Assembly: GCA_002869585.1 (NCBI GenBank)
Contig: PKUO01000052.1
Coordinates: 1-64,000, forward strand
DNA length: 64,000 nt
Direction: 5' to 3'
Source of the DNA: Sedimenticola sp.
GTDB lineage: Bacteria; Pseudomonadota; Gammaproteobacteria; Chromatiales; Chromatiaceae
The position numbers and the translations under genes are program-made. The notes under the pieces were generated by a model. That model was not told the DNA's origin. It saw only the letters and a list, made by a program, of their open reading frames with translations, and ran no database searches. The first letter of the stretch is position 1. The number at the start of each line of letters is the position of its first letter. Positions 1 to 64,000 of the stretch are shown here, piece by piece.

Positions 1-1
1 A

Positions 2-739
2 GGCGCACCCCTGGTGCCGATGTTCCATGCCGAAACCTTCAGCAGCCCAGAGGAACACCGGGTAATTCTGAATTTGGGCGGAATCGCCAACATCACCAGC
101 CTGCCGCAAGCCTCGCCAGCCGGGGTGATTGGCTTCGATACCGGCCCGGCAAATACCCTGCTCGACCACTGGGCCAGACTGCATCTCGGCACAATGCACG
201 ATGCACAGGGTGACTGGGCAAGATCCGGCAACCCCCACCAGCCCTTACTGGAACATCTGCTGTCCGATCCCTTTTTCCAGAAAAAGCCGCCAAAAAGCAC
301 CGGCACCGAGTATTTCAACGCCCAATGGCTGGAGATGCACCTGAGCAACTACCCAGGGCTCGGTCCGGCAGACATCCAGGCCACACTGTGCCTGCTCAGT
401 GTGGAGACCATTATCGACGCCATCAGGCTTCATGTCCCGGAATGCCAGCGGGTGATTGCCTGCGGCGGCGGGGTGAACAATCTGACCCTGATGGATCTGC
501 TGGCGAACAGGTTGGCTACTGTTCCGCTGAGCACCACAGCCGACTATGGTATCGATCCGAGCCATATTGAGGCGATGGCCTTCGCCTGGCTGGCGCAACG
601 CACCCTAAGTGGCCTGAGTGGAAACCTGCCTGCCGTGACAGGCGCATCGCGTGCAGTCCCGCTCGGTGCGATCTATCCCGGATCTGTTCAAAACGAGCCA
701 AAAAAAGCGCCTAAAAAGACGCTTTTCTCAGAATCATAA
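2..739 (+). CDS. anmK: Anhydro-N-acetylmuramic acid kinase, C-terminal part (partial at window edge)
   Basis: The gene runs in from the left edge, so its N-terminus is missing. The frame is open from base 2 and begins GAPLVPMFHA, a stretch typical of AnmK. AnmK phosphorylates and opens the 1,6-anhydro ring of anhMurNAc, giving MurNAc-6-phosphate during cytoplasmic cell-wall recycling. Visible kinase-type motifs are LNLGGIANIT, GFDTGPANTLLD and, near the end, ACGGGVNN, all expected of the ASKHA fold. The C-terminal part after the GIDPSHIEAMAFAWLA motif ends in a lysine-rich tail. The stop lies 7 bases from the end of the convergent erpA gene. The anmK-erpA-bactofilin-DUF6776-argC order is a known gammaproteobacterial neighbourhood, which supports the call. 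Confidence 0.93.
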   Translation, partial: GAPLVPMFHAETFSSPEEHRVILNLGGIANITSLPQASPAGVIGFDTGPANTLLDHWARLHLGTMHDAQGDWARSGNPHQPLLEHLLSDPFFQKKPPKSTGTEYFNAQWLEMHLSNYPGLGPADIQATLCLLSVETIIDAIRLHVPECQRVIACGGGVNNLTLMDLLANRLATVPLSTTADYGIDPSHIEAMAFAWLAQRTLSGLSGNLPAVTGASRAVPLGAIYPGSVQNEPKKAPKKTLFSES

Positions 740-746
740 ATACCGA

Positions 747-1100
747 TCAGACCGAAAAGGACGATCCACAGCCACAGGTGGTCGAGGCGTTGGGGTTGCG
801 GATAACAAACTGCGCACCCTGCAGTCCTTCAACATAATCGACCTCAGCACCCGTCAGGTACTGCACGCTCATCGGATCGATCAGCAGCGTTACGCCATCG
901 GTAACTATCCGGGTATCACCCTCCTTCTCTTCTTCGTCGAAGGTAAATCCGTATTGAAAGCCGGAGCAACCACCACCCTGGATGTAGACTCGCAACATCA
1001 ACTCAGGGTTGCCCTCCTCCTCGATCAGCGCAGCCACCTTGGAAGCAGCGGCAGAGGTAAAATTCAGAGGGTTTTCTGTTTCAGCTTGTGCAACGCTCAT
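747..1100 (-). CDS. erpA: ErpA, A-type iron-sulfur cluster insertion protein
   Basis: This 117-residue protein has the full A-type carrier fold and the three conserved cluster-binding cysteines: C45 in [10 protein letters not shown], and C109 and C111 in TTCGCGSSF. ErpA-type proteins receive [4Fe-4S] clusters from the ISC scaffold and pass them to apo-enzymes in the cytoplasm; in E. coli the targets include isoprenoid-synthesis enzymes. Length and motifs match ErpA rather than IscA, and the anmK and bactofilin neighbours are those usually seen for erpA. The ATG start fits a normal-length N-terminus. A promoter with an IscR-like half-site lies about 60 bases upstream. A second, variant A-type gene sits at 5906-6286. 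Confidence 0.95.
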
Positions 1101-1156
1101 GATTTAATTTCCTAAACTATAATGCTAAACCACGCCAACAGGCGTTAATAGATACT

Positions 1157-1188
1157 ATTATGCTTTTCTGAGCAGTTTAGTCAACTAT
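1157..1188 (-). promoter_or_regulatory. Putative erpA promoter overlapping an IscR-like site
   Basis: On the minus strand a -35-like TTGACT (1179-1184) is followed after 16 bases by CATAAT (1157-1162). The -35 element lies inside ATAGTTGACT, which matches the left half of the known type 1 IscR operator; the right half (GCTCAG) matches poorly. IscR control of erpA is established in enterobacteria, but here it is an inference from one half-site. Confidence 0.45.
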
Positions 1189-1199
1189 TATCCTGACGC

Positions 1200-1679
1200 T
1201 CAGGAGCTACGGTCCAGATCCAGCTCGCCCTCCAGGGTCTCATCGACCTCGACTTCGATTTCGTCATCACTCTCGGTAGCTGATATCTCATCCGCCGAGT
1301 AGGAGAGACGACGTGGCTCAATATCCTCGGAATGCACCAACTGCCCATTTACCTCCGCCCCCATGGCCATCTCCAGGAGTTTGTAGTAGACAGTGCCAGT
1401 AACCTTTGCCCGCTGGGCCAATTCAACCCGCGAACTGGCAAAGACATCGCCGATCACAGAGCCGTTGAGAATGATATTCGGCACTCGAACATCCCCCTCG
1501 ATAACCCCTTTTTCACTCAGGGTCAGGGCGGAGATCATATCCGGCTCTGCCACCACGTTTCCGCAGATCACGCCATCGACATGAAGCCCACCGGAAAAGG
1601 AGATATCGCCGGTGATGGATGTTCCCGCGCCAATCACCGTGGAGATTTTCGGCTGTCTGAATTTCTTGAATCTTCCCAT
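1200..1679 (-). CDS. Bactofilin family cytoskeletal protein
   Basis: The 159-residue protein has a short N-terminal tail, a central bactofilin domain (about residues 15-115) with regularly spaced glycines and hydrophobics as in a right-handed beta-helix (SGGLHVDGVICGNV, SEKGVIEGDVRVPN, NGSVIGDVFASS), and a C-terminal tail rich in Asp and Glu. Bactofilins polymerise without nucleotide into filaments beneath the membrane and act in cell shape and placement of wall enzymes. The order erpA-bactofilin-DUF6776-argC is conserved in other gammaproteobacteria. The gene lies 9 bases after the DUF6776 gene and is probably co-transcribed with it. The exact cellular role cannot be read from sequence. Confidence 0.9.
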   Translation of the reverse strand: MGRFKKFRQPKISTVIGAGTSITGDISFSGGLHVDGVICGNVVAEPDMISALTLSEKGVIEGDVRVPNIILNGSVIGDVFASSRVELAQRAKVTGTVYYKLLEMAMGAEVNGQLVHSEDIEPRRLSYSADEISATESDDEIEVEVDETLEGELDLDRSS

Positions 1680-1688
1680 TTAAGTTCC

Positions 1689-2423
1689 TTACTTACCTGC
1701 CAGCAACCAGTCAAAGCGTTTCTTGACCGGCGACAGATCAGAGTTATCTGGTTCAATTTCCACTATCACACTGTGCGGCTGAAAGCCCTCAGGCAAGGTG
1801 ATGACTCCATCAACATTCTGAAAATGCTTGAACCGCATCTTTATTTTGTCCGTTTTATCCGCACTGTCCGCCGTAACCTGCTCCAGCGTGAGGCTCTGAG
1901 TATCGTCTTTGTTCTTGCCTTCCACCACAAGGTTGATCCAGCCGATGGCGGTTCCAATATTTTTCAGCCGTTGACTGACGGTAAAACGAAAACGGTATTC
2001 CCGTTCAGCAACACCCGATTCCAGCTTAAAACCCTGAATATATAACCCTTCCTTGGTAATACCGTTGGAGACAAGGCCGCGCAGAAAGGTCAATTCCTCT
2101 TCTATCTCCAGGCGCTTGGCATGAAACTGCTTCATCTCCTCACGCACCTGGTTCACCGCCTCCCGGTCGATCTGACTGGTACGCTCCAGGGCTGCGACAC
2201 TCAATCGCAGGGCATCACGTTCTGCTTCCAACTGGCTGATATAATCGGCCTTCTGGGTTAGTTCCGCCTCAAGTTTGGCAGACCCCCCGCTCTCCAGCTT
2301 CATCCAGAAGGGCACTTCCCGGTAGGCGAAAAATAACGCCGACAGGACAACCACAAAGAGTAGCAGCCAAACATAGACCCGACTGCTGCCGGGTTGCACG
2401 ATTTTCGGTGTGGTGACACTCAT
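1689..2423 (-). CDS. DUF6776-type membrane-anchored coiled-coil protein
   Basis: The 244-residue protein has one N-terminal membrane segment (about residues 17-34, VYVWLLLFVVVLSALFFA). A charged heptad-like region follows (about residues 48-110, many Glu, Leu, Arg and Lys), consistent with a coiled coil. The C-terminal half looks like a beta-rich periplasmic domain. I assign it to the DUF6776 group by its position between argC and the bactofilin gene and by this architecture; the family has no established function. Its tight spacing to the bactofilin gene suggests a membrane partner of the cytoskeletal protein, which is inference only. Confidence 0.75.
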   Translation of the reverse strand: MSVTTPKIVQPGSSRVYVWLLLFVVVLSALFFAYREVPFWMKLESGGSAKLEAELTQKADYISQLEAERDALRLSVAALERTSQIDREAVNQVREEMKQFHAKRLEIEEELTFLRGLVSNGITKEGLYIQGFKLESGVAEREYRFRFTVSQRLKNIGTAIGWINLVVEGKNKDDTQSLTLEQVTADSADKTDKIKMRFKHFQNVDGVITLPEGFQPHSVIVEIEPDNSDLSPVKKRFDWLLAGK

Positions 2424-2441
2424 CCCTGGCTCCTGGTTAGA

Positions 2442-3470
2442 TCAGGGCAGCAAAGCTACCTCTCGCAACCCCTCTGATTCATCATAACCAAGCATCAGAT
2501 TCATGTTCTGAACCGCCTGTCCTGCCGCCCCTTTCACCAGATTGTCGATCACCGACAATACCACAACCGTATTTTGATTCTGTGGACGATGTACCGCTAT
2601 GCGACATGTATTTACGCCGCGCACACTGCGGGTTTCAGGGTGGCTGCCGGCAGGCAGAACATCAACGAATCTTTCGTTGGCGTAACGTGATTCATACAAA
2701 GACTGAAGATCCGATTCGTCATTAACTTTCGCATAAAGCGTGGCGTGAATGCCACGGATCATTGGTAACAGGTGGGGCACAAAGGTCAGATCGATGTGCT
2801 CACCGCCGATCAATGAGAGATTCTGCGCGATCTCAGGCAGATGCCGGTGACCGGCTACGGCATAGGCCTTGAAGCTCTCACCCACCTCCCCCATCAGCAT
2901 GGCAGCATTTGCGCCACGCCCTGCGCCGCTGACACCGGACTTACAATCGGCTACCAGCCCATCCAGGCGCACAGCTCCCGATTCGATCAAGGGCAGAAAA
3001 CCGAGTGTCACCGCCGTGGGATAACAGCCGGGATTAGCGACGATACGGGCCAACCGCACAGCTTCGCGGTTGATCTCCGGCAATCCGTAGACCGCCTCAT
3101 CCACCACATCCGGGCAGGCATGGGGCATCCCGTACCATTTTTCCCAGACAGGGATATCCTTGATTCTGAAATCCGCCGCCAGATCGACAACCCTGACACC
3201 ACTATCCAGCAACTCCGGCACCATCTTCATGGCCGTGCCGTTGGGCGTGGCAAAAAAGACCAGATCACAGGCTTTCAACTGTTCGCTATCCGGCTCGGAA
3301 TAGGCCAGATCAACATGACCCCTGAGATTGGGAAAAAGCTCGGAAACCGCCATACCGGCCTCGGAACGCGAGGTGATCACCGAAAGTTCCACCCGCGGAT
3401 GGTTTGCCAGCAACCGCAACAACTCAACCCCGGTATAACCCGTGCCACCCACTATGCCTATTTTCGCCAT
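2442..3470 (-). CDS. argC: N-acetyl-gamma-glutamyl-phosphate reductase
   Basis: ArgC reduces N-acetylglutamyl phosphate to the semialdehyde with NADPH in arginine synthesis. The N-terminus carries the Rossmann motif [17 protein letters not shown]. The catalytic cysteine lies in [10 protein letters not shown], and the conserved AGHRHLPEI histidines follow near residue 210. The product is 342 residues, normal for the family. I place the start at the ATG at 3470 (MAKIGIVGG); a TTG two codons earlier is possible, and neither has a strong ribosome-binding site. Upstream is an unusual leader with a short ORF and an intrinsic terminator, so expression may be attenuated. Downstream the gene is followed after 18 bases by the DUF6776 gene. 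Confidence 0.96.
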
Positions 3471-3550
3471 ATCCAATACACCCGATGATCAGCCCGTCTC
3501 CCAGTACGGAGACATGAAACGCTTTGCGCAATAATAAAGGGGAGCGGCAA

Positions 3551-3576
3551 AATAAAAAAGCGGTCATAAGACCGCT
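3551..3576 (-). terminator. Intrinsic terminator in the argC leader
   Basis: On the minus strand the arms AGCGGTC and GACCGCT (a 7-bp stem with a 4-base loop, 3559-3576) are followed directly by a T-rich run ending near 3551. It lies about 80 bases before argC and after the short leader ORF, so it would stop transcripts before argC unless antitermination occurs. A second hairpin (GTCTCC with GGAGAC, 3496-3513) lies closer to the argC start. Confidence 0.7.
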
Positions 3577-3649
3577 CCAATGGGATAGTGACGATTTTTC
3601 TTAGAACCTTTCCCCCGCCTTGATCAACCAGCGTGGACGTCACATTCAA

Positions 3650-3691
3650 TCACCGTTCAACTTTAACCCCACAAAATTTACGGGTCAACAT
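3650..3691 (-). CDS. Putative 13-residue leader peptide upstream of argC
   Basis: A minus-strand ATG at 3691 opens a short frame encoding MLTRKFCGVKVER and ending with TGA at 3650. It is preceded by AAGGGG (3699-3704) at a 7-base spacing, one of the better ribosome-binding sites in this part of the window. A plausible promoter lies just upstream, and an intrinsic terminator lies about 75 bases downstream. The layout resembles an attenuation leader or a small RNA with an embedded ORF. Two arginine codons, including the last sense codon, would fit arginine sensing but are too few to prove it. Nothing shows the peptide is made. Confidence 0.45.
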   Translation of the reverse strand: MLTRKFCGVKVER

Positions 3692-3724
3692 ACGATTACC
3701 CCTTAATTGACGAAAAATAACTGA

Positions 3725-3752
3725 TTTACAAGAATTTTTTTCTGATTACCAA
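3725..3752 (-). promoter_or_regulatory. Putative promoter of the argC leader transcript
   Basis: On the minus strand TTGGTA (3747-3752) and TGTAAA (3725-3730) are separated by 16 bases, each matching four of six consensus positions. The predicted start near 3718 would put the leader ORF ribosome-binding site about 14 bases into the RNA. The region 3692-3880 holds no gene; its right part must also contain the promoter of the rightward DUF4126 gene, which I could not pinpoint. Confidence 0.4.
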
Positions 3753-3879
3753 AATTCACACCTAGTTTAAAGGAAATCGATTATTCTTGAATTTGGTCCG
3801 CGACGGGTGGCACGCGGATTGAACTCAACCCGTGAATACCACTCAAACAGTCAGGCAATTGACCGGCAGGTAAAGATCC

Positions 3880-4584
3880 ATGGAAACATTTGAAGCACTC
3901 TCCCTGGCACTCGGTGCGGCCTGGGCTTCCGGTATAAATCTTTATGCCGCCGTTCTTGTACTGGGCTATCTCGGCATGACCGGTGATGTCACCCTGCCCG
4001 CCAATCTGGAAATTCTCTCCAGCCCGATCGTGATGGCGGCCGCGGGATTCATGTATATGGTGGAATTTTTTGCTGACAAGACGCCGGGCGTGGATACCGG
4101 CTGGGACATCCTGCACACCTTCATCCGCATTCCCGCTGGCGCCGTTCTGGCCGCAGGTGTCGCCGAAGGTATCGGCGTCGGTCAGGCCGCAGAATTTGCC
4201 GCGCTGCTGGCCGGGGGTGGCGTCGCCGCAACCAGTCACTTCACCAAAGCGGGGACCCGCGCCCTGATCAATACCTCGCCCGAACCGGTAACCAACTGGA
4301 CGGCGTCGATCACCGAAGATATCGCGGTGGTGGGTGGACTTTGGGCATCACTGCACTATCCCTGGTTGTTTGTCGCCGGGCTTGTGGTGTTCTTTCTATT
4401 GGTGATTTGGCTGATGCCTAAAATCTGGCGTGCCCTGAAAAGGGTCTTTCGCGCTATCGGGCGTTTCTTTGGTGGCAGTTCAGACCCTGCCGGGGTCACC
4501 AGAGAGAGCAACAGACCGCACAGACAGGACATCCTGAACAGCCTTTACCATGACGCCAATGAGAAGAAGCGGTTGGACACCTGA
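3880..4584 (+). CDS. DUF4126 family membrane protein
   Basis: The 234-residue protein is mostly hydrophobic. It begins METFEALSLALGAAWASGINLYAAVLVLGYLG and contains several probable membrane segments, including about residues 8-35, 45-65, 85-115 and 155-185. The pattern SGINLYAAVLVLG followed by VEFFADKTPGVDTGWDILHTFIRIPAGA is typical of DUF4126 proteins, whose function is unknown. The C-terminus is a basic cytoplasmic-looking tail of about 45 residues. Its stop codon touches the stop of the convergent FAD oxidoreductase gene with no bases between them. No functional partner is evident in the neighbourhood. Confidence 0.82.
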   Translation: METFEALSLALGAAWASGINLYAAVLVLGYLGMTGDVTLPANLEILSSPIVMAAAGFMYMVEFFADKTPGVDTGWDILHTFIRIPAGAVLAAGVAEGIGVGQAAEFAALLAGGGVAATSHFTKAGTRALINTSPEPVTNWTASITEDIAVVGGLWASLHYPWLFVAGLVVFFLLVIWLMPKIWRALKRVFRAIGRFFGGSSDPAGVTRESNRPHRQDILNSLYHDANEKKRLDT

Positions 4585-5790
4585 CTAAGCGTTTCGGCAG
4601 AGACGCCCGCACTCAGACGCCGATCTGATCAGGCTATCCTCGATTGAAACGCCGCTGAACCAGTTGCCGGTAAACGCAATCGGCTGGTTGCCGATCAACT
4701 GGTCCAGCCGGCTGACCAGCACGTCGTGACCCAGACGCAGCGCTGGCAGGCGATTGAGCTGTTCCTTGACCGCCATAACATCCTCCCGCTGAACACCCAG
4801 CACCTGACAGATCCGCAGCAACTTGGCCTCTATATCCAGACCCTCGGGCCGAAAATGGAAACTGAACCCCCGATAACGGTCATCAGGCACGGGATCCCGG
4901 GATACGGCGGAGAAAAAGCGATCCTCAGGGGCGATAATGCCGGCCAATGGCTCTATTCCACACTTCTGCGCCGGGAGCAGTACCGAAACAGACTCAATCT
5001 GCACCATCTCGATCGACTCCAGCACCTCGGCCAGATCTGGCATCTGCGCCGCAAGCAACCGTGCTGCGACATCAGGCGCGACCGCCATGACCAGCTTACG
5101 GGTGAAGATAGCATCTCCCTCGGAGGTTATGACCTGATAACCGCCATCCTCCCGCCTGATCTCGGAAACCGCGGCCCCTGTTCTGACATCAAGGGCGGGC
5201 TGTTGCGCGATTTTTCTGGCGAAGGTCTCGACGCCTCCGGCGACGGTAAAATTGCGGATAATCTCCTTGCGCCGGGGCTTTTTGCGGAACAGGGCCTCGG
5301 CAGGGAACTGGCTTGCATCCTGGCAGATCACCGCATCCAGCGCCGGACCGACCACACGCCGGTAATTATGGGCCCCGACGATAGCAGCAAAATAGCCGAC
5401 CACCGTCTGACCCTGCTTTTTCAGAGAGAAAAGCCGGGGCAGCGATCGAATCAATTCGACGAAACCCAGTTGAGAGGGAATGCTCTTTATGCCTTGAGGG
5501 GTGAGCAGGCGGTAACTGAGTTTCTCTTTCGCCAGCAAACCATCCAGGCAACCCAGATCCTCAAGAATCTGTAACAGGTTGCCGTAGCTGTTGTAACAGG
5601 TATGAGCGCCCAGTTCTGTCCAGAAATCCCCTTCAGGAGTGGAAAACTGGTGGCTGCAGAGCGCGCCTCCTACCCGCTGACCGGCCTCCAGCACCAGAGG
5701 CCGGATACCCTTGCGGGCTGCCATGTGCGCAAAACCCAGGCCGCTGATACCACCACCTACCACAACCAAATCAACGGAATCACTACTCAT
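4585..5790 (-). CDS. FAD-dependent oxidoreductase, protoporphyrinogen-oxidase/amine-oxidase type
   Basis: The 401-residue protein opens with a strong dinucleotide-binding motif, VVVGGGISGLGFAHMAARKG, followed by the ribityl-binding acid in PLVLEAGQRVGG. This is the GMC/PPO/amine-oxidase-like FAD fold. The C-terminal FAD motif is visible around AFTGNWFSGVSIEDSLIRS. Such proteins are often annotated HemY/PPO-like and may oxidise protoporphyrinogen IX, but substrate specificity within this family is hard to read, and related folds include carotenoid desaturases and amine oxidases. hemL lies only 3 kb away, a weak hint towards tetrapyrrole work. I leave the gene symbol empty. Confidence 0.78.
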   Translation of the reverse strand: MSSDSVDLVVVGGGISGLGFAHMAARKGIRPLVLEAGQRVGGALCSHQFSTPEGDFWTELGAHTCYNSYGNLLQILEDLGCLDGLLAKEKLSYRLLTPQGIKSIPSQLGFVELIRSLPRLFSLKKQGQTVVGYFAAIVGAHNYRRVVGPALDAVICQDASQFPAEALFRKKPRRKEIIRNFTVAGGVETFARKIAQQPALDVRTGAAVSEIRREDGGYQVITSEGDAIFTRKLVMAVAPDVAARLLAAQMPDLAEVLESIEMVQIESVSVLLPAQKCGIEPLAGIIAPEDRFFSAVSRDPVPDDRYRGFSFHFRPEGLDIEAKLLRICQVLGVQREDVMAVKEQLNRLPALRLGHDVLVSRLDQLIGNQPIAFTGNWFSGVSIEDSLIRSASECGRLCRNA

Positions 5791-5845
5791 CAGCCATCAC
5801 CAAAACCTATGCCTCACCTATAACCGCTGTGCGGCAGATCAACAT

Positions 5846-5884
5846 AAAAAAGCCGCGTCAGGTTGACCCGTACGCGGCTTTTTC
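5846..5884 (-). terminator. Intrinsic terminator after the A-type Fe-S gene
   Basis: A perfect 9-bp stem, AAGCCGCGT (5850-5858) with ACGCGGCTT (5872-5880), is flanked by an A-run on the left and a T-run on the right, so it could act in either direction. It lies just past the 3' end of the leftward gene at 5906-6286. Confidence 0.8.
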
Positions 5885-5905
5885 TATTTTTAATCTGAAA
5901 TCAGA

Positions 5906-6286
5906 TCAGGAACAGCCACCGCCCTGGGAGGATCCGCAAGAGCCGCAGCCACTGCCGCCTACCGGCTGCAGATTATTGAAAACGAAACTGGCTGAACCGT
6001 CGCCACGATCAACGAAATCGATCTCCACACCGCGCAGATACTGCATGGTGCCGTCATCCACGATCACCTTGAAACCATCGCAATCAAGCACGCCATCGTT
6101 ATCATTGATCTGATCGGTAAAGGTCATGCCAAAGTTGATACCACTGCAACCACCGGGAGTGGCGTAGACGCGAATGCCCTGGATTTCGTCTTCCACCTGC
6201 TGGATCAGCTCAGCCATCTTTGCCTGGGCAGGCGAAGAGACAGTCAGCGCCTCTTCGGACAGAATGTTAGCGGTCGATTCGCTCAT
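5906..6286 (-). CDS. HesB/IscA-type iron-sulfur cluster protein with variant C-terminal cysteines
   Basis: The 126-residue protein has the A-type carrier fold: a conserved TPGGCSGINFGM motif with C47 and a typical beta-rich centre ending in FVFNNLQ. The C-terminal cysteine pair differs from the canonical CGC: here it is C114-G-S-C117 within a Gly/Ser-rich tail that carries a further C125. An extra cysteine, C69, lies in LDCDGF. It probably binds and passes Fe-S clusters in the cytoplasm, but the altered spacing may change cluster type or partner. It has its own promoter with a consensus TATAAT and its own terminator, so it is monocistronic. It is clearly distinct from erpA at 747-1100. Confidence 0.85.
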   Translation of the reverse strand: MSESTANILSEEALTVSSPAQAKMAELIQQVEDEIQGIRVYATPGGCSGINFGMTFTDQINDNDGVLDCDGFKVIVDDGTMQYLRGVEIDFVDRGDGSASFVFNNLQPVGGSGCGSCGSSQGGGCS

Positions 6287-6327
6287 GAGTTGTACTCCAA
6301 ATTTTTAACCAAGTATTAAGGTCGAAT

Positions 6328-6356
6328 ATTATAGCAAGTCCACCAAGACTCAACCA
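6328..6356 (-). promoter_or_regulatory. Putative promoter of the variant A-type Fe-S gene
   Basis: On the minus strand a perfect TATAAT (6328-6333) lies about 40 bases before the ATG. With a 17-base spacer the -35 would be TGGTTG (6351-6356), which is weak. The interval contains GAGTC and GACTT, a loose inverted repeat that could be an operator. A GGAG ribosome-binding site lies 8 bases before the start codon. Confidence 0.5.
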
Positions 6357-6418
6357 TGCAAATAAAACGGTAATTATGCCGAAGGGCATAACCGATGGAG
6401 ATTTCCAGGCAAATCAGG

Positions 6419-6889
6419 TCAGAACTTATTGCGGGTTCCCAGAGTATACAGGTGCCTTTCGGCATCGATCAAATGCTGCCCCCAGTGAACCCTGTAGCCG
6501 TTGATCCAGTCATCGAAGACGCGTTTCGGCTCATTTTCCAATAACTTCAGGCCCTGCTTCAGTTCACAGTAGATATCGGTGAGATCATCGGCCAGACTCC
6601 CGGTCATCGACTGGCCGTCATGAGCCACATCGAATTCCATCCAGTAGCCGTCTTTTTCGCCCAGCAGCCGGTGCAGTTTCGCATACATGTCAAAGCGGGC
6701 ATCCATGTCAGGCATCAGGGTATGAGTTGTAATGGTGATAGGCCTGCCCAAGGACGCTACGGTAGCGTGCAGTTTTGGCAGAAGCGCCGCAAGATCCTGC
6801 AACCATTGAGCATTTATCTCCCTGACATTTTCGATCAAGTTGCAGTATGTCCGAGCGACCTCCTCCATTTCGTTGAAACGTGGACTCAT
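6419..6889 (-). CDS. DUF5063-like small cytoplasmic protein
   Basis: From the ATG at 6889 the product is 156 residues, soluble and helical-looking, with no membrane segment or signal peptide. I choose this start because GGAGG lies 4 bases before it; an ATG 17 codons further upstream lacks a comparable site. The N-terminal pattern EEVARTYCNLIEN and the central DDLTDIYCELKQGL resemble DUF5063 proteins, a family without known function; I cannot verify this without a profile search. It is divergent from thiD, and the 171-base gap between them must carry promoters for both. Confidence 0.65.
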   Translation of the reverse strand: MSPRFNEMEEVARTYCNLIENVREINAQWLQDLAALLPKLHATVASLGRPITITTHTLMPDMDARFDMYAKLHRLLGEKDGYWMEFDVAHDGQSMTGSLADDLTDIYCELKQGLKLLENEPKRVFDDWINGYRVHWGQHLIDAERHLYTLGTRNKF

Positions 6890-7060
6890 GGGTCCTCCAC
6901 ACTGAATGAAGTGGGACATCTTTGGTAATTGTAGTTCCATAATCGAGATTGACTACGCAAAAAATGTCACAATCTGTAATAAGATTCCTGATCTACACTA
7001 ATACCCATCCTCTGCAAACTAAGCCATGGATACGCAGCATCCCGAGCGAGAACCTGAACC

Positions 7061-7858
7061 ATGACCGACATCAGCCCAGCAACCATTCTGGTGATCGCAG
7101 GCCACGACCCCTGTGGTGGCGCAGGCATACAGGCCGACATCGAAACCATCCGCGCCCTGGGCGGTTTTCCGGCGACAGTGATCACCACGCTGACAGTACA
7201 GGACAGCTGTAACATCAAGGAGATCTACCCGGTTCCGGCAGACCTGATCAAAAGGCAGGCCGAGGCGATCCTGCATGACTACCCGGTCGCGGCCATCAAA
7301 ATCGGATTACTCGGCAGCGCCGAGAATGCCCATGCGGTGGCACAGCTGCTTGCTGAATTTCCGGCGATCCCGGTTGTCCTCGACACGGTGCTGGCCGCAG
7401 GGGGCGGCGCCGAACTATCCACCAACAAGCTCCTCGACACGATCGTCAGAGAGCTGCTGCCGCACACCCTGCTGACCACCCCGAACTCCGTGGAGGCGCG
7501 GCGCCTGACCCACGAAAACAGCCTGGAAGTCTGCGCCAACACCCTGTTGCGCGCAGGGGCCCAGGCGGTCCTGATCACCGGCGGGCATGAAACCAGCGAT
7601 CAGGTTATCAACACCCTGTATCAGGAACACCAGCCGGCCGTCAGTCAATCCTGGACAAGGCTACCCGGTAATTATCACGGCTCTGGCTGCACACTGGCTG
7701 CCGCAATCGCCACGCACCTGGCCCAGGGGAAATCCATCACCGCTGCCGTCGGCGCCGCGCAACAGTTCACCTGGGAAACCCTGAACCACAGCTATCAGCT
7801 AGGACATGGACAACTGATCCCCAACCGCTGTTATAACCAGAATCGGCATGATGCATAA
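7061..7858 (+). CDS. thiD: Hydroxymethylpyrimidine/phosphomethylpyrimidine kinase
   Basis: ThiD phosphorylates HMP and then HMP-P to HMP-PP, the pyrimidine donor for thiamine phosphate. The 265-residue protein shows the ribokinase-fold motifs: AGHDPCGGAGIQADI near the N-terminus and the catalytic anion-hole motif HGSGCTLAAAIA near residue 210. LLTTPNSVEARRL is typical of ThiD. Its 3' end overlaps thiE by 11 bases and thiE in turn overlaps hemL, so the three are translationally coupled. No TPP riboswitch is visible in the gap upstream, unlike thiC at 39755-41593. Function and family are clear. Confidence 0.95.
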   Translation: MTDISPATILVIAGHDPCGGAGIQADIETIRALGGFPATVITTLTVQDSCNIKEIYPVPADLIKRQAEAILHDYPVAAIKIGLLGSAENAHAVAQLLAEFPAIPVVLDTVLAAGGGAELSTNKLLDTIVRELLPHTLLTTPNSVEARRLTHENSLEVCANTLLRAGAQAVLITGGHETSDQVINTLYQEHQPAVSQSWTRLPGNYHGSGCTLAAAIATHLAQGKSITAAVGAAQQFTWETLNHSYQLGHGQLIPNRCYNQNRHDA

Positions 7859-8495
7859 ACTCCGCCCTGGGCTCTACGCCATTACCGACGCCAGTCTCGC
7901 CACAGATATTGCCCTCGACACCCAGGTAGAACTCGCCCTGCAGGGCGGGGCGCGTGTGATCCAGTACCGCGACAAGAGCCACAACCCGCCAGGCCGCCTG
8001 CGACAGGCGTCGGCCTTGCTACAGCTTTGCCGGAGGTACGGTGTCCCACTGATCATCAACGATGACATCGCACTGGCAGCGGAGATTGGGGCAGACGGGG
8101 TGCATCTCGGCAAGGATGATCCGCAAATCGTTGATGCGCGACAGGCCCTCGGAGCGAATGCCATCATCGGCGTCTCCTGCTATAACCGGCTGGAACTGGC
8201 CATCGAGGCCGAGCAGTCGGGGGCCAGTTATGCCGCCTTTGGCCGTTTTTTCCCCTCCAACAGCAAACCTGACGCCAGCCATGCCGACATTTCAACGTTG
8301 CAACAGGCAACCGGCCTGCTGCGCATACCGGTAGTTGCCATCGGCGGTATAACCCCGGAAAATGGTGCCGCATTAGTCAAGGCGGGTGCCAGCATGCTGG
8401 CGGTGATACACGGCGTGTTTGCCCAACCGGATATTCCGGCTGCCTGCCGGCGCTTCAACCAGTTATTCGATATCAAAGAGGATTCATTGTCATGA
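7848..8495 (+). CDS. thiE: Thiamine phosphate synthase
   Basis: ThiE couples HMP-PP with thiazole phosphate to give thiamine phosphate. The 215-residue TIM-barrel protein has GLYAITD at the N-terminus, the diphosphate/Mg-binding motif QYRDKSH, the conserved [15 protein letters not shown] and the phosphate-binding VVAIGGI at the C-terminal side. There are two adjacent ATG codons at the start (7848 and 7851); either gives a normal protein. The gene overlaps thiD by 11 bases and hemL by 4, so it is the middle of a tight operon. Together with ThiC and ThiD it supplies most of the pyrimidine branch and the joining step of thiamine synthesis. Confidence 0.95.
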
Positions 8496-9775
8496 CCGAC
8501 GGCCACATACTGTTCCAGCAAGCCCAGCAGCACATTCCCGGCGGGGTCAACTCACCGGTCAGGGCTTTTAAAGGCGTCGGCGGTGAACCGGTATTCATTG
8601 AATCGGCAACCGGCCCCTATATCATTGATTCAGATGGTAAAAAATATATCGACTATGTCGGCTCATGGGGTCCGATGATTCTCGGCCACGCCCATCCGGA
8701 GGTGATCGATGCCGTCGCCGAGGTGATCCAGAAAGGTCTCTCCTTCGGCGCGCCAACAGCACTGGAAACCGAGATGGCCGACAAGGTGTGCGAGCTGGTG
8801 CCCTCTATGGATATGGTGAGAATGGTCAGTTCGGGCACCGAAGCCACCATGAGTGCAATCCGCCTCGCCCGTGGCTATACCGGGCGGGACAAGATCGTGA
8901 AATTCGAAGGCTGCTATCACGGACATTCCGACTCACTGCTGGTCAAGGCGGGCTCTGGGGCACTGACCCTGGGCGAGCCGAGCTCACCCGGCGTCCCTGC
9001 CTCCTTTGCCGAGCACACCATCACCCTCGACTTCAACAACATCGAGCATGTCAAGCAGACCTTTGCCGAGTTGGGCGAGCAGATCGCCTGCATCATCGTC
9101 GAGCCCGTGGCCGGCAACATGAATTGCATACCCCCCGCCCCCGGATTTCTCGAGGGTCTGCGCACTGTCTGCGATGAATATGGCAGCGTGCTGATTTTCG
9201 ACGAGGTGATGACCGGTTTCCGGGTAGCCCTTGGCTGCGCCCAGGGCCTGTATGGCATCACTCCGGATCTGACCACCCTGGGGAAGGTGATCGGCGGCGG
9301 CATGCCGGTTGGAGCCTTTGGCGGCAAACGAGCCATCATGGAGAAGATCGCACCATTGGGCCCGGTCTACCAGGCGGGAACCCTCTCCGGCAACCCGGTG
9401 GCCATGACTGCCGGGCTGACCACGCTGGACCTGATCTCCACCCCGGGATTTTTCCAAGAACTGACCGCCAACACCGCCAGACTGGTCGCCAGCATTATGG
9501 AAAAGGCCCAACAGGCGGGCGTTCCACTGGCCGCCAATCAAGTCGGAGGCATGTTCGGACTGTTCTTCACCGATGCCGGACAGGTCAGCAACTTCGCACA
9601 ATCCATGGCCTGCAACCAGGAGCAGTTCAAGGCGTTCTTCCATGGCATGCTCGACCAGGGCATCTACCTGGCCCCATCAGCCTTCGAAGCGGGCTTTGTC
9701 TCTGCCGCTCACGGGGAGGATGAGTTTGCGGCAACCATCAGCGCTGCGGAAACCGTATTCAGACAGATTGCCTGA
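8492..9775 (+). CDS. hemL: Glutamate-1-semialdehyde 2,1-aminomutase
   Basis: HemL converts glutamate-1-semialdehyde into 5-aminolevulinate, the entry compound for haem, using pyridoxal phosphate. The 427-residue length is normal. The N-terminus has the family hallmark [16 protein letters not shown], the active-site loop [16 protein letters not shown] follows, and the PLP-binding lysine is K265 in [18 protein letters not shown]. The ATG overlaps the thiE stop by 4 bases, with a GAGGA ribosome-binding site inside thiE. A strong terminator follows. hemL next to thiE or thiD is a common gammaproteobacterial arrangement and does not imply a shared pathway. Confidence 0.97.
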
Positions 9776-9796
9776 TAGATCCCCCTATCAAAACAG

Positions 9797-9833
9797 AAAA
9801 AGGCCGGACAGCATTGCTGTCCGGCCCTTTTTT
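9797..9833 (+). terminator. Bidirectional intrinsic terminator between hemL and the PCuC gene
   Basis: A perfect 11-bp stem, GGCCGGACAGC (9802-9812) with GCTGTCCGGCC (9816-9826) and a 3-base loop, is preceded by an A-run and followed by six T. It sits between the convergent hemL and PCuC genes and would work for both. Confidence 0.93.
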
Positions 9834-9855
9834 ACCCAATAGCACCAACGATTGA

Positions 9856-10350
9856 TCAGTGCTTCATGTGCTTCATCGCACCGTCATCCTTCTTCATCAT
9901 TTTCATCTGAAGCTTCTTGACTGGCGCCTTGACCTGGGCTTCGCTGCCGTCCTCGAATTTAAGGGTGATATCCACATCCTGGCCGGGGACAAGTTCCTGG
10001 GTCAGTTCGATCATCATGATGTGCAGCCCACCCGGTTGCAGAGAGACCGTCTCGCCGGCAGGCAGGTCGATCTTCTCAACCTGGCGCATCTGCATCATGC
10101 CATTTTCCATGGTATGGGTATGCAGCTCCACCACCTTGGCGGCAGGGCTCTCGGCGCCTACCAGTGAATGCGCCTCAGAGCTGTTGTTCATCAGCGTCAG
10201 AAACGAGGCGCTGTTGGGCTGCCCTGGAGGTACTGCGCGCACATAGGGGTCGGAGACCATGGTGCTCTCGGCGGCGGACTGCGCCATAACCGTCCCTGTA
10301 GCGGCGGCAAACACAAAACCCGCAGCGATGATCAGCGATTGAATCTTCAC
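9856..10350 (-). CDS. Periplasmic PCu(A)C copper chaperone
   Basis: PCu(A)C proteins bind Cu(I) in the periplasm and help load the copper centres of cytochrome c oxidase together with SCO proteins. The 164-residue precursor has a signal peptide (about residues 1-23, cleavage after VMA). It has the complete metal motif H77-x10-M88-x21-H110-x-M112. The C-terminus is an unusual Lys/Met/His-rich tail (MKMMKKDDGAMKHMKH) that could add copper ligands. Translation probably begins at GTG with AGGAGA about 9 bases upstream. It is the last gene of a leftward group with SCO and a FixH-like protein. Confidence 0.93.
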   Translation of the reverse strand: MKIQSLIIAAGFVFAAATGTVMAQSAAESTMVSDPYVRAVPPGQPNSASFLTLMNNSSEAHSLVGAESPAAKVVELHTHTMENGMMQMRQVEKIDLPAGETVSLQPGGLHIMMIELTQELVPGQDVDITLKFEDGSEAQVKAPVKKLQMKMMKKDDGAMKHMKH

Positions 10351-10419
10351 GATATAACTCTCCTGAATGGTTTGAATAACGATGCGAATGATGCGATGGC
10401 CGGCCTGAACTGAAACATA

Positions 10420-11010
10420 TTACTGAATCAGCTCCCGAAGATCGGCCAGAATTACCTGTGGTTTGGTGCCATGAATCAGGGTCTTGGCGAGCTTACCGTC
10501 CTTACCGATCAGGTAAAGGCTGGCCGAGTGATCCATCAGATAACCCATGGCGGAATTCCCCTCATCCACCTTGCGATAGGCGCCTCCGTAGAGAGTGACA
10601 ACCTTGTCGATCTCAGCTGTAGAACCGGTGACCCCCAGCATGCTGTCGTGAAAGTAACCAACATAGGTCTTCAGCCGCTCCAACGTATCCCGTTCCGGGT
10701 CGACACTGACAAAGAGCACCTGTAACTTGCTCAGCTCATCCGGCCCCAGCTCATTCAGCGCCATGGTCAGCACGCCGAGGCTGGTCGGGCAGATATCCGG
10801 ACACCAGGTGTAGCCAAAATAGAGCACCACCACCTTGCCGCGCAGATCAGCGAGGCTAACCGGGCCATCTGTGGAGTGCAGGGTAAAATCACCACCGAGC
10901 GGGGCCTCAACCAAAGCTGTACCCTGCCCTTCCGGCTTGAAAAAGAATGTCAGCCAGATAAAGGCCACGAGGAGGATGACAACCAGGCCGCCGAGAACAC
11001 TATTTTTCAA
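10420..11010 (-). CDS. SCO1/SenC family copper-delivery protein
   Basis: The 196-residue protein has an N-terminal membrane anchor (about residues 6-24) and a thioredoxin-like periplasmic domain. The copper ligands are C70 and C74 in YTWCPDICPTSLG and H161 in MDHSASLYLIG. SCO proteins assist assembly of the CuA centre of cytochrome oxidase or act as a thiol reductant for it. The apparent start codon is TTG, preceded by GGAG at about 8 bases and lying 15 bases after the FixH-like gene, which indicates co-transcription. PCuC follows 69 bases downstream. The combination strongly suggests an oxidase copper-insertion unit, though no oxidase subunit gene is in the window. Confidence 0.93.
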   Translation of the reverse strand: MKNSVLGGLVVILLVAFIWLTFFFKPEGQGTALVEAPLGGDFTLHSTDGPVSLADLRGKVVVLYFGYTWCPDICPTSLGVLTMALNELGPDELSKLQVLFVSVDPERDTLERLKTYVGYFHDSMLGVTGSTAEIDKVVTLYGGAYRKVDEGNSAMGYLMDHSASLYLIGKDGKLAKTLIHGTKPQVILADLRELIQ

Positions 11011-11025
11011 TCTGATAACTCCAGG

Positions 11026-11514
11026 TCAGTCAGACAGGGAAACGCCCGGCTTGAGCGTAATGAAACGAAAGGGTACCGCATACAGGCCAGCATCGGTCTT
11101 GAGCAGAACCCGGGCCTCCCACTCCATGGCGTTGCGCACGCAGACCGGCAGAATACCATCCCCGGAAAAGCGCCCCTCATCATCCTTGTTCAACTTCGGG
11201 CGGTTGAAGCCCATATTCATATCCACCCCGATAAAATCCACCTCCACGGCATCGACATCAATGCCGCTAGCGGTTACTTCCAGCTTTAACGGCTGAACCA
11301 CCGGGATCTCTCTGGGCGCTATAGCAAAGCTCACCGACCCGCCATCGGGCAGCGCAGATCGGCAAGGGCCGTTCCGCAGGTCGCAGGAGCTATCCAGCGC
11401 CGCGGTATAGAGAATCTCCGGATATAGCAGAGGCCATACTTTGTAGGCCGCCACAACCGCAACCACGACAAACAGCAAGGCCGCCAGCCACAATAACCCA
11501 CTCTTCTTATACAT
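11026..11514 (-). CDS. Membrane-anchored FixH/YtkA-like protein of the copper operon
   Basis: From the ATG at 11514 the product is 162 residues. It has a single N-terminal membrane segment (about residues 6-26) and then an extracytoplasmic beta-rich domain. Features include cysteines in DSSCDLRNGPC and LPVCVRN, and a DMNMGFNRPKL motif like the Met-rich region of FixH/YtkA-type proteins. A TTG one codon earlier could also serve. It is the first gene of the SCO-PCuC group and so probably acts in copper handling or oxidase assembly. The family assignment rests on pattern and context only. Confidence 0.6.
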   Translation of the reverse strand: MYKKSGLLWLAALLFVVVAVVAAYKVWPLLYPEILYTAALDSSCDLRNGPCRSALPDGGSVSFAIAPREIPVVQPLKLEVTASGIDVDAVEVDFIGVDMNMGFNRPKLNKDDEGRFSGDGILPVCVRNAMEWEARVLLKTDAGLYAVPFRFITLKPGVSLSD

Positions 11515-11662
11515 CAATACATCCGATCACAATGAGCGGCATAATATAACCAAGATGTCATGCCAAAAGTATTTAATTACCCACAGATTGGTGAAAAGCC
11601 TGGGAAAATGGGTCATATCACACACCCAGCAACACCGTTCCACCCACCTGAAAACCCGGGAA

Positions 11663-11692
11663 ATAAAAAAGGCGCATGCAAAACATACGCCT
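11663..11692 (-). terminator. Intrinsic terminator downstream of the cytochrome c gene
   Basis: On the minus strand a stem of about 10 bp (arms at 11683-11692 and 11669-11678, one G-T pair) with a 5-base loop is followed by a run of T. It lies 36 bases beyond the second, displaced stop codon of the cytochrome gene. The stretch 11515-11662 holds no gene that I can support. Confidence 0.8.
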
Positions 11693-11763
11693 TATCATCC
11701 CTGCATGAAACACAGGGTAGAGCTAAATTACATACCTGCGATGTAATCGCAAAGGGTAGCGAT

Positions 11764-12042
11764 TTATGCATCGGTCAGCGCCGCTACCATCGGTTTCATG
11801 GCGGCGGTCAGGCCATTGGCGCGAGTACCACTCTTGATATCCTTGACTTGAGCCTGGCAGTAGACAGAGTTCTGACCGGCCAGTTTCGGGTAAGAAGGCT
11901 GGATCGGGCTATTGGCATCGGCACCGTGGCAAGTGCCACACAGCTTAGCGGTGTACAGCGCCTGATCTGCAGATGCATTGCCGGCCAGACCCATTGTCAA
12001 CAGGGCAGCGCCTGCAACCATTGCGATAGTATTCAGTTTCAT
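11764..12042 (-). CDS. Periplasmic c-type cytochrome, apparently cut short by an in-frame stop
   Basis: The 92-residue precursor has a signal peptide (about residues 1-25, ending NASA), the haem-binding motif C-G-T-C-H and a likely axial methionine in LTAAMKPMV. This is a small class I cytochrome c of the c4/c5/c553-like type, an electron carrier in the periplasm. The protein ends at a TAA after LTDA. The same frame continues for eleven codons, IATLCDYIAGM, to a second TAA at 11728-11730. That stretch looks like the C-terminal helix that packs on the N-terminal helix in class I cytochromes c. GAA to TAA would explain the stop. It precedes the FixH-SCO-PCuC genes. Confidence 0.85.
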   Translation of the reverse strand: MKLNTIAMVAGAALLTMGLAGNASADQALYTAKLCGTCHGADANSPIQPSYPKLAGQNSVYCQAQVKDIKSGTRANGLTAAMKPMVAALTDA

Positions 12043-12253
12043 TCGTAAAACCCCTTTGTCATAAATTAGAGCGCAAGACCCATCTGCCCTGCAGCGAGAA
12101 TAATCAGGAGTGACATAATATCACCAGAATTTTCTCCAACCCCATGATTTTTTTCAATGCATCTATTCAGATTGCAAAAAATCAGGCAAGTTCACGGGAG
12201 ATTTCATGATGATTTACCATGCCCCGCCTCGCCCAGCACCTGAAAGCCGTAAA

Positions 12254-12274
12254 CTGCGGGGAATTATCCCGCAG
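12254..12274 (-). terminator. Possible weak terminator after the YqhA-family gene
   Basis: A 7-bp perfect stem, CTGCGGG (12254-12260) with CCCGCAG (12268-12274), lies 3 bases past the end of the leftward YqhA-type gene. It is not followed by a strong T-run, so termination would be weak. The rest of 12043-12277 carries the cytochrome promoter region and nothing else I can name. Confidence 0.4.
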
Positions 12275-12277
12275 GCC

Positions 12278-12808
12278 TTAGTGGGATTTATCGCCCAGAT
12301 GAGCCAGGTAGAGCGCCAACCCCAGCAGCGCAATTCCTCCCGCAAACAGCAGGAGATCCATCGGCGTCTTGAACGACATCCCGAGCGCATATTCAAAATA
12401 GCGCACCACCAGAATCATCAGAATCACCTTCGCCAGCCGCCCCTTGAGATCATCAAGGCTGTTGATCAGCAGGACTTTCGAGGAATTTTCCGTCCGTTCT
12501 GCCTGATCGATCTTGCTGATGAACAGCTCATACAGACCCAGCCCGAAGATCAGCAGAAAAGTGGCCAGAAGATAGCCGTCGACGATCTCAACCACATGGG
12601 TCACCGTCTCCCTGCGCAGCACCATGCGCTCGGCGTTATCCAGCGCCGGCGAGGCGTAATGGAGCAGATGGGTGACCATGTAGAAAGAGTCTACCGTCGC
12701 CATGTAGAACAGCGCCACCGAACCCACCACGCTCGCCAACACCGCCGAGATGGTGATCAGGCGACTCTCCCACAGAAAACTCTCAAACAATCGTTCCAAT
12801 TCTTTCAC
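12278..12808 (-). CDS. UPF0114 (YqhA) family membrane protein
   Basis: The protein begins with ELERLFESFLWESRLI, the usual start of UPF0114 proteins. It has three to four membrane segments, around SAVLASVVGSVALFYMA, GYLLATFLLIFGLGLYELF, VILMILVVRYFEYAL and LLLFAGGIALLGLALYL. The region FISKIDQAERTE and the following SLDDLKGRLAKVILMILV are characteristic. Function is unknown. I choose the GTG at 12808, with AAAGG 4 bases upstream, giving 176 residues as in the family; the open frame extends 35 codons further upstream with no family resemblance. It is divergent from rapA, which starts 204 bases to the right. Confidence 0.85.
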   Translation of the reverse strand: MKELERLFESFLWESRLITISAVLASVVGSVALFYMATVDSFYMVTHLLHYASPALDNAERMVLRRETVTHVVEIVDGYLLATFLLIFGLGLYELFISKIDQAERTENSSKVLLINSLDDLKGRLAKVILMILVVRYFEYALGMSFKTPMDLLLFAGGIALLGLALYLAHLGDKSH

Positions 12809-13011
12809 TGAACCTTTCACTCCATATTGTGACGCACACAGAATACAACAACCGGCCCTTTCGATGAATGCAGATCTGCACAGCGGGTCATCGATCACCC
12901 TTCGTACGGGCACAAATCGTCCTGATTCAGGCTGATATACTTGAGATATGGCGCATGCATAGAATCATGAAGGGCAAGGCTGTATCATTCGCCGATTTTT
13001 GAGGGGCATCC

Positions 13012-15900
13012 ATGGCGGAGACATTTGTAGCCGGCCAGCGCTGGATCAGCGATACCGAATCCGAACTGGGACTGGGCACGGTAGTTCGCACAGAAGGGCG
13101 CACCGTCACCATTGTATTTCTCGCCAGTGGCGAGATGCGCACCTACGCAGCGGCCTCTGCACCGCTGACCCGCGTGCGCTTCTCAGTGGGGGACAGGGTC
13201 GAAAGCCATGAAGGTTGGATGCTGAGGATCAATTCCGTCGATCAGGAGAAGGGACTGCTCCACTACCACGGGACCCGGGACATTGGCCAAGCGGCATCCC
13301 TGACCGAATGCGAACTGAGTAACTTTATCCAAATCAACCGCCCCCAGGAGCGCCTCCTCACCGGGCAAATCGACGACAGCGGCTGGTTTGACCTACGCTA
13401 CCAGACCCGCAGACACCTGCAGCGACTCAACCAATCACCCCTGCTGGGGTTAGGTGGAGCCAGAACCGAGCTTCTGCCCCATCAGCTGTATATCGCCCAC
13501 GAAGTGGGCAAGCGACTCGCCCCCAGGGTTCTGCTCGCGGACGAGGTCGGCCTCGGAAAGACCATCGAGGCATGCCTGATACTGCATCGCCAGATACTCT
13601 CCGGCCAGGTCACACGGGTGCTGATCATCGTGCCGGATTCCCTGCTGCACCAGTGGCTGGTTGAACTGCTACGACGCTTCAACCTGCAATTCAGCATCTT
13701 CGATGAAGAGCGCTGCGAGGCCATCGCCGAATCGGGCCAGGGCGACAATCCTTTTGTTGCAGAGCAGCTGGTGCTCTGCGGATTATCGCTGCTGACCACA
13801 AACAGCACACGTTATGAACAGGCCCTGCAGGGCGACTGGGATCTGATGATCGTGGACGAGGCCCACCATTTGACCTGGGATAGCCAGCAGGCCAGTCCAG
13901 AGTACCTGGCCGTAGAGGGACTGGCGCAGAAAACCCCCGGCGTGCTGCTGCTCACCGCCACCCCGGAGCAACTGGGACGGGCCGGACATTTTGCCCGCCT
14001 GCGGCTGCTCGATCCCGACCGATTCCACAATCTGGAGGCCTTTCTACAGGAGGAGAGCGGCTACCAAAGAGTCGCTGAAGCGGTGTCACAACTGCTGGAT
14101 GAGACCCAAAAACTGGACCAGGCGGCCGCAGGCAGATTGCTGGAACAGCTGGATGAATCGGAGAGTGCACCCCTGCTGGCACTTCTCACCCAGACCGATG
14201 CAGACAGGGGGCAACAACAGGTGGCCCGAGACCAGCTAATCGATATGCTGCTCGACCGACATGGCACCGGTCGCGTACTCTACAGAAACACCCGCAACCG
14301 GATCAAAGGCTTCCCTGGGCGTCAGTTGCACACCTATCCGCTCACCCTTCCCGAGGCCTATCAGGAGTTCATGACCGATGAGTCGGTGACCCCGATTGAG
14401 ACACTCACCCCGGAGATGCTCTATCGCATCCACCCCGGACGGCCCTGGCATGCGATCGATCCGCGCGTCGACTGGCTCAACAACACCGTCAGGCGCCTCT
14501 CTGGCGAGAAGATTCTGCTGATCTGCGCCCATGCCGAGACCGCACTTGATCTGGGCGAGGCGCTGCGGGTTCGCCACGGCATTGCCGCCGCGGTGTTCCA
14601 CGAAGGCATGAGCATTATCGAGCGGGACCGGGCGGCGGCCTGGTTCTCCGACATGGAACAGGGCTGCCAGCTGCTGATCTGCTCTGAAATCGGCAGTGAA
14701 GGGCGTAACTTTCAATTCGCCTCGAACCTGATCATGTTTGACCTGCCACTCAACCCCGATCTGCTGGAACAGCGTATCGGCCGCCTTGACCGCATCGGTC
14801 AAAGGCACACCATTCAGATCCATGTTCCCTATTTTGAAGATAGCGGCCAATCCGTGTTGCTGCGCTGGTTTGATGAAGGTCTGGAGATCTTTTCCCGCAC
14901 CTGCCCCGCGGCCCAGAGCCTGTTCAGCCAGTTACAGCCGGCGCTGCTCGAGGCGACGGAGATGAACGATCCCGACCCGGCACAGATCGAACAGCTGATC
15001 CAGACCACCAGCACCCTCCACAATGAATTGAATGAGGCGCTGCAGCACGGGCGCGACCATCTCCTGGAGATCAACTCCTGCCGTGAACCGGCAGCCAGCC
15101 GGATCAGGCAACTGATCGAGGAGGCCGATGCCGAACAGGATCTGCCCAGCTACCTGGAAAACCTGCTGTCGCTGTTCGGTGTCGAGATAGAGGAACACTC
15201 ACCAGGAAACCTTATCCTGCGGCCCGGCGCGCACATGATCACCGAGAGCATCCCCGGACTGCACCGCGAAGGTATGACCTGTACCTTTGACCGGCAAACC
15301 GCACTGGCTCATGAAGACCGCCATTTCCTCACCTGGGAGCACCCGCTGCTGCTCGGCTCCATCGAAACGGTAATGAACCTGGAACAGGGGAGAAGCAGCG
15401 CCGCCACCCTCAACCATCCTGGCATTCCTGCTGGATCGTTGCTGCTCGAGATGCTGTTTATTCTTGAATGCCCGGCGCCGAAATCGCTCCAGGCGGGACG
15501 CTTTCTGCCAGCCACCCCGATCCGACTGCTGATAAACCAGAAAAATCAGGATATCGCAGATCGAATACCCCGCGATCAATTCACCCAGGCACTCTCACCC
15601 CTGGATAGAAGCGCGGCGAAGAGGATCATCAACTCTCTGCGCAAGCTGCTTGGAGAGATGATTCAGCAGGGAGAAAACATCGCCAATGCGCAGCGCAACC
15701 CCCTGATCGCAGAAGGCATCAGACGATCGACCCAACACTACAGCCAGGAGACGGAACGCCTCATCGCATTGCAGAAAGTCAACCCGAATGTACGTGATGA
15801 AGAGATCCGCGCCATGCTGTCCATCGTCGAGGCCCTGCATGAACACATGCAGGAGGCACGAATGCACCTGGATGCGGTCAGGCTCGTGGTTAGCATTTAG
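13012..15900 (+). CDS. rapA: RNA polymerase-associated ATPase RapA
   Basis: RapA is a Swi2/Snf2-type ATPase that binds RNA polymerase and promotes its recycling after transcription. The 962-residue length is close to the E. coli protein. The N-terminal Tudor-like region begins FVAGQRWISDTESELGLGTV, as in RapA. Helicase motifs follow: LLADEVGLGKTIEA (near residue 174), DEAHH (near 281), LLLTATPEQLG, and in the second lobe GSEGRNFQF and EQRIGRLDRIGQ. The C-terminal DAVRLVVSI ending matches the family. The ATG at 13012 has a GAGGGG site 6 bases upstream. A small gene follows 27 bases downstream. Confidence 0.97.
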   Translation: MAETFVAGQRWISDTESELGLGTVVRTEGRTVTIVFLASGEMRTYAAASAPLTRVRFSVGDRVESHEGWMLRINSVDQEKGLLHYHGTRDIGQAASLTECELSNFIQINRPQERLLTGQIDDSGWFDLRYQTRRHLQRLNQSPLLGLGGARTELLPHQLYIAHEVGKRLAPRVLLADEVGLGKTIEACLILHRQILSGQVTRVLIIVPDSLLHQWLVELLRRFNLQFSIFDEERCEAIAESGQGDNPFVAEQLVLCGLSLLTTNSTRYEQALQGDWDLMIVDEAHHLTWDSQQASPEYLAVEGLAQKTPGVLLLTATPEQLGRAGHFARLRLLDPDRFHNLEAFLQEESGYQRVAEAVSQLLDETQKLDQAAAGRLLEQLDESESAPLLALLTQTDADRGQQQVARDQLIDMLLDRHGTGRVLYRNTRNRIKGFPGRQLHTYPLTLPEAYQEFMTDESVTPIETLTPEMLYRIHPGRPWHAIDPRVDWLNNTVRRLSGEKILLICAHAETALDLGEALRVRHGIAAAVFHEGMSIIERDRAAAWFSDMEQGCQLLICSEIGSEGRNFQFASNLIMFDLPLNPDLLEQRIGRLDRIGQRHTIQIHVPYFEDSGQSVLLRWFDEGLEIFSRTCPAAQSLFSQLQPALLEATEMNDPDPAQIEQLIQTTSTLHNELNEALQHGRDHLLEINSCREPAASRIRQLIEEADAEQDLPSYLENLLSLFGVEIEEHSPGNLILRPGAHMITESIPGLHREGMTCTFDRQTALAHEDRHFLTWEHPLLLGSIETVMNLEQGRSSAATLNHPGIPAGSLLLEMLFILECPAPKSLQAGRFLPATPIRLLINQKNQDIADRIPRDQFTQALSPLDRSAAKRIINSLRKLLGEMIQQGENIANAQRNPLIAEGIRRSTQHYSQETERLIALQKVNPNVRDEEIRAMLSIVEALHEHMQEARMHLDAVRLVVSI

Positions 15901-15927
15901 TCATTTTTGCATAACAGGAAGAGACCG

Positions 15928-16260
15928 ATGAGATTCACCGATTTGCAGATGGGCGAAGAGTTCGAACTGGATGGCGAAAGCTACAGAAAAATCGGCCCAT
16001 TAATGGCCACCAGTCTGACCAGTGGCAAACAGCAGCTGGTCCGCCGCTCAAGTACCGTGACACCCCTGGGTGATCGGCCACAAGCGGCAAAAGGTGGGCA
16101 GACCATCACAACTACAGCATTTAAAACCGCCCTGGAAAATTATCATGCTGAAATTGAAAGACTAGTCGACGCACTGACCCAGCCCAGTAATAGTGAACAA
16201 CTGATGAGCCAGTTATCCGCCCTGAAAGACGATCTATACCGGGAACTGGGCATCGACTAA
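15928..16260 (+). CDS. Small hypothetical protein downstream of rapA
   Basis: The ATG at 15928 has GGAAGAG just upstream and gives a 110-residue soluble protein. The first half (FTDLQMGEEFELDGESYRKIG) has the look of a short beta-barrel-like segment seen in small conserved hypotheticals with a threonine/serine-rich linker. The C-terminal half (about residues 65-110) is helical and charged. I recognise no catalytic motif and no family with known function. It follows rapA closely in the same direction and is probably co-transcribed, so a transcription-related role is a contextual guess. It converges with psiE. Confidence 0.7.
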   Translation: MRFTDLQMGEEFELDGESYRKIGPLMATSLTSGKQQLVRRSSTVTPLGDRPQAAKGGQTITTTAFKTALENYHAEIERLVDALTQPSNSEQLMSQLSALKDDLYRELGID

Positions 16261-16273
16261 CCCGACAGGCACT

Positions 16274-16660
16274 CTAATCATCCTTGGTATAGGGGTAATG
16301 CACATGCCCGTAGCGAATGGCGAGCACGGTGATGGACAATACCAACGCCGCACCCGCTGTGCCCAGCATGCGCCAGGTATCCATATCCTTCATATCCAGA
16401 ATCAGGTATCGCGCCAGCGCCACTATGCCGATATAAAGAGGAATCCGAATCGGCAATTTGCCTGATTGGAGATAGACCCCGACCATCGCCAGCACCTCAA
16501 GATAGATAAACATCAGAAGCAGATCAGCCAGAGTCACCTTCTGTGCGGCAACCATTGTCATCACCTCTGCCCCGGTGGCGATCACCGTCGCAATCGCAAT
16601 CACCAGCAGACCGATGTCCTCTACGATTTCCAGCGCCTTGAATGCATGTTTTTTAAGCAT
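16274..16660 (-). CDS. PsiE-family (phosphate-starvation-inducible) membrane protein
   Basis: The 128-residue protein has four predicted membrane segments and the PsiE pattern: VEDIGLLVIAIATVIATGAEV, then LLLMFIYLEVLAMVGVYLQSGKLPIRIPLYIGIVALAR. These small inner-membrane proteins are induced by phosphate starvation in E. coli, but their biochemical role is unknown. A GGAAG site lies 7 bases before the ATG at 16660. The gap 16661-16952 separates it from the divergent DUF1800 gene; I see no further gene there and no clear PhoB box. Confidence 0.85.
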   Translation of the reverse strand: MLKKHAFKALEIVEDIGLLVIAIATVIATGAEVMTMVAAQKVTLADLLLMFIYLEVLAMVGVYLQSGKLPIRIPLYIGIVALARYLILDMKDMDTWRMLGTAGAALVLSITVLAIRYGHVHYPYTKDD

Positions 16661-16952
16661 AAAAAAACTTCCAATTATCCAGAACGTTCCCGACGCATCC
16701 CCAAATCAAGCCTAGTGAGAATACCAGTCATTAAATATCCGCTTAAAACAGGACCTTTATCACACTAAAGCCTTACACCAACAGGATTAAAGCAGAATTT
16801 GTGATCAATTTCCCTGCCAAACCCGAATAGCACCCCGATAATCATATGAACTGAAAGAATAATCACCGTTTCGAGTCACCAGGCTTAACCAGCCCTCTCG
16901 ATTCAAACAACAATCAGCCCACTCGCAATGCATCAGCCGCACTGGAAAAGCC

Positions 16953-19900
16953 ATGCCGAAAACCATTATGTATAAATTCATTGGTCTTTTTCTACTACTG
17001 CTTGCATTCACAGCTCATGCTGGAACATCACCCACCCCCAATTTTAATGTCACCCTGATTAACGGGCTTAGTGGGCAGGCCATCGCCAACCAGGAGATTA
17101 CCGCAAAAAAAATAGTCGGTGACAGCTACAAGTGGATTGCCAGCGATACAACCTACAGTAACGGTTCAGTCAGCTTCTACCTGGATGGGCTTGGCGGTGG
17201 CTCCCAATACAAACTCTACACCAAGGCGTACTCCGACTTCCCGGCATGGAGTGACCTGATAAGCAATCCCGGTAATTATCTGTTCAAGGTGGGGATGATT
17301 CCGGTCAAAGTAGTAGCTGGCGGGACCAATGCCCCACTCCCTAATCACGAGATTACGGTCAAAGAAGAGCAAAACGACGGTTCATGGAAATGGTTTGCCC
17401 AGGCGACAACCAACCAGAACGGACTGATCACCATCGACCTTCCTGGTATTGAAAACGGAAGGATATTCAAGTTAAGCGCCCGAAGCCCCTGGGATGATTC
17501 ATACAAATACAGTGACCCGATTACCAGCAATGGCCCTATGACATTTACTGTGGGAAATGCGCCACTCAGAGTCAAGCTCATCGACTACCACACCGGCGTA
17601 GCGCTATCAGGAATCGATATTACGGCCAAAGAAAAACTTCAGGATGGCAGTTTCAGGTGGGTCAGCGGACATACCACCGACAACAACGGCAATACCATAT
17701 TTGACCTTGACGAGTTGGGAAAGGGAAGAACCTATATCCTGCGGACCGAGCCCTATAATGGCGGCTCTGTCTACTCCATTGACATCAGGCAACCCGGGGC
17801 ATTCACATTCAACGTTGGGATTCTGCCCGTCAAACTGACCGACAAACGGTACAACCACCCGCTTGCCAATATCAAATTGACTCTTCTGGAAAAACGTCCA
17901 GACGGAAAACTCAACTGGTACAAGAGTGGAACCACCGATGCCAAGGGCATGGTCTACTTCGATCCCAATGGTCTCCCCGCTGCCGGTTCGGTGTTTGTGG
18001 TAAAAGCAGAGTCACCTTTTGGAGAGGGCAAGCGATACTATTCCAAGTGGGTAACCCAGCCGGAAATTCTCAGTTTCGCTATCACCAGAGGGGAAGAATA
18101 CTCCCTCGATCTAACCCCCCCTTGGATTGTTATCGATACACCTCAAGCGAATGCTGAAATAGCCAACAAAGGCTTCCTCCTCAGGGGCCGTTCCAACGAT
18201 GATCGACAACTGGCACACATCACCGCCAACCTGATAACTCCCGCTGGAAAACGCCTCAGTAAAACGGTCAAACCTAACGACAATGGAGACTGGCTGCTCA
18301 ATGTGCCAGCTGACTTCCTATCGGGTGCAGAGGGCGTCACTGCCCACGTCCATGTATTCGACAGCGCCTTCAACATGGCAAGTCAATCGATCCACCTCAA
18401 GGTTATTGCGGATTCGACTCCGCCTGAGCTGGAGATCACCTCACATAACACCGGCGACAGTGTCCATGCCTTCAATGTTCTGGTTGCAGGGCGCGTTACA
18501 GATAACGCCGGGCTGTTTAAACTGACCGGAACCGTCACTGATCCGAAACTGGGAACCAGCATTGACCAGAAACTGATCGCAATATCACCGTCAACAGGTC
18601 GATGGGTACTGCCCATACCGGCAAATAAAATCACCCTGGGCAATTCAATTACTGTCAGAATCGAGGCAACCGACACCAGTGGTAACCGCAGCAGCAACAG
18701 CCTTAGCCTCAAAGTGGTTCGCAACAACATAAACCCAGACCAACTGCTCAGCCGTACATCCTTTGGCACCACACCCGCAATGATTGCAAAGATTGATCGT
18801 GTTGGTCCGGACGCCTATCTTGCACAGCAACTCAACCCGGCATCCATTCCCGATACGGCATTCAAGCAGCTAATTCAGGGTTGGATTCCCGAAGAAAAGC
18901 GGGATATAGATCTTTACCAACTTATCTACAGCATATACAGCGATAAACAGCTCCTCGAGGTGATGACCTGGTTCTGGGATAACCACTTCAACACCGATAT
19001 CAACAAAACCTATCATGTCGAGTATGAGCTGAATGAAAATCGGGCCTTCAGAAACAATGCCTTTGGCTACTTCAGGAATCTTCTACAGATCAGTGCAACC
19101 AGTCCGGCGATGATGATCTACCTGGATAACCATTCCAGCCGCAAGGAAGACCCCAACGAAAACTATGCACGTGAACTGCTCGAACTCCACACCATGGGAG
19201 TGGATGGAGGATATACGCAACACGACATTGGTGAAATTGCCCGCATCTTTTCTGGCTGGCGCGTAAAAGATGAGCAATTCCACTTCGAGGCATACAAGCA
19301 TGATGACGACAGTAAAATAGTATTGGGACACACTATTCCTGGTGGAGGCGGGATGAAGGAGGGTGAGATGGTCCTCGACATCCTCGCAACCCACCCCTCT
19401 ACCGCCACACACATCTGCACCAAACTCCTGCAACTGTTCGTGTCCGACAATCCAGCGGATAACACCATAAACTCATGCAGGGATGTATTTCTTGGCAGTA
19501 ATGGACATATTCGAACGGTGCTCAAGCACATCCTCTATTCAGCAGATTTCAGCGCCCCTGAAAACTTTCACACGAAGGTCAAAAACCCTCTCGAATTCCT
19601 CTCCAGCATCATCCGCAATTTCCAGGCGAAGTCCGGGATAAAGGATCTACGCTACGGTATAGAGTCGATGGGTATGCCACCATTCGAAAACGCCATTCCC
19701 ACAGGATGGCCGGAAACCGGTGAAAAGTGGGCCAACTCCAATCAGTTGATGATGCGATTCCAATTCCATTCTGATGCCATTTTCAATGAAAACGATCCGG
19801 AGTGGAGATACACATCCATGGAACCCAAACGTTTATTGGCCAATCGCAACCTGAAAAATGCAGATGAGGTCCTGAGCTATCTATTCAGATTGGCCATGGC

Positions 19901-20054
19901 AAATGATTACAGTGAACTGGAGTGGGATACAGCCTACAGCTTGCTGACCGATAACAGTACCCGGCCATTCGATCTCAATCAGCCAGATGCCGATCAACGG
20001 TTGCGCAATCTCATTAACATCATGCTGACCTTCCCCGGCTACCAGCTGCAGTAA
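16953..20054 (+). CDS. Secreted DUF1800 protein with four N-terminal tandem repeats
   Basis: The 1,033-residue protein has a signal peptide (about residues 1-23). Four tandem repeats of about 88 residues follow (about 30-115, 116-202, 203-290, 291-380), each with the pattern PVKV...PL.N..IT..E...DG...W...TT...G, probably beta-sandwich domains. Two Ig-like domains (about 390-485 and 488-590) precede the C-terminal DUF1800 domain (about 592-1033), which carries NYARELLELHTMGVDGGYTQ and the WFWDNHFNT motif. DUF1800 proteins are of uncertain function and are often secreted or surface-bound. The gene is followed 14 bases later by a DUF1501 gene, its usual partner. The ATG at 16953 was chosen; an ATG five codons later is possible. 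Confidence 0.88.
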   Translation: MPKTIMYKFIGLFLLLLAFTAHAGTSPTPNFNVTLINGLSGQAIANQEITAKKIVGDSYKWIASDTTYSNGSVSFYLDGLGGGSQYKLYTKAYSDFPAWSDLISNPGNYLFKVGMIPVKVVAGGTNAPLPNHEITVKEEQNDGSWKWFAQATTNQNGLITIDLPGIENGRIFKLSARSPWDDSYKYSDPITSNGPMTFTVGNAPLRVKLIDYHTGVALSGIDITAKEKLQDGSFRWVSGHTTDNNGNTIFDLDELGKGRTYILRTEPYNGGSVYSIDIRQPGAFTFNVGILPVKLTDKRYNHPLANIKLTLLEKRPDGKLNWYKSGTTDAKGMVYFDPNGLPAAGSVFVVKAESPFGEGKRYYSKWVTQPEILSFAITRGEEYSLDLTPPWIVIDTPQANAEIANKGFLLRGRSNDDRQLAHITANLITPAGKRLSKTVKPNDNGDWLLNVPADFLSGAEGVTAHVHVFDSAFNMASQSIHLKVIADSTPPELEITSHNTGDSVHAFNVLVAGRVTDNAGLFKLTGTVTDPKLGTSIDQKLIAISPSTGRWVLPIPANKITLGNSITVRIEATDTSGNRSSNSLSLKVVRNNINPDQLLSRTSFGTTPAMIAKIDRVGPDAYLAQQLNPASIPDTAFKQLIQGWIPEEKRDIDLYQLIYSIYSDKQLLEVMTWFWDNHFNTDINKTYHVEYELNENRAFRNNAFGYFRNLLQISATSPAMMIYLDNHSSRKEDPNENYARELLELHTMGVDGGYTQHDIGEIARIFSGWRVKDEQFHFEAYKHDDDSKIVLGHTIPGGGGMKEGEMVLDILATHPSTATHICTKLLQLFVSDNPADNTINSCRDVFLGSNGHIRTVLKHILYSADFSAPENFHTKVKNPLEFLSSIIRNFQAKSGIKDLRYGIESMGMPPFENAIPTGWPETGEKWANSNQLMMRFQFHSDAIFNENDPEWRYTSMEPKRLLANRNLKNADEVLSYLFRLAMANDYSELEWDTAYSLLTDNSTRPFDLNQPDADQRLRNLINIMLTFPGYQLQ

Positions 20055-20068
20055 GCATAAGGACTATC

Positions 20069-21319
20069 ATGAACAGACGCAATTTCATCAAAGGTCTTGT
20101 TGCCAGCCATCTCGCAGCCACAGGTTTCCTCAGCGGCTCCCCCTTGTCCTACCGGATCCGTCCCGCCAGGGCAGCCAATGGTAAAACCCTGATTGTCATC
20201 TTTCAGCGTGGTGGCTGTGACGGGCTGAATGTGGTTGTGCCCTTTGGTGACCCGAATTACTACGCGCTCAGACCCAGCATAGCCATACCCCGACCATCCA
20301 GCGACCCAACCTCGGCATTGAATCTGGACAATTTTTTCGGACTGCATCCCAGCATGAAACCGATGCACGACATCTTTACCGACGGAAATCTCGCCGTGAT
20401 GCCAGCAGTTCACTATAGGGATGCCTCCAGATCTCATTTTGACGGTCAGCAGCAGATTGAGAGCGGCACCGCTGAAAAACTCGCCGATGGCTGGCTAAAC
20501 CGCCAGCTCCAAAGCGAAATGGATACTGCTATGCTGCGCGCCATTGGGTTCGGCAGCGGCCTGCCCCACTCACTGCGAGGAGATGCCAGTGTAGTCACCT
20601 TCAATGACCTATCACAGTTTGGCCTGGGAGATGACAACCCGCAGTCACAATTACTACGCACAAGATTAAGATCTATCTTTGAGCAGGCGACAACCGAGGA
20701 CCAGTACAATCGCGCATTGATCCAGAAAAGCGGTCTGACGCTGCTCGACAATCTGTCGCTGTTCGATCAGATCGATATTGAAAACTACTCGCCAGAAAAT
20801 GGCGCTGAATACCCTAACTCATCCTTTGGAAGGCAATTACGCCAGACCGCCCAGTTAATCAAAGAGAATGTCGGGCTTGAAATCGCGACTGTAGACATCG
20901 GCGGTTGGGACAGCCATTCCAACCAGGGGGGCGGCGAGGAAAATGGCAGTCAGGCCAGAAATCTCGCACAGTTTGCTTCCGGTATTCATGCCATCTATAC
21001 CGACCTCGGCGACAGAATGAATGATATCGTCATTCTCACTATGACCGAATTTGGTCGTACCGCAAAAGAAAATGCCAGCCGGGGCACAGACCATGGGAAC
21101 GCCGCCGCCTGGTTTGCCATAGGCCACAGTATCAGGGGTGGCGTTTTTGGCGATTGGCCTGGCCTGGCTGCCTCTCAACTCTATGAGGGCAGGTATCTGG
21201 CGCATAGCATCGATTTTCGTGATGTTTTCACAGAGGTACTGTCCCGGCACCTGGGAACCCGGAATCTCACAGATGTGATTCCTGAACACAGCTATACCCC
21301 CATCGGTTTTCTTGGGTAA
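20069..21319 (+). CDS. DUF1501 family protein with Tat signal
   Basis: The 416-residue protein opens with a twin-arginine signal, MNRRNFIKGLVASHL, cleaved probably after PARA near residue 36, so it would be exported folded by Tat. The DUF1501 body includes IVIFQRGGCDGLNVVVPFGD near the start and the DIGGWDSHSNQG and TMTEFGRTAKENASRGTDHG motifs, whose Asp and His residues resemble metal ligands of sulfatase/alkaline-phosphatase-like folds. Function is not established. The ATG has an AAGGA site. It is paired with the upstream DUF1800 gene, a recurrent bacterial combination, and converges with dgt with one base between the stops. Confidence 0.9.
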   Translation: MNRRNFIKGLVASHLAATGFLSGSPLSYRIRPARAANGKTLIVIFQRGGCDGLNVVVPFGDPNYYALRPSIAIPRPSSDPTSALNLDNFFGLHPSMKPMHDIFTDGNLAVMPAVHYRDASRSHFDGQQQIESGTAEKLADGWLNRQLQSEMDTAMLRAIGFGSGLPHSLRGDASVVTFNDLSQFGLGDDNPQSQLLRTRLRSIFEQATTEDQYNRALIQKSGLTLLDNLSLFDQIDIENYSPENGAEYPNSSFGRQLRQTAQLIKENVGLEIATVDIGGWDSHSNQGGGEENGSQARNLAQFASGIHAIYTDLGDRMNDIVILTMTEFGRTAKENASRGTDHGNAAAWFAIGHSIRGGVFGDWPGLAASQLYEGRYLAHSIDFRDVFTEVLSRHLGTRNLTDVIPEHSYTPIGFLG

Positions 21320-21320
21320 T

Positions 21321-22685
21321 TCAACGCCCAGGCAGGGATATTCCCGTCAGCTTCTTGTACAGGGAGACCGCATAGGAGTCGGTCATGCCGGAGACAAAAT
21401 CCGTCAGTAGCAACAGGCGGGTATAGAGATCATTGGAGGGTACCCGGTCCGCACCGATGAACTGCTCCGGGATCAGACGACTCATCATCCTGCTGCGCGC
21501 ATTGGCCTTCTCGCCCTGATCTGCGATATCGTCCAGCACCTGGATAAAACGCTCCAACAACTCTCCGATCACCTGAAAGCCGGCGGTCTGTATCTCCACC
21601 ACCTCGGGGGCGTTATAGATACGCGCCACAGCAACCTCGATCAGTCGATCCATCTCGGCCTTTTTGGGAATCTGCGACAGTAATGGCTGATCGAAACGCC
21701 CTTCCAGAATCGCCTGTTCGTTATCCAGAAAACAGCTCATCGCCTGACTGATCGCCTCATTGATCACCTTGGCGCGCAGGAACTCCACCTTGCCCTTGTC
21801 ATCCCGGATGCGGCTGATTCGTTCCTGTTGCCTGCCTGCGCTTGAGAGCATGGGCAGGAACAGCGCCAACACCTCATCCAGACTCAGGTAACCCAGGCGA
21901 AAGCCATCCTCGATATCGATCACCCGATAGCTGATATCGTCCGCGGCCTCCACCAGGAAAGAGAGAGGATGGCGATGCCAGATCGCACGCATCGGCTCGC
22001 GGCGCAGCATGCCGGTAGTCTCGGCCACCTCCTCGAACAGATCGCGGTCGGCGGCGAAAAAGCCCTGCTTCTTGGCGCTGACCCCATCAAACCGGCTGCC
22101 GCCCAGCCAAGACTCGCGCGGATATTTGGTAAACGCCGCGAGGGTGGCGCAGGTCAGTTGCAGACCGCCCTGGTTGGCGGCGTTCTGCAGGCGCGTCAGG
22201 ATACGGAACCCCTGGGCGTTGCCCTCAAAACTGAGGAAATCCTCCTTTTCACTGCCGTGCAGCACATCCACACGGCGCTGGCCATACTCGGCGGTCATCG
22301 CCCAGTGCCGGAAGGCATCCTCACCGGAATGGCCAAAGGGAGGGTTGCCTATGTCGTGCGCCAGGCAGGCCGCAGCACAGATATCGCCGAAGTCAGAGGC
22401 CTCGAAGTCTTCCAGCCTATGCCGGGAGATGATCTGCTCGCCAACCAGGGTACCCAGTGAGCGGCCAATGCTCGAAGCCTCCAGGCTGTGGGTCAGCCGC
22501 GTGCGAATGTAGTCGATCCCCGACAGGGGGAAAACCTGGGTCTTGTCCTGCATGCGCCTGAACGCGGAGCAGAAGACGATGCGGTCGAAGTCACGCTGAA
22601 AATCGGTACGCACGGTCGATCCGCTCGGGTCTTCATTCGAACCCAGGCGCTTGCGGGAGAGTAGTTTCGGCCACTGCATGGACAT
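21321..22685 (-). CDS. dgt: Deoxyguanosinetriphosphate triphosphohydrolase-like protein
   Basis: Dgt-type enzymes cleave dNTPs to the nucleoside and triphosphate and use an HD metal site. The 454-residue protein shows FRRMQDKTQVFPL and RTRLTHSLEASSIG, then the HD pair in LAHDIGNPPFGHSGEDAF and VEAADDISYRVIDIEDG, the full set of metal ligands. Length fits the Dgt group rather than the shorter YfbR group. Whether the enzyme prefers dGTP or is a broader dNTPase cannot be told from sequence. It converges with the DUF1501 gene. The SDR gene lies upstream in the same direction with a 98-base gap. Confidence 0.92.
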   Translation of the reverse strand: MSMQWPKLLSRKRLGSNEDPSGSTVRTDFQRDFDRIVFCSAFRRMQDKTQVFPLSGIDYIRTRLTHSLEASSIGRSLGTLVGEQIISRHRLEDFEASDFGDICAAACLAHDIGNPPFGHSGEDAFRHWAMTAEYGQRRVDVLHGSEKEDFLSFEGNAQGFRILTRLQNAANQGGLQLTCATLAAFTKYPRESWLGGSRFDGVSAKKQGFFAADRDLFEEVAETTGMLRREPMRAIWHRHPLSFLVEAADDISYRVIDIEDGFRLGYLSLDEVLALFLPMLSSAGRQQERISRIRDDKGKVEFLRAKVINEAISQAMSCFLDNEQAILEGRFDQPLLSQIPKKAEMDRLIEVAVARIYNAPEVVEIQTAGFQVIGELLERFIQVLDDIADQGEKANARSRMMSRLIPEQFIGADRVPSNDLYTRLLLLTDFVSGMTDSYAVSLYKKLTGISLPGR

Positions 22686-22783
22686 GATGGTTACTTCTTA
22701 GTGTCAGCGTTGCGCGTTGCAACCCGGCATTCACCGGTAGTCTCGATTTCGAAATATTGTAACGTCAACCCGTGGCAGGGTAA

Positions 22784-23536
22784 CTATTTATTGAAGACCC
22801 GGTTGTACTCTTCTGGATCGATGATCTGCCGGATATCGATAAAACTGCCGGAAGGGTAACCCAGCAGTTGCGGCATCACCGCCAGTACCTGCTCGCCCGC
22901 CTGATCAGCCTCTGGCATCAACGCTGTGCCCCTTGCCTCCTTCAGTCTGGCAAGTGCCGGAAACTCATCGGCATCCGGTGTTTCACACAGATAATCCATC
23001 ATCGCGGTATCGATCAATCCCGGCGCCAAGGCGGTGATATGGGTGTGCTGAAACTCATGGGCGTAGAGCCTGGCCAGCATGTTCAGACTCGCCTTGGAGA
23101 GCGCGTAGCCGCCCCACCCCTTGCTGCCCAATACCGCCGCGCCGGACGAGATCATGATGATCTGCGCAACCGGTTTTCCCCATTGATGCAGCCAGTCGAG
23201 GATTATTTTGTTGGCGAACAGGTTGATATCAAAAACCTGCTTCAATTCTGCCACTGAGGTGTCATGCAGCGGTTTGATCTCACCCAGCACGCCGGCGTTC
23301 AGGACCACCAGATCAAGACTATCCAAACGACCCAGCAGAACATCCAGGGCGGCAGGAATAGCCTCGAAATCAGAAAGATCGCAACGCACATCCTCCTGTT
23401 CACCCTCAACCTCGCAGCCGCGCCGGCAGCAGCCGTATACCTTGCCACCCCGCCGCAGAAAGGCCTTGGTGATACCCTGCCCCAGTCCGGAACTGTTTCC
23501 CGTGATGAACAGCCTGCCGCCCTCAGTTGCCACCAT
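22784..23536 (-). CDS. Short-chain dehydrogenase/reductase
   Basis: From the ATG at 23536 the protein is 250 residues. AAGGAG lies 6 bases upstream, which decides the start against upstream in-frame ATGs. The N-terminus has the cofactor motif FITGNSSGLGQGITKAF. An NAGVLGE motif follows, then the catalytic serine in MISSGAAVLG and the YALSK pair (Tyr, Lys). It is a classical NAD(P)-dependent SDR close in size to the sepiapterin/benzil-reductase-like group, substrate unknown. It is divergent from the tandem UvrA gene, which starts 158 bases to the right. Confidence 0.88.
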   Translation of the reverse strand: MVATEGGRLFITGNSSGLGQGITKAFLRRGGKVYGCCRRGCEVEGEQEDVRCDLSDFEAIPAALDVLLGRLDSLDLVVLNAGVLGEIKPLHDTSVAELKQVFDINLFANKIILDWLHQWGKPVAQIIMISSGAAVLGSKGWGGYALSKASLNMLARLYAHEFQHTHITALAPGLIDTAMMDYLCETPDADEFPALARLKEARGTALMPEADQAGEQVLAVMPQLLGYPSGSFIDIRQIIDPEEYNRVFNK

Positions 23537-23694
23537 TTGCATCTCCTTACACATCCAGATCCTAATTCTTCCACAGAAGAATAGACAAAGCAGGGGATTC
23601 AGCAACAAACAAACTGCTCCAAACTCTTGCAGCCTCTCTCGTTAAATTCGAAAATGTCAGGCTATTTGCAATTTACCAGACTCTCCCGGTCGCT

Positions 23695-26600
23695 ATGTCC
23701 AACGATGTGATTAAAGTTAAAAACGCCCATCAGAACAACCTGAAGAATCTGGATATTGAGATTCCCCTGGGCGAACTGACGGTGATCACCGGCGTCAGTG
23801 GGTCCGGAAAGTCATCCCTGGCCTTTGACACGATCTATGCCGAAGGCCAGCGGCGCTACGTCGAGACCTTTTCGCCCTACGCCCGCCAGTTCCTCGACCG
23901 CATGGACCGCCCGCAGGTAGACGCCATAGAGGGCATCCCGCCGGCCATCGCCATCGACCAGGTCAACCCGGTGCGCACCTCGCGCTCCACCGTCGGCACC
24001 ATGACCGAACTGAACGATCACATCAAGCTGCTGTTCGCCCGCGCGGCGCAGATCCATTGCCGGGGGTGCGGACGCGAGGTTATCCATGACACCCCCCAGG
24101 GGATCACCGAACAGCTGCTGCAGGAGCTCCAGGGCAAACGGGCCATTATCAGTTTCCCGGTAGCCATCCCTGACAACTTCAGCACCGGCGAAATCAAGGA
24201 GTTGCTGGCCCAGCAGGGCTACACACGCATCCACACGGAACACGAACGGCAACTGGAGGTGATCCAAGATCGCATTCGCATTGAACACAGCCATCGCGAT
24301 CGCCTGGCGGAGGCGGTGGAGACCGCACTGGAAAGGGGCCACGGCTTTATCACAGTCTATCTCCTGGACGAGGCGCGCAACCCGATCAGCCACCTCCGGT
24401 TCTCGGCGGATCTGCACTGCCCCGATTGCGACATCCACTATCCCAACCCGCTGCCCAACCACTTCTCATTCAATTCGCCCCTCGGCGCCTGTGATACCTG
24501 CCGGGGCTTTGGTCGCATCATGGGCGTGGACTATGACCTGATCATACCCGACCCGGATAAATCACTGATTGAAGGGGCGATCAGGCCGTTTCAGAGTGGT
24601 CGCTCGATGGAGTGCCAGGAGGATTTGATGGCCGCGGCGGCCAAGCGGGGTATTCCCACCAATATCCCCTGGCGGGAACTGCCCGGGGATGTCAGGGAGT
24701 GGGTGATCAAGGGCGAAGGCGCCTGGGATGGACGCCACTGGTATGGCGTCGATGGCTACTTTAATTTCCTGGAGAGCAAGAGCTACAAGATGCATATCCG
24801 GGTGCTGCTCTCCAAGTACCGCGCCTACACCCCCTGCCCCAGTTGCCACGGGGCGCGGCTCAAGCTGCCGGCGCTGGATTATCGCCTCGGCACCCGGGCG
24901 GATGCGATGGCGGTGTGCAGCATCGAGCGGCGTTTCAGATCGGATGCGATCAGCATGCCTCAGGCGGTCTGGGAAAACCTGCCTGGTCTGAATATCCATG
25001 ACCTGATGCAGCTGCCGCTGGGGGAGTGTTACCGCTTTATCGGTGACCTGCACCTGCCCGCCCCACTGGATCAGGCCACCGATCTGCTGCTGGGTGAGAT
25101 CCGCTCGCGACTCCACTACCTGTGCGAAGTGGGGCTGGGCTATCTCAGCCTGGACCGCCAGTCACGCACCCTCTCCGGCGGCGAGGTGCAACGCATCAAC
25201 CTGACCACCGCGCTCGGCACCTCCCTGGTCAATACCCTGTTTGTCCTGGACGAGCCCAGCATTGGCCTGCACCCGCGGGACATAGACCGCATCAGCGGCG
25301 TGCTGCACCGCCTGCGCGATGCAGGTAACACCCTGCTGGTTGTGGAGCATGACCCGCAGATCATGCTGGCGGCCGACCGCATCCTCGATATCGGTCCGGG
25401 ACCGGGCGAACATGGCGGCGAGATCGTCTTCTACGGCACTCCTGAAAAGTTGGCAAAAACCAGGGGCTCCATGACCGCCGATTATCTTGCCGGCAGGCGC
25501 AAAGTCAGCCCAGGGGGAGCGCCGGATGCGCCCGATCAGGAGTGCGACTACCTCCGCATCCTCGGCGCCAGTGAGCACAACCTCAAAGGGATTGATGTGC
25601 AGATCCCCCTGAATCGCCTGGTCTGTATCACCGGTGTCTCCGGCTCGGGCAAATCGACCCTGATCAACGATATCCTGCACAACGCCCTGAACAAACTCAA
25701 AGGACAGCCCAGGGAGCCCGCCGGCGCGCACAGCGCCATCGAAGGCCATGAACTGGTCGGCGAAGTGGTGATGCTCGACCAGTCATCCATCGGCAAGACC
25801 TCGCGCTCCAACCCGGCCAGCTTTGTCGGCGCTCTCGATTCGATCCGCAAGCTCTTCGCCAAAGCACCGCTGGCGAAGGAGCGTGGCTACACCGCCGGCA
25901 CCTTCAGCTTCAACTCCGGCAACGGTCGTTGCCCGACCTGCAGTGGCTCCGGTTTCGAGCATGTGGAGATGCAGTTTCTCAGCGATGTCTACCTGCGCTG
26001 CCCGGACTGCAACGGGCGGCGTTACCGCAGTGAAGTGCTGGAAGTCGCGCTGGACGGTGCATCGATTGCCGATGTGCTGACCATGACCGTCACCGAGGCC
26101 CTGGGCTTCTTCAGTGACAGCCCCGAGGTGCGCCTCGCCCTGGAACCCCTTGAGGCGGTCGGACTCAGCTACCTGCAACTGGGCCAGCCGGTGCCCACCC
26201 TCTCTGGCGGCGAGGCCCAGCGCCTGAAACTGGCCGGTTATCTCTCCAAGGCGAAGCGCCGCAAAAGTGCTGGCAAGGGCAATCTGTTCCTGCTGGATGA
26301 GCCCACCACCGGCCTGCATTTCAACGATATCGCCACCCTGCTGCAAGCCTTTCGGCGTCTGCTCAATCGCGGCCACAGTCTGGTGGTTATCGAACACAAC
26401 CTGGATGTGATCGGTGCGGCCGACTGGCTTATCGACCTCGGCCCCGAAGGCGGCGACGGAGGTGGTGAGATCATCTGCACCGGCACTCCGGACGAAGTGA
26501 GCACTCACCTGACAAGCCATACCGGAAAGGCGCTGCGGGAGTACCGGCAAGCGCTCAACCGATTCAAATCCCTCACTTCCGGCAAGGGCAGGAAACTCCC

Positions 26601-29199
26601 GCCGGCCCGGGACCTGATCGAGATCCGCCATGCCCGTGAGCACAATCTGCAGGATGTGGACATCAGCATCCCGCACAACAAATTCACGGTCATTACCGGT
26701 GTTTCCGGCAGCGGCAAGAGCACCATCGCCTTCGATATCCTGTTCGCCGAGGGCCAGCGCCGATACCTGGAATCACTCAACGCCTACGCACGCCAGTTTG
26801 TGCAACCGGCGGCGCGGCCCGATATCGACGCTATCTACGGCATTCCCCCGACTGTCGCCATCGAACAGCGCACCAGCCGTGGCGGGCGCCAGAGCACGGT
26901 CGCCACCATGACCGAAATCTACCACTTTCTGCGCCTGCTGTTCGTCAAGCTGGGGATACAGTACTGCCCCAACTGCGAGATCCCTATCCAACCCCAGAGC
27001 CGGGAGGAGATCTTCGCTCGTATCAACCGGGAATACCGCAACCGCCCGATTGCACTGATGGCTCCTCTGGTGGTCAACCGCAAGGGGCTCTACAACGAGC
27101 TGGCGAAATGGGCCGACCGCAAGGGCTTTGCCTTCCTGCGGGTGGATGGCGAAGCGACGCCCACCGATGATTGGCCTAAGCTGGACCGTTACCACGAGCA
27201 CAACATCGACCTGCCCGTGGGCGATATCCGGGTAAACGGAAACAATGAAGCACAGCTGCTGGCGCTGGTCGAGGCCGCTCTGGATCATGGCAAAGGCGTG
27301 GTCCGGGTCATTGAGCTCGATGCCCAGGGCGACTGGGGCGAGGAGCGCAGCTTCTCCACCCACCGCAGCTGCCCCGGCTGCGGCCTGGATTTTGAAGAGC
27401 CCGATCCCCGCCTGTTCTCCTACAACTCGAAGCACGGCTGGTGCCCGGAGTGCTTCGGTACCGGCACCATTCTCCGCGAGTTCGACGCCGAGCAGACCGG
27501 CGAGGAGGCGCAGTGGCTGGAGACGATGGAGCAGGAGCCGGAGATCTGTCATAGCTGCGACGGGGCCCGGTTGCGTCCCGAAGCGCTGTCGATCTTCTAT
27601 CACGACTGGTCAATCGCCGATTACGCCGCCTGCTCGGTGGACCAGGCGGCCGAAGTCTTTGCCACTCTGGATATCAGCGGGCGTGAGGCGGAGATCTCCC
27701 GGGATGTGATCAGCGAGATCAGCGCGCGACTCAGCTTTCTGCGGGAGGTGGGGCTCGGCTATCTCACCCTGGACAGGGCCGCCCCCACCCTCTCCGGCGG
27801 CGAGGCCCAGCGCATCCGCCTGGCCGCCCAACTCGGCTCCAATCTGCAGGGAGTCTGCTACATCCTGGACGAACCCACCATCGGCCTTCATCCCCGCGAC
27901 AACAACATGTTGCTCGATACCCTTGGCAAGCTGAAGCATAAGGGCAATACCGTGGTGGTGGTGGAACACGATGAAGTGACCATCCGGCGCGCCGAACACA
28001 TCATCGACATCGGTCCGGGCGCCGGTTCCCGGGGCGGTCATCTGGTGGCTGCCGGCACTCTCGGCGATCTGCTGAAAAACCCGGACTCCCTCACCGGCCG
28101 ATTCCTGGCCCACCCCCTGCAGCACCCGCTGATGGCGCGCCGCCCTGTGAAGGCCGAGCAGTACCTGAAGATCAGGAAGGCCAGCATCAACAACCTGAAG
28201 GGGGTGAGCCTGGCCATTCCCCTGCAGCGACTGGTAGCTATTACCGGCGTTTCCGGCTCCGGTAAAAGCACCCTGATACGCGAGGTACTGGTCAGCAATC
28301 TGAAGCCCCTGGTCGCCCAGACCCGTCCGGGCGGCAAGAAGATCAAGCCAGTGCTCAGCGGCTGCCAGGGACTGGTTGGTTGGGATGCAATCGGCCGGGT
28401 CCTGGAGGTGGATCAGACCCCTATCGGCAAGACACCGCGCTCCTGCCCCGCTACCTACATCGGTTTCTGGGACGATATCCGCAAGCTGTTTGCCGCAACC
28501 GCCGAGGCACGCATCCACGGCTGGACGGCGGGGCGGTTCTCCTTCAACACCCGGCAGGGGCGCTGTGACGCCTGCGACGGCCAGGGTTTTCAGAGGGTGG
28601 AGATGAGCTTTCTGCCCGATGTAAAAATGCCCTGCGATGTGTGCAATGGCGCCCGCTTCAACCCCGAAACCCTGGCGGTGCAGTTCAAGGGGAGGAACAT
28701 CGGCGACATCCTCAACATGAGCGTAGATGACGCCATCGACTACTTCCAGGCCCATCCCGCAATCCACCATGCCCTCAGCCTGTTGCAGGATGTGGGCCTC
28801 GGTTATCTGACCCTGGGCCAACAGAGCCCTACCCTTTCTGGCGGCGAAGCCCAGCGCATCAAGCTGGTGACCGAACTGGCCAAGGCCAAGCCCAATCTGA
28901 AGCGCCGCCCCACACCGACGCTCTATGTGCTGGATGAACCCACCGTCGGCCTGCACATGGCCGATGTCGAAAAGGTAATCCGGGTACTGCACCGGCTGGT
29001 GGATGCGGGTCACTCGGTGCTTGTGATTGAACACAATCTGGATGTAATCGCCGAGGCCGACTGGATCATCGACATGGGTCCGGAAGGGGGTGAAGCCGGC
29101 GGCGAGATCGTGGTCGAAGGACGTCCCGAACAGGTGGCCCGTGCCAGCCGCAAATCACGGACCGGCGAAGCGCTGAAAGCGTTTCTGAGGAAAAGCTGA
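23695..29199 (+). CDS. uvrA: Tandem (double-length) UvrA protein
   Basis: UvrA recognises damaged DNA for UvrBC nucleotide excision repair. A normal UvrA is about 940 residues with two ABC ATPase modules; this protein has 1,834 residues and two complete UvrA units in line (about 1-960 and 975-1834). Four Walker A motifs GVSGSGKS occur near residues 33, 647, 1000 and 1518. Each has its LSGGE signature (near 493, 836, 1366, 1716) and a D-E-P-[ST] Walker B. Zinc modules CPDC...CDTC, CPTC...CPDC, CPGC...CPEC and CDAC...CDVC are all intact. Chlamydial UvrA proteins are also doubled. Because both units keep their motifs, the whole protein could act as an intramolecular dimer. Whether a normal uvrA exists elsewhere is unknown. 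Confidence 0.95.
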
Positions 29200-29249
29200 T
29201 GACCCGCCCGATCCTTGCCAGTGGTGCTTTCCACAGCTATTTAGATAGC

Positions 29250-29275
29250 TTTAGCCGGTGGCCTGGGGGTATAAT
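29250..29275 (+). promoter_or_regulatory. Putative deaD promoter
   Basis: A perfect TATAAT lies at 29270-29275, 75 bases before the deaD ATG. The -35 is weak: TTTAGC at 29250-29255 gives a 14-base spacer, so the true -35 may differ. The predicted RNA would have a leader of about 70 bases. Confidence 0.45.
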
Positions 29276-29350
29276 CCGAGTCCTTTGAAAAGCACCTTTA
29301 CCAACATCCGGGCCAACCCCGATCTGATCATATCCCCCACAGGTATCTAA

Positions 29351-31081
29351 ATGTCCTCGAATAATGCCATAGCGCACGGCTTCCGTGATCTCGCGCTGTC
29401 TGAGCCCGTGATGCAGGCACTCAATGACGTCGGTTATGAAACCCCGTCACAAATCCAGGCGGAGACCATTCCGCATATCCTTTCCGGCAAGGATCTGCTG
29501 GGCCAGGCGCAGACCGGCACCGGCAAGACAGCGGCCTTCGCCCTGCCACTGCTGTCGATGATCGACATCAGCAAGCTGAGCCCCCAGGTGATGGTGCTGG
29601 CGCCCACCCGTGAGCTGGCCATCCAGGTGGCCGAGGCATTCCAGCGCTATGCCAAACATATCCGCGGATTTCACGTACTGCCGATCTACGGCGGACAGGA
29701 TTACCGCGTCCAGCTGCGCCCTCTGAAGCGTGGTGTACATGTGGTGGTAGGCACGCCGGGACGGGTCATGGACCACATGCGCCGGGGTTCCCTGGATCTC
29801 AGCTCCCTCTCCTGCCTGGTGCTGGATGAGGCCGACGAGATGCTGCGCATGGGCTTCATCGACGATGTCGAATGGATCCTGGAGCAGACACCGGCCCAGC
29901 GCCAGATTGCGCTGTTCTCCGCCACCATGCCCAACGAGATCCGCCGCATCGCCCAGAAGTACCTGCGCGAGCCGGTGGAGATCCGCATCAAGACCAAGAC
30001 CACCACTGCCGAGTCGATCCGCCAGCGTTACTGGATGGTGAGCGGCCTGCACAAACTCGACGCGTTGACCCGCATCCTCGAGGCCGAGCCCTTCGAGGGC
30101 ATCCTCATCTTCGTACGTACCAAGATCGCCACCGTGGAACTGTCCGAAAAACTCGAGGCGCGCGGTTACGCATCGGCGGCGCTGAACGGTGACATTGTCC
30201 AGAAAGAGCGCGAGCGGGTGGTCGATAAGCTCAAGCTGGGCAAGCTGGATATCGTGGTGGCCACCGATGTCGCCGCCCGCGGCTTGGATGTGGAACGCAT
30301 CAGCCATGTGATCAATTACGACATCCCCAACGATACCGAGGCCTACGTGCATCGCATCGGCCGCACCGGCCGGGCCGGCCGCAAGGGTGAGGCGATCCTG
30401 TTCGTCGCCCCACGCGAAAGACGCCTGCTGCACGCCATCGAGAAGGCGACCCGCCAACCCATCGAGCTGATGGAACTGCCCACCACCGAACGTATCAACG
30501 ACCAGCGCATCGCGCGCTTCAACGAGCGCATCACCGACACCCTGGCGACCGAACAACTCGGATTCTTCTACCAGCTGATGGAGAACTACCAGCAGGAACA
30601 CAACATCCCTGCCCTGGAGATCGCGGCGGCGCTGGCGAAGCTGCTGCAGGGTGATACCCCGATGTTGCTGGAAAAGAGCAAATCGCCACCCCCCCAGGCG
30701 CCACGCAAAGAGCGTGATCAGCCGCCACCGAGGAAACCGCGCAAGAGCAAACCTGCGGGCGCCCCCGAAGAGGGCATGGAGCGTTTCCGTATCGAAGTGG
30801 GACACAACCACGGCGTCAAGCCCGGCAATATCGTCGGCGCCATCGCCAACGAGGCGGGACTGGAGAGCGAACACATCGGCCACATCGATATCCAGGACGA
30901 CCACAGTATCGTCGTGCTGCCTCAGGGCATGCCCAAGGATGTCTTCTTCGATCTGAAAAAAACCTGGGTCTGTGGACAGAAGCTGAACATCAGCCGACTG
31001 GACGGCGAGGAACCGCCGAAAAAGCGCCGCAGCCCGAAAAAACGCACCAAACCAAAGACAAAAAAGAAGAAAACCGACTAG
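29351..31081 (+). CDS. deaD: DEAD-box ATP-dependent RNA helicase, DeaD/CsdA type
   Basis: The 576-residue protein has all core helicase motifs: Q motif (FRDLALSEPV...TPSQIQ), AQTGTGKT (53-60), PTRELA, DEAD (159-162), SAT and HRIGRTGRAGR. A C-terminal DbpA-like RNA-binding domain (about residues 475-550) follows a Pro/Lys-rich linker, and the protein ends in a strongly basic tail (KKRTKPKTKKKKTD). This architecture is that of DeaD/CsdA, which unwinds structured RNA in ribosome assembly, especially in the cold. The presumed promoter is at 29250-29275. A small secreted-protein gene follows. Confidence 0.93.
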   Translation: MSSNNAIAHGFRDLALSEPVMQALNDVGYETPSQIQAETIPHILSGKDLLGQAQTGTGKTAAFALPLLSMIDISKLSPQVMVLAPTRELAIQVAEAFQRYAKHIRGFHVLPIYGGQDYRVQLRPLKRGVHVVVGTPGRVMDHMRRGSLDLSSLSCLVLDEADEMLRMGFIDDVEWILEQTPAQRQIALFSATMPNEIRRIAQKYLREPVEIRIKTKTTTAESIRQRYWMVSGLHKLDALTRILEAEPFEGILIFVRTKIATVELSEKLEARGYASAALNGDIVQKERERVVDKLKLGKLDIVVATDVAARGLDVERISHVINYDIPNDTEAYVHRIGRTGRAGRKGEAILFVAPRERRLLHAIEKATRQPIELMELPTTERINDQRIARFNERITDTLATEQLGFFYQLMENYQQEHNIPALEIAAALAKLLQGDTPMLLEKSKSPPPQAPRKERDQPPPRKPRKSKPAGAPEEGMERFRIEVGHNHGVKPGNIVGAIANEAGLESEHIGHIDIQDDHSIVVLPQGMPKDVFFDLKKTWVCGQKLNISRLDGEEPPKKRRSPKKRTKPKTKKKKTD

Positions 31082-31143
31082 GGGACTGTTATTCCGGGTG
31101 AATAATGGGATAAATTAGTCGGCAAATTTAGGAGGATGACTGA

Positions 31144-31596
31144 ATGAGATACGCCATATACGCACTGCTTTTGACACTGCCGATCAACCTGCCCGCACAG
31201 ACCGCCAATGGGCAACCGCCGCAGATACCGGAGTTTGCCGACGTCAAAATGCGTATGCTGCCGATGATGACCGACTCGCTTGGACCGATGACCCAGACCC
31301 GCGACTGCATCGCCGCCAGCCAGAACTCCGATCAGCTCAATGGCTGTATTTCCATCATGGCGGATTATCAGAAAAAGATGATGGCCAGCATGGACCGGGG
31401 ACACACCACCCCTCCCCCGGAGCCACCCAAGCTGGAGTGGTCAGAGGAGCTGAAAACACGCATGCTGACCGACATCGACCTGTCGATAAAGAATACCCTC
31501 TCGACCAAGAGTTGCCTGGAGCTGAGTACCAGTCATGAACAGATGACCCAGTGCATGGAGGCCGCAGGACTGACCCGCAAGCCAGCCAAGCAGTAA
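31144..31596 (+). CDS. Secreted small hypothetical protein
   Basis: The 150-residue precursor has a signal peptide (about residues 1-19, LPINLPAQ). The mature protein is Met-rich and mostly helical, with four cysteines (in TRDCIAAS, LNGCISIM, TKSCLELS and MTQCMEAA) that could form two disulfides in the periplasm. A Pro-rich linker (HTTPPPEPPKL) separates two helical, cysteine-bearing halves. GGAGG lies 8 bases before the ATG. I recognise no family. The next gene begins 12 bases downstream and may be co-transcribed. Confidence 0.8.
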   Translation: MRYAIYALLLTLPINLPAQTANGQPPQIPEFADVKMRMLPMMTDSLGPMTQTRDCIAASQNSDQLNGCISIMADYQKKMMASMDRGHTTPPPEPPKLEWSEELKTRMLTDIDLSIKNTLSTKSCLELSTSHEQMTQCMEAAGLTRKPAKQ

Positions 31597-31608
31597 CCGA
31601 AGAACTCC

Positions 31609-31983
31609 GTGGACCTGATCCGATCCATACACCACGCCAGCCTGCTGGTGTCGGACACCGAACGGGCGGTCAGCTTCTACCGGGATATCCTCGGGCTCAA
31701 GGTGTTTCAGGGCAGACCCGAGCTGCCCTTTCCCGGCGCCTGGCTGGAGGTTGGGGACCAGCAGATACATCTGCTGGAGCTGCCCAATCCCGACCCCAGC
31801 GAGGGACGGCCTGAACACGGTGGGCGCGACCGCCATCTGGCCTTCACAGCAAACCACCTCGATCGGCTAAAAACAGCCCTGGATGCCCACGGCATCCCCT
31901 ACACCCTCAGCAAATCGGGCCGTACCGCCCTCTTCTGCCGCGATCCTGACGGTAACGCCCTGGAATTTATTCAAAACGGCTAG
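31609..31983 (+). CDS. VOC (glyoxalase/bleomycin-resistance) superfamily protein
   Basis: The 124-residue protein fits a single VOC module: IHHASLLVSDTERAVSFYRDILGLKV at the N-terminus with a potential metal-binding His, then HLLELP, RHLAFT and a C-terminal RDPDGNALEFIQ. VOC enzymes use a divalent metal for isomerisation, ring-opening or lyase reactions; the substrate cannot be inferred. The start is a GTG at 31609, as no ATG fits the conserved N-terminus. It converges with cysK with a 25-base gap. Confidence 0.88.
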   Translation: MDLIRSIHHASLLVSDTERAVSFYRDILGLKVFQGRPELPFPGAWLEVGDQQIHLLELPNPDPSEGRPEHGGRDRHLAFTANHLDRLKTALDAHGIPYTLSKSGRTALFCRDPDGNALEFIQNG

Positions 31984-32008
31984 CCGGTAAGCTGGATCCG
32001 ATAATGTA

Positions 32009-32920
32009 TCAATCCCAGACATCGGTACTCAGATAGCGCTCACCGGTATCCGGCAGAATCGCCAACAACACCTTATCGCGGTACTCCTCGCGCCTGGCCG
32101 CCTTGATCATGCCGGCAACCGCCGCGCCGGAGGATATGCCCACAAATATTCCCTCTTTCTGCGCCAGGAAGCGTGTGGTTGTGTAGGCCTCCTCGGTGGT
32201 AATCTGCAGCACCTCGTCCCAGATAGCGGTATCCAGCGTTTCCGGGATAAAACCCGGCGCCGTGCCCATGATCTTGTGCTTGCAGGCGATCCCCTGGGTA
32301 AGAATCGGGGAATCCGCCGGCTCGGTGGCAATCACCCGCAGGTCGGGATTGTGCTCGCGCAGGTAGCGCCCCAGGCCGGAGATAGTGCCGCCAGTACCGG
32401 TGGTGCAGACAATGGCATCCAGCTCCATGCCGAAATCGGCCCAGATCTCCTCGGCCGTGGCCTTGTGGGCGGCGGGATTGTCCGGATTGAAATGCTGACC
32501 GACAAAGAACCAACCCTTCTCTGCAGCCAACCGCTTGGCCTCCTCGATCGCCCCCTTGGTGCCCTTCTCGGCAGGCGTCAACACCAGCTCCGCCCCAAAG
32601 GCGCGCAGGATGGTCTTGCGCTCTTCGCTCATATCGGCGGCCATCACCATCACCGCGTGATAGCCCTTGACAGCGGCCACCATAGCGATGCCGATGCCGG
32701 TATTTCCCGAGGTGGGCTCGATGATGATGTCGCCGGGTTTGATCAGTCCCTTGGCCTCGGCCCGTTCGATCATATTCAGCGCCGGACGATCCTTGACCGA
32801 GGCGGCGGGATTGAAACTCTCCACCTTCACCCAGAGTTCCCGGGCCAGGATATCGCTCACCTTGTTGAGCCGGATTACCGGCGTATTGCCCACGGTCTGG
32901 AGGATTGTGTCGTATTTCAT
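32009..32920 (-). CDS. cysK: Cysteine synthase A
   Basis: CysK condenses O-acetylserine and sulfide to cysteine with pyridoxal phosphate. The 303-residue protein has the PLP lysine in NPAASVKDRPALNMI, the substrate-binding loop EPTSGNTGIGIA, the phosphate loop TTGTGGTISGLG and the C-terminal GISSGAAVAG. The order and length are typical of O-acetylserine sulfhydrylase. CysM-type enzymes are similar, so the A/B assignment is less certain than the reaction. It is divergent from the HAD phosphatase gene 77 bases away. No cys regulon box was identified. Confidence 0.93.
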   Translation of the reverse strand: MKYDTILQTVGNTPVIRLNKVSDILARELWVKVESFNPAASVKDRPALNMIERAEAKGLIKPGDIIIEPTSGNTGIGIAMVAAVKGYHAVMVMAADMSEERKTILRAFGAELVLTPAEKGTKGAIEEAKRLAAEKGWFFVGQHFNPDNPAAHKATAEEIWADFGMELDAIVCTTGTGGTISGLGRYLREHNPDLRVIATEPADSPILTQGIACKHKIMGTAPGFIPETLDTAIWDEVLQITTEEAYTTTRFLAQKEGIFVGISSGAAVAGMIKAARREEYRDKVLLAILPDTGERYLSTDVWD

Positions 32921-32997
32921 GGCTTGCCTTATCGGGTCTGGAAGTGCAGATTAGACCAGGAATCATACAGCAGTTGGACAGCCCTTCAGAGAGCCGC

Positions 32998-33714
32998 ATG
33001 AAAAAAACAGGACATAGCACAGCGATCCGGGCCATCAGTTTCGATCTCGACGACACCCTCTGGGACAACCGCCCGGTGCTGCATTCCGCCGAGCAGACGC
33101 TGTTTGACTGGCTGCTCGCCCACTACCACCGCATCGGCGAGTTGCACGACATCGCCTCCTTTCAGCAGATGCGCCTGGATCTCGCCCGGGAGCGCAGTGA
33201 TCTGCGCTACCAGATGACCCGGCTGCGCAAGGTGTCTCTGCAACGGCTGGCCGAGGCGGCCGGGTATGATGATTCGCTGGTGGAACCTGCGTTTGCGGTG
33301 TTCATCGAGGCCCGCCACCAAGTAACCCTGTACGACGATGTGATCCCAGGGCTGGAGGCCCTGCGCAACGCGGGTTACCTACTTGTCGCGCTGAGCAACG
33401 GCAACGCCAGCATCCACCGACTGAACATCGGGCACCTGTTCGACTTCGACCTGAATGCCGAGCAGGCGGGGGCCGCCAAACCCGCCACGGCCATGTTCGA
33501 CCAGGCCTGCCGACAGCTTGACATTGCCCCTGATCAATTGGCCCATGTCGGCGATGAACACGAGACCGATATCACCGGTGCGCGCAACAGCGGGGCGGTG
33601 GCGGTCTGGATGAACCGTCTGCAAGCGGAGAGTCCGGACAACCCGCGCTATCATCACCAGGTGAGGGATATGCGGGAGCTACTCATGCTGGCCGAAAGCT
33701 GGTCCTCTCGCTGA
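32998..33714 (+). CDS. HAD-superfamily phosphatase (YigB/subfamily IA type)
   Basis: The 238-residue protein starts at the ATG at 32998. The open frame extends 31 codons upstream, but the family motif begins shortly after this ATG. The nucleophile motif is SFDLDDTLWDN (DxDxT), motif II is VALSNGNA, the motif III lysine lies in AGAAKPATAMF, and motif IV is HVGDEHETDITGA. A helical cap between motifs I and II marks HAD-IA. The closest known relative in form is YigB, which dephosphorylates FMN; substrate remains open. It converges with the DnaJ-related gene with a 4-base gap. Confidence 0.88.
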   Translation: MKKTGHSTAIRAISFDLDDTLWDNRPVLHSAEQTLFDWLLAHYHRIGELHDIASFQQMRLDLARERSDLRYQMTRLRKVSLQRLAEAAGYDDSLVEPAFAVFIEARHQVTLYDDVIPGLEALRNAGYLLVALSNGNASIHRLNIGHLFDFDLNAEQAGAAKPATAMFDQACRQLDIAPDQLAHVGDEHETDITGARNSGAVAVWMNRLQAESPDNPRYHHQVRDMRELLMLAESWSSR

Positions 33715-33718
33715 GCCT

Positions 33719-34303
33719 TCAGCAGCGCCGCAGCAGGCTCATGGCCTCCTGCAACTGTGTAAACTGCTCGCCCTCTCCACCACGGTCAGGGTGATGTTGC
33801 ATCGCCAGCTGCCGATAGCGGCGGGTTATCTCATCGGGGCTTACCGGATCGACCAGGCCCAGCACCTCCAGCGCCTGGCTGCGGCGCTCGTTGGCGAAGT
33901 ATCTGACCCAGAACTGACCGAGCAGATCCTCCACCTCGTCGGCGCTGGTCTGATGGAGATTGTCCAGATTGGTATAGTAATCGCGCAGCGGGTCGCTACA
34001 GACCGGCAGCCCATTGGCCCCAGCCGCCGGGCGCAGGCAGATGTTCAGCACATCGATAGCCACCCCCTCGCCGCTGGAGTGCGCGAGCGCCTCATCGAGC
34101 TGGTAGAGGGCGTGAAACAGCAGAAAGTGGGCCTGAAACATGGCGTGACTCTCTTTGAACAGATCGGCAGGAAAACCCTGCTGCAACTCGACTTGCAACC
34201 GTTTCAACAGATCAAACTCGCTCAGCCCTTGCGGGTGGCCAGACAGTATTCCATAGATCAGCTGTTGCAGTTCAGGCCCTCGATGGTCGGTGTCTTTGGT
34301 CAT
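33719..34303 (-). CDS. DnaJ-related protein with C-terminal J domain
   Basis: The 194-residue protein has an N-terminal region of about 130 residues (PELQQLIYGILSGHPQGLSEFDLL...) matching the DNAJ-related N-terminal family, and a short C-terminal J domain (about residues 140-194) with the HPD motif in MQHHPDRGGEG. J domains stimulate the ATPase of DnaK-type Hsp70 chaperones, so this is probably a specialised cytoplasmic co-chaperone; its client is unknown. The J domain at the C-terminus rather than the N-terminus is normal for this subfamily. It is divergent from the hydrolase/TlpA fusion gene. Confidence 0.88.
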   Translation of the reverse strand: MTKDTDHRGPELQQLIYGILSGHPQGLSEFDLLKRLQVELQQGFPADLFKESHAMFQAHFLLFHALYQLDEALAHSSGEGVAIDVLNICLRPAAGANGLPVCSDPLRDYYTNLDNLHQTSADEVEDLLGQFWVRYFANERRSQALEVLGLVDPVSPDEITRRYRQLAMQHHPDRGGEGEQFTQLQEAMSLLRRC

Positions 34304-34417
34304 GGTCAGTCAGCGCAGCTATTCTTTCATCACGGGTAAAAATCGGTCATGATCTCTCCCCAACGATAATCGATCACGTCCAAAACCGCCATGTACTAAC
34401 AATCCGAGAGGTGCCTT

Positions 34418-35677
34418 GTGGGACGAAGTCTTGTCTTCCTGCTGCTGTTACTGGTCAATTCACTATCTGCCCTGCATGCCGAGGACAAGAGTCTGATGCT
34501 GCCGGTTTCCAGTGGCAGTGAAATCAGCCTGCGGACTTTCGGTGCGGGAGAGGACCGGGTGCTGTGGATTCCCTCCGAGTTCGGATTCGGTGGGGAGCGC
34601 GAACGGATGCTGGCCGGAGGACTCGCGGCAAAGGGGCTGGAGGTGTGGATCGCAGACCTGCATGGCAGCTATTTTCTCCCGCCGGGGCGCAACAGCCTGA
34701 CTGAGATTCCGACAGACGACATCGCCGAGTTGCTGCATCTGGCCCAGCCGGAAAATGGCCGTCTCTACATTCTCAGCACCGGACGGGGTGCCGCACTGGC
34801 ACTAATGGCGGCCAGAGAGGCGCAGCTTGCCCAGCCTGAAGGACTGTCACTAGGTGGCCTGATCCTGTTCCACCCCAATCTGCACGCCAAACCGCCGCAA
34901 CCTGGCCAGCCGGCCGAATACCTGCCGGTGGCCAGGCTCAGCAATCTGCCGATCTTTCTGATTCAGCCCGGAAGCTCGGCCAAGCGCTGGCACCTGAAGG
35001 AACTAATCGATCTGCTGCAACAGGGCGGCAGCGATCTGTTTACCCGGGTGATCGCCAATGTCTCCGACGGTTTCCACCTGCGCCCCGATTTCACCGAGCA
35101 TGAGCAGCAGGTCAGCGCCCAACTGCCAGACCTGCTGGACCAGGCGATCCATCTGCTCAACGGCATTAACCAGCAGCGACGCATGGCGGTTGAGGCTAGC
35201 GGCGTTGCCGAAACCGAATGGAGCGGCAACGCCTTCAAGGAGTCGCTGCAGCCCTACCCCGGCGAACAGTTTGCGCCTCCCTTCGTCCTGGAGGATCTGC
35301 AAGGCAATAGCTATGATCTGGCCGAGTACCGGGGCAAGGTGGTGTTGCTCAACTTCTGGGCCACCTGGTGTCCGCCCTGCGTCAAGGAGATCCCCTCGCT
35401 GGGCAGATTGCAGGAGAGGCTAGCGGATGAGCCGTTCGTGGTGCTGAGCGTGGATATCGGCGAAGAACCCGAAGCGGTTGCGGCATTTCTGCAAAAGATC
35501 CCAGCACAATTTCCGGTCCTGCTCGACCAGGCGGGCGACACCGTGCAATCCTGGAATATCCGCGCCTTCCCTACCACCTTCCTGCTGGATAAGACCGGTA
35601 AAATCCGCTACGCCTACTTCGGTGCGCTGGAATGGGATGACGACGGCGTGGTGGAAACCATCCGGCAACTGCTTTAG
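34418..35677 (+). CDS. Fusion of an alpha/beta-hydrolase-like domain with a TlpA/ResA thioredoxin domain
   Basis: The 419-residue precursor has a signal peptide (about residues 1-21) and starts at GTG with GAGAGG upstream. Residues about 25-245 look like an alpha/beta hydrolase, but the nucleophile elbow reads S-T-G122-R-G, so the usual serine or cysteine is glycine. Residues about 283-419 form a TlpA/ResA-type thioredoxin domain with WATWCPPC (C318, C321), a periplasmic thiol reductant. The first domain is probably a binding or scaffold module. The DUF2157 frame begins directly after the stop codon. Confidence 0.88.
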   Translation: MGRSLVFLLLLLVNSLSALHAEDKSLMLPVSSGSEISLRTFGAGEDRVLWIPSEFGFGGERERMLAGGLAAKGLEVWIADLHGSYFLPPGRNSLTEIPTDDIAELLHLAQPENGRLYILSTGRGAALALMAAREAQLAQPEGLSLGGLILFHPNLHAKPPQPGQPAEYLPVARLSNLPIFLIQPGSSAKRWHLKELIDLLQQGGSDLFTRVIANVSDGFHLRPDFTEHEQQVSAQLPDLLDQAIHLLNGINQQRRMAVEASGVAETEWSGNAFKESLQPYPGEQFAPPFVLEDLQGNSYDLAEYRGKVVLLNFWATWCPPCVKEIPSLGRLQERLADEPFVVLSVDIGEEPEAVAAFLQKIPAQFPVLLDQAGDTVQSWNIRAFPTTFLLDKTGKIRYAYFGALEWDDDGVVETIRQLL

Positions 35678-36988
35678 ATTAGTGCGATTAACAAAGGCGA
35701 CCATCACCGCTGGCTGCATGGCGAGATACCCGCCTGGGTCAAGGCGGGCATCATCGACAGCGACCAGGCGGAGCAACTGCGTCAGCGCTACATCCTGGCC
35801 AAAGGCGTCGGCTGGGGACGGATTGTCCTGTCGAGCATTGGGGCCATCCTGGTCGGACTCGGGGTGATTCTGCTGTTTGCCTACAACTGGGAGGCGATGC
35901 CGAAGGCCGTGAAACTGGCCGTGGTGTTCGGCGCCCTGGCAGTGGCGCACATCGCCGGACTGCTGGTGAATCGCAAGGAGTCCAATCCGATTGCCGGCGA
36001 GGGACTGCATGCCCTCGGGACCATGCTGTTCGGGGCGGGCATCTGGCTGGTAGCCCAGATCTACCACATCGATGAGCACTACCCCAACGCCTTCATCTTG
36101 TGGGGGATGGGTGCGCTGCTGATGGCCTGGGCGCTGCCCTCGCTGACCCAGGCGCTGATGGCGGTGGCGCTGGTGATCGTCTGGCAACTGACCGAGGTGT
36201 TTGATTTTCGCCAGGCCCTGCATGGGGCACCCTGGATTCTGCTGCTGGGCGTCTTCCCGCTGATCTGGCGACTGCGTTCCCCAGTGCTGGCCGCGACGGC
36301 AACCTCGGCATTGATCGCCTCCCTGACCCTCTCGGCCTTTCGCGTCGATGAGGAGTTGTTTGCCCTGATCATCATCCTCACCAGTGCGCTGTTCATCGCC
36401 ATCGGCCGGTTGGTGGAACAGTACCCCAAACTGGCGCTGGCAGAGACTGGCCAGGCGTTCAGACAGCCCGCGCTACTCGCCTATTTTGGCATGCTTTACC
36501 TGCTGACCTTCCCCGACCTGGCCGGGGATCTGCTCAACCTCGATCTTTCCAGCACCTGGGCCAGGGCCTATCTGTTCGGGGCGTTGATTCCTGCCCTGGC
36601 AGCCTGGGGAATAGTGGTGCTGAACCGGCTCAGAACAGGCCAGCTGGGAGAGTCGATCTCTGACCTGGTGATTCTCGCCAGCCTGCTGTTGGTCATCATC
36701 TTCGCCGGCCTGGATATCGGCCACGGCAACTGGATGCTGTCGGCCCCCTTCAATCTTCTGCTGCTGGCCCAGGGGCTGTGGCTGATCATTGATGGTTCGC
36801 GCAAGGTGCACTCCCGCATGGTGGTTGCCGGCTGTCTGCTGCTGACACTGCTGGCGGTGAGCCGCTACCTCGATCTGTTTGACAGCCTGCTCAGCCGCGC
36901 CCTGGTGTTTTTCCTGATCGGCGGCGGCCTGTTCATGGTGGGCAATTTCTATAACCGCCAGAAGCAGCATAGCGGGAGGGGGGAATGA
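35678..36988 (+). CDS. DUF2157 membrane protein with no canonical start codon at its homologous N-terminus
   Basis: The frame opens right after the TAG of the TlpA-fusion gene and is in the same frame. It encodes a DUF2157-like N-terminal segment (RWLHGEIPAWVKAGIIDSDQ) followed by about ten membrane segments, beginning ILVGLGVILLFAYNWEAMPK. No ATG, GTG or TTG occurs in frame before a GTG at 35864, which lies inside the first membrane helix. Possible starts are ATT (35678 or 35687) or CTG (35714). Function of DUF2157 proteins is unknown; they regularly precede a GDYXXLXY-domain gene, as here. The end overlaps the next gene by 4 bases. The start position is uncertain. Confidence 0.75.
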   Translation: MSAINKGDHHRWLHGEIPAWVKAGIIDSDQAEQLRQRYILAKGVGWGRIVLSSIGAILVGLGVILLFAYNWEAMPKAVKLAVVFGALAVAHIAGLLVNRKESNPIAGEGLHALGTMLFGAGIWLVAQIYHIDEHYPNAFILWGMGALLMAWALPSLTQALMAVALVIVWQLTEVFDFRQALHGAPWILLLGVFPLIWRLRSPVLAATATSALIASLTLSAFRVDEELFALIIILTSALFIAIGRLVEQYPKLALAETGQAFRQPALLAYFGMLYLLTFPDLAGDLLNLDLSSTWARAYLFGALIPALAAWGIVVLNRLRTGQLGESISDLVILASLLLVIIFAGLDIGHGNWMLSAPFNLLLLAQGLWLIIDGSRKVHSRMVVAGCLLLTLLAVSRYLDLFDSLLSRALVFFLIGGGLFMVGNFYNRQKQHSGRGE

Positions 36989-37986
36989 AGCGCATCGTGC
37001 TCTATCTCGCCATCGCCTTCCAGGTGCTGGCCCTGGCATGGATCGCGGCCAAGCGCGAATGGATCGTGCAAACCGGCGAGACCGTCTATATCCGCAGCGC
37101 GCCCATCGACCCGCGCGACATCTTCCGGGGCGACTATGTAAGGCTCAACTACGAGGCCTCGACCTTTTCCAAAACCGAGCTGCGCGATGGCCTGCTTGAC
37201 GGGGAGGTCAACCGCGGCAGTCAGGTCTATGTACCCCTGGAGATCGATGCACGCGGCCTGGCGTCAGCCCAATATGTCACAGACCTGAAGCCTGACCATC
37301 CACCCTTTCTGCGCGGCTATGTGTTACATCATTGGCTGGGAGACGCTGGCCGCGCCACTCTTCAGGTTAAATACGGCATCGAACAGTACTTTGTCGAGCA
37401 GGGCAAGGGACTGGCGATCGAACAGCAGCGCGGTACGCGCAGCGGAATACAACAGCCGATGGAGATTGAACTGGCGCTCGACAGCCAGGGCACCGCCATT
37501 ATCAAGGGCTATCGCTGGAGCCCCCTGGGCATTGGCCTGGCGGTGAAGCGCGCGGTCGAGCGTGACCCCCTTGCCACTGAGCGCAGCGCTGTTCTGGAGC
37601 TGACCCTGCAGAATGCCTCCGACTCCCCACTGTCGATCGTGATGCTGCCCGATCTCTGCTCCTTTCAGCTGATATCGGTGAAAACCGCATCAATCCACAT
37701 CGAACACCGACGCCCGGAATGCGAGAGACTGACACCACGACCGGAGCACCTGCTCACCCTCGCACCCGAGGAGAGCCGCGCATTCACCTTTGATTTCAAC
37801 ACCGCACCCTGGCTGGTTAACTACAATAACCAGCCCACCTCCATAGGTACACTGAAGTGGGACCAGCGCTTCAGGCTCGTCTACCGCTCACCCCCCGCGG
37901 TTGACACCCTGATCAAGCCGGCAACCCATACCTGGCAGGGTGAGCTCCCATCGCGCGCCTTTCATGGTGGCGGTCAGATCGATTAG
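36985..37986 (+). CDS. GDYXXLXY-domain membrane-anchored protein
   Basis: The 333-residue protein has an N-terminal membrane segment (about residues 4-20) and the defining motif GDYVRLNY (near residue 50) after IRSAPIDPRDIFR. The first half (to about residue 185) is the GDYXXLXY domain. A second beta-rich region follows, without a motif I recognise. These proteins are of unknown function and typically follow a DUF2157 gene, with which this one overlaps by 4 bases (ATGA), so the two are translationally coupled and may form a membrane complex. It converges with the antiporter gene with a 14-base gap. Confidence 0.88.
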   Translation: MKRIVLYLAIAFQVLALAWIAAKREWIVQTGETVYIRSAPIDPRDIFRGDYVRLNYEASTFSKTELRDGLLDGEVNRGSQVYVPLEIDARGLASAQYVTDLKPDHPPFLRGYVLHHWLGDAGRATLQVKYGIEQYFVEQGKGLAIEQQRGTRSGIQQPMEIELALDSQGTAIIKGYRWSPLGIGLAVKRAVERDPLATERSAVLELTLQNASDSPLSIVMLPDLCSFQLISVKTASIHIEHRRPECERLTPRPEHLLTLAPEESRAFTFDFNTAPWLVNYNNQPTSIGTLKWDQRFRLVYRSPPAVDTLIKPATHTWQGELPSRAFHGGGQID

Positions 37987-38000
37987 GTAACAGCCGGGGC

Positions 38001-39695
38001 CTATTTCTTATCACCGATGACCGGGACGTAATCCTGGGCGCGTACGCCGCGCAACAGGGAATCGACATCGTCGTTGGTGACACCAAGCTGCCCCAGCACC
38101 ATGGCCGCAAGTCGCAGACTGCTCTCAACCGCCTCGGGATAGACCTCGGTGGCGCCAGCCCTGGTCAGTTGACTGGCAGCTTCCAGGTCGCGCGCGCGGG
38201 CGATCACCGGCACCCTGGGAAAATCGCTGCGAATATGGTGCATAGCACGCAGGGCGCTGGCCGGATTATCAATCGTCAGCACCACCAGCGAGGCGTCTTG
38301 CACCTGGACGGCGGCGAGCAGTGCCGGATCACCGATATCACCGTAGTAGACCGGGAATCCATCCGCCTTGCCGCGCATAACATGCACCGGGTTGGTATCG
38401 AGGGCGATAAATGGGATTTCACTGGCGTTGAGCAGCACCGCGATGGTGTGTCCAATACGCCCGTAACCGGCTATAACCACCCGGCGTGCGCCCTCCCCTG
38501 CCCGGCAATCCAGGGTCTGTGGCTGGCCCGGCTTGACACGCTTGGCGAGATGGTCACCGATACGCACCATCAGCGGGGTGAGCATCATGCTCACCGAGAT
38601 CACCCCGAGGGCGAGCATGAAGGTGGCGTCATCGATAACGCCGAGCACCTGGGCGGTACCGAACAGCACGAAGCCGAACTCGCCACTCTGGGCGAGCATG
38701 AAACTGATGCGGATGGCCGACGCATAGGGTATCCTAAAGACCAGGGCAAGAATAAACATGACCACCAGCTTGATCAGGATAATCACCGCCAGATGCTGGA
38801 CAAACAGCCAGGGTTGCGCACTCAGCGACTGAAAGTCGATCGACATGCCCACAGCGACGAAGAACAACCCCATCAACAGACCTTTGTAGGGTTCGATGTG
38901 GGCCTGAATCTGGTAATTGTAGCGGGAGCCGGAGAGCAGCATGCCCATCACAAAGGCCCCGAGGGCCATCGACAATCCGGCCCAATGCATGGCCCAGGCG
39001 GCGAAGAAGACCGTCAGCATCACCACCAAAGCGAATCCCTCGCGGTTGCCCTGGCGCATCATCCACTCAAGGGCGAACGGCACCAGGTAGCGCCCGAACC
39101 CCCATACCGCCAGCAGCATCGAGAGGATAATCAGTATCTGCTCCCAAAGTGGCACGGAGGAGATGTTGCTGGTTTCCGAGAGCAACGGCACCAGCGCCAG
39201 CAGGGGTACGATGGCCAGATCCTGCATCAGCAAAACCGAAAAAGTGGTGGAGCCGTGGCTACTGGCCATCTCGCCCCGCTCCTGAAGCAGTTGCATGACA
39301 AAGGCGGTGGATGAGAGCGCCATGGCCATGCCGATCAGCAGGGCCGTTTTCCAGGAGGGCTGGTAGAGTGAAATATAGATCGCAATGGCCAGACCCGAGA
39401 GCAACACCTGCAGGGTGCCAAGGCCAAACACATCGCGTCGCAGCGCCCAGAGACGCGCCGGTTTCATCTCAAGCCCGATCAGAAACAGCAGCATCACAAC
39501 GCCCAGTTCGGCGAAATGGCGCACATCCTCCACATGCTCGGTGACATGGGGACCCGGTGAGTGGGGGCCGACCACGATACCGGCCACCAGCATGCCGAGT
39601 ACGGAACCCAGACCAAGATGCCTGAACAGCGCGACCGAGAAGGACGCGACAGCGAGCAGCATCAGTGCTGATACGATAAAGCTGTCAAGATGCAT
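38001..39695 (-). CDS. CPA2-family monovalent cation/proton antiporter with TrkA-N domain
   Basis: The 564-residue protein has about twelve membrane segments (residues about 5-375), with GLGSVLGMLVAGIVVGP and MLLFLIGLEMKPARL typical of KefB/KefC-type transporters. A cytoplasmic TrkA-N domain follows with the NAD-binding motif VVIAGYGRIGHTIAVLL. The length and form resemble the KefB/YbaL group; such proteins exchange K+ or Na+ for protons. No clear TrkA-C domain follows. A Kef-type glutathione-gating partner (KefF/KefG) is not visible nearby. It follows thiC in the same direction after 59 bases and may be read through from it. Confidence 0.9.
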   Translation of the reverse strand: MHLDSFIVSALMLLAVASFSVALFRHLGLGSVLGMLVAGIVVGPHSPGPHVTEHVEDVRHFAELGVVMLLFLIGLEMKPARLWALRRDVFGLGTLQVLLSGLAIAIYISLYQPSWKTALLIGMAMALSSTAFVMQLLQERGEMASSHGSTTFSVLLMQDLAIVPLLALVPLLSETSNISSVPLWEQILIILSMLLAVWGFGRYLVPFALEWMMRQGNREGFALVVMLTVFFAAWAMHWAGLSMALGAFVMGMLLSGSRYNYQIQAHIEPYKGLLMGLFFVAVGMSIDFQSLSAQPWLFVQHLAVIILIKLVVMFILALVFRIPYASAIRISFMLAQSGEFGFVLFGTAQVLGVIDDATFMLALGVISVSMMLTPLMVRIGDHLAKRVKPGQPQTLDCRAGEGARRVVIAGYGRIGHTIAVLLNASEIPFIALDTNPVHVMRGKADGFPVYYGDIGDPALLAAVQVQDASLVVLTIDNPASALRAMHHIRSDFPRVPVIARARDLEAASQLTRAGATEVYPEAVESSLRLAAMVLGQLGVTNDDVDSLLRGVRAQDYVPVIGDKK

Positions 39696-39754
39696 CGGCC
39701 GTTAACCCGCCTGTGTCTGCGAATGGCTGCCGATGTCGCGCGGCAGCGTTAAGT

Positions 39755-41593
<1,839 letters not shown>

Positions 41594-41669
41594 CTATTCG
41601 GAGAGCTTTGACGTTTGGGCAATGAATTCCTCGGGGATAGCGCTCATCTGTTTCTCCAGTTGCTAACAG

Positions 41670-41760
41670 GGGAAGCGCGCGTAGCGGTCGCTTCCCTACA
41701 CCGGCATTACCCGGATCAGGTTCAAAGGGACTCTCTCAGCCCGAAAGGGCACCCCCAGCT
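41670..41760 (-). promoter_or_regulatory. TPP (THI-box) riboswitch with anti-P1 expression platform
   Basis: On the minus strand the conserved core is present: GGGGTGCCC, then CTGAGA, then ACCTGATC and GGGTAATGCC ending in GTAGGGAAGC. It lies 23-113 bases before the thiC ATG at 41647. The aptamer's 3' end GGGAAGCG (41689-41696) can also pair with CGCTTCCC (41670-41677), giving an alternative hairpin that competes with helix P1 near the ribosome-binding site, a translational or Rho-type switch. No T-run follows. The remaining stretch 41794-42072 holds no gene I can support. Confidence 0.95.
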
Positions 41761-41764
41761 AAAG

Positions 41765-41793
41765 ATTACAACCTGGTCACCGCACTCCTGCAA
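41765..41793 (-). promoter_or_regulatory. Putative thiC promoter
   Basis: On the minus strand TTGCAG (41788-41793) and TGTAAT (41765-41770, five of six to consensus) are spaced by 17 bases. The predicted start near 41758 coincides with the first bases of the riboswitch, which supports the call. Confidence 0.6.
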
Positions 41794-42072
41794 ACCTACC
41801 TGAAACCCACTGTCCGGTGGATTTCTTCAGCAATATGAAAGCAGGTATTCGCCTCTCCGTTTCCGAGAGGGATTTATATATCGAATCACCATTTGGCAAG
41901 TATCAGGTCTTCTACCATTCTAACAAACTCCACTGGAATTTCCCCACTCATTTAGTCAGGGCTTTAGCGCTTTATCCGCCCTGGATTTTCAGCCAAAGGC
42001 TTGCCTGACGCGCCCAAACTGCGTAGGCTACGGGGTTGTTTCTGAACCAGATTTATACGACCGGGGAACCAG

Positions 42073-42735
42073 ATGATCTCTGCCAATCTTGACCAAGCAC
42101 GCTTCAACATGGTTCATCAGCAGATCCGCACTTGGGAAGTGGTGGATCAGCGCGTCATCGACCTGCTTGATGAGCTGCCGCGTGACCACTTTGTCCCTGA
42201 TGCGTACAAAAACCTGGCCTACTCGGATACCGAGATCCCGATAGGCAATGGACAGCATATGATGGCGCCGAAGATCGAGGCGAAACTGTTGCAGGCACTC
42301 AACATCCAGGCCTCTGACCTGATTCTTGAGATCGGCACCGGCAGCGGCTTCCTGACCGCCTGCCTGGCTAAACTCGGCAGCCGGGTCATCAGTCTCGAGA
42401 TCGATGACAGCTTTATTCCCAGCGCACAGGCAAAACTTGACGGGCAGGGCATCAAAAACGCGGAAATCCGCCATCTGGATGGGCTCGCCGCTGCAGCTGA
42501 AGGCGCTCCTTTTGACGTGATTGCCGTTACCGGCTCACTCCCCCAGATAAACGATATCCTCAAGCAGCAGCTGAAGGTGGGCGGCAGGATGTTCATCGTC
42601 ACCGGCGAATCCCCGGTCATGGAGGCGCAACTGGTGACCCGGGTGGGCGATGATGACTGGCGCACCGAAGGGCTGTTTGAAACCGAGCTGGCCGTACTGA
42701 CCAACGCACCGCATAAATCCAGATTCAGCTTCTGA
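42073..42735 (+). CDS. Protein-L-isoaspartate O-methyltransferase family protein
   Basis: The 220-residue protein has the PIMT-type N-terminal region (MVHQQIRTWEVVDQRVIDLL, LPRDHFVPDAYK), the motif DTEIPIGNGQHMMAPKI, and the SAM-binding LEIGTGSGFLTACLAKLG. PIMT repairs isoaspartyl residues in aged proteins. This form, with IPIGNGQHM in place of the usual LPIGYGQTIS, belongs to the divergent PIMT-like group often found next to rhodanese or tolC and waaA genes. It may not act on isoaspartate. It converges with waaA, and a perfect 12-bp hairpin spans their 3' ends. Confidence 0.85.
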   Translation: MISANLDQARFNMVHQQIRTWEVVDQRVIDLLDELPRDHFVPDAYKNLAYSDTEIPIGNGQHMMAPKIEAKLLQALNIQASDLILEIGTGSGFLTACLAKLGSRVISLEIDDSFIPSAQAKLDGQGIKNAEIRHLDGLAAAAEGAPFDVIAVTGSLPQINDILKQQLKVGGRMFIVTGESPVMEAQLVTRVGDDDWRTEGLFETELAVLTNAPHKSRFSF

Positions 42736-42743
42736 TCAAACGA

Positions 42744-42776
42744 CAGGTATCAGGCAGATTATGCGCCTGATACCTG
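42744..42776. terminator. Perfect inverted repeat at the pcm-waaA convergent junction
   Basis: Arms CAGGTATCAGGC (42744-42755) and GCCTGATACCTG (42765-42776) form a 12-bp perfect stem with a 9-base loop, overlapping the waaA stop codon. There is no strong T-run on either side, so it may act by RNA structure or as a 3' stabiliser rather than as a classic terminator. Confidence 0.55.
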
Positions 42777-44036
42777 CCCGTCCAACAACTCCTTTATCAG
42801 TTCAACCAGCCTTTCCAGAGCACCCTTGTTGGCTTCGACGACCCGCAGGGCATTCTCGCCAATCCGGGTGCGCTCGCTGGCATCGCTGAACCAGCGAACC
42901 AGAACCTCGGCAAGCGCCTGCGTGTTGGCGATCTGAACCGCGGCATTTTCTGCCAGCAACAAACGGCTGATCACTGAGAAGTTGAACATATGGGGCCCAA
43001 ACAACACGGGCACACCCAGCGCCGCTGGCTCCAGCACGTTGTGTCCGCCTGTCGAGACCAGACTACCACCCACAAAGGCGGCATCCGCGGTGGCATAGAA
43101 CAGCATCAACTCACCCATGGTATCGCCCAGCAGCACCGTCTTATCCAGACCGCAATGATCCATCGAGTAGCGCTTCGCCACGCTAAAACCCTGCTGAACA
43201 CAAAGCGCATGAACACGTTCGAAGCGCTCCGGGTGGCGCGGCACGAGCACCAGCAGCGCCTCGGTATGGGCCAGGAGAATTCTATTATGGGCCGCGAGAA
43301 TCTGCTCCTCCTCACCCTCATGGGTGCTGGCAGCCACCCAGATCGGCCGGTGCCCCCAGCTGCGACGCAGGACCTCTGCCTGCTCATGCAGGCTGGCGTT
43401 GAGCTTGATATCGAATTTGATACTGCCGGTTACCCGCACCCGGTCATGTGGCACGCCCAGACCAAGAAACCGCTCGGCATCCACCGGCGCCTGGGCGGCG
43501 ATCAGGCCGATCTTGCCGAAAATCTCCCGGGTAAAACTCCCCAGACGGGCATATCCCCTGGCAGACTTTTCTGACAAGCGGGCATTGGCCAGCAAGGTTG
43601 GGATGTTATTCCGGTGACACTCCTCGATCAGATTAGGCCAGATTTCGGTCTCAACCATCACCAGCATCAGCGGCCGGACCCGGCTCAGAAAACCACGGAT
43701 TGCCAGCGGGATATCGTATGGGAAATAGACATGAAACACGCTCTCCCCGAACAGGGCCCGCACGCGCTCGGAACCGGTGGGTGTAGTGGTGGTAACCACA
43801 ACCGGTGTGTGCGGATATTGATCAAGAAGCCAGCGGATCATGGGCTCCGCCGCCTGGGCCTCACCCACAGAGACAGCATGTACCCAGATACTCCGATCAG
43901 CCGCCAGAGATGGAAAAATCCCGAAGCGCTCACTGATGCGCAGTCGATAATCGGGATTTCTCAGGCTTTTCCAGAGGATTCGCAATAGGATCAGCGGAAG
44001 GCCCAGATAGATCAGGATTGTGTAGAGTCTTCTCAT
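42759..44036 (-). CDS. waaA: 3-deoxy-D-manno-octulosonic acid (Kdo) transferase
   Basis: WaaA adds Kdo residues to lipid IVA at the inner membrane, the last step before LPS core assembly. The 425-residue protein has an N-terminal membrane anchor (YTILIYLGLPLILLRILW), the catalytic-acid region WVHAVSVGEAQAAEPMI, the motif VETEIWPNLI, and the C-terminal donor-binding region TGGHNVLEPAALGVPVLFGPHM. The family and reaction are clear; how many Kdo residues it adds is not. It is the last gene of the leftward surface-polysaccharide cluster. Its gap to the preceding GT2/epimerase gene is 47 bases, so it may be co-transcribed. Confidence 0.95.
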   Translation of the reverse strand: MRRLYTILIYLGLPLILLRILWKSLRNPDYRLRISERFGIFPSLAADRSIWVHAVSVGEAQAAEPMIRWLLDQYPHTPVVVTTTTPTGSERVRALFGESVFHVYFPYDIPLAIRGFLSRVRPLMLVMVETEIWPNLIEECHRNNIPTLLANARLSEKSARGYARLGSFTREIFGKIGLIAAQAPVDAERFLGLGVPHDRVRVTGSIKFDIKLNASLHEQAEVLRRSWGHRPIWVAASTHEGEEEQILAAHNRILLAHTEALLVLVPRHPERFERVHALCVQQGFSVAKRYSMDHCGLDKTVLLGDTMGELMLFYATADAAFVGGSLVSTGGHNVLEPAALGVPVLFGPHMFNFSVISRLLLAENAAVQIANTQALAEVLVRWFSDASERTRIGENALRVVEANKGALERLVELIKELLDGQVSGA

Positions 44037-44083
44037 TGCACCCAGGGCTCAAACCTCGAAGAAGCCGACAGCCTGCGAAGATA

Positions 44084-46033
44084 TCAGTCTCCGGAACCCT
44101 GCCGATACTGTGAAACCATAGTCGGTAATGCTGACTCGAGATTATAACAGGCTTGAAAGCCTATCTCTTCGGCGAACGCCGAACCGTCATACTCTGCAGA
44201 TCCGCTGATCTTATCCAGAAGCGCGGTGTTGATTGGAAAAGGACGTTTGAATACCCGGGCATAGGCATCACCCGCCCTAGCTGCAGCACGCAGAATCAAA
44301 ACCGGGATATATAAAGATGACGGCGCCTTGCCCAGAGCCGCCCGTATGGAAAGGTAGATTCGTCTCGAACTATAGCTCTCTCCATCTGTAACCACGAAAA
44401 CCCGTCCGCTGGTTTTCTCGCTACATGCTGACTGGATCAGTGCCGTCACTGCGTCATCACGATGAATCATTGAGCGGCGATTGTGGAATTCCGGTATGGC
44501 AGGAAACCGCCCCCGGTCGATAGCAGTCATCATCCTGAAGATATTGCCACGTTTGACAGAACCGTAGATCACTGGGAAGCGCAGCACTGAAACTTTCAGA
44601 TCTGAATCTTCTGCAGCATCGAGCAACAACTGTTCTGCCTGGAGTTTTGCCCGTCCGTAATTATTTAGCTCTGAAAAATCATCGGCTGCACGAACCGTGC
44701 TGGCAAAGACTACTTGCCCAACACCTGCGGTTTTGGCTGACTGCAGGAGATTGCGCGTGCCCGTAACTGTTACATCAAAATGCCTATCATCCTCTTCAAC
44801 ACCCTCATACTCGTGGGGCATCGAGTAGCTGGCCAGGTGAAATATGGTATCCACTCCGGCACAGGCCTGATCAAGCCCATCCCCAGTAGTCAGATCCCCG
44901 TGAAAAACACTCACTTCAGAAGCATCTGATAATTCAGCAGTCTCTCTGTCCTGTCTGGTTAAAAGAGAAACCTTCGCTCCCACCTGAAGCAATGCATCAA
45001 CCAATCGCCTGCCAACAAAACCGGTTGCGCCCGTTACCAGGACTGAACGGCCCGCCAGGCATTTTGGCCAAATCTCATCATAATCGAGTGTTGTTAGTTC
45101 TCCGACATCCAAGGTTGCATTCTTTGTTTGCCTGGTAAATAGGGTAAGTGAACGCTTAGCAATACTAGACGACGCGACCAGGAGAAACCGGGCGGCAATA
45201 CCCACCCTGACCAACCAGCCCAGATAAACAGGATTCTGTTTGGCCAGAAACTTATCGTAGTAGCGAATCATCCCTCGATGCTTGTGCCACTCAACACGAA
45301 CCGGTCTGCTACTGCTGCAGGTTCCTTTATAGTGGGTAACCGTTACATCGGGAACAAAAAGGATCTTCCAGCCCTTATCCTGAAATCGTTTACAGTAGTC
45401 AAGGTCTTCACAATGCAGAAAGTAACTTTCATCCATCAACCCAACATCATCAATTGCACTCTTACGCAAAAGCATGAAAGCGCCTGATATCGCCTCCACC
45501 TCTACAGGATGATCCGGCAAAGGTTGGTTATTGAGATCAATGGCCTTGCTATGAGTAAATTTACGCAGATTGAATGAGCGAAGAAGACCTGACATTGGTG
45601 TAGGCAACTGTCTTCTGCAACCTGCCTGCTCGGTGCCATCTTCATTAAGAATCCGGCAACCCGCCATGCCTGCTTCAGGATGCTGATTCATCACATTCAG
45701 CATTTTCGACAGGGTATCTGGCTGTACGACACAATCGGGGTTGAGTAGCAGGATAAAATCCCCGGATGCCTGTTTGATTGCTATGTTGTTGGCTTTGGAG
45801 AAGCCTAAGTTTAAGTGGTTATCAAGATACTGGATTGTTGATTCTGACGCATGCCGGTAAGAGCACTGGCGCAGGAGTGACTTCAAATGATAGAAGCTGC
45901 CATCGATAGAATCGTTATCGCATAGAAATAGCTCTATTGAAATGTTAGAGCTTAATACCGCCTCAACGGCATTCGCTAGAAATGATCCACCGTTAAAGTT
46001 CACACTAATAACGGAAACTTCTGAATCACTCAT
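44084..46033 (-). CDS. Fusion of a GT2 glycosyltransferase with an NAD-dependent sugar epimerase/dehydratase
   Basis: The 649-residue protein joins two enzymes. Residues about 1-250 form a GT-A family 2 glycosyltransferase of the rhamnosyltransferase kind (VISVNFNGGSFLANAV, FLCDNDSIDGS, LLLNPDCVV, and HCEDLDYCKR). A hydrophobic linker (about 268-290) follows, then an extended SDR (about 328-649) with GATGFVGRRL (335 on) and the active-site pair in NYGRAKLQAE (Tyr, Lys). Glycosyltransferase and nucleotide-sugar processing on one chain is unusual and suggests channelling of the donor sugar. It works in the O-antigen or capsule cluster. The DUF3144 gene lies 51 bases upstream. Confidence 0.9.
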   Translation of the reverse strand: MSDSEVSVISVNFNGGSFLANAVEAVLSSNISIELFLCDNDSIDGSFYHLKSLLRQCSYRHASESTIQYLDNHLNLGFSKANNIAIKQASGDFILLLNPDCVVQPDTLSKMLNVMNQHPEAGMAGCRILNEDGTEQAGCRRQLPTPMSGLLRSFNLRKFTHSKAIDLNNQPLPDHPVEVEAISGAFMLLRKSAIDDVGLMDESYFLHCEDLDYCKRFQDKGWKILFVPDVTVTHYKGTCSSSRPVRVEWHKHRGMIRYYDKFLAKQNPVYLGWLVRVGIAARFLLVASSSIAKRSLTLFTRQTKNATLDVGELTTLDYDEIWPKCLAGRSVLVTGATGFVGRRLVDALLQVGAKVSLLTRQDRETAELSDASEVSVFHGDLTTGDGLDQACAGVDTIFHLASYSMPHEYEGVEEDDRHFDVTVTGTRNLLQSAKTAGVGQVVFASTVRAADDFSELNNYGRAKLQAEQLLLDAAEDSDLKVSVLRFPVIYGSVKRGNIFRMMTAIDRGRFPAIPEFHNRRSMIHRDDAVTALIQSACSEKTSGRVFVVTDGESYSSRRIYLSIRAALGKAPSSLYIPVLILRAAARAGDAYARVFKRPFPINTALLDKISGSAEYDGSAFAEEIGFQACYNLESALPTMVSQYRQGSGD

Positions 46034-46084
46034 AGATGCTGTTTTCCAGGCTTATTATCTTGTATGGGACATGAATATTTACTG

Positions 46085-46360
46085 CTAATCCTTACCTTCC
46101 GGATTAAGCTGTTGCTTTTTTAATTGTTGAATATTTACCAGATTATTCCGATAAAGTGCTGTTACCTTATCAATACCACCCTCTTTCAAATAACCTTCAT
46201 TTCCGGATGTTGCATATGTTGCATAAGTGCAAGAGGCTGACATTAATGCCGCATTTATAATTTTTACATCCTTACCTTCATCTTTCATCTTGTTGGCAAG
46301 GTTAACAAAACGCTTGGCTAAATTTGTAAACTCCACCATTTTCTCATCTTGTTTTGACAT
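46085..46360 (-). CDS. DUF3144 family small protein
   Basis: The 91-residue protein reads as an all-helical soluble protein: EFTNLAKRFVNLANKM, then NAALMSASCTYATYATSGNEG, then ALYRNNLVNIQQLKKQQ. The pattern resembles DUF3144 proteins, small cytoplasmic proteins of unknown function. It is placed between two large glycosyltransferase genes with gaps of 51 and 23 bases, so it is probably translated from the same messenger. It lacks any catalytic motif. A role as a small partner of the glycosyltransferases is only a contextual possibility. Confidence 0.7.
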   Translation of the reverse strand: MSKQDEKMVEFTNLAKRFVNLANKMKDEGKDVKIINAALMSASCTYATYATSGNEGYLKEGGIDKVTALYRNNLVNIQQLKKQQLNPEGKD

Positions 46361-46383
46361 ATATATTTCCTGTATTTGTGCAT

Positions 46384-49344
46384 TTACCAGCGCAAAGAAA
46401 AATCTTCTCGATTAGCTGTAAGGTTTGGATTGTATGCTGGATCATGCTTTAGCACCTTACCCCATCTATTAATCATGTAGTCGATTTCATTCTTAAAACG
46501 GGCTTGCTTTTCCATGGTATCTTCCGCTCCGCGTGATGCAGATTCGTGATGATACAGATCCGCAAAAGGTGTCCAAAGATTTCGGAATCCCGATTCACGT
46601 ATACGCAAACACAGATCGACATCATTGAATGCAACAGCAAGGTTTTCCTCGTCAAAGCCGCCAACTTTGTTAAATATATCTTTCCGAACCACCAAACAAG
46701 CTGCTGTTATCGCAGAATAATTTTGGACTAAAACAGCTCTTGCATTATAGCCTTTAGCTGTTTTCGGTAGATATTTCATTGCATGTCCTGCAACACCGCC
46801 CAATCCCAGTACAACACCCCCATGCTGTAAACTATCATCTGGATACCATAGCCTCGCGCCAACTGCACCAACATCCTCCCTGACAGCATGACTCACCATC
46901 TCAGACAACCAATCGTCATTGATTACTTCAATATCATTATTAAGAAAACCCAAGAGTTCACCACTGACCTTTTCTACTGCAAAGTTATTGATAGCAGCAT
47001 AATTAAAGGGCTTTTGATAACGTAAGACTGTCGCAGACCCCGCCTGCTCAAGATCACTCATATATTCAAGCGTTTCTCTGTCATCACTACCGTTATCGAC
47101 AATGATAATTTCGTAATTGGGATACGTGGTTCGATCCTTGATACTGGAAATGCATTGTCGCAATAATTCCAGGCCGTTTCGGGTTGGAATTATCAGACTC
47201 ACAAGAGGAGGATCCTCAGGTAATTGATATTTGACACGCAACATTCCATCTATAAACGGGGACTCAGAAACCTCTGCTTTCAGCCCCTTGGTCGATAAAT
47301 AATCTCCAACCGCTTTTATTGCAGCAGTAAGCGCATAAGGTTTTGCATCACCACCTGATGCCGTACTCTCCGGTATAGATCGCCAATGGTATAAGATTTT
47401 TGGAATGTGCCGAATCTGCTCAGTTGAGATTCTGGCAATAACTCTTAATGCCAAATCATAGTCTTGCGCTCCTTCAAATCCCTCCCGGAAGCCGTCTACT
47501 TCTTCAATGATTTTTTTCTCATAAACCCCGAAATGACAGATCATATTATGCGAAAGCATTAAATCTGGATTGAAATCGGGCTTGAAATAATGGGCAAAAC
47601 GAACACCATTAGAATCTATTTTATCTTCATCAGAATAGATGAGTCTGGCATCAGGATGTGCGATGATTTCATGCGCTACATAGTACAGGGCATTCTTAGT
47701 CAATAAATCATCATGATCCATAAACCCGATATACTGGCCGGACGCTAATGAAACACCCGTATTTGATGCAACTGATATATGCCCGTTCACATCTCTAAAC
47801 GCAACCTTTACACGCTGGTCGATTTCCAGATATTCGTTGAGAACAGGCCTAACATGAACCGCAGTTGATGCATCATCTACAATACAAAGTTCCCAATGGG
47901 GGTAACTTTGCTCCAGTACAGATTCGATCGCTTTTCGAAGCCAACTTTCCTGTACATTATAGACAGGCATTACGATAGAAATTAGAGGAAGTCTCGTCGA
48001 TGCAGTCAAAAACTCGCTCACTACATCAGGGCTTGCATCCTTCAATGTCTCAACCTGCTCTATCCAGGTTGCGTAATTTCGATTTATGGGTGAAGCAGCG
48101 TGCTCACCATTCCTACTCAAATGATACTTTAGTGCACTCATACCACCTGCACGCCAAAGCCTCCAAGCCTTCTTTGCCCACGAAGGCGCCTGGCCAGGAT
48201 TTCTCAGAAGATAGGATAGGAAGGGCAGTGCGCGACGCACTGCTCTCGCCGGTAAACTGAGTTTGCGATAGACCCGCCAGCTAAGACTATTCTGTATTCC
48301 AAGCAATGCGTGACTGTGGGCAGCAAGATTAGATCGAAGCTCCCTTTCAACTGTATTTTTAGCCGCAATTTGATTTGTCAGATGAACGTTCGTTTCCGTT
48401 GCCTTATTCAGGCGCTGATTGGTATCGTTAAGTCCATCATTTAGATTCGACAAGCGCACCAGTAATGATTCTTTTTCACTACGCAATCGATCGAACTGAT
48501 TTTGCAACGCATTTAGCTGAAGATCACGCGCTTCTATAATCTTTGCACGCGTTCCCGAAACTTCTCTCGTTTCATGCAATTCAGCAAGGAGATTCTTATA
48601 AACCTCCAGTGAATCCTTCATGGGCTTATCTGTTAACTCAGGAACAATAGCCGCATCTACATCTTCGCATGGATGTGCCGTGATAATAAACTGATAAGCT
48701 GATGCTTCCGGTGTATGAAAATATGCTATAGCTTGGGCCGATGCCTCAAGCCCAACCCGCTTGAGTCGCTCAGCGATCACATCATCACTCATATCATGAA
48801 AAGTGTACGATAGTTCAGCGACTTTATAACCAGCCTGCGTAAAAAGTGTGCGTAGCGACTGATGAGTAAACAAATGAAGGTGCGTGCGATCTAGTAATCC
48901 AGTATCTTCGTAGGTGAAACGGCCTTCTAGCAACTCAAGACGCAATGAGGCATGAGCACCATTGGGCAAAGAAACCAATAGAAATCCAGATGGTTTTATA
49001 AGTTTCTTTATTTTGGCAAGAAAAGCATCTGGATCTCGCAAGTGCTCAATAATATCGGCACAGGTAATAACATCAAACTGCCTTGAACCTAATTCTTCTA
49101 TCCAAGAATCTTCTTCGACATTTGCCAAGATTACACGGTCACAGGAAGCTTCTGCCTGCTTCGCAGCCTCTGGATCCAGTTCAACACCAACAACATTGCA
49201 TTTGAGTTTATCCCGTAGATATCTGGACATATACCCTGTTGCGCAACCCAATTCGAGCACAGACGAACCCGTAGGAATTCTACGAATCAGCTGGGTATGT
49301 GAATTGTTCTCGACATCAAGATCGAGTTCAAAATCGTATTTCAC
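46384..49344 (-). CDS. Methyltransferase, coiled coil and two GT2 glycosyltransferase domains in one protein
   Basis: The 986-residue protein starts at GTG. Residues about 1-225 are a class I SAM methyltransferase (VLELGCATGYMSRYL, DVITCADIIEHLRDPDAFL). Residues about 245-345 are a coiled coil. Two GT2 domains follow: about 453-690 (SIVMPVYNVQESWL, IVDDAST, GFMDHDDLL) and about 717-970 (SLIIPTRNGLELLRQC, IIVDNGSDD, GFLNNDIEVI). The arrangement recalls chain-length-controlling polysaccharide enzymes in which a methyltransferase caps the chain and a coiled coil acts as a ruler (WbdD-type logic); that is inference. The adjacent wzm/wzt with a substrate-binding domain supports it. Confidence 0.88.
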   Translation of the reverse strand: MKYDFELDLDVENNSHTQLIRRIPTGSSVLELGCATGYMSRYLRDKLKCNVVGVELDPEAAKQAEASCDRVILANVEEDSWIEELGSRQFDVITCADIIEHLRDPDAFLAKIKKLIKPSGFLLVSLPNGAHASLRLELLEGRFTYEDTGLLDRTHLHLFTHQSLRTLFTQAGYKVAELSYTFHDMSDDVIAERLKRVGLEASAQAIAYFHTPEASAYQFIITAHPCEDVDAAIVPELTDKPMKDSLEVYKNLLAELHETREVSGTRAKIIEARDLQLNALQNQFDRLRSEKESLLVRLSNLNDGLNDTNQRLNKATETNVHLTNQIAAKNTVERELRSNLAAHSHALLGIQNSLSWRVYRKLSLPARAVRRALPFLSYLLRNPGQAPSWAKKAWRLWRAGGMSALKYHLSRNGEHAASPINRNYATWIEQVETLKDASPDVVSEFLTASTRLPLISIVMPVYNVQESWLRKAIESVLEQSYPHWELCIVDDASTAVHVRPVLNEYLEIDQRVKVAFRDVNGHISVASNTGVSLASGQYIGFMDHDDLLTKNALYYVAHEIIAHPDARLIYSDEDKIDSNGVRFAHYFKPDFNPDLMLSHNMICHFGVYEKKIIEEVDGFREGFEGAQDYDLALRVIARISTEQIRHIPKILYHWRSIPESTASGGDAKPYALTAAIKAVGDYLSTKGLKAEVSESPFIDGMLRVKYQLPEDPPLVSLIIPTRNGLELLRQCISSIKDRTTYPNYEIIIVDNGSDDRETLEYMSDLEQAGSATVLRYQKPFNYAAINNFAVEKVSGELLGFLNNDIEVINDDWLSEMVSHAVREDVGAVGARLWYPDDSLQHGGVVLGLGGVAGHAMKYLPKTAKGYNARAVLVQNYSAITAACLVVRKDIFNKVGGFDEENLAVAFNDVDLCLRIRESGFRNLWTPFADLYHHESASRGAEDTMEKQARFKNEIDYMINRWGKVLKHDPAYNPNLTANREDFSLRW

Positions 49345-49411
49345 GCTATTGCACCAGAGTTAAGTATAGGGAAGTAATAACAAATCCAATTTAATCTATA
49401 TAAAACATATG

Positions 49412-50095
49412 CTAAATATTTTGACTGTCTAGCCAACGCCTCAAGCCCAAAAGCATCTTGCGCTTGAAAGTACGCTTTTGCGGCTTTCTGAATACTGCAA
49501 TAGTATCACCCCAGTCATCACTGTCGTCGACGTTGTAATCTAGTCTATCCCACTGCGTCTCAACAAAGAGCAACTCAAGATCCACATAACGGGCCAGGCC
49601 ACGAAAGCCATCTGGGTAGAAACGCCAGCAGTCCACAGGATAACGATGTTCATAGCCTCTTGACGGTGCGATAATGCAGATCAACCCCTCGGGTTTGACC
49701 ACTCTCTCTATCTGCTGCATCACGCTCCAGAAATACTCCATGTGCTCAAAAGCCTGTCCAGACACAACCACATCATGACTGTTTGCAGTAATTTCCTTCC
49801 ATTGGTAGGGATCAGAAAGAACGACGTCGACATTCCTTCCTTCCGCAAGATCAATCCCAATATATTTCCATTGCTGGTTTACAAAAAAACGCTTATAGCT
49901 GCCATTAATATCCATACTACCAAGATCGAGAATTTTGAGGGGTTTATCTCTCAATTCAACCAGGTACTGCTTCACAAAGCGTTCCATTTTGTCCAGCGAA
50001 CTTTGATGCATTATGTTTACCCACAAGACGGAGTTAGCATTGACCAACTCCAATTCAGTTGAATTATGACTTACGCCATATAACTGGCAGAGCAT
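49412..50095 (-). CDS. SAM-dependent methyltransferase of the polysaccharide cluster
   Basis: The 227-residue protein has a class I methyltransferase core: ILDLGSMDINGSYKRFF, IGIDLAEGRNVDVV, DVVVSGQAFEHMEYFWSVM, and a C-terminal region VDCWRFYPDGFRGLARYV. Such proteins in O-antigen clusters methylate sugars or terminate chains, but the acceptor is unknown. The start at 50095 overlaps the acyltransferase-like gene by 32 bases; a later ATG at 50011 lacks a good ribosome-binding site, though the N-terminal residues before it look non-essential. A 67-base gap separates it from the multidomain glycosyltransferase gene. Confidence 0.8.
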   Translation of the reverse strand: MLCQLYGVSHNSTELELVNANSVLWVNIMHQSSLDKMERFVKQYLVELRDKPLKILDLGSMDINGSYKRFFVNQQWKYIGIDLAEGRNVDVVLSDPYQWKEITANSHDVVVSGQAFEHMEYFWSVMQQIERVVKPEGLICIIAPSRGYEHRYPVDCWRFYPDGFRGLARYVDLELLFVETQWDRLDYNVDDSDDWGDTIAVFRKPQKRTFKRKMLLGLRRWLDSQNI

Positions 50096-50960
50096 GCCAC
50101 ATCCACCATTGGTCCGGCCGCTTCCGAATGAATTGCTCTACAGGTTCAAAAACTTTAGCCAGAGCCTCATCATCATCAAGTTTTTGCACGCTGAACGCAG
50201 GTAAAAAGTAGCCTACCAAGCCCTCACGCTCCTCTTGCGCAAAATAGGGTACCAGCAGCGCATTCATTTTTTTTGCTATTTTAATCACACCGGTGGATAA
50301 CCTTGCCTTGCCACCAAGAAAAGGAAACACTTCTGTTGAATCTTCAGGTGCTGGAGGTGCATCAACGATCACAATGAGCACTCCCTTTTTTTTCAACACG
50401 TTATAAAGTCTGCGCAGGGAGTCGTTTTTTTGAATCATATCTCCCCCCATCAAGCGTTCCATCGACTTCAATTTTTTTGAGAGATAACGGCGCTCTTCAT
50501 CCGGAATATCCGGATTGCTGATATCCGCGGTGAGACAACTGGTTGAAATACCCATTGCTCCAATTGCCATGGATGGCATGATCAATCTACCGAAATGTGC
50601 CGAGTACAAAATCACCGGTTGCTCACTGGTTATTGAATTAGTCAAATTCTCAAGGCCCTCAAGCCTTATGAACTGATCGATATTTTTCGAATTTATTCGA
50701 TCCAGCCAATAAACATCAAGCCGTTCTCTGGAAAGCATACCACGCTGTGATTTTATGATTGTCCGTGCTGAAGACAAATCCATTTTCGGAAAAGCATTCA
50801 TCACCCCCTTGACTGCGGCAGTGACCACCGGACTATCGGCAATAGTATCGAGCATACCCTTGAGAGTTGCCAGTTTATAAGAAATACGCCTTGGGAAACT
50901 CGCTATGAAGGGGAAAAACAATCGATTTCGGATATATAATTTAAAACCGCTCGGCAACAT
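50064..50960 (-). CDS. LpxL/HtrB-like acyltransferase fold protein lacking the usual catalytic acid
   Basis: From the ATG at 50960 (GGAGGT 9 bases upstream) the product is 298 residues. The order of motifs follows the lysophospholipid/lauroyl acyltransferase family: ILYSAHFGRLIMPSM, a Lys-rich KKKGVLIVIVDAPPAP block and a C-terminal PDQWWMWHALP close to the WMWH.R ending of LpxL. The HX4(D/E) catalytic pair is incomplete: after the His of HFGRLI there is no acid, where HFGNWE would be usual. It may be a divergent acyltransferase or a non-catalytic relative. It sits in the polysaccharide cluster just after wzt. Confidence 0.75.
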   Translation of the reverse strand: MLPSGFKLYIRNRLFFPFIASFPRRISYKLATLKGMLDTIADSPVVTAAVKGVMNAFPKMDLSSARTIIKSQRGMLSRERLDVYWLDRINSKNIDQFIRLEGLENLTNSITSEQPVILYSAHFGRLIMPSMAIGAMGISTSCLTADISNPDIPDEERRYLSKKLKSMERLMGGDMIQKNDSLRRLYNVLKKKGVLIVIVDAPPAPEDSTEVFPFLGGKARLSTGVIKIAKKMNALLVPYFAQEEREGLVGYFLPAFSVQKLDDDEALAKVFEPVEQFIRKRPDQWWMWHALPVIWRKS

Positions 50961-50965
50961 GTGGC

Positions 50966-52153
50966 TCAGACCTCCCACACATGAGCCAGCCTGGAAACCC
51001 CTACTTCCCTGCTATCGTGCCTGACACTAAAATCCAGGACATTTTCGCGTTTATCAAAAATATGTATCCCACCCCCATCCAGTAAATACAGATATACACT
51101 GAACTTGCCAGACAGTAACTGCATGCCAGGTAATCTAAAGCGAATAGTAAAGCTCTGATTCTGATCTAGAATTATCGGAATATTGTCAATTTCCGTGCTT
51201 GAGCCATATACATGAATATTGTCGTTACGCATTAGAACAACAGCCAGGGTCAAGTCATCGGCTGGTACACCATTTGCTATACCAGCTACCTCAATTACAA
51301 GATCGTCGCCCGTCTGAAAACGCCCCTGTCCATCATGACCAAATAAATCAAAACGTACTATTTCAGCTTTTGATTCACTTTGAGTGTTACTTTCTGTTTT
51401 GGCTACAGTCTCCTGTTTGGTTAACGCGTCTTTTTCACGGCAACTATCCAGATAGGCCTCTACAACATCTTCAGGTGAGCCCAGCATCTGGCTTTCCCCC
51501 TTGTCCAGCCAAAGGACTTCATCACACAGGGATTTGATTTGATAGAGGTTGTGAGAGCAGAAAACCACTGTCTTGCCTGCATCAATAAAACTACGAATAC
51601 GTTCAAGGCTTTTGCGCTGAAAATGTTGGTCTCCCACCGACAGTGCCTCATCGATAATCAATACATCGGGATCAACAGAAGTCACAACGGAAAATGCCAA
51701 CCTTACATACATGCCAGATGAGTAATTTTTTACCGGTCGATTAACTGCATCACCCAGTTCTGAGAATTCAATGATCTCCGGCAATTTTTTTTGAATTTCA
51801 GTGGCACTTAACCCAAGGACTGCACAACCAATCCTGATGTTCTCAACGCCGGTAAATTCAGGATGGAATCCCGAACCCAATTCGAGAATCGCAGAGACTC
51901 GGCCAGTAACATTTAACTCACCCTGGGAAGGCTTGATAGTTCCTGCAAGCAATTTCAGTAAGGTACTTTTACCCGCGCCATTGTCACCTATCACTCCAAG
52001 CGTTTTGCCTGCCTCAAGCTTAAAATCGACCTGCTTCAATGCCCAGAACACCTGATGGCAGGGTTTTCTAAAGATCAACTCCTTCAGGCTGTCCGAAGGT
52101 TTTTTATACAGCCGATAACCCTTGCACAACTTTGAGGCGCTGACCGCAATCAC
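50966..52153 (-). CDS. wzt: Wzt-type polysaccharide ABC transporter ATP-binding protein with C-terminal substrate-binding domain
   Basis: The 395-residue protein has an ABC ATPase domain (about residues 1-240) with Walker A GDNGAGKSTLLKLL, signature NYSSGMYVRLAFSV and Walker B DVLIIDEALS. A C-terminal beta-sandwich domain (about 265-395) follows, as in Wzt proteins that recognise the terminal modification of a finished O-antigen. This extra domain supports coupling of export to end-capped chains and fits the neighbouring methyltransferase genes. The start is GTG, overlapping wzm by 4 bases. The acyltransferase-like gene's start lies inside the end of this gene. Confidence 0.93.
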   Translation of the reverse strand: MIAVSASKLCKGYRLYKKPSDSLKELIFRKPCHQVFWALKQVDFKLEAGKTLGVIGDNGAGKSTLLKLLAGTIKPSQGELNVTGRVSAILELGSGFHPEFTGVENIRIGCAVLGLSATEIQKKLPEIIEFSELGDAVNRPVKNYSSGMYVRLAFSVVTSVDPDVLIIDEALSVGDQHFQRKSLERIRSFIDAGKTVVFCSHNLYQIKSLCDEVLWLDKGESQMLGSPEDVVEAYLDSCREKDALTKQETVAKTESNTQSESKAEIVRFDLFGHDGQGRFQTGDDLVIEVAGIANGVPADDLTLAVVLMRNDNIHVYGSSTEIDNIPIILDQNQSFTIRFRLPGMQLLSGKFSVYLYLLDGGGIHIFDKRENVLDFSVRHDSREVGVSRLAHVWEV

Positions 52154-52929
52154 AATAAATCCTTAGCCCGGTCAAGTGTCTTACTGAAAAACACCAAGCC
52201 CAACAGAGCGATAACGGCACTCAATACCAGAACAATATAAAACCCAACTTCGGGAGGTATACCCTCTATGAATATAGAGCGGTAGGCAGACACTAAATGA
52301 TAAAAAGGGTTTAGCTTATAGATCCAAACCCACTTTTCAGGAACCAGGGACGCCGGATAGATAATGGGCGTTCCGAAAAACAACAAGGTTAGCAGCATCC
52401 CGATCAGTTGATTCATGTCGCGAAAAAAAACATTTAAAACACTCAGCACCCAGCCAACCCCAAGATTGAGTAAAAATCTGGCAAGCATCAGCAAGGGAAA
52501 CATTAATACCCAAGGCGTCAAACCCTCTCCCATCACCAGCACTGCCAAGGCTACTATAGCTAAACCTGCAATTTCCGTAACCAGCGATGTCATTGACACT
52601 ACTAACGGAAGTAGCACGGGTGGAAAAACAACACGCTGGATTAACTGCCTGTTGCTGGTGAGGCTGGAAGTGCTCCTGTCCGCCGCTTCACGGAAGGCGT
52701 TAAAGGGGAAAAGGCCCGCCATGAGATATAGGGCAAAGTCACCTGTTCCTGAGCCCGTCTGAAAACGTACTTTCAGTATAACCCCGAACACAAAGGTATA
52801 GATCAACAACATAAAGGCTGGTTGCAGCACAAGCCACAACCAGCCAAGATATGAACCCGCACTACGCTGTTTCAGATCACGAGCGCTGAGCAGGTAAACA
52901 GCCTGTGAATAGTTGGCTATTTGTGACAT
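52150..52929 (-). CDS. wzm: Wzm-type polysaccharide ABC transporter permease
   Basis: The 259-residue protein is an ABC-2 type permease with six predicted membrane segments. It has the family start YLLSARDLKQRSAGSYLGWLWLVLQP and the re-entrant region LFPFNAFREAADRSTSSL. It forms the inner-membrane channel for a complete O-antigen or capsule chain with Wzt. The wzm and wzt frames overlap by 4 bases (GTGA), so they are translationally coupled. It is the first gene of the leftward cluster; the parvulin gene upstream is separated by 47 bases without a terminator, so shared transcription is possible. Confidence 0.93.
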   Translation of the reverse strand: MSQIANYSQAVYLLSARDLKQRSAGSYLGWLWLVLQPAFMLLIYTFVFGVILKVRFQTGSGTGDFALYLMAGLFPFNAFREAADRSTSSLTSNRQLIQRVVFPPVLLPLVVSMTSLVTEIAGLAIVALAVLVMGEGLTPWVLMFPLLMLARFLLNLGVGWVLSVLNVFFRDMNQLIGMLLTLLFFGTPIIYPASLVPEKWVWIYKLNPFYHLVSAYRSIFIEGIPPEVGFYIVLVLSAVIALLGLVFFSKTLDRAKDLL

Positions 52930-52976
52930 TCAATACTCACAGACCGATATAGTGCGTGAAAATGATCAGCTAATCT

Positions 52977-53915
52977 TTAGTCATTTTCCTGTTTCAGTTC
53001 TGCTGAAAGGGATGCTTTTTTATCCTGGATAAAGGCATCTACCTGATCATCATAGATCTTCGGTTTGTTCGCTTCCAGAATCTTATCAAAGTAGGTCTGG
53101 CGGCGCGTTGAGATATAGTCTTTGACCATCTTGGCCTCAATCTCTTTGCGCACTTCATCGAATTTTCTTTCACGCGCAGGGACACGACGCAGCAGTTTGA
53201 TAACATGGTACCCAAAGTCGGATTCTACCACTTCACTGATATCACCCTCGTTCTTCAGGCCAAAGGCGGCTTCCTCGAACGATTTCACCAGATTGCCTTT
53301 CTCAAGCAGACCCAGACTACCCTTGTTTTTATGTTTTGAAGGGTCTTCGGAGAACTCCTTGACCAAGTCTTCAAACGGCACACCGTCAAGGGCTTTCTGG
53401 CGAACTTCATTAGCAAGTTTCTTGGCTTCTTCAGGACTTCTTACCTGCGTATAGCGCTCTTTGGTACGGATCAGCACATGGGATACATCCACTTTCTCCG
53501 GAATTGTATATTTTCCGGGATTCGCGGCATATTCCTCATCGATGGCCTGACTGAAATCGGGCAGAGGCTCATTGTCCAGCTCTTTCAGTTTCTCAACAAA
53601 ATAGAATCGTTCGATCATCCGCTGCAGACGCGCCTGAATTAAAGGATCACCACCAATAGCACCTTTCTTGGCAGCATCTGCAACCTTCTTGGTGAGGTAT
53701 ATTTGCTGAATCAGTTGATCCACCTTTTGTCTCTGTTCCAGCGTCTGTAACTGAGCCTTTGCATGGCCCTCAACCAGTAAGGCTTCCATATCGGAAACCT
53801 GGACCTGAGTCTGATCATCCTGCATGAGCGGCGACGTCATATCCAATGCATGTACTGTCGAGCTAACGGACAAGAGTAAGCCTAGAAAAAATTTCATAAA
53901 CCGTATATCTGACAT
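52977..53915 (-). CDS. Periplasmic parvulin-type peptidyl-prolyl isomerase
   Basis: The 312-residue precursor has an N-terminal signal peptide (hydrophobic FMKFFLGLLLSVSSTVHA). An N-terminal helical, SurA-like region (to about residue 140) is followed by one parvulin domain (VSHVLIRTKERY, EDLVKEFSEDPSKHKNKGSLGLLEKGNLVKSFEEAAFGL, GYHVIKLL). Such proteins fold or chaperone outer-membrane and secreted proteins. I use the ATG at 53915 with AGGA upstream. It might help fold the large secreted protein encoded upstream at 54018-55790, with which it shares direction, although a terminator separates them. Confidence 0.9.
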   Translation of the reverse strand: MSDIRFMKFFLGLLLSVSSTVHALDMTSPLMQDDQTQVQVSDMEALLVEGHAKAQLQTLEQRQKVDQLIQQIYLTKKVADAAKKGAIGGDPLIQARLQRMIERFYFVEKLKELDNEPLPDFSQAIDEEYAANPGKYTIPEKVDVSHVLIRTKERYTQVRSPEEAKKLANEVRQKALDGVPFEDLVKEFSEDPSKHKNKGSLGLLEKGNLVKSFEEAAFGLKNEGDISEVVESDFGYHVIKLLRRVPARERKFDEVRKEIEAKMVKDYISTRRQTYFDKILEANKPKIYDDQVDAFIQDKKASLSAELKQEND

Positions 53916-53962
53916 CAATTCCTAACTCCATCTCTAAACATATTCACACACATTGTACCAAT

Positions 53963-53990
53963 AAAAAAGGCAAGCCCGAAGGCTTGCCTT
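53963..53990 (-). terminator. Intrinsic terminator after the large secreted-protein gene
   Basis: On the minus strand a perfect 10-bp stem (arms 53981-53990 and 53967-53976, loop CGAA) is followed by six T. It lies 28 bases after the stop of the gene at 54018-55790 and before the parvulin gene. Confidence 0.9.
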
Positions 53991-54017
53991 TGATACCACG
54001 ATTGTTAAATCGACCGA

Positions 54018-55790
54018 TTAACGGTTGACGTAACGAACGTGCTCTACAGTTTCACCAACGGCTGCAGGACCAATTTCAGCAGTCATTGCAGTGAAGCCGA
54101 TTGCAGGAACACCCAAGTGTGTCAATGCAGCTGCTGCACTTGGAGCACCATTACTGGCAGCCTGAGGGTCTACCAGATTGTCGATAGAGTTATCGACGGT
54201 AGCATAGTTGTACATTGAGTCGAAATTGATCATTGCCCAACCACCCTGGAAACCGCTAGCCAAGGTCAGTGTAACAACATTGTCAGCAGGTGTACCCAGT
54301 ACTGAACCGGTAGTTGCGCCATTCTCAACAATAGAGATGATATTAACTTCGCGAGACAGTGAAGTTACAGTAGGAGTACCGATAACAACCGGAGAGAAAC
54401 CCGGTGCGCCTGCAGATGGCGTGAATTCCTGCTCTTCGTCGTCAAAGTAGCTCAGACTGATGATCGCATCGTTGTTGGTGTGCGCTGTCCAGGCCCAGTT
54501 TGTACAATCAGCCCCACCGTCTACTGGGAACATTGCAAAACCCTTAGAGTTAGTACCTGGTACACAAGCATTAAGCGGACCAGTAGCATCTGCATCGTCA
54601 TTCAGGGTTGCACCATTCCAGACACCGTGTTTACGCATGGGCATGGTCAGTACCACGTCGGTTGCACCAGCAATGGCGGAGTCGACGAAGTAAGGAGTAG
54701 CCACTGCTGTTGCACTCAGTGCCACTGCAATTGGGAATGGGTTGGCACCAGCCGGGATAGACGGGTTTGGAGCCAGATCCATCAACGCACCGGTATCGAA
54801 ATACGTCAGAGGCGCACCGCCGACAACTTTAACACCCGTACCTGTGGTGTCCAGCATGCTCGCAATTGGACTATTGCCTGAAGCCAAGGAAGGCAGCAGA
54901 TAGTTGTTCTGGTCATCTGACATGTAATGTTGTGGCAGGTCAGCATAGTCATTCAAATGCGTCCCTTCTTCGACAAACGCTGCACCAGTAGCAGTATTCA
55001 TCAGAATGGCGAATGCATGCAGACCACCCGTAGGCCGAGTAACTCCACCATTCACACCTGCATCACCAGCCGCATAAACGACGTTAGCATCATCAGCAGC
55101 CATACCGCCGGCAAGTAGACCAGAAGTGAAACCACCCGCAGTTGAAGCAGCTGCCCATGCGTCAGCTACCACACTACAGTCAGCCGGCATACCATTCGCA
55201 TCATGCAAAAGACCCGCAGGGATTGAGCGATCACCATCAGCAGCCGTGACGGCAGTACCCAAAGGACCATCGTTAGCTGGATTGCCGTCGATTTCGGCTA
55301 TCAAACCTGTATCATTGGCATTTCCACCAACGAGAGTACCGTCGGCAATCTCACCCATTTCGATGATTTCCACATAACCCTCGAGGGTGTCATTGGTGTC
55401 TACTGCCGTGTAAAAATCCAGGAAGTCAACGCCAGACTGCAGAAGAGTCTTGCTTGGATAGGTACAAGTTTCATCAGCAGTAACGATGTTTGCCTTACCA
55501 GTAGCCGCGTTCATGCGAACGGTAGCGGTCCACTGATCCTGTGGTGACATATAGACGTTAAAGTCGAGTACGTCGTTAGACAGGTTAGACTCACGGAAAC
55601 GAACCTTCACTGCCTTGAAAGCGCCAGTTGTATTGGTAATGGAAATATTGGTTACAAAGTTATTGTTAACGTTGTAGTAAGGCAGCAGCGCGACCTGACC
55701 CAAACCGTCTTCATTCACGTAAACCGCTTGGGCACTGGTTGCAGCAGCAGCCACCAGTACGGCAGCGGCAATTTTAGTCTTCTTAAACAC
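54018..55790 (-). CDS. Large secreted protein of unknown function
   Basis: From the GTG at 55790 the protein is 590 residues. AAGGAG lies 9 bases upstream, which decides the start. A clear signal peptide (FKKTKIAAAVLVAAAATSAQA) is followed by VYVNEDGLGQVALLPYYNV and a beta-rich body with a NISITNTTGAFKAVKVRF motif of an Ig-like or beta-sandwich kind. The composition is rich in Ala, Gly, Asp, Thr and Val and very poor in Lys and Arg, giving an acidic protein, and six cysteines are spread through it. Similar secreted proteins occur in other proteobacteria without known function. The long structured leader and own promoter suggest high, controlled expression. Confidence 0.8.
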   Translation of the reverse strand: MFKKTKIAAAVLVAAAATSAQAVYVNEDGLGQVALLPYYNVNNNFVTNISITNTTGAFKAVKVRFRESNLSNDVLDFNVYMSPQDQWTATVRMNAATGKANIVTADETCTYPSKTLLQSGVDFLDFYTAVDTNDTLEGYVEIIEMGEIADGTLVGGNANDTGLIAEIDGNPANDGPLGTAVTAADGDRSIPAGLLHDANGMPADCSVVADAWAAASTAGGFTSGLLAGGMAADDANVVYAAGDAGVNGGVTRPTGGLHAFAILMNTATGAAFVEEGTHLNDYADLPQHYMSDDQNNYLLPSLASGNSPIASMLDTTGTGVKVVGGAPLTYFDTGALMDLAPNPSIPAGANPFPIAVALSATAVATPYFVDSAIAGATDVVLTMPMRKHGVWNGATLNDDADATGPLNACVPGTNSKGFAMFPVDGGADCTNWAWTAHTNNDAIISLSYFDDEEQEFTPSAGAPGFSPVVIGTPTVTSLSREVNIISIVENGATTGSVLGTPADNVVTLTLASGFQGGWAMINFDSMYNYATVDNSIDNLVDPQAASNGAPSAAAALTHLGVPAIGFTAMTAEIGPAAVGETVEHVRYVNR

Positions 55791-56038
55791 TATTGTGTTC
55801 TCCTTCAGTTGTGTTAACACAAGTTCAAATCTTGTCTTACTTTTCAGGACTAGCCATGTAAGGCGGCTGGCCTTCAACCATAGCCTTAAGGTCCGAAAAC
55901 CTTACCGCTTCTCATGATAAGAGGCAAGGAATTTCCACGGATGTTTGCGCCCCTTAAAACGGCTTTATAAGCACTTAAATTGTAAACAACCGGAGTACTC
56001 ATGCAGCAATCGCAGGACTCCCCAAACTCCGTTCATGA
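55791..56038 (-). other. Long structured 5' leader of the secreted-protein gene
   Basis: If transcription starts near 56032 the RNA has about 240 untranslated bases. Several small hairpins can be drawn on the minus strand: GGAGT with ACTCC, AAGGT with ACCTT (loop TTTCGG), and AAGGC with GCCTT. I do not recognise a known riboswitch or RNA family in it. Confidence 0.45.
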
Positions 56039-56066
56039 ATCATAGCACAACTTGTCGGCGAAACAA
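56039..56066 (-). promoter_or_regulatory. Putative promoter of the large secreted-protein gene
   Basis: On the minus strand TTGTTT (56061-56066) and TATGAT (56039-56044) are spaced by 16 bases. The sequence upstream (56067-56463) is very AT-rich with A/T runs that could serve as an UP element; no gene is visible there, only a weak 4-bp stem with a T-run near 56104. Confidence 0.55.
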
Positions 56067-56463
56067 CACCTAAAGTTGCCTTTTTGCCAATTATTTTAAA
56101 AAGCCCACAAATGGGATAATAACATACTGTTTTTAAATAGAAAATCATTTAATAAAAAATACAGTTTACAGGATAAATTGGTGTGCAAGAGAACACAAAA
56201 TACAGCAATAAAATGCATTTAACTATAATAGTTTCAATAAGTTATCTGATATTTCAATAATCGACCCACAGAATCAAAACCAACCCTACTGATTTAATAA
56301 AGAAAACACAAAGTATCTAAAAAATATGTTGCTCATTTACAACAAAACACTTGCAAGCGACACTCTGTATCAAATGAAAATGAAGATATTTCGCAAAAAG
56401 TCGTGATTAATAGGCTTGGGGAGCAGTTTCTACCCCCCCATTATCGTCTCCGATTGAACACAC

Positions 56464-56892
56464 TCAGATGTCAGGCTGCAGATACCAGGTGTCGTAATCA
56501 GCGCGTTTCACCCAGATCTCCTTGAGAAAACTCTCAGCGCGTATCGGTTTTTTCAGCAGGGCATGGTGGGTAACTGTCCAGATTTTAAGGGTGACATTGC
56601 AGATTTCCTCCTCGCACACCAGGGTATCCACCGTCGCCTTTTCCCACACACCTACACCTTTGATCTTTTTTCGGTAGTGATTATAGGGAATTGCCTTTCG
56701 ATAGGCGGGGGTAAGGTACTCATAGGCCGATTCCAAACGCCCATCGATCACCAGCGCCCACCGCTCCTCGGCGCGTTGCTTGACCAGCTCTTCCGCCGAT
56801 ACCGACTGAACATTGCCACTCCCCGAAACACACCCCTGCAATAGCGCTGCGGCAGCCACACTCAGCATGGCAATCTTTACTCTATTTCGCAT
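56464..56892 (-). CDS. Small lipoprotein of unknown function
   Basis: The 142-residue precursor has a lipoprotein signal (AAALLQGCVSGSG), with the lipidated cysteine near residue 21 followed by Val-Ser. The mature part is helical then beta, with a W-A-L-V-I-D-G-R-L-E-S-A-Y-E-Y-L-T-P-A-Y-R motif and two cysteines in LVCEEEICN that could form a disulfide. It resembles short SnoaL/NTF2-like lipoproteins in shape, but I cannot confirm it. It stands alone; the OafA-type acyltransferase gene ends 130 bases upstream of it. Confidence 0.78.
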   Translation of the reverse strand: MRNRVKIAMLSVAAAALLQGCVSGSGNVQSVSAEELVKQRAEERWALVIDGRLESAYEYLTPAYRKAIPYNHYRKKIKGVGVWEKATVDTLVCEEEICNVTLKIWTVTHHALLKKPIRAESFLKEIWVKRADYDTWYLQPDI

Positions 56893-57022
56893 TCTTTGGA
56901 CACCTTAAGTTAATTGGAGACTTTAACAACAGTACGACTCTAATTCTGCATGCAAGAAACTTTGTATTATACCCTGACCGGAAATTGACTAAATAGTTCT
57001 TAGTGCGTGAAGCCGTGCTTCA

Positions 57023-58129
57023 TCAGTCGCGATGGTACTTGATACGCATATTAAGGAAGGGTTTTTCGATGAAACGGTAGGTGAACGCCGAAACTACAAA
57101 CACCACGGGGAGCACCACCAGTGTAGTGTTAGCCAAGGCATTGGCCACCGGCGACCCCTCAGCGAATGGTAGCCAACCCTCTTTCAGGCAGATTGTGATG
57201 ACAGTGAAATGGATCAGGTATAGGGAATAACTGATTACCCCAATTGCAACCAGAACCTGCGAGAGCCTTGAGGGAATAAGCTGGGCAAATTGAATATAGG
57301 AGAGAATAAAGATAGCCCAGCCCGCACCTTCAATGGTTGGCCAGATCAGTTTAAATGCACTGATGTCAGGCCAGCCCCCAGCCTTATGAAATAGATGCAG
57401 AATCAGGCAGACCATCAAGAATACCACCGGAAAGAGCATTTTAAGGGCCTTTTCACTCAACACACCCCTGACATGCATAGCGCCGATCAGCATACCCAGG
57501 AGGAATTGGTCCATGCGGCCAATAATTGTCCAATAAGAGAGATCCCGGATATTGGCTCCCTCAAAAAGGGCAAGAGCGCGCATCAGCAGAAATACTGCAA
57601 TCAAGCCCAGAATCGCACCAACCCCTTCTTTCTGCAGTATTTTCAGCAGCAAAGGGAAAAGCAGATAGAACTGCCACTCAACAGCTATGGCCCAGAACAT
57701 TGAAGAAAAAGAGTGCAGATCCATTCCGCCCTGGATATTTCCCAACGCGAACAGCGTGAGGAGGAATCTGTCCCACTGAAAACTATCCGGGAAGGCATAA
57801 ATGCCGGTGAAAAGTAGCAAAATGAACAGCGGGTAAGTTCTCAGCAATCGATTAACTACAAATCCTTTGTAGTCGACTGTCTTGTCCAGCGATCCATAAG
57901 TGAAGATAAACCCACTGAGTACCATGAAGAAAGCTACAGCGGTATGCCCCTCGATCAAGGCTGAAAGAAAGAAATTGTCAGTCTGGAGCCAGTTTTCGAA
58001 AGAGAAGGGGCGCTGAAAGCGCTCCGAATAAGAGAATATATGAAGCCCGTGGTAGTAAATAATCAGGAGAACTGCAAGGCCCCGCAAATGATCTATCGCC
58101 GGGATATAGGTCTGATTTGGACTACGCAT
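57023..58129 (-). CDS. OafA/YrhL-type acyltransferase family 3 membrane protein
   Basis: The 368-residue protein has about ten membrane segments and the family motif IDHLRGLAVLLIIYYHGLH with the active-site His. A second family region is AVAFFMVLSGFIFTYGS, and the C-terminus ends in TYRFIEKPFLN. These inner-membrane enzymes transfer acetyl or other acyl groups from the cytoplasm to polysaccharides or LPS. With three adjacent sulfotransferase-like genes and the polysaccharide cluster 4 kb away it may decorate a surface glycan. It is divergent from the first sulfotransferase-like gene, with a 153-base gap for both promoters. Confidence 0.92.
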   Translation of the reverse strand: MRSPNQTYIPAIDHLRGLAVLLIIYYHGLHIFSYSERFQRPFSFENWLQTDNFFLSALIEGHTAVAFFMVLSGFIFTYGSLDKTVDYKGFVVNRLLRTYPLFILLLFTGIYAFPDSFQWDRFLLTLFALGNIQGGMDLHSFSSMFWAIAVEWQFYLLFPLLLKILQKEGVGAILGLIAVFLLMRALALFEGANIRDLSYWTIIGRMDQFLLGMLIGAMHVRGVLSEKALKMLFPVVFLMVCLILHLFHKAGGWPDISAFKLIWPTIEGAGWAIFILSYIQFAQLIPSRLSQVLVAIGVISYSLYLIHFTVITICLKEGWLPFAEGSPVANALANTTLVVLPVVFVVSAFTYRFIEKPFLNMRIKYHRD

Positions 58130-58282
58130 CTAGCACCACAACTCTGTATAATTTATTCATCATTCACAGCAATAAAGTGGATACAGCCTTCACAGGAACA
58201 TCCTGGGCCTATATGGGAATCAATTTATCATCCCCCTCCCTAAAATTGCCAGTTGAAATTAATAACGATCAGGACATATTGA

Positions 58283-59236
58283 ATGCCGGAAAGTAACTTC
58301 ACCAACGATGGAATTCAAATTCTTTTCCCCCCAAGTCAATCCAGCGAAAAGACACTCATCGTGGTCGGCATTGCTAGGGGCGGCACCTCTCTCGCAGCAG
58401 GGGCACTGTCACACCTGGGTGTTTTTATGGGAGAAGCTGCACATTCGCCGGTTTTTGAGGACTTGCGACTCAGTTCTGCATTTGAAAACAATGACATTAC
58501 AGCCATCTATAGCATTGTCAGCTCATATAATGTGCAACATAAGACGTGGGGGTGGAAAAGACCGTCTGTTGTTAACTATCTATCTTCGGTACATGAAGCA
58601 GTACGTAACCCTCACTACATTTGCCTTTTTAAAGATCTGTTCTCTGTCGCGAACAGGAACCGCATATCCATGGAATCCGAGGTGCTCAAGAACATGGAGC
58701 GGTCACTGATTGAATATAGCAATGTGGTTCAATTCCTGACCACCAACAAACCACCCTGCCTAATGGTTTCGTATGACAAAGCTTTGGCTAACAAAAAACT
58801 CTTTATAGATCGAATTTGTGAATTTGCCGGCATTGAACCATCCAGTGAAGAATATCAAAATGCAATGAATTTCATCACCCCATCACCCAAAGAGTATTTT
58901 GATGCCACCCGAGCAGGAAAAATTATTGGACATATTGACGTAGTATCGAGGAATACCGTGCATGGCTGGGCCGCGCTGTCGGCAGATACTGAGCCAAAAC
59001 CATTAACCATTATCTTGCTGATTAACAATAAACCCATAGCTGAATTAATTGCTGACAAATACCGGGAAGACCTATTGGGCCACAAAGTCCATGTCACTGG
59101 ATATGCTGGCTTCGAATTCATACTTGACGATAAACACACACTTAAACCTGGCGATATCATCAGAATACAAGAAAAGTCTTCCGGAGTGGATTTGGTGAAT
59201 TCCCCCTGGACTATTACTGAAGAAAATACAGCCTAG
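58283..59236 (+). CDS. Sulfotransferase-like protein with C-terminal accessory domain
   Basis: The 317-residue protein starts at ATG with AGGA upstream. It has a PAPS-type 5' phosphate loop, GIARGGTSLAAGAL (near residue 29), and the conserved fold of the P-loop sulfotransferases up to about residue 205. A C-terminal domain (about 215-310) includes GHIDVVSRNTVHGWAAL and GYAGFEFIL. A related accessory domain appears at the N-terminus of the next protein. It probably modifies a glycan with sulfate, but substrate and actual sulfation are not shown. The DNA is clearly more AT-rich than the left half of the window. Confidence 0.7.
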   Translation: MPESNFTNDGIQILFPPSQSSEKTLIVVGIARGGTSLAAGALSHLGVFMGEAAHSPVFEDLRLSSAFENNDITAIYSIVSSYNVQHKTWGWKRPSVVNYLSSVHEAVRNPHYICLFKDLFSVANRNRISMESEVLKNMERSLIEYSNVVQFLTTNKPPCLMVSYDKALANKKLFIDRICEFAGIEPSSEEYQNAMNFITPSPKEYFDATRAGKIIGHIDVVSRNTVHGWAALSADTEPKPLTIILLINNKPIAELIADKYREDLLGHKVHVTGYAGFEFILDDKHTLKPGDIIRIQEKSSGVDLVNSPWTITEENTA

Positions 59237-59257
59237 TAATTATGCACTGATCTACAG

Positions 59258-60553
59258 ATGACCTTTCATATTAAAAATATAACGAAAAGAAAAAATTCCC
59301 GCCTTATTGGATCACACATTGATTCACCAAAAGCAGGGATGCAGTCGGACGCACATGAACTCAACATATGCGGATGGGTTTTAGGTCAAATGGATGCAAC
59401 ATCATCTGTAGTGATCTATTGCTTACGTGCAGACTTAAGTGATCAGTATCTTGGCGAGTTCAATATTGAAATAGAAAGGCCTGATGTTATTTCGCATTTC
59501 CAGCGGCAAGACTTATCAATAAAATGTGGTTTTGCTATCGCTCTGCCCCTCTACGACCTGCATTCCGATCAAACACTTATTCTAAAACTAAAAACAAATG
59601 CAGATGAATATATTCAATTTGCAGAAATTGCATTTTCCCGCAAAAAGATTTCATCTGACTATCAGCCTAGCCTAAACCCAATCATTGTATCGACGCTTGG
59701 GCGTACAGGCTCAACCCTGCTAATGAGGCTTCTTTCGGAGCATCCGGATATTGTTGTTGCAAACAAACATCCCTATGAAACCTTTGCGCTAGAGTATTGG
59801 TTATATGTTGTGTATCAGTTTTTAAGCGAACCAGAAAAACATTTACAAAAAGCCGATACGAGTAGATTTCAGCGTGACTTTCAGTGCTCAGTTCAACGAA
59901 AAAAATGGTTTTCTAATAAATACTCCACCGATGCGCTATACTTTTGCCAGCAACAAATTGAAGCCTATTACAAACAAATTATTGCTGAAACTAATTCCAA
60001 CCCACCAATTTATTTTGCAGAAAAACTTCAACACTACGCAGGGGAAGGGATACCCACATGGCCATACCTCAAATTACTTGTAAAAGAAGTGTACCCTCAA
60101 GTAAAAGAAATTATTCTGGTTCGTGATTTTAGAGATGTAATCCTATCATCCATATATTTTGGCACAAAACATATTCCCGGATATGATATTGAAAAGGCAA
60201 AAAATGAAGCTTATTTAGGCGTCATTGATGAAATACGTGAATTTTCGAACTATTACATGCGTTATGCCGAATCATCTCTATTGGTCAGATATGAAGATTT
60301 AATTAACGACCCATTAAATACATTAAAAGTAATTTTTGATTTTTTATCTTTAACAACCAATCATACAACTATCAACAGCATAGTTGATTCTATTTCCAAC
60401 AGCACACAGAACAGACATGGACATATAACATCAGGAAGCATATCTAAATCTATTTCCAGATGGCGACAGGAACTCTCGCCAGAACAGCAGTTGCTGTATG
60501 CTGACGTTTTCAGACAACAACTTTCATTGTTTGGATATCCAACATCTAACTAG
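59258..60553 (+). CDS. Sulfotransferase with N-terminal accessory domain
   Basis: The 431-residue protein begins with an accessory domain (about residues 10-125, with ELNICGWVLGQ and IKCGFAIAL) that resembles the C-terminal domain of the preceding protein. A sulfotransferase domain follows, with the PAPS loop STLGRTGSTLLMRLL (near residue 146) and a 3'-phosphate-like region VRDFRDVILSSIYF. The enzyme probably transfers sulfate to a surface carbohydrate. Codons are strongly A/T-ending, unlike the core genes. It follows the first sulfotransferase-like gene after 21 bases and precedes the third after 36. Confidence 0.82.
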   Translation: MTFHIKNITKRKNSRLIGSHIDSPKAGMQSDAHELNICGWVLGQMDATSSVVIYCLRADLSDQYLGEFNIEIERPDVISHFQRQDLSIKCGFAIALPLYDLHSDQTLILKLKTNADEYIQFAEIAFSRKKISSDYQPSLNPIIVSTLGRTGSTLLMRLLSEHPDIVVANKHPYETFALEYWLYVVYQFLSEPEKHLQKADTSRFQRDFQCSVQRKKWFSNKYSTDALYFCQQQIEAYYKQIIAETNSNPPIYFAEKLQHYAGEGIPTWPYLKLLVKEVYPQVKEIILVRDFRDVILSSIYFGTKHIPGYDIEKAKNEAYLGVIDEIREFSNYYMRYAESSLLVRYEDLINDPLNTLKVIFDFLSLTTNHTTINSIVDSISNSTQNRHGHITSGSISKSISRWRQELSPEQQLLYADVFRQQLSLFGYPTSN

Positions 60554-60589
60554 TCAAAATTCACAGAACATACTGCAAACACACGACTC

Positions 60590-61309
60590 ATGATTTCAGC
60601 ATCCAAAAAAATAATATTCCTGCATATCCCAAAGACAGCAGGAACATCGTTAAAAAAAATAATACGATCACAATTCGATTCAGATTCTATTTTCCACCTG
60701 TATCCACCGGTTACTACTGAAAAGCATATATCTCTTAACGAAAAAATAAATAGGATTGAATTGATTCATGGCCACCTGTATTTCGGTATTGGGCAGCAAC
60801 TAGATATTGATGCTGATTATTTTACCTTTCTACGCGAACCTGTAGCACGCGTTTTATCATTCTGGAATCATCAAAATAAATTTGAAACCGGCGCACTCTT
60901 CAACGAGGTAAAAAATGGACTAACACTCCAGAACCTCATTTTAAGCCATCGAATTCCACAAACAAATAATCATATGACACGTATATTGATCGGCAATACA
61001 TTGCCCCATATGCTCGACGGTAAAAATAACGCAATATTCGATAGGAAATATTTGGATCAAGCTCTGAGTAACATTGAAAATTGCTTTAAATTCGTTGGCT
61101 TCATGGAGCACTTCGAAACTTCAGTCGGCCAAATGCTAAAGGTATTCAACTGGAAATACGGCAGTGAGTTGCCAATACTGAATCGTCTAAACAGCAATCA
61201 ATCTAGTGTTGATGAAAAGACTCTCGATCTTATAAGAAAATACAATGCATTAGATTCCCAACTCTATGCGGAGTTACTTGCTTCATCAACAATAACAAAA
61301 AAACAATAA
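60590..61309 (+). CDS. Sulfotransferase family 2 protein
   Basis: The 239-residue protein opens with IIFLHIPKTAGTSLKKII, the P-loop of the sulfotransferase-2 (heparan 2-O-sulfotransferase-like) group. The motif YFTFLREPVARVLSFWNH is the 3'-phosphate-binding region. The set is typical of bacterial family 2 proteins that sulfate polysaccharides. It is the third of three co-oriented genes with small gaps, so the set is likely one operon. The gene is very AT-rich. It converges with the S8 protease gene over a 52-base gap with no clear terminator. Confidence 0.85.
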   Translation: MISASKKIIFLHIPKTAGTSLKKIIRSQFDSDSIFHLYPPVTTEKHISLNEKINRIELIHGHLYFGIGQQLDIDADYFTFLREPVARVLSFWNHQNKFETGALFNEVKNGLTLQNLILSHRIPQTNNHMTRILIGNTLPHMLDGKNNAIFDRKYLDQALSNIENCFKFVGFMEHFETSVGQMLKVFNWKYGSELPILNRLNSNQSSVDEKTLDLIRKYNALDSQLYAELLASSTITKKQ

Positions 61310-61361
61310 TTACCGATTCGTTTATAATTTATACCTTTCCACCTAGAGCAGATGAACAAGC

Positions 61362-63617
61362 TCAATGCAGTAAAAGTTGCGTCGGCGTTGGGCAGTAATA
61401 AATATCTCCAGATGCCTTCCTAATACCATAATAAATTGCATAGGTCCCCGCAGGTAAATGTCCATTATATAAAACAGAACTCATACCCTGAGATAGTTCA
61501 TTATTGATATAATCAGGCAACCCATCCAATGCGCCGCCCCAAAGTTGCCAACCTTGGCCGTTATAGGTAAACCATGTCCCGTCTACAGTAGTGTTTTCCG
61601 CTTTGTAATATACAGCAACTAGGAAACCGTCACCCTCTTGCAACCCAACAACGCCATAGGAAATATTTAGATCACTGAGTGTTGGCTGTGCCAAATAACG
61701 AGTAAAAAAAGATCCATGTGTACTCGCACCAAAGTAAAATATTGGGGAAGGCGCCAGACCTGAACCGCTTGCTTTGATACCATTACATTTATACGGCAGT
61801 TCAGTTGCGTACATTGGAATTTCCGTCCCAAATACTTTTAAACCCCACGATGACAGCGTCCCTATATCTAAATTAGCGGTATCTAAAACCTTCAGTGTCC
61901 ACATCCCTTTTGCATGCTCTCCATTGTGCAAAACGTCAGTAAGTTTCCACCCAAAATACCCTAATGAGTCAGTGCCACTGGTATCGAATACCCGTTTGTG
62001 AACCAGTTTCGTCGTGGTGCCCGAAGGCGAGGTCAACTCCATTTCCAGATCGCCCCAGTAACTGTGATCGGGGATGTCCACAGTGACCTCTACATGTTGA
62101 ACCCGAAGATTCTCATCCACCTGAAATGATGAACTCAGACCTGCAGGATTATTATCGGGGATAGTCTGATTCACGAACTTGAAATATTTTTTGGTTGATG
62201 TCTCGGGTTGCATGTTCACACCCCAAGTTGCCGCCAACTCGACAGCCTTGGCTGCGTTAACACGACCAAAACCATACTGCTCATTGATCGTGTACCCCGC
62301 TCCATTGAGTTTCCAATCACCGTGGTACGGATCAATTTTATCTGCCGATGCAGCAAGAATTGCCTGAACATCGCGCCATCCAAGTGCCGGGTTTACCTCA
62401 AGCATCAAGGCAACCACCCCACTAACGACCGGGGTTGCCGATGAAGTACCTCCGAATCTATTTGTATATCGAGTATCTAAATAGTCCCAACTGGCCAGCC
62501 CATCATTATATCCCAGCGTTCCCGACCTATCCGTCGTTGACACTGCATAGAGCCCACCACTGCTGGGTGCTGTTATCAGAATGTTGGCGCCTGATTCAGA
62601 ATATGTCGAAGCCACACCCTGATCTGTCGATGCCGCAACGGCGACCGTATACCTTGAATTGGCATAGCCGTCGAGATTGGAACTGTCATTGCTTCCGCCA
62701 TTTCCTGCAGCCCAAACAATGACCCGCCCGCGGCCATTTCGCCCCTCGTTAATTGCCGTTTCAAATGCCCCATTTATCAGTGGTGTCGGTGCGGTGAATG
62801 CGCCGTAATCCCCGTCCGGCGGTCCCCAGCTACTGTTCAGAATATCGATTCCCTGTAACTGATGTTGAATTGCAGCTGCAACATCCGTTTCAACAATGTA
62901 GTCATTGTCATCCAGAACGCGTAAACCTGCGAGACCCGCATCATAGGCGACACCACCTACCCCGATCCCGTTATTGCCCACTGCCGCCGCAACTCCCGCA
63001 ACTGCAGTGCCATGTTCGGAAGCGGTCGGGTCCTGGTCATTCTGGACAAAATCCCAACTCAACCCTGATGCAGCATTGCCCATCAGATCCGGATGCCGAA
63101 TCTCGAGTCCATCATCCATGATACCGATAACAACACCCGCACCTGTCGCCATGCCCCAAGCCTCAGTTGCAGAAATGTCTTCACCTGGGTTGCCCCCTTG
63201 CCCGGTATTCTCCAGAATCCATTGATCCGCAAAATAGGTATCGTTTATCGATTTTTTAGCCACTCGCATTTTCAACAACGGCTCAGCACAATCCAAAGTA
63301 CCGATTGCCTTGAAGTAGGCGGACTGGGTCAGGCTGTCAATTACATCCCGCGCCTGATAAGCGTGGACATTAGTGTTCAGAGGAGCACCTGTTTTTTGTA
63401 GGTTATGCTGGAATTCATACCAGGCAATGTCACTCCCATCCCAGTGTTTCGGATAGCAGAGATAGAATTGATCACTGGTCACTTCACGGTAGGAGTTGGC
63501 ATCCTGGACTACCTTGGTTGTTTCATGGACAGAATAAAACTCATCATCGATCGCCTCTACCTGTACAGAGCATGCAAGCAAGACTACAAACCATGATTTT
63601 CTAGCTAACAACTCCAT
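61362..63617 (-). CDS. Secreted subtilisin-like (S8) proprotein-convertase-type protease
   Basis: From the ATG at 63617 (AGAGGA about 8 bases upstream) the precursor is 751 residues with a signal peptide (ELLARKSWFVVLLACSVQVEA). An N-terminal pro-region to about residue 120 precedes the S8 catalytic domain: Asp168 in IGIMDDGLEIRHPDL, His202 in SEHGTAVAG, Asn306 in AAGNGG and Ser392 in FGGTSSATPVVSG. A P/Homo B domain follows (VDIPDHSYWGDLEMELTSPSGT), as in kexin-like convertases, then a C-terminal region of about 150 residues (PIFYFGASTHGSF...) of unknown type. It is exported by Sec; secretion across the outer membrane could use the secretin encoded just upstream, which is inference. Confidence 0.92.
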   Translation of the reverse strand: MELLARKSWFVVLLACSVQVEAIDDEFYSVHETTKVVQDANSYREVTSDQFYLCYPKHWDGSDIAWYEFQHNLQKTGAPLNTNVHAYQARDVIDSLTQSAYFKAIGTLDCAEPLLKMRVAKKSINDTYFADQWILENTGQGGNPGEDISATEAWGMATGAGVVIGIMDDGLEIRHPDLMGNAASGLSWDFVQNDQDPTASEHGTAVAGVAAAVGNNGIGVGGVAYDAGLAGLRVLDDNDYIVETDVAAAIQHQLQGIDILNSSWGPPDGDYGAFTAPTPLINGAFETAINEGRNGRGRVIVWAAGNGGSNDSSNLDGYANSRYTVAVAASTDQGVASTYSESGANILITAPSSGGLYAVSTTDRSGTLGYNDGLASWDYLDTRYTNRFGGTSSATPVVSGVVALMLEVNPALGWRDVQAILAASADKIDPYHGDWKLNGAGYTINEQYGFGRVNAAKAVELAATWGVNMQPETSTKKYFKFVNQTIPDNNPAGLSSSFQVDENLRVQHVEVTVDIPDHSYWGDLEMELTSPSGTTTKLVHKRVFDTSGTDSLGYFGWKLTDVLHNGEHAKGMWTLKVLDTANLDIGTLSSWGLKVFGTEIPMYATELPYKCNGIKASGSGLAPSPIFYFGASTHGSFFTRYLAQPTLSDLNISYGVVGLQEGDGFLVAVYYKAENTTVDGTWFTYNGQGWQLWGGALDGLPDYINNELSQGMSSVLYNGHLPAGTYAIYYGIRKASGDIYYCPTPTQLLLH

Positions 63618-63638
63618 GATCACAATCCTCTTTCGCAA

Positions 63639-63672
63639 TAAAAAGGCCGGAGATAATTTTGCCCCGGCCTTT
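63639..63672 (-). terminator. Intrinsic terminator between secretin and protease genes
   Basis: On the minus strand a 9-bp stem (arms CCGGCCTTT/AAAGGCCGG at 63664-63672 and 63642-63650) with a 13-base loop is followed by a T-run. It ends the upstream secretin transcript, so the protease would need its own promoter in the 40-base gap or depend on read-through. Confidence 0.75.
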
Positions 63673-63761
63673 CGATCTGATGACCAATCACTGAGCCGCC
63701 CTTCAGAGGTAGTCAGACATACTCGCATACGCTGTGAATCGGCTGGCTAATCATTAGTATT

Positions 63762-64000
63762 TCAAAAATGACCCTTCAATCCTTTAAGCCTGCCACGAAA
63801 ATCCTCGACAATCCGGGAAGAATCGTCGCTTCCGGCTACAACTTTTGGCACCAGTATGACGACCAACTCGGTCCGGTCAGTTGAAGAGCTATTCTGACCG
63901 AACAGCCAACCGAGCACAGGAACCTTATACAACCCGGGCACGCCTCCCTGACTATTATCGCTGCGATCCCGAATCAACCCACCCAAGACAATGGCATGCC
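63762..64000 (-). CDS. Secretin C-terminal end (GspD/PilQ/MshL family), cut by window edge
   Basis: The frame enters from the right edge and ends at 63762, giving about 78 residues. It reads IVLGGLIRDRSDNSQG, then VPVLGWLFGQN, then RTELVVILVPKVV. This is the signature of secretins: the GG-L-I-R-D strand, the P-x-L-G-x-L-F motif and the T-E-L-x-x-x-x-x-P-x-V end. Secretins form the outer-membrane channel of type II secretion, type IV pili and related systems. Which system it belongs to cannot be told from this fragment. The terminator at 63639-63672 lies downstream, and the S8 protease gene follows in the same direction. Confidence 0.85.
   Translation of the reverse strand, partial: HAIVLGGLIRDRSDNSQGGVPGLYKVPVLGWLFGQNSSSTDRTELVVILVPKVVAGSDDSSRIVEDFRGRLKGLKGHF

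Follow-up and report, generated by a model that had tools for sequence, protein, structure and literature searches.

The analyses described below reveal that thiC of this Sedimenticola sp. genome, on the minus strand of the window (the whole 64,000-nucleotide stretch of DNA that was analyzed), is divided by an in-frame TAG into a 17-codon leader and an otherwise unbroken body, both of which match the uninterrupted gene of relatives. The stop is either a single-base nonsense change in a gene of vitamin B1 synthesis or a base error, and as such is an ordinary kind of variant. We tentatively favor, with somewhat less than an even chance, a recent nonsense change tolerated by termination–reinitiation at the GTG abutting the stop, in a thiC that is intact apart from the stop and is preceded by a TPP riboswitch.

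The interrupted frame and its counterparts in relatives

The coding strand reads ACTGGAGAAACAG-ATG at 41647, MSAIPEEFIAQTSKLSE, TAG at 41596–41594 and GTG at 41593–41591 (Table 1). Beyond the TAG the same frame stays open from the GTG to a TAA at 39757–39755, giving 612 amino acids, and in the string TAGGTG the stop-to-start distance is 0 nt. An unbroken frame from the ThiC family start is thus not found in this gene.

Table 1 Features of the thiC locus in the window
Feature	Position	Strand	Basis
TPP riboswitch aptamer, intact, upstream of thiC	41676..41766	-	match to Rfam RF00059 over model positions 1–105 of 105, scoring 69.3 bits (gathering score 54.3)
First 17 codons of thiC (MSAIPEEFIAQTSKLSE), turned into a minicistron that has a GGAG site of its own	41597..41647	-	residues match those of relatives; site pairing -6.4 kcal/mol
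In-frame TAG; GAG or another sense codon in relatives	41594..41596	-	sequence and alignment of relatives
GTG abutting the TAG, putative site of restart; relatives have an ordinary valine codon in the aligned position	41591..41593	-	no Shine-Dalgarno pairing
ThiC body of 612 aa, counted from the GTG, no other stop or frame break; ThiC-associated and radical SAM domains	39755..41593	-	translation, profile matches

The site was compared across 49 distinct relatives, that is, loci of at least 80% identity and near-full coverage drawn from 139 loci (109 + 30). The named relatives were the best 80 of 591 candidates from a scan of the collection; some records are present twice in the 109-locus set, and the named and unnamed sets are not independent, because some records occur in both. 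At the position of the TAG, the 49 relatives carry GAG (32), GCG (8), CAG, GAA and GCC (2 each), and GCA, GAC and GAT (1 each), and none carries a stop. Relatives show MSAIPEEFI-KT--LSEEVTRPFPNSRKIYV as an uninterrupted reading, with LSEEVTRPF or LSEEVTKPF around the site and the codon there mostly GAG. The GTG is present at the same place in 20 of the 49, as a valine codon. The reading frame is open for at least 16 codons 5' of the ThiC body at 107 of the 109 loci, and the other two (L027/L029) are one locus recorded twice, from a 40%-complete genome of 2170 contigs in which thiC is in pieces; the four pieces match in different frames (G013:C311), which looks like an assembly error. Apart from this broken locus, the leader is open at the loci of both sets, the 109 and the 30. 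A wider family search matched thiC in 179 of 194 genomes. Among the 149 other matches listed, all frames have at least 629 codons, against 612 in the present gene (the table does not give the end at which they differ), and two have an internal stop, namely a TAA at residue 345 in G145 and a TAG after residue 605 in G103. Matches to the locus in viral contigs and in plasmids were neither found nor expected.

As judged from this alignment, the match on the two sides of the stop is beyond chance, in that relatives carry the same leader joined stop-free to the same body, and the TAG is peculiar to this genome, its simplest origin being a GAG codon in which G became T. Re-reading of the sequence confirmed the coordinates and translation given in the initial annotation for the start, the TAG and the GTG; its deduction of GAG to TAG from an expected SEEVTKPF was right, and the ATG at 41647 does have the good GGAG site that it described. 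It had also raised the case of relatives sharing a TAG preceded by unrelated residues, which the stop-free, leader-bearing relatives described above do not present.

Each of the 17 leader residues is used by relatives at the same position (A10 in L008, K14 in L039), and S2, F8 and S16 are constant in all 50 leaders, duplicates included. Since every leader residue recurs in this way and the body is free of further breaks, either the stop arose recently or it is a base error. The leader is conserved in near relatives and variable farther out, and since it is conserved among the near ones, its loss may not be neutral.

The body is complete against ThiC models, scoring 614.2 bits with PF01964 (the ThiC radical SAM domain; cut-off 25), 107.6 bits with PF13667 (the ThiC-associated domain; cut-off 27) over residues 5–81, beginning at model position 2 of 81, and 1057.5 bits with NF006763 of NCBIfam (cut-off 650) over residues 4–575, beginning at model position 3 of 564. 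Alignment with the nearest solved structures, 3epm and 4s2a, starts at residue 2 of the GTG product. The C-terminal cluster motif of ThiC is CX2CX4C, and the translation contains it as CSMCGPNFC. A product begun at the GTG would be predicted to lack the leader only, which precedes both the Pfam and the NCBIfam ThiC models. Codon differences that are synonymous only outnumber those that change an amino acid against each of the six relatives compared. Compared with 103 distinct bodies, seven residues break common columns, and three of the seven, G, A and W, are residues 6, 8 and 9 after the GTG (window positions 41567–41578, minus strand), all unusual for the wider family; W9 is absent from the 94 sequences that have a residue at that column. 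We considered this cluster as a trace of relaxed selection and rejected it, as position 6 is variable and A occurs at position 8 among nearer relatives, leaving only W9 unusual, though unexplained.

Decoding of TAG and the other thiamine genes

TAG is an ordinary stop in this genome. Release factor RF1 is present (543.8 bits), and 12 frames of at least 200 codons in the window end in TAG; nine of the ten scanned have Pfam domains, and one of the TAG-ended frames encodes a RapA-like protein whose last domain extends to residue 960 of 962. Contig-wide, TAG terminates 28 of 101 long frames, which were chosen by length alone, so that some may be antisense. One frame chosen in this way is indeed antisense, lying opposite thiC. 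No CUA anticodon was found at any of 44 tRNA places (ARAGORN read 43; the remaining one, truncated by a contig end, has CGG as judged by eye). Recoding of TAG is therefore not supported. Suppression of UAG or readthrough into full-length ThiC, one of the outcomes offered by the initial annotation, is likewise not supported and seems very improbable, the more so as none of the 49 relatives shares the TAG. What speaks for it is that the frame continues unbroken past the TAG and that the tRNA set is incomplete, because Ile-GAT and Ala-TGC are absent among the 44, so that a further tRNA gene could be absent from the assembly as well. Low basal readthrough is general.

The other thiamine genes checked are intact. 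The search for another thiC proposed in the initial annotation was run on the genome and returned no second copy, and the TPP riboswitch of Table 1 is the only one found (150 of 263 first-look candidates scored). Intact thiD and thiE are adjacent at 7061–8495 on the plus strand of the window, thiG is intact on the same contig as thiC, and a second match to PF02581 occurs elsewhere. The ATG of thiE (7848) overlaps the end of thiD (7858), the next frame reading as hemL, and the frame ahead of thiG reads as thiS, from its Gly-Gly end. With a single thiC, a single TPP riboswitch found and intact thiD, thiE and thiG, loss of ThiC should be costly, and a working thiC is likely, though not proven, to be needed by the cell. 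These same intact genes, together with the intact riboswitch and ThiC body and the lack of a second TPP riboswitch among the candidates scored, weigh against a truly impaired thiC, that is, a young pseudogene in a lineage that obtains thiamine or its pyrimidine part from outside. We regard such impairment as unlikely, although the GTG lacks a Shine-Dalgarno site and thiamine genes do decay through premature stops elsewhere, as reported for thiH of Sodalis glossinidius (PMC3091646). Its further support, that the only same-genus genome compared (G001; 680 contigs) gave no thiC match, was rejected: that genome also lacks an orthologue of the adjacent methyltransferase gene, having a 35% paralogue only, and its DNA showed no match to the 4.8-kb locus when 40 of 56 candidates were scored. 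Because the neighbor is missing too and the 4.8-kb locus is unmatched, the absence of thiC there is probably an assembly gap.

Possible restart at the GTG, or an error in the sequence

In the first step of the predicted course of events, a one-base change, most simply G to T in GAG, would have turned codon 18 of thiC into TAG and left the rest of the gene intact. Ribosomes would still start at the ATG at 41647 and terminate at the TAG (41596–41594), and a fraction of them would restart at the GTG touching the stop, yielding ThiC that lacks only the leader. Since restart would depend on translation of the leader, riboswitch control of thiC would persist, and synthesis would remain coupled to the riboswitch. 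The yield, however, is probably below normal because the GTG has no Shine-Dalgarno site: the computed pairing is 0.1 kcal/mol (that is, none), compared with -6.4 kcal/mol at the ATG. In E. coli, removal of the Shine-Dalgarno sequence was fatal to reinitiation in one of five gene pairs and caused 60–90% loss in three of five (PMC6728339). The zero distance, on the other hand, may be favorable, as reporters in E. coli, measured against the native overlap, showed reinitiation lowered by 5, 20 and 70% with a gap of 2 nt, and by 80–90% in two pairs and wholly in one with a gap of 38 nt (PMC10666635). Counted for restart are the match of both leader and body to relatives on the two sides of the stop and the otherwise unbroken body; counted against it is that a base error would account for the intact leader just as well. 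The GTG represents neither a selected start nor an adaptation, because it is the family's valine codon, the same in 20 of the 49 relatives.

It is also conceivable, though quite improbable, that the stop is fixed in the lineage, so that the 17 codons form a leader cistron under riboswitch control and thiC arises solely through GTG restart; this would amount to a natural split of one gene into a coupled pair. RNA structure around the site was examined as well. A hand-picked hairpin of 34 nt around the TAG (-10.0 kcal/mol, z -2.19) was rejected, 11 of the 49 relatives folding to -10 or lower there, and a fold of 211 nt is no better than its shuffles (z 0.20). Within 41550–42080 no sigma-70-like promoter was found, whereas the plus strand of this interval has two terminator-like sites.

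A base-calling, assembly or strain-mixture error, which would leave the organism itself with a normal thiC carrying a sense codon, is a serious possibility, and we consider it nearly as likely as restart at the GTG. The genome is a draft of 109 contigs, the surroundings of the TAG are intact, and the leader residues are unrelaxed. Moreover, isolated stops do occur in such data, because the thiC of G145, alone among the 149 other matches listed, has an isolated mid-gene stop; this TAA (L200, G145:C36) stands at residue 345, which is glutamine in the window's protein, and may itself be a mutation or a base error. Against an error, the site has no homopolymer or other direct sign of one. When the 181,789-base contig was put through a crude coding scan, two broken-gene candidates emerged, the second near the contig end; the scan is blind to stops in short leaders, left thiC unflagged and was trained on frames picked by length alone. 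The broken-gene candidate at L162:16260–17747 (minus strand) was rejected, since it consists of ordinary neighbors reading as argB and slmA, the latter in the same frame after a TGA.

The finding matters mostly for annotation. Gene-calling software would either place the start of this thiC at the GTG or mark the gene as a pseudogene, and both would hide the ancestral start upstream and its riboswitch. If the stop is fixed and the gene expressed, this thiC would offer a neat natural example of restart making a nonsense mutation tolerable. A literature search, judged from listings of results alone, turned up no paper on this thiC or its stop site.

Comparison with known systems

The gene described here is worth comparing with the enzyme family and the translational systems that it resembles. 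With phosphomethylpyrimidine synthase, ThiC (PF01964 and PF13667; NF006763), it shares a body that is complete against the models, and differs in the stop placed between a 17-residue leader and that body. In E. coli lacI, reinitiation follows early amber mutations, and a working protein can survive an early nonsense codon if an in-frame start follows. The lacI cases were tested in the laboratory, whereas the present one is a natural, or apparent, variant. Resemblance to the thiamine-gene decay of Sodalis glossinidius lies in the premature stop of thiH, read in that report as ongoing inactivation (PMC3091646); several thi genes are described as pseudogenes there, whereas the other thi genes checked here are intact. 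Finally, termination–reinitiation at touching or overlapping cistrons, as reported in PMC6728339 and PMC10666635, has in common with the present case the zero distance between stop and start and the good start site of the leader. In clear distinction from those pairs, the junction considered here, known from its sequence, lies inside one ancestral gene, and its putative second start has no Shine-Dalgarno site.
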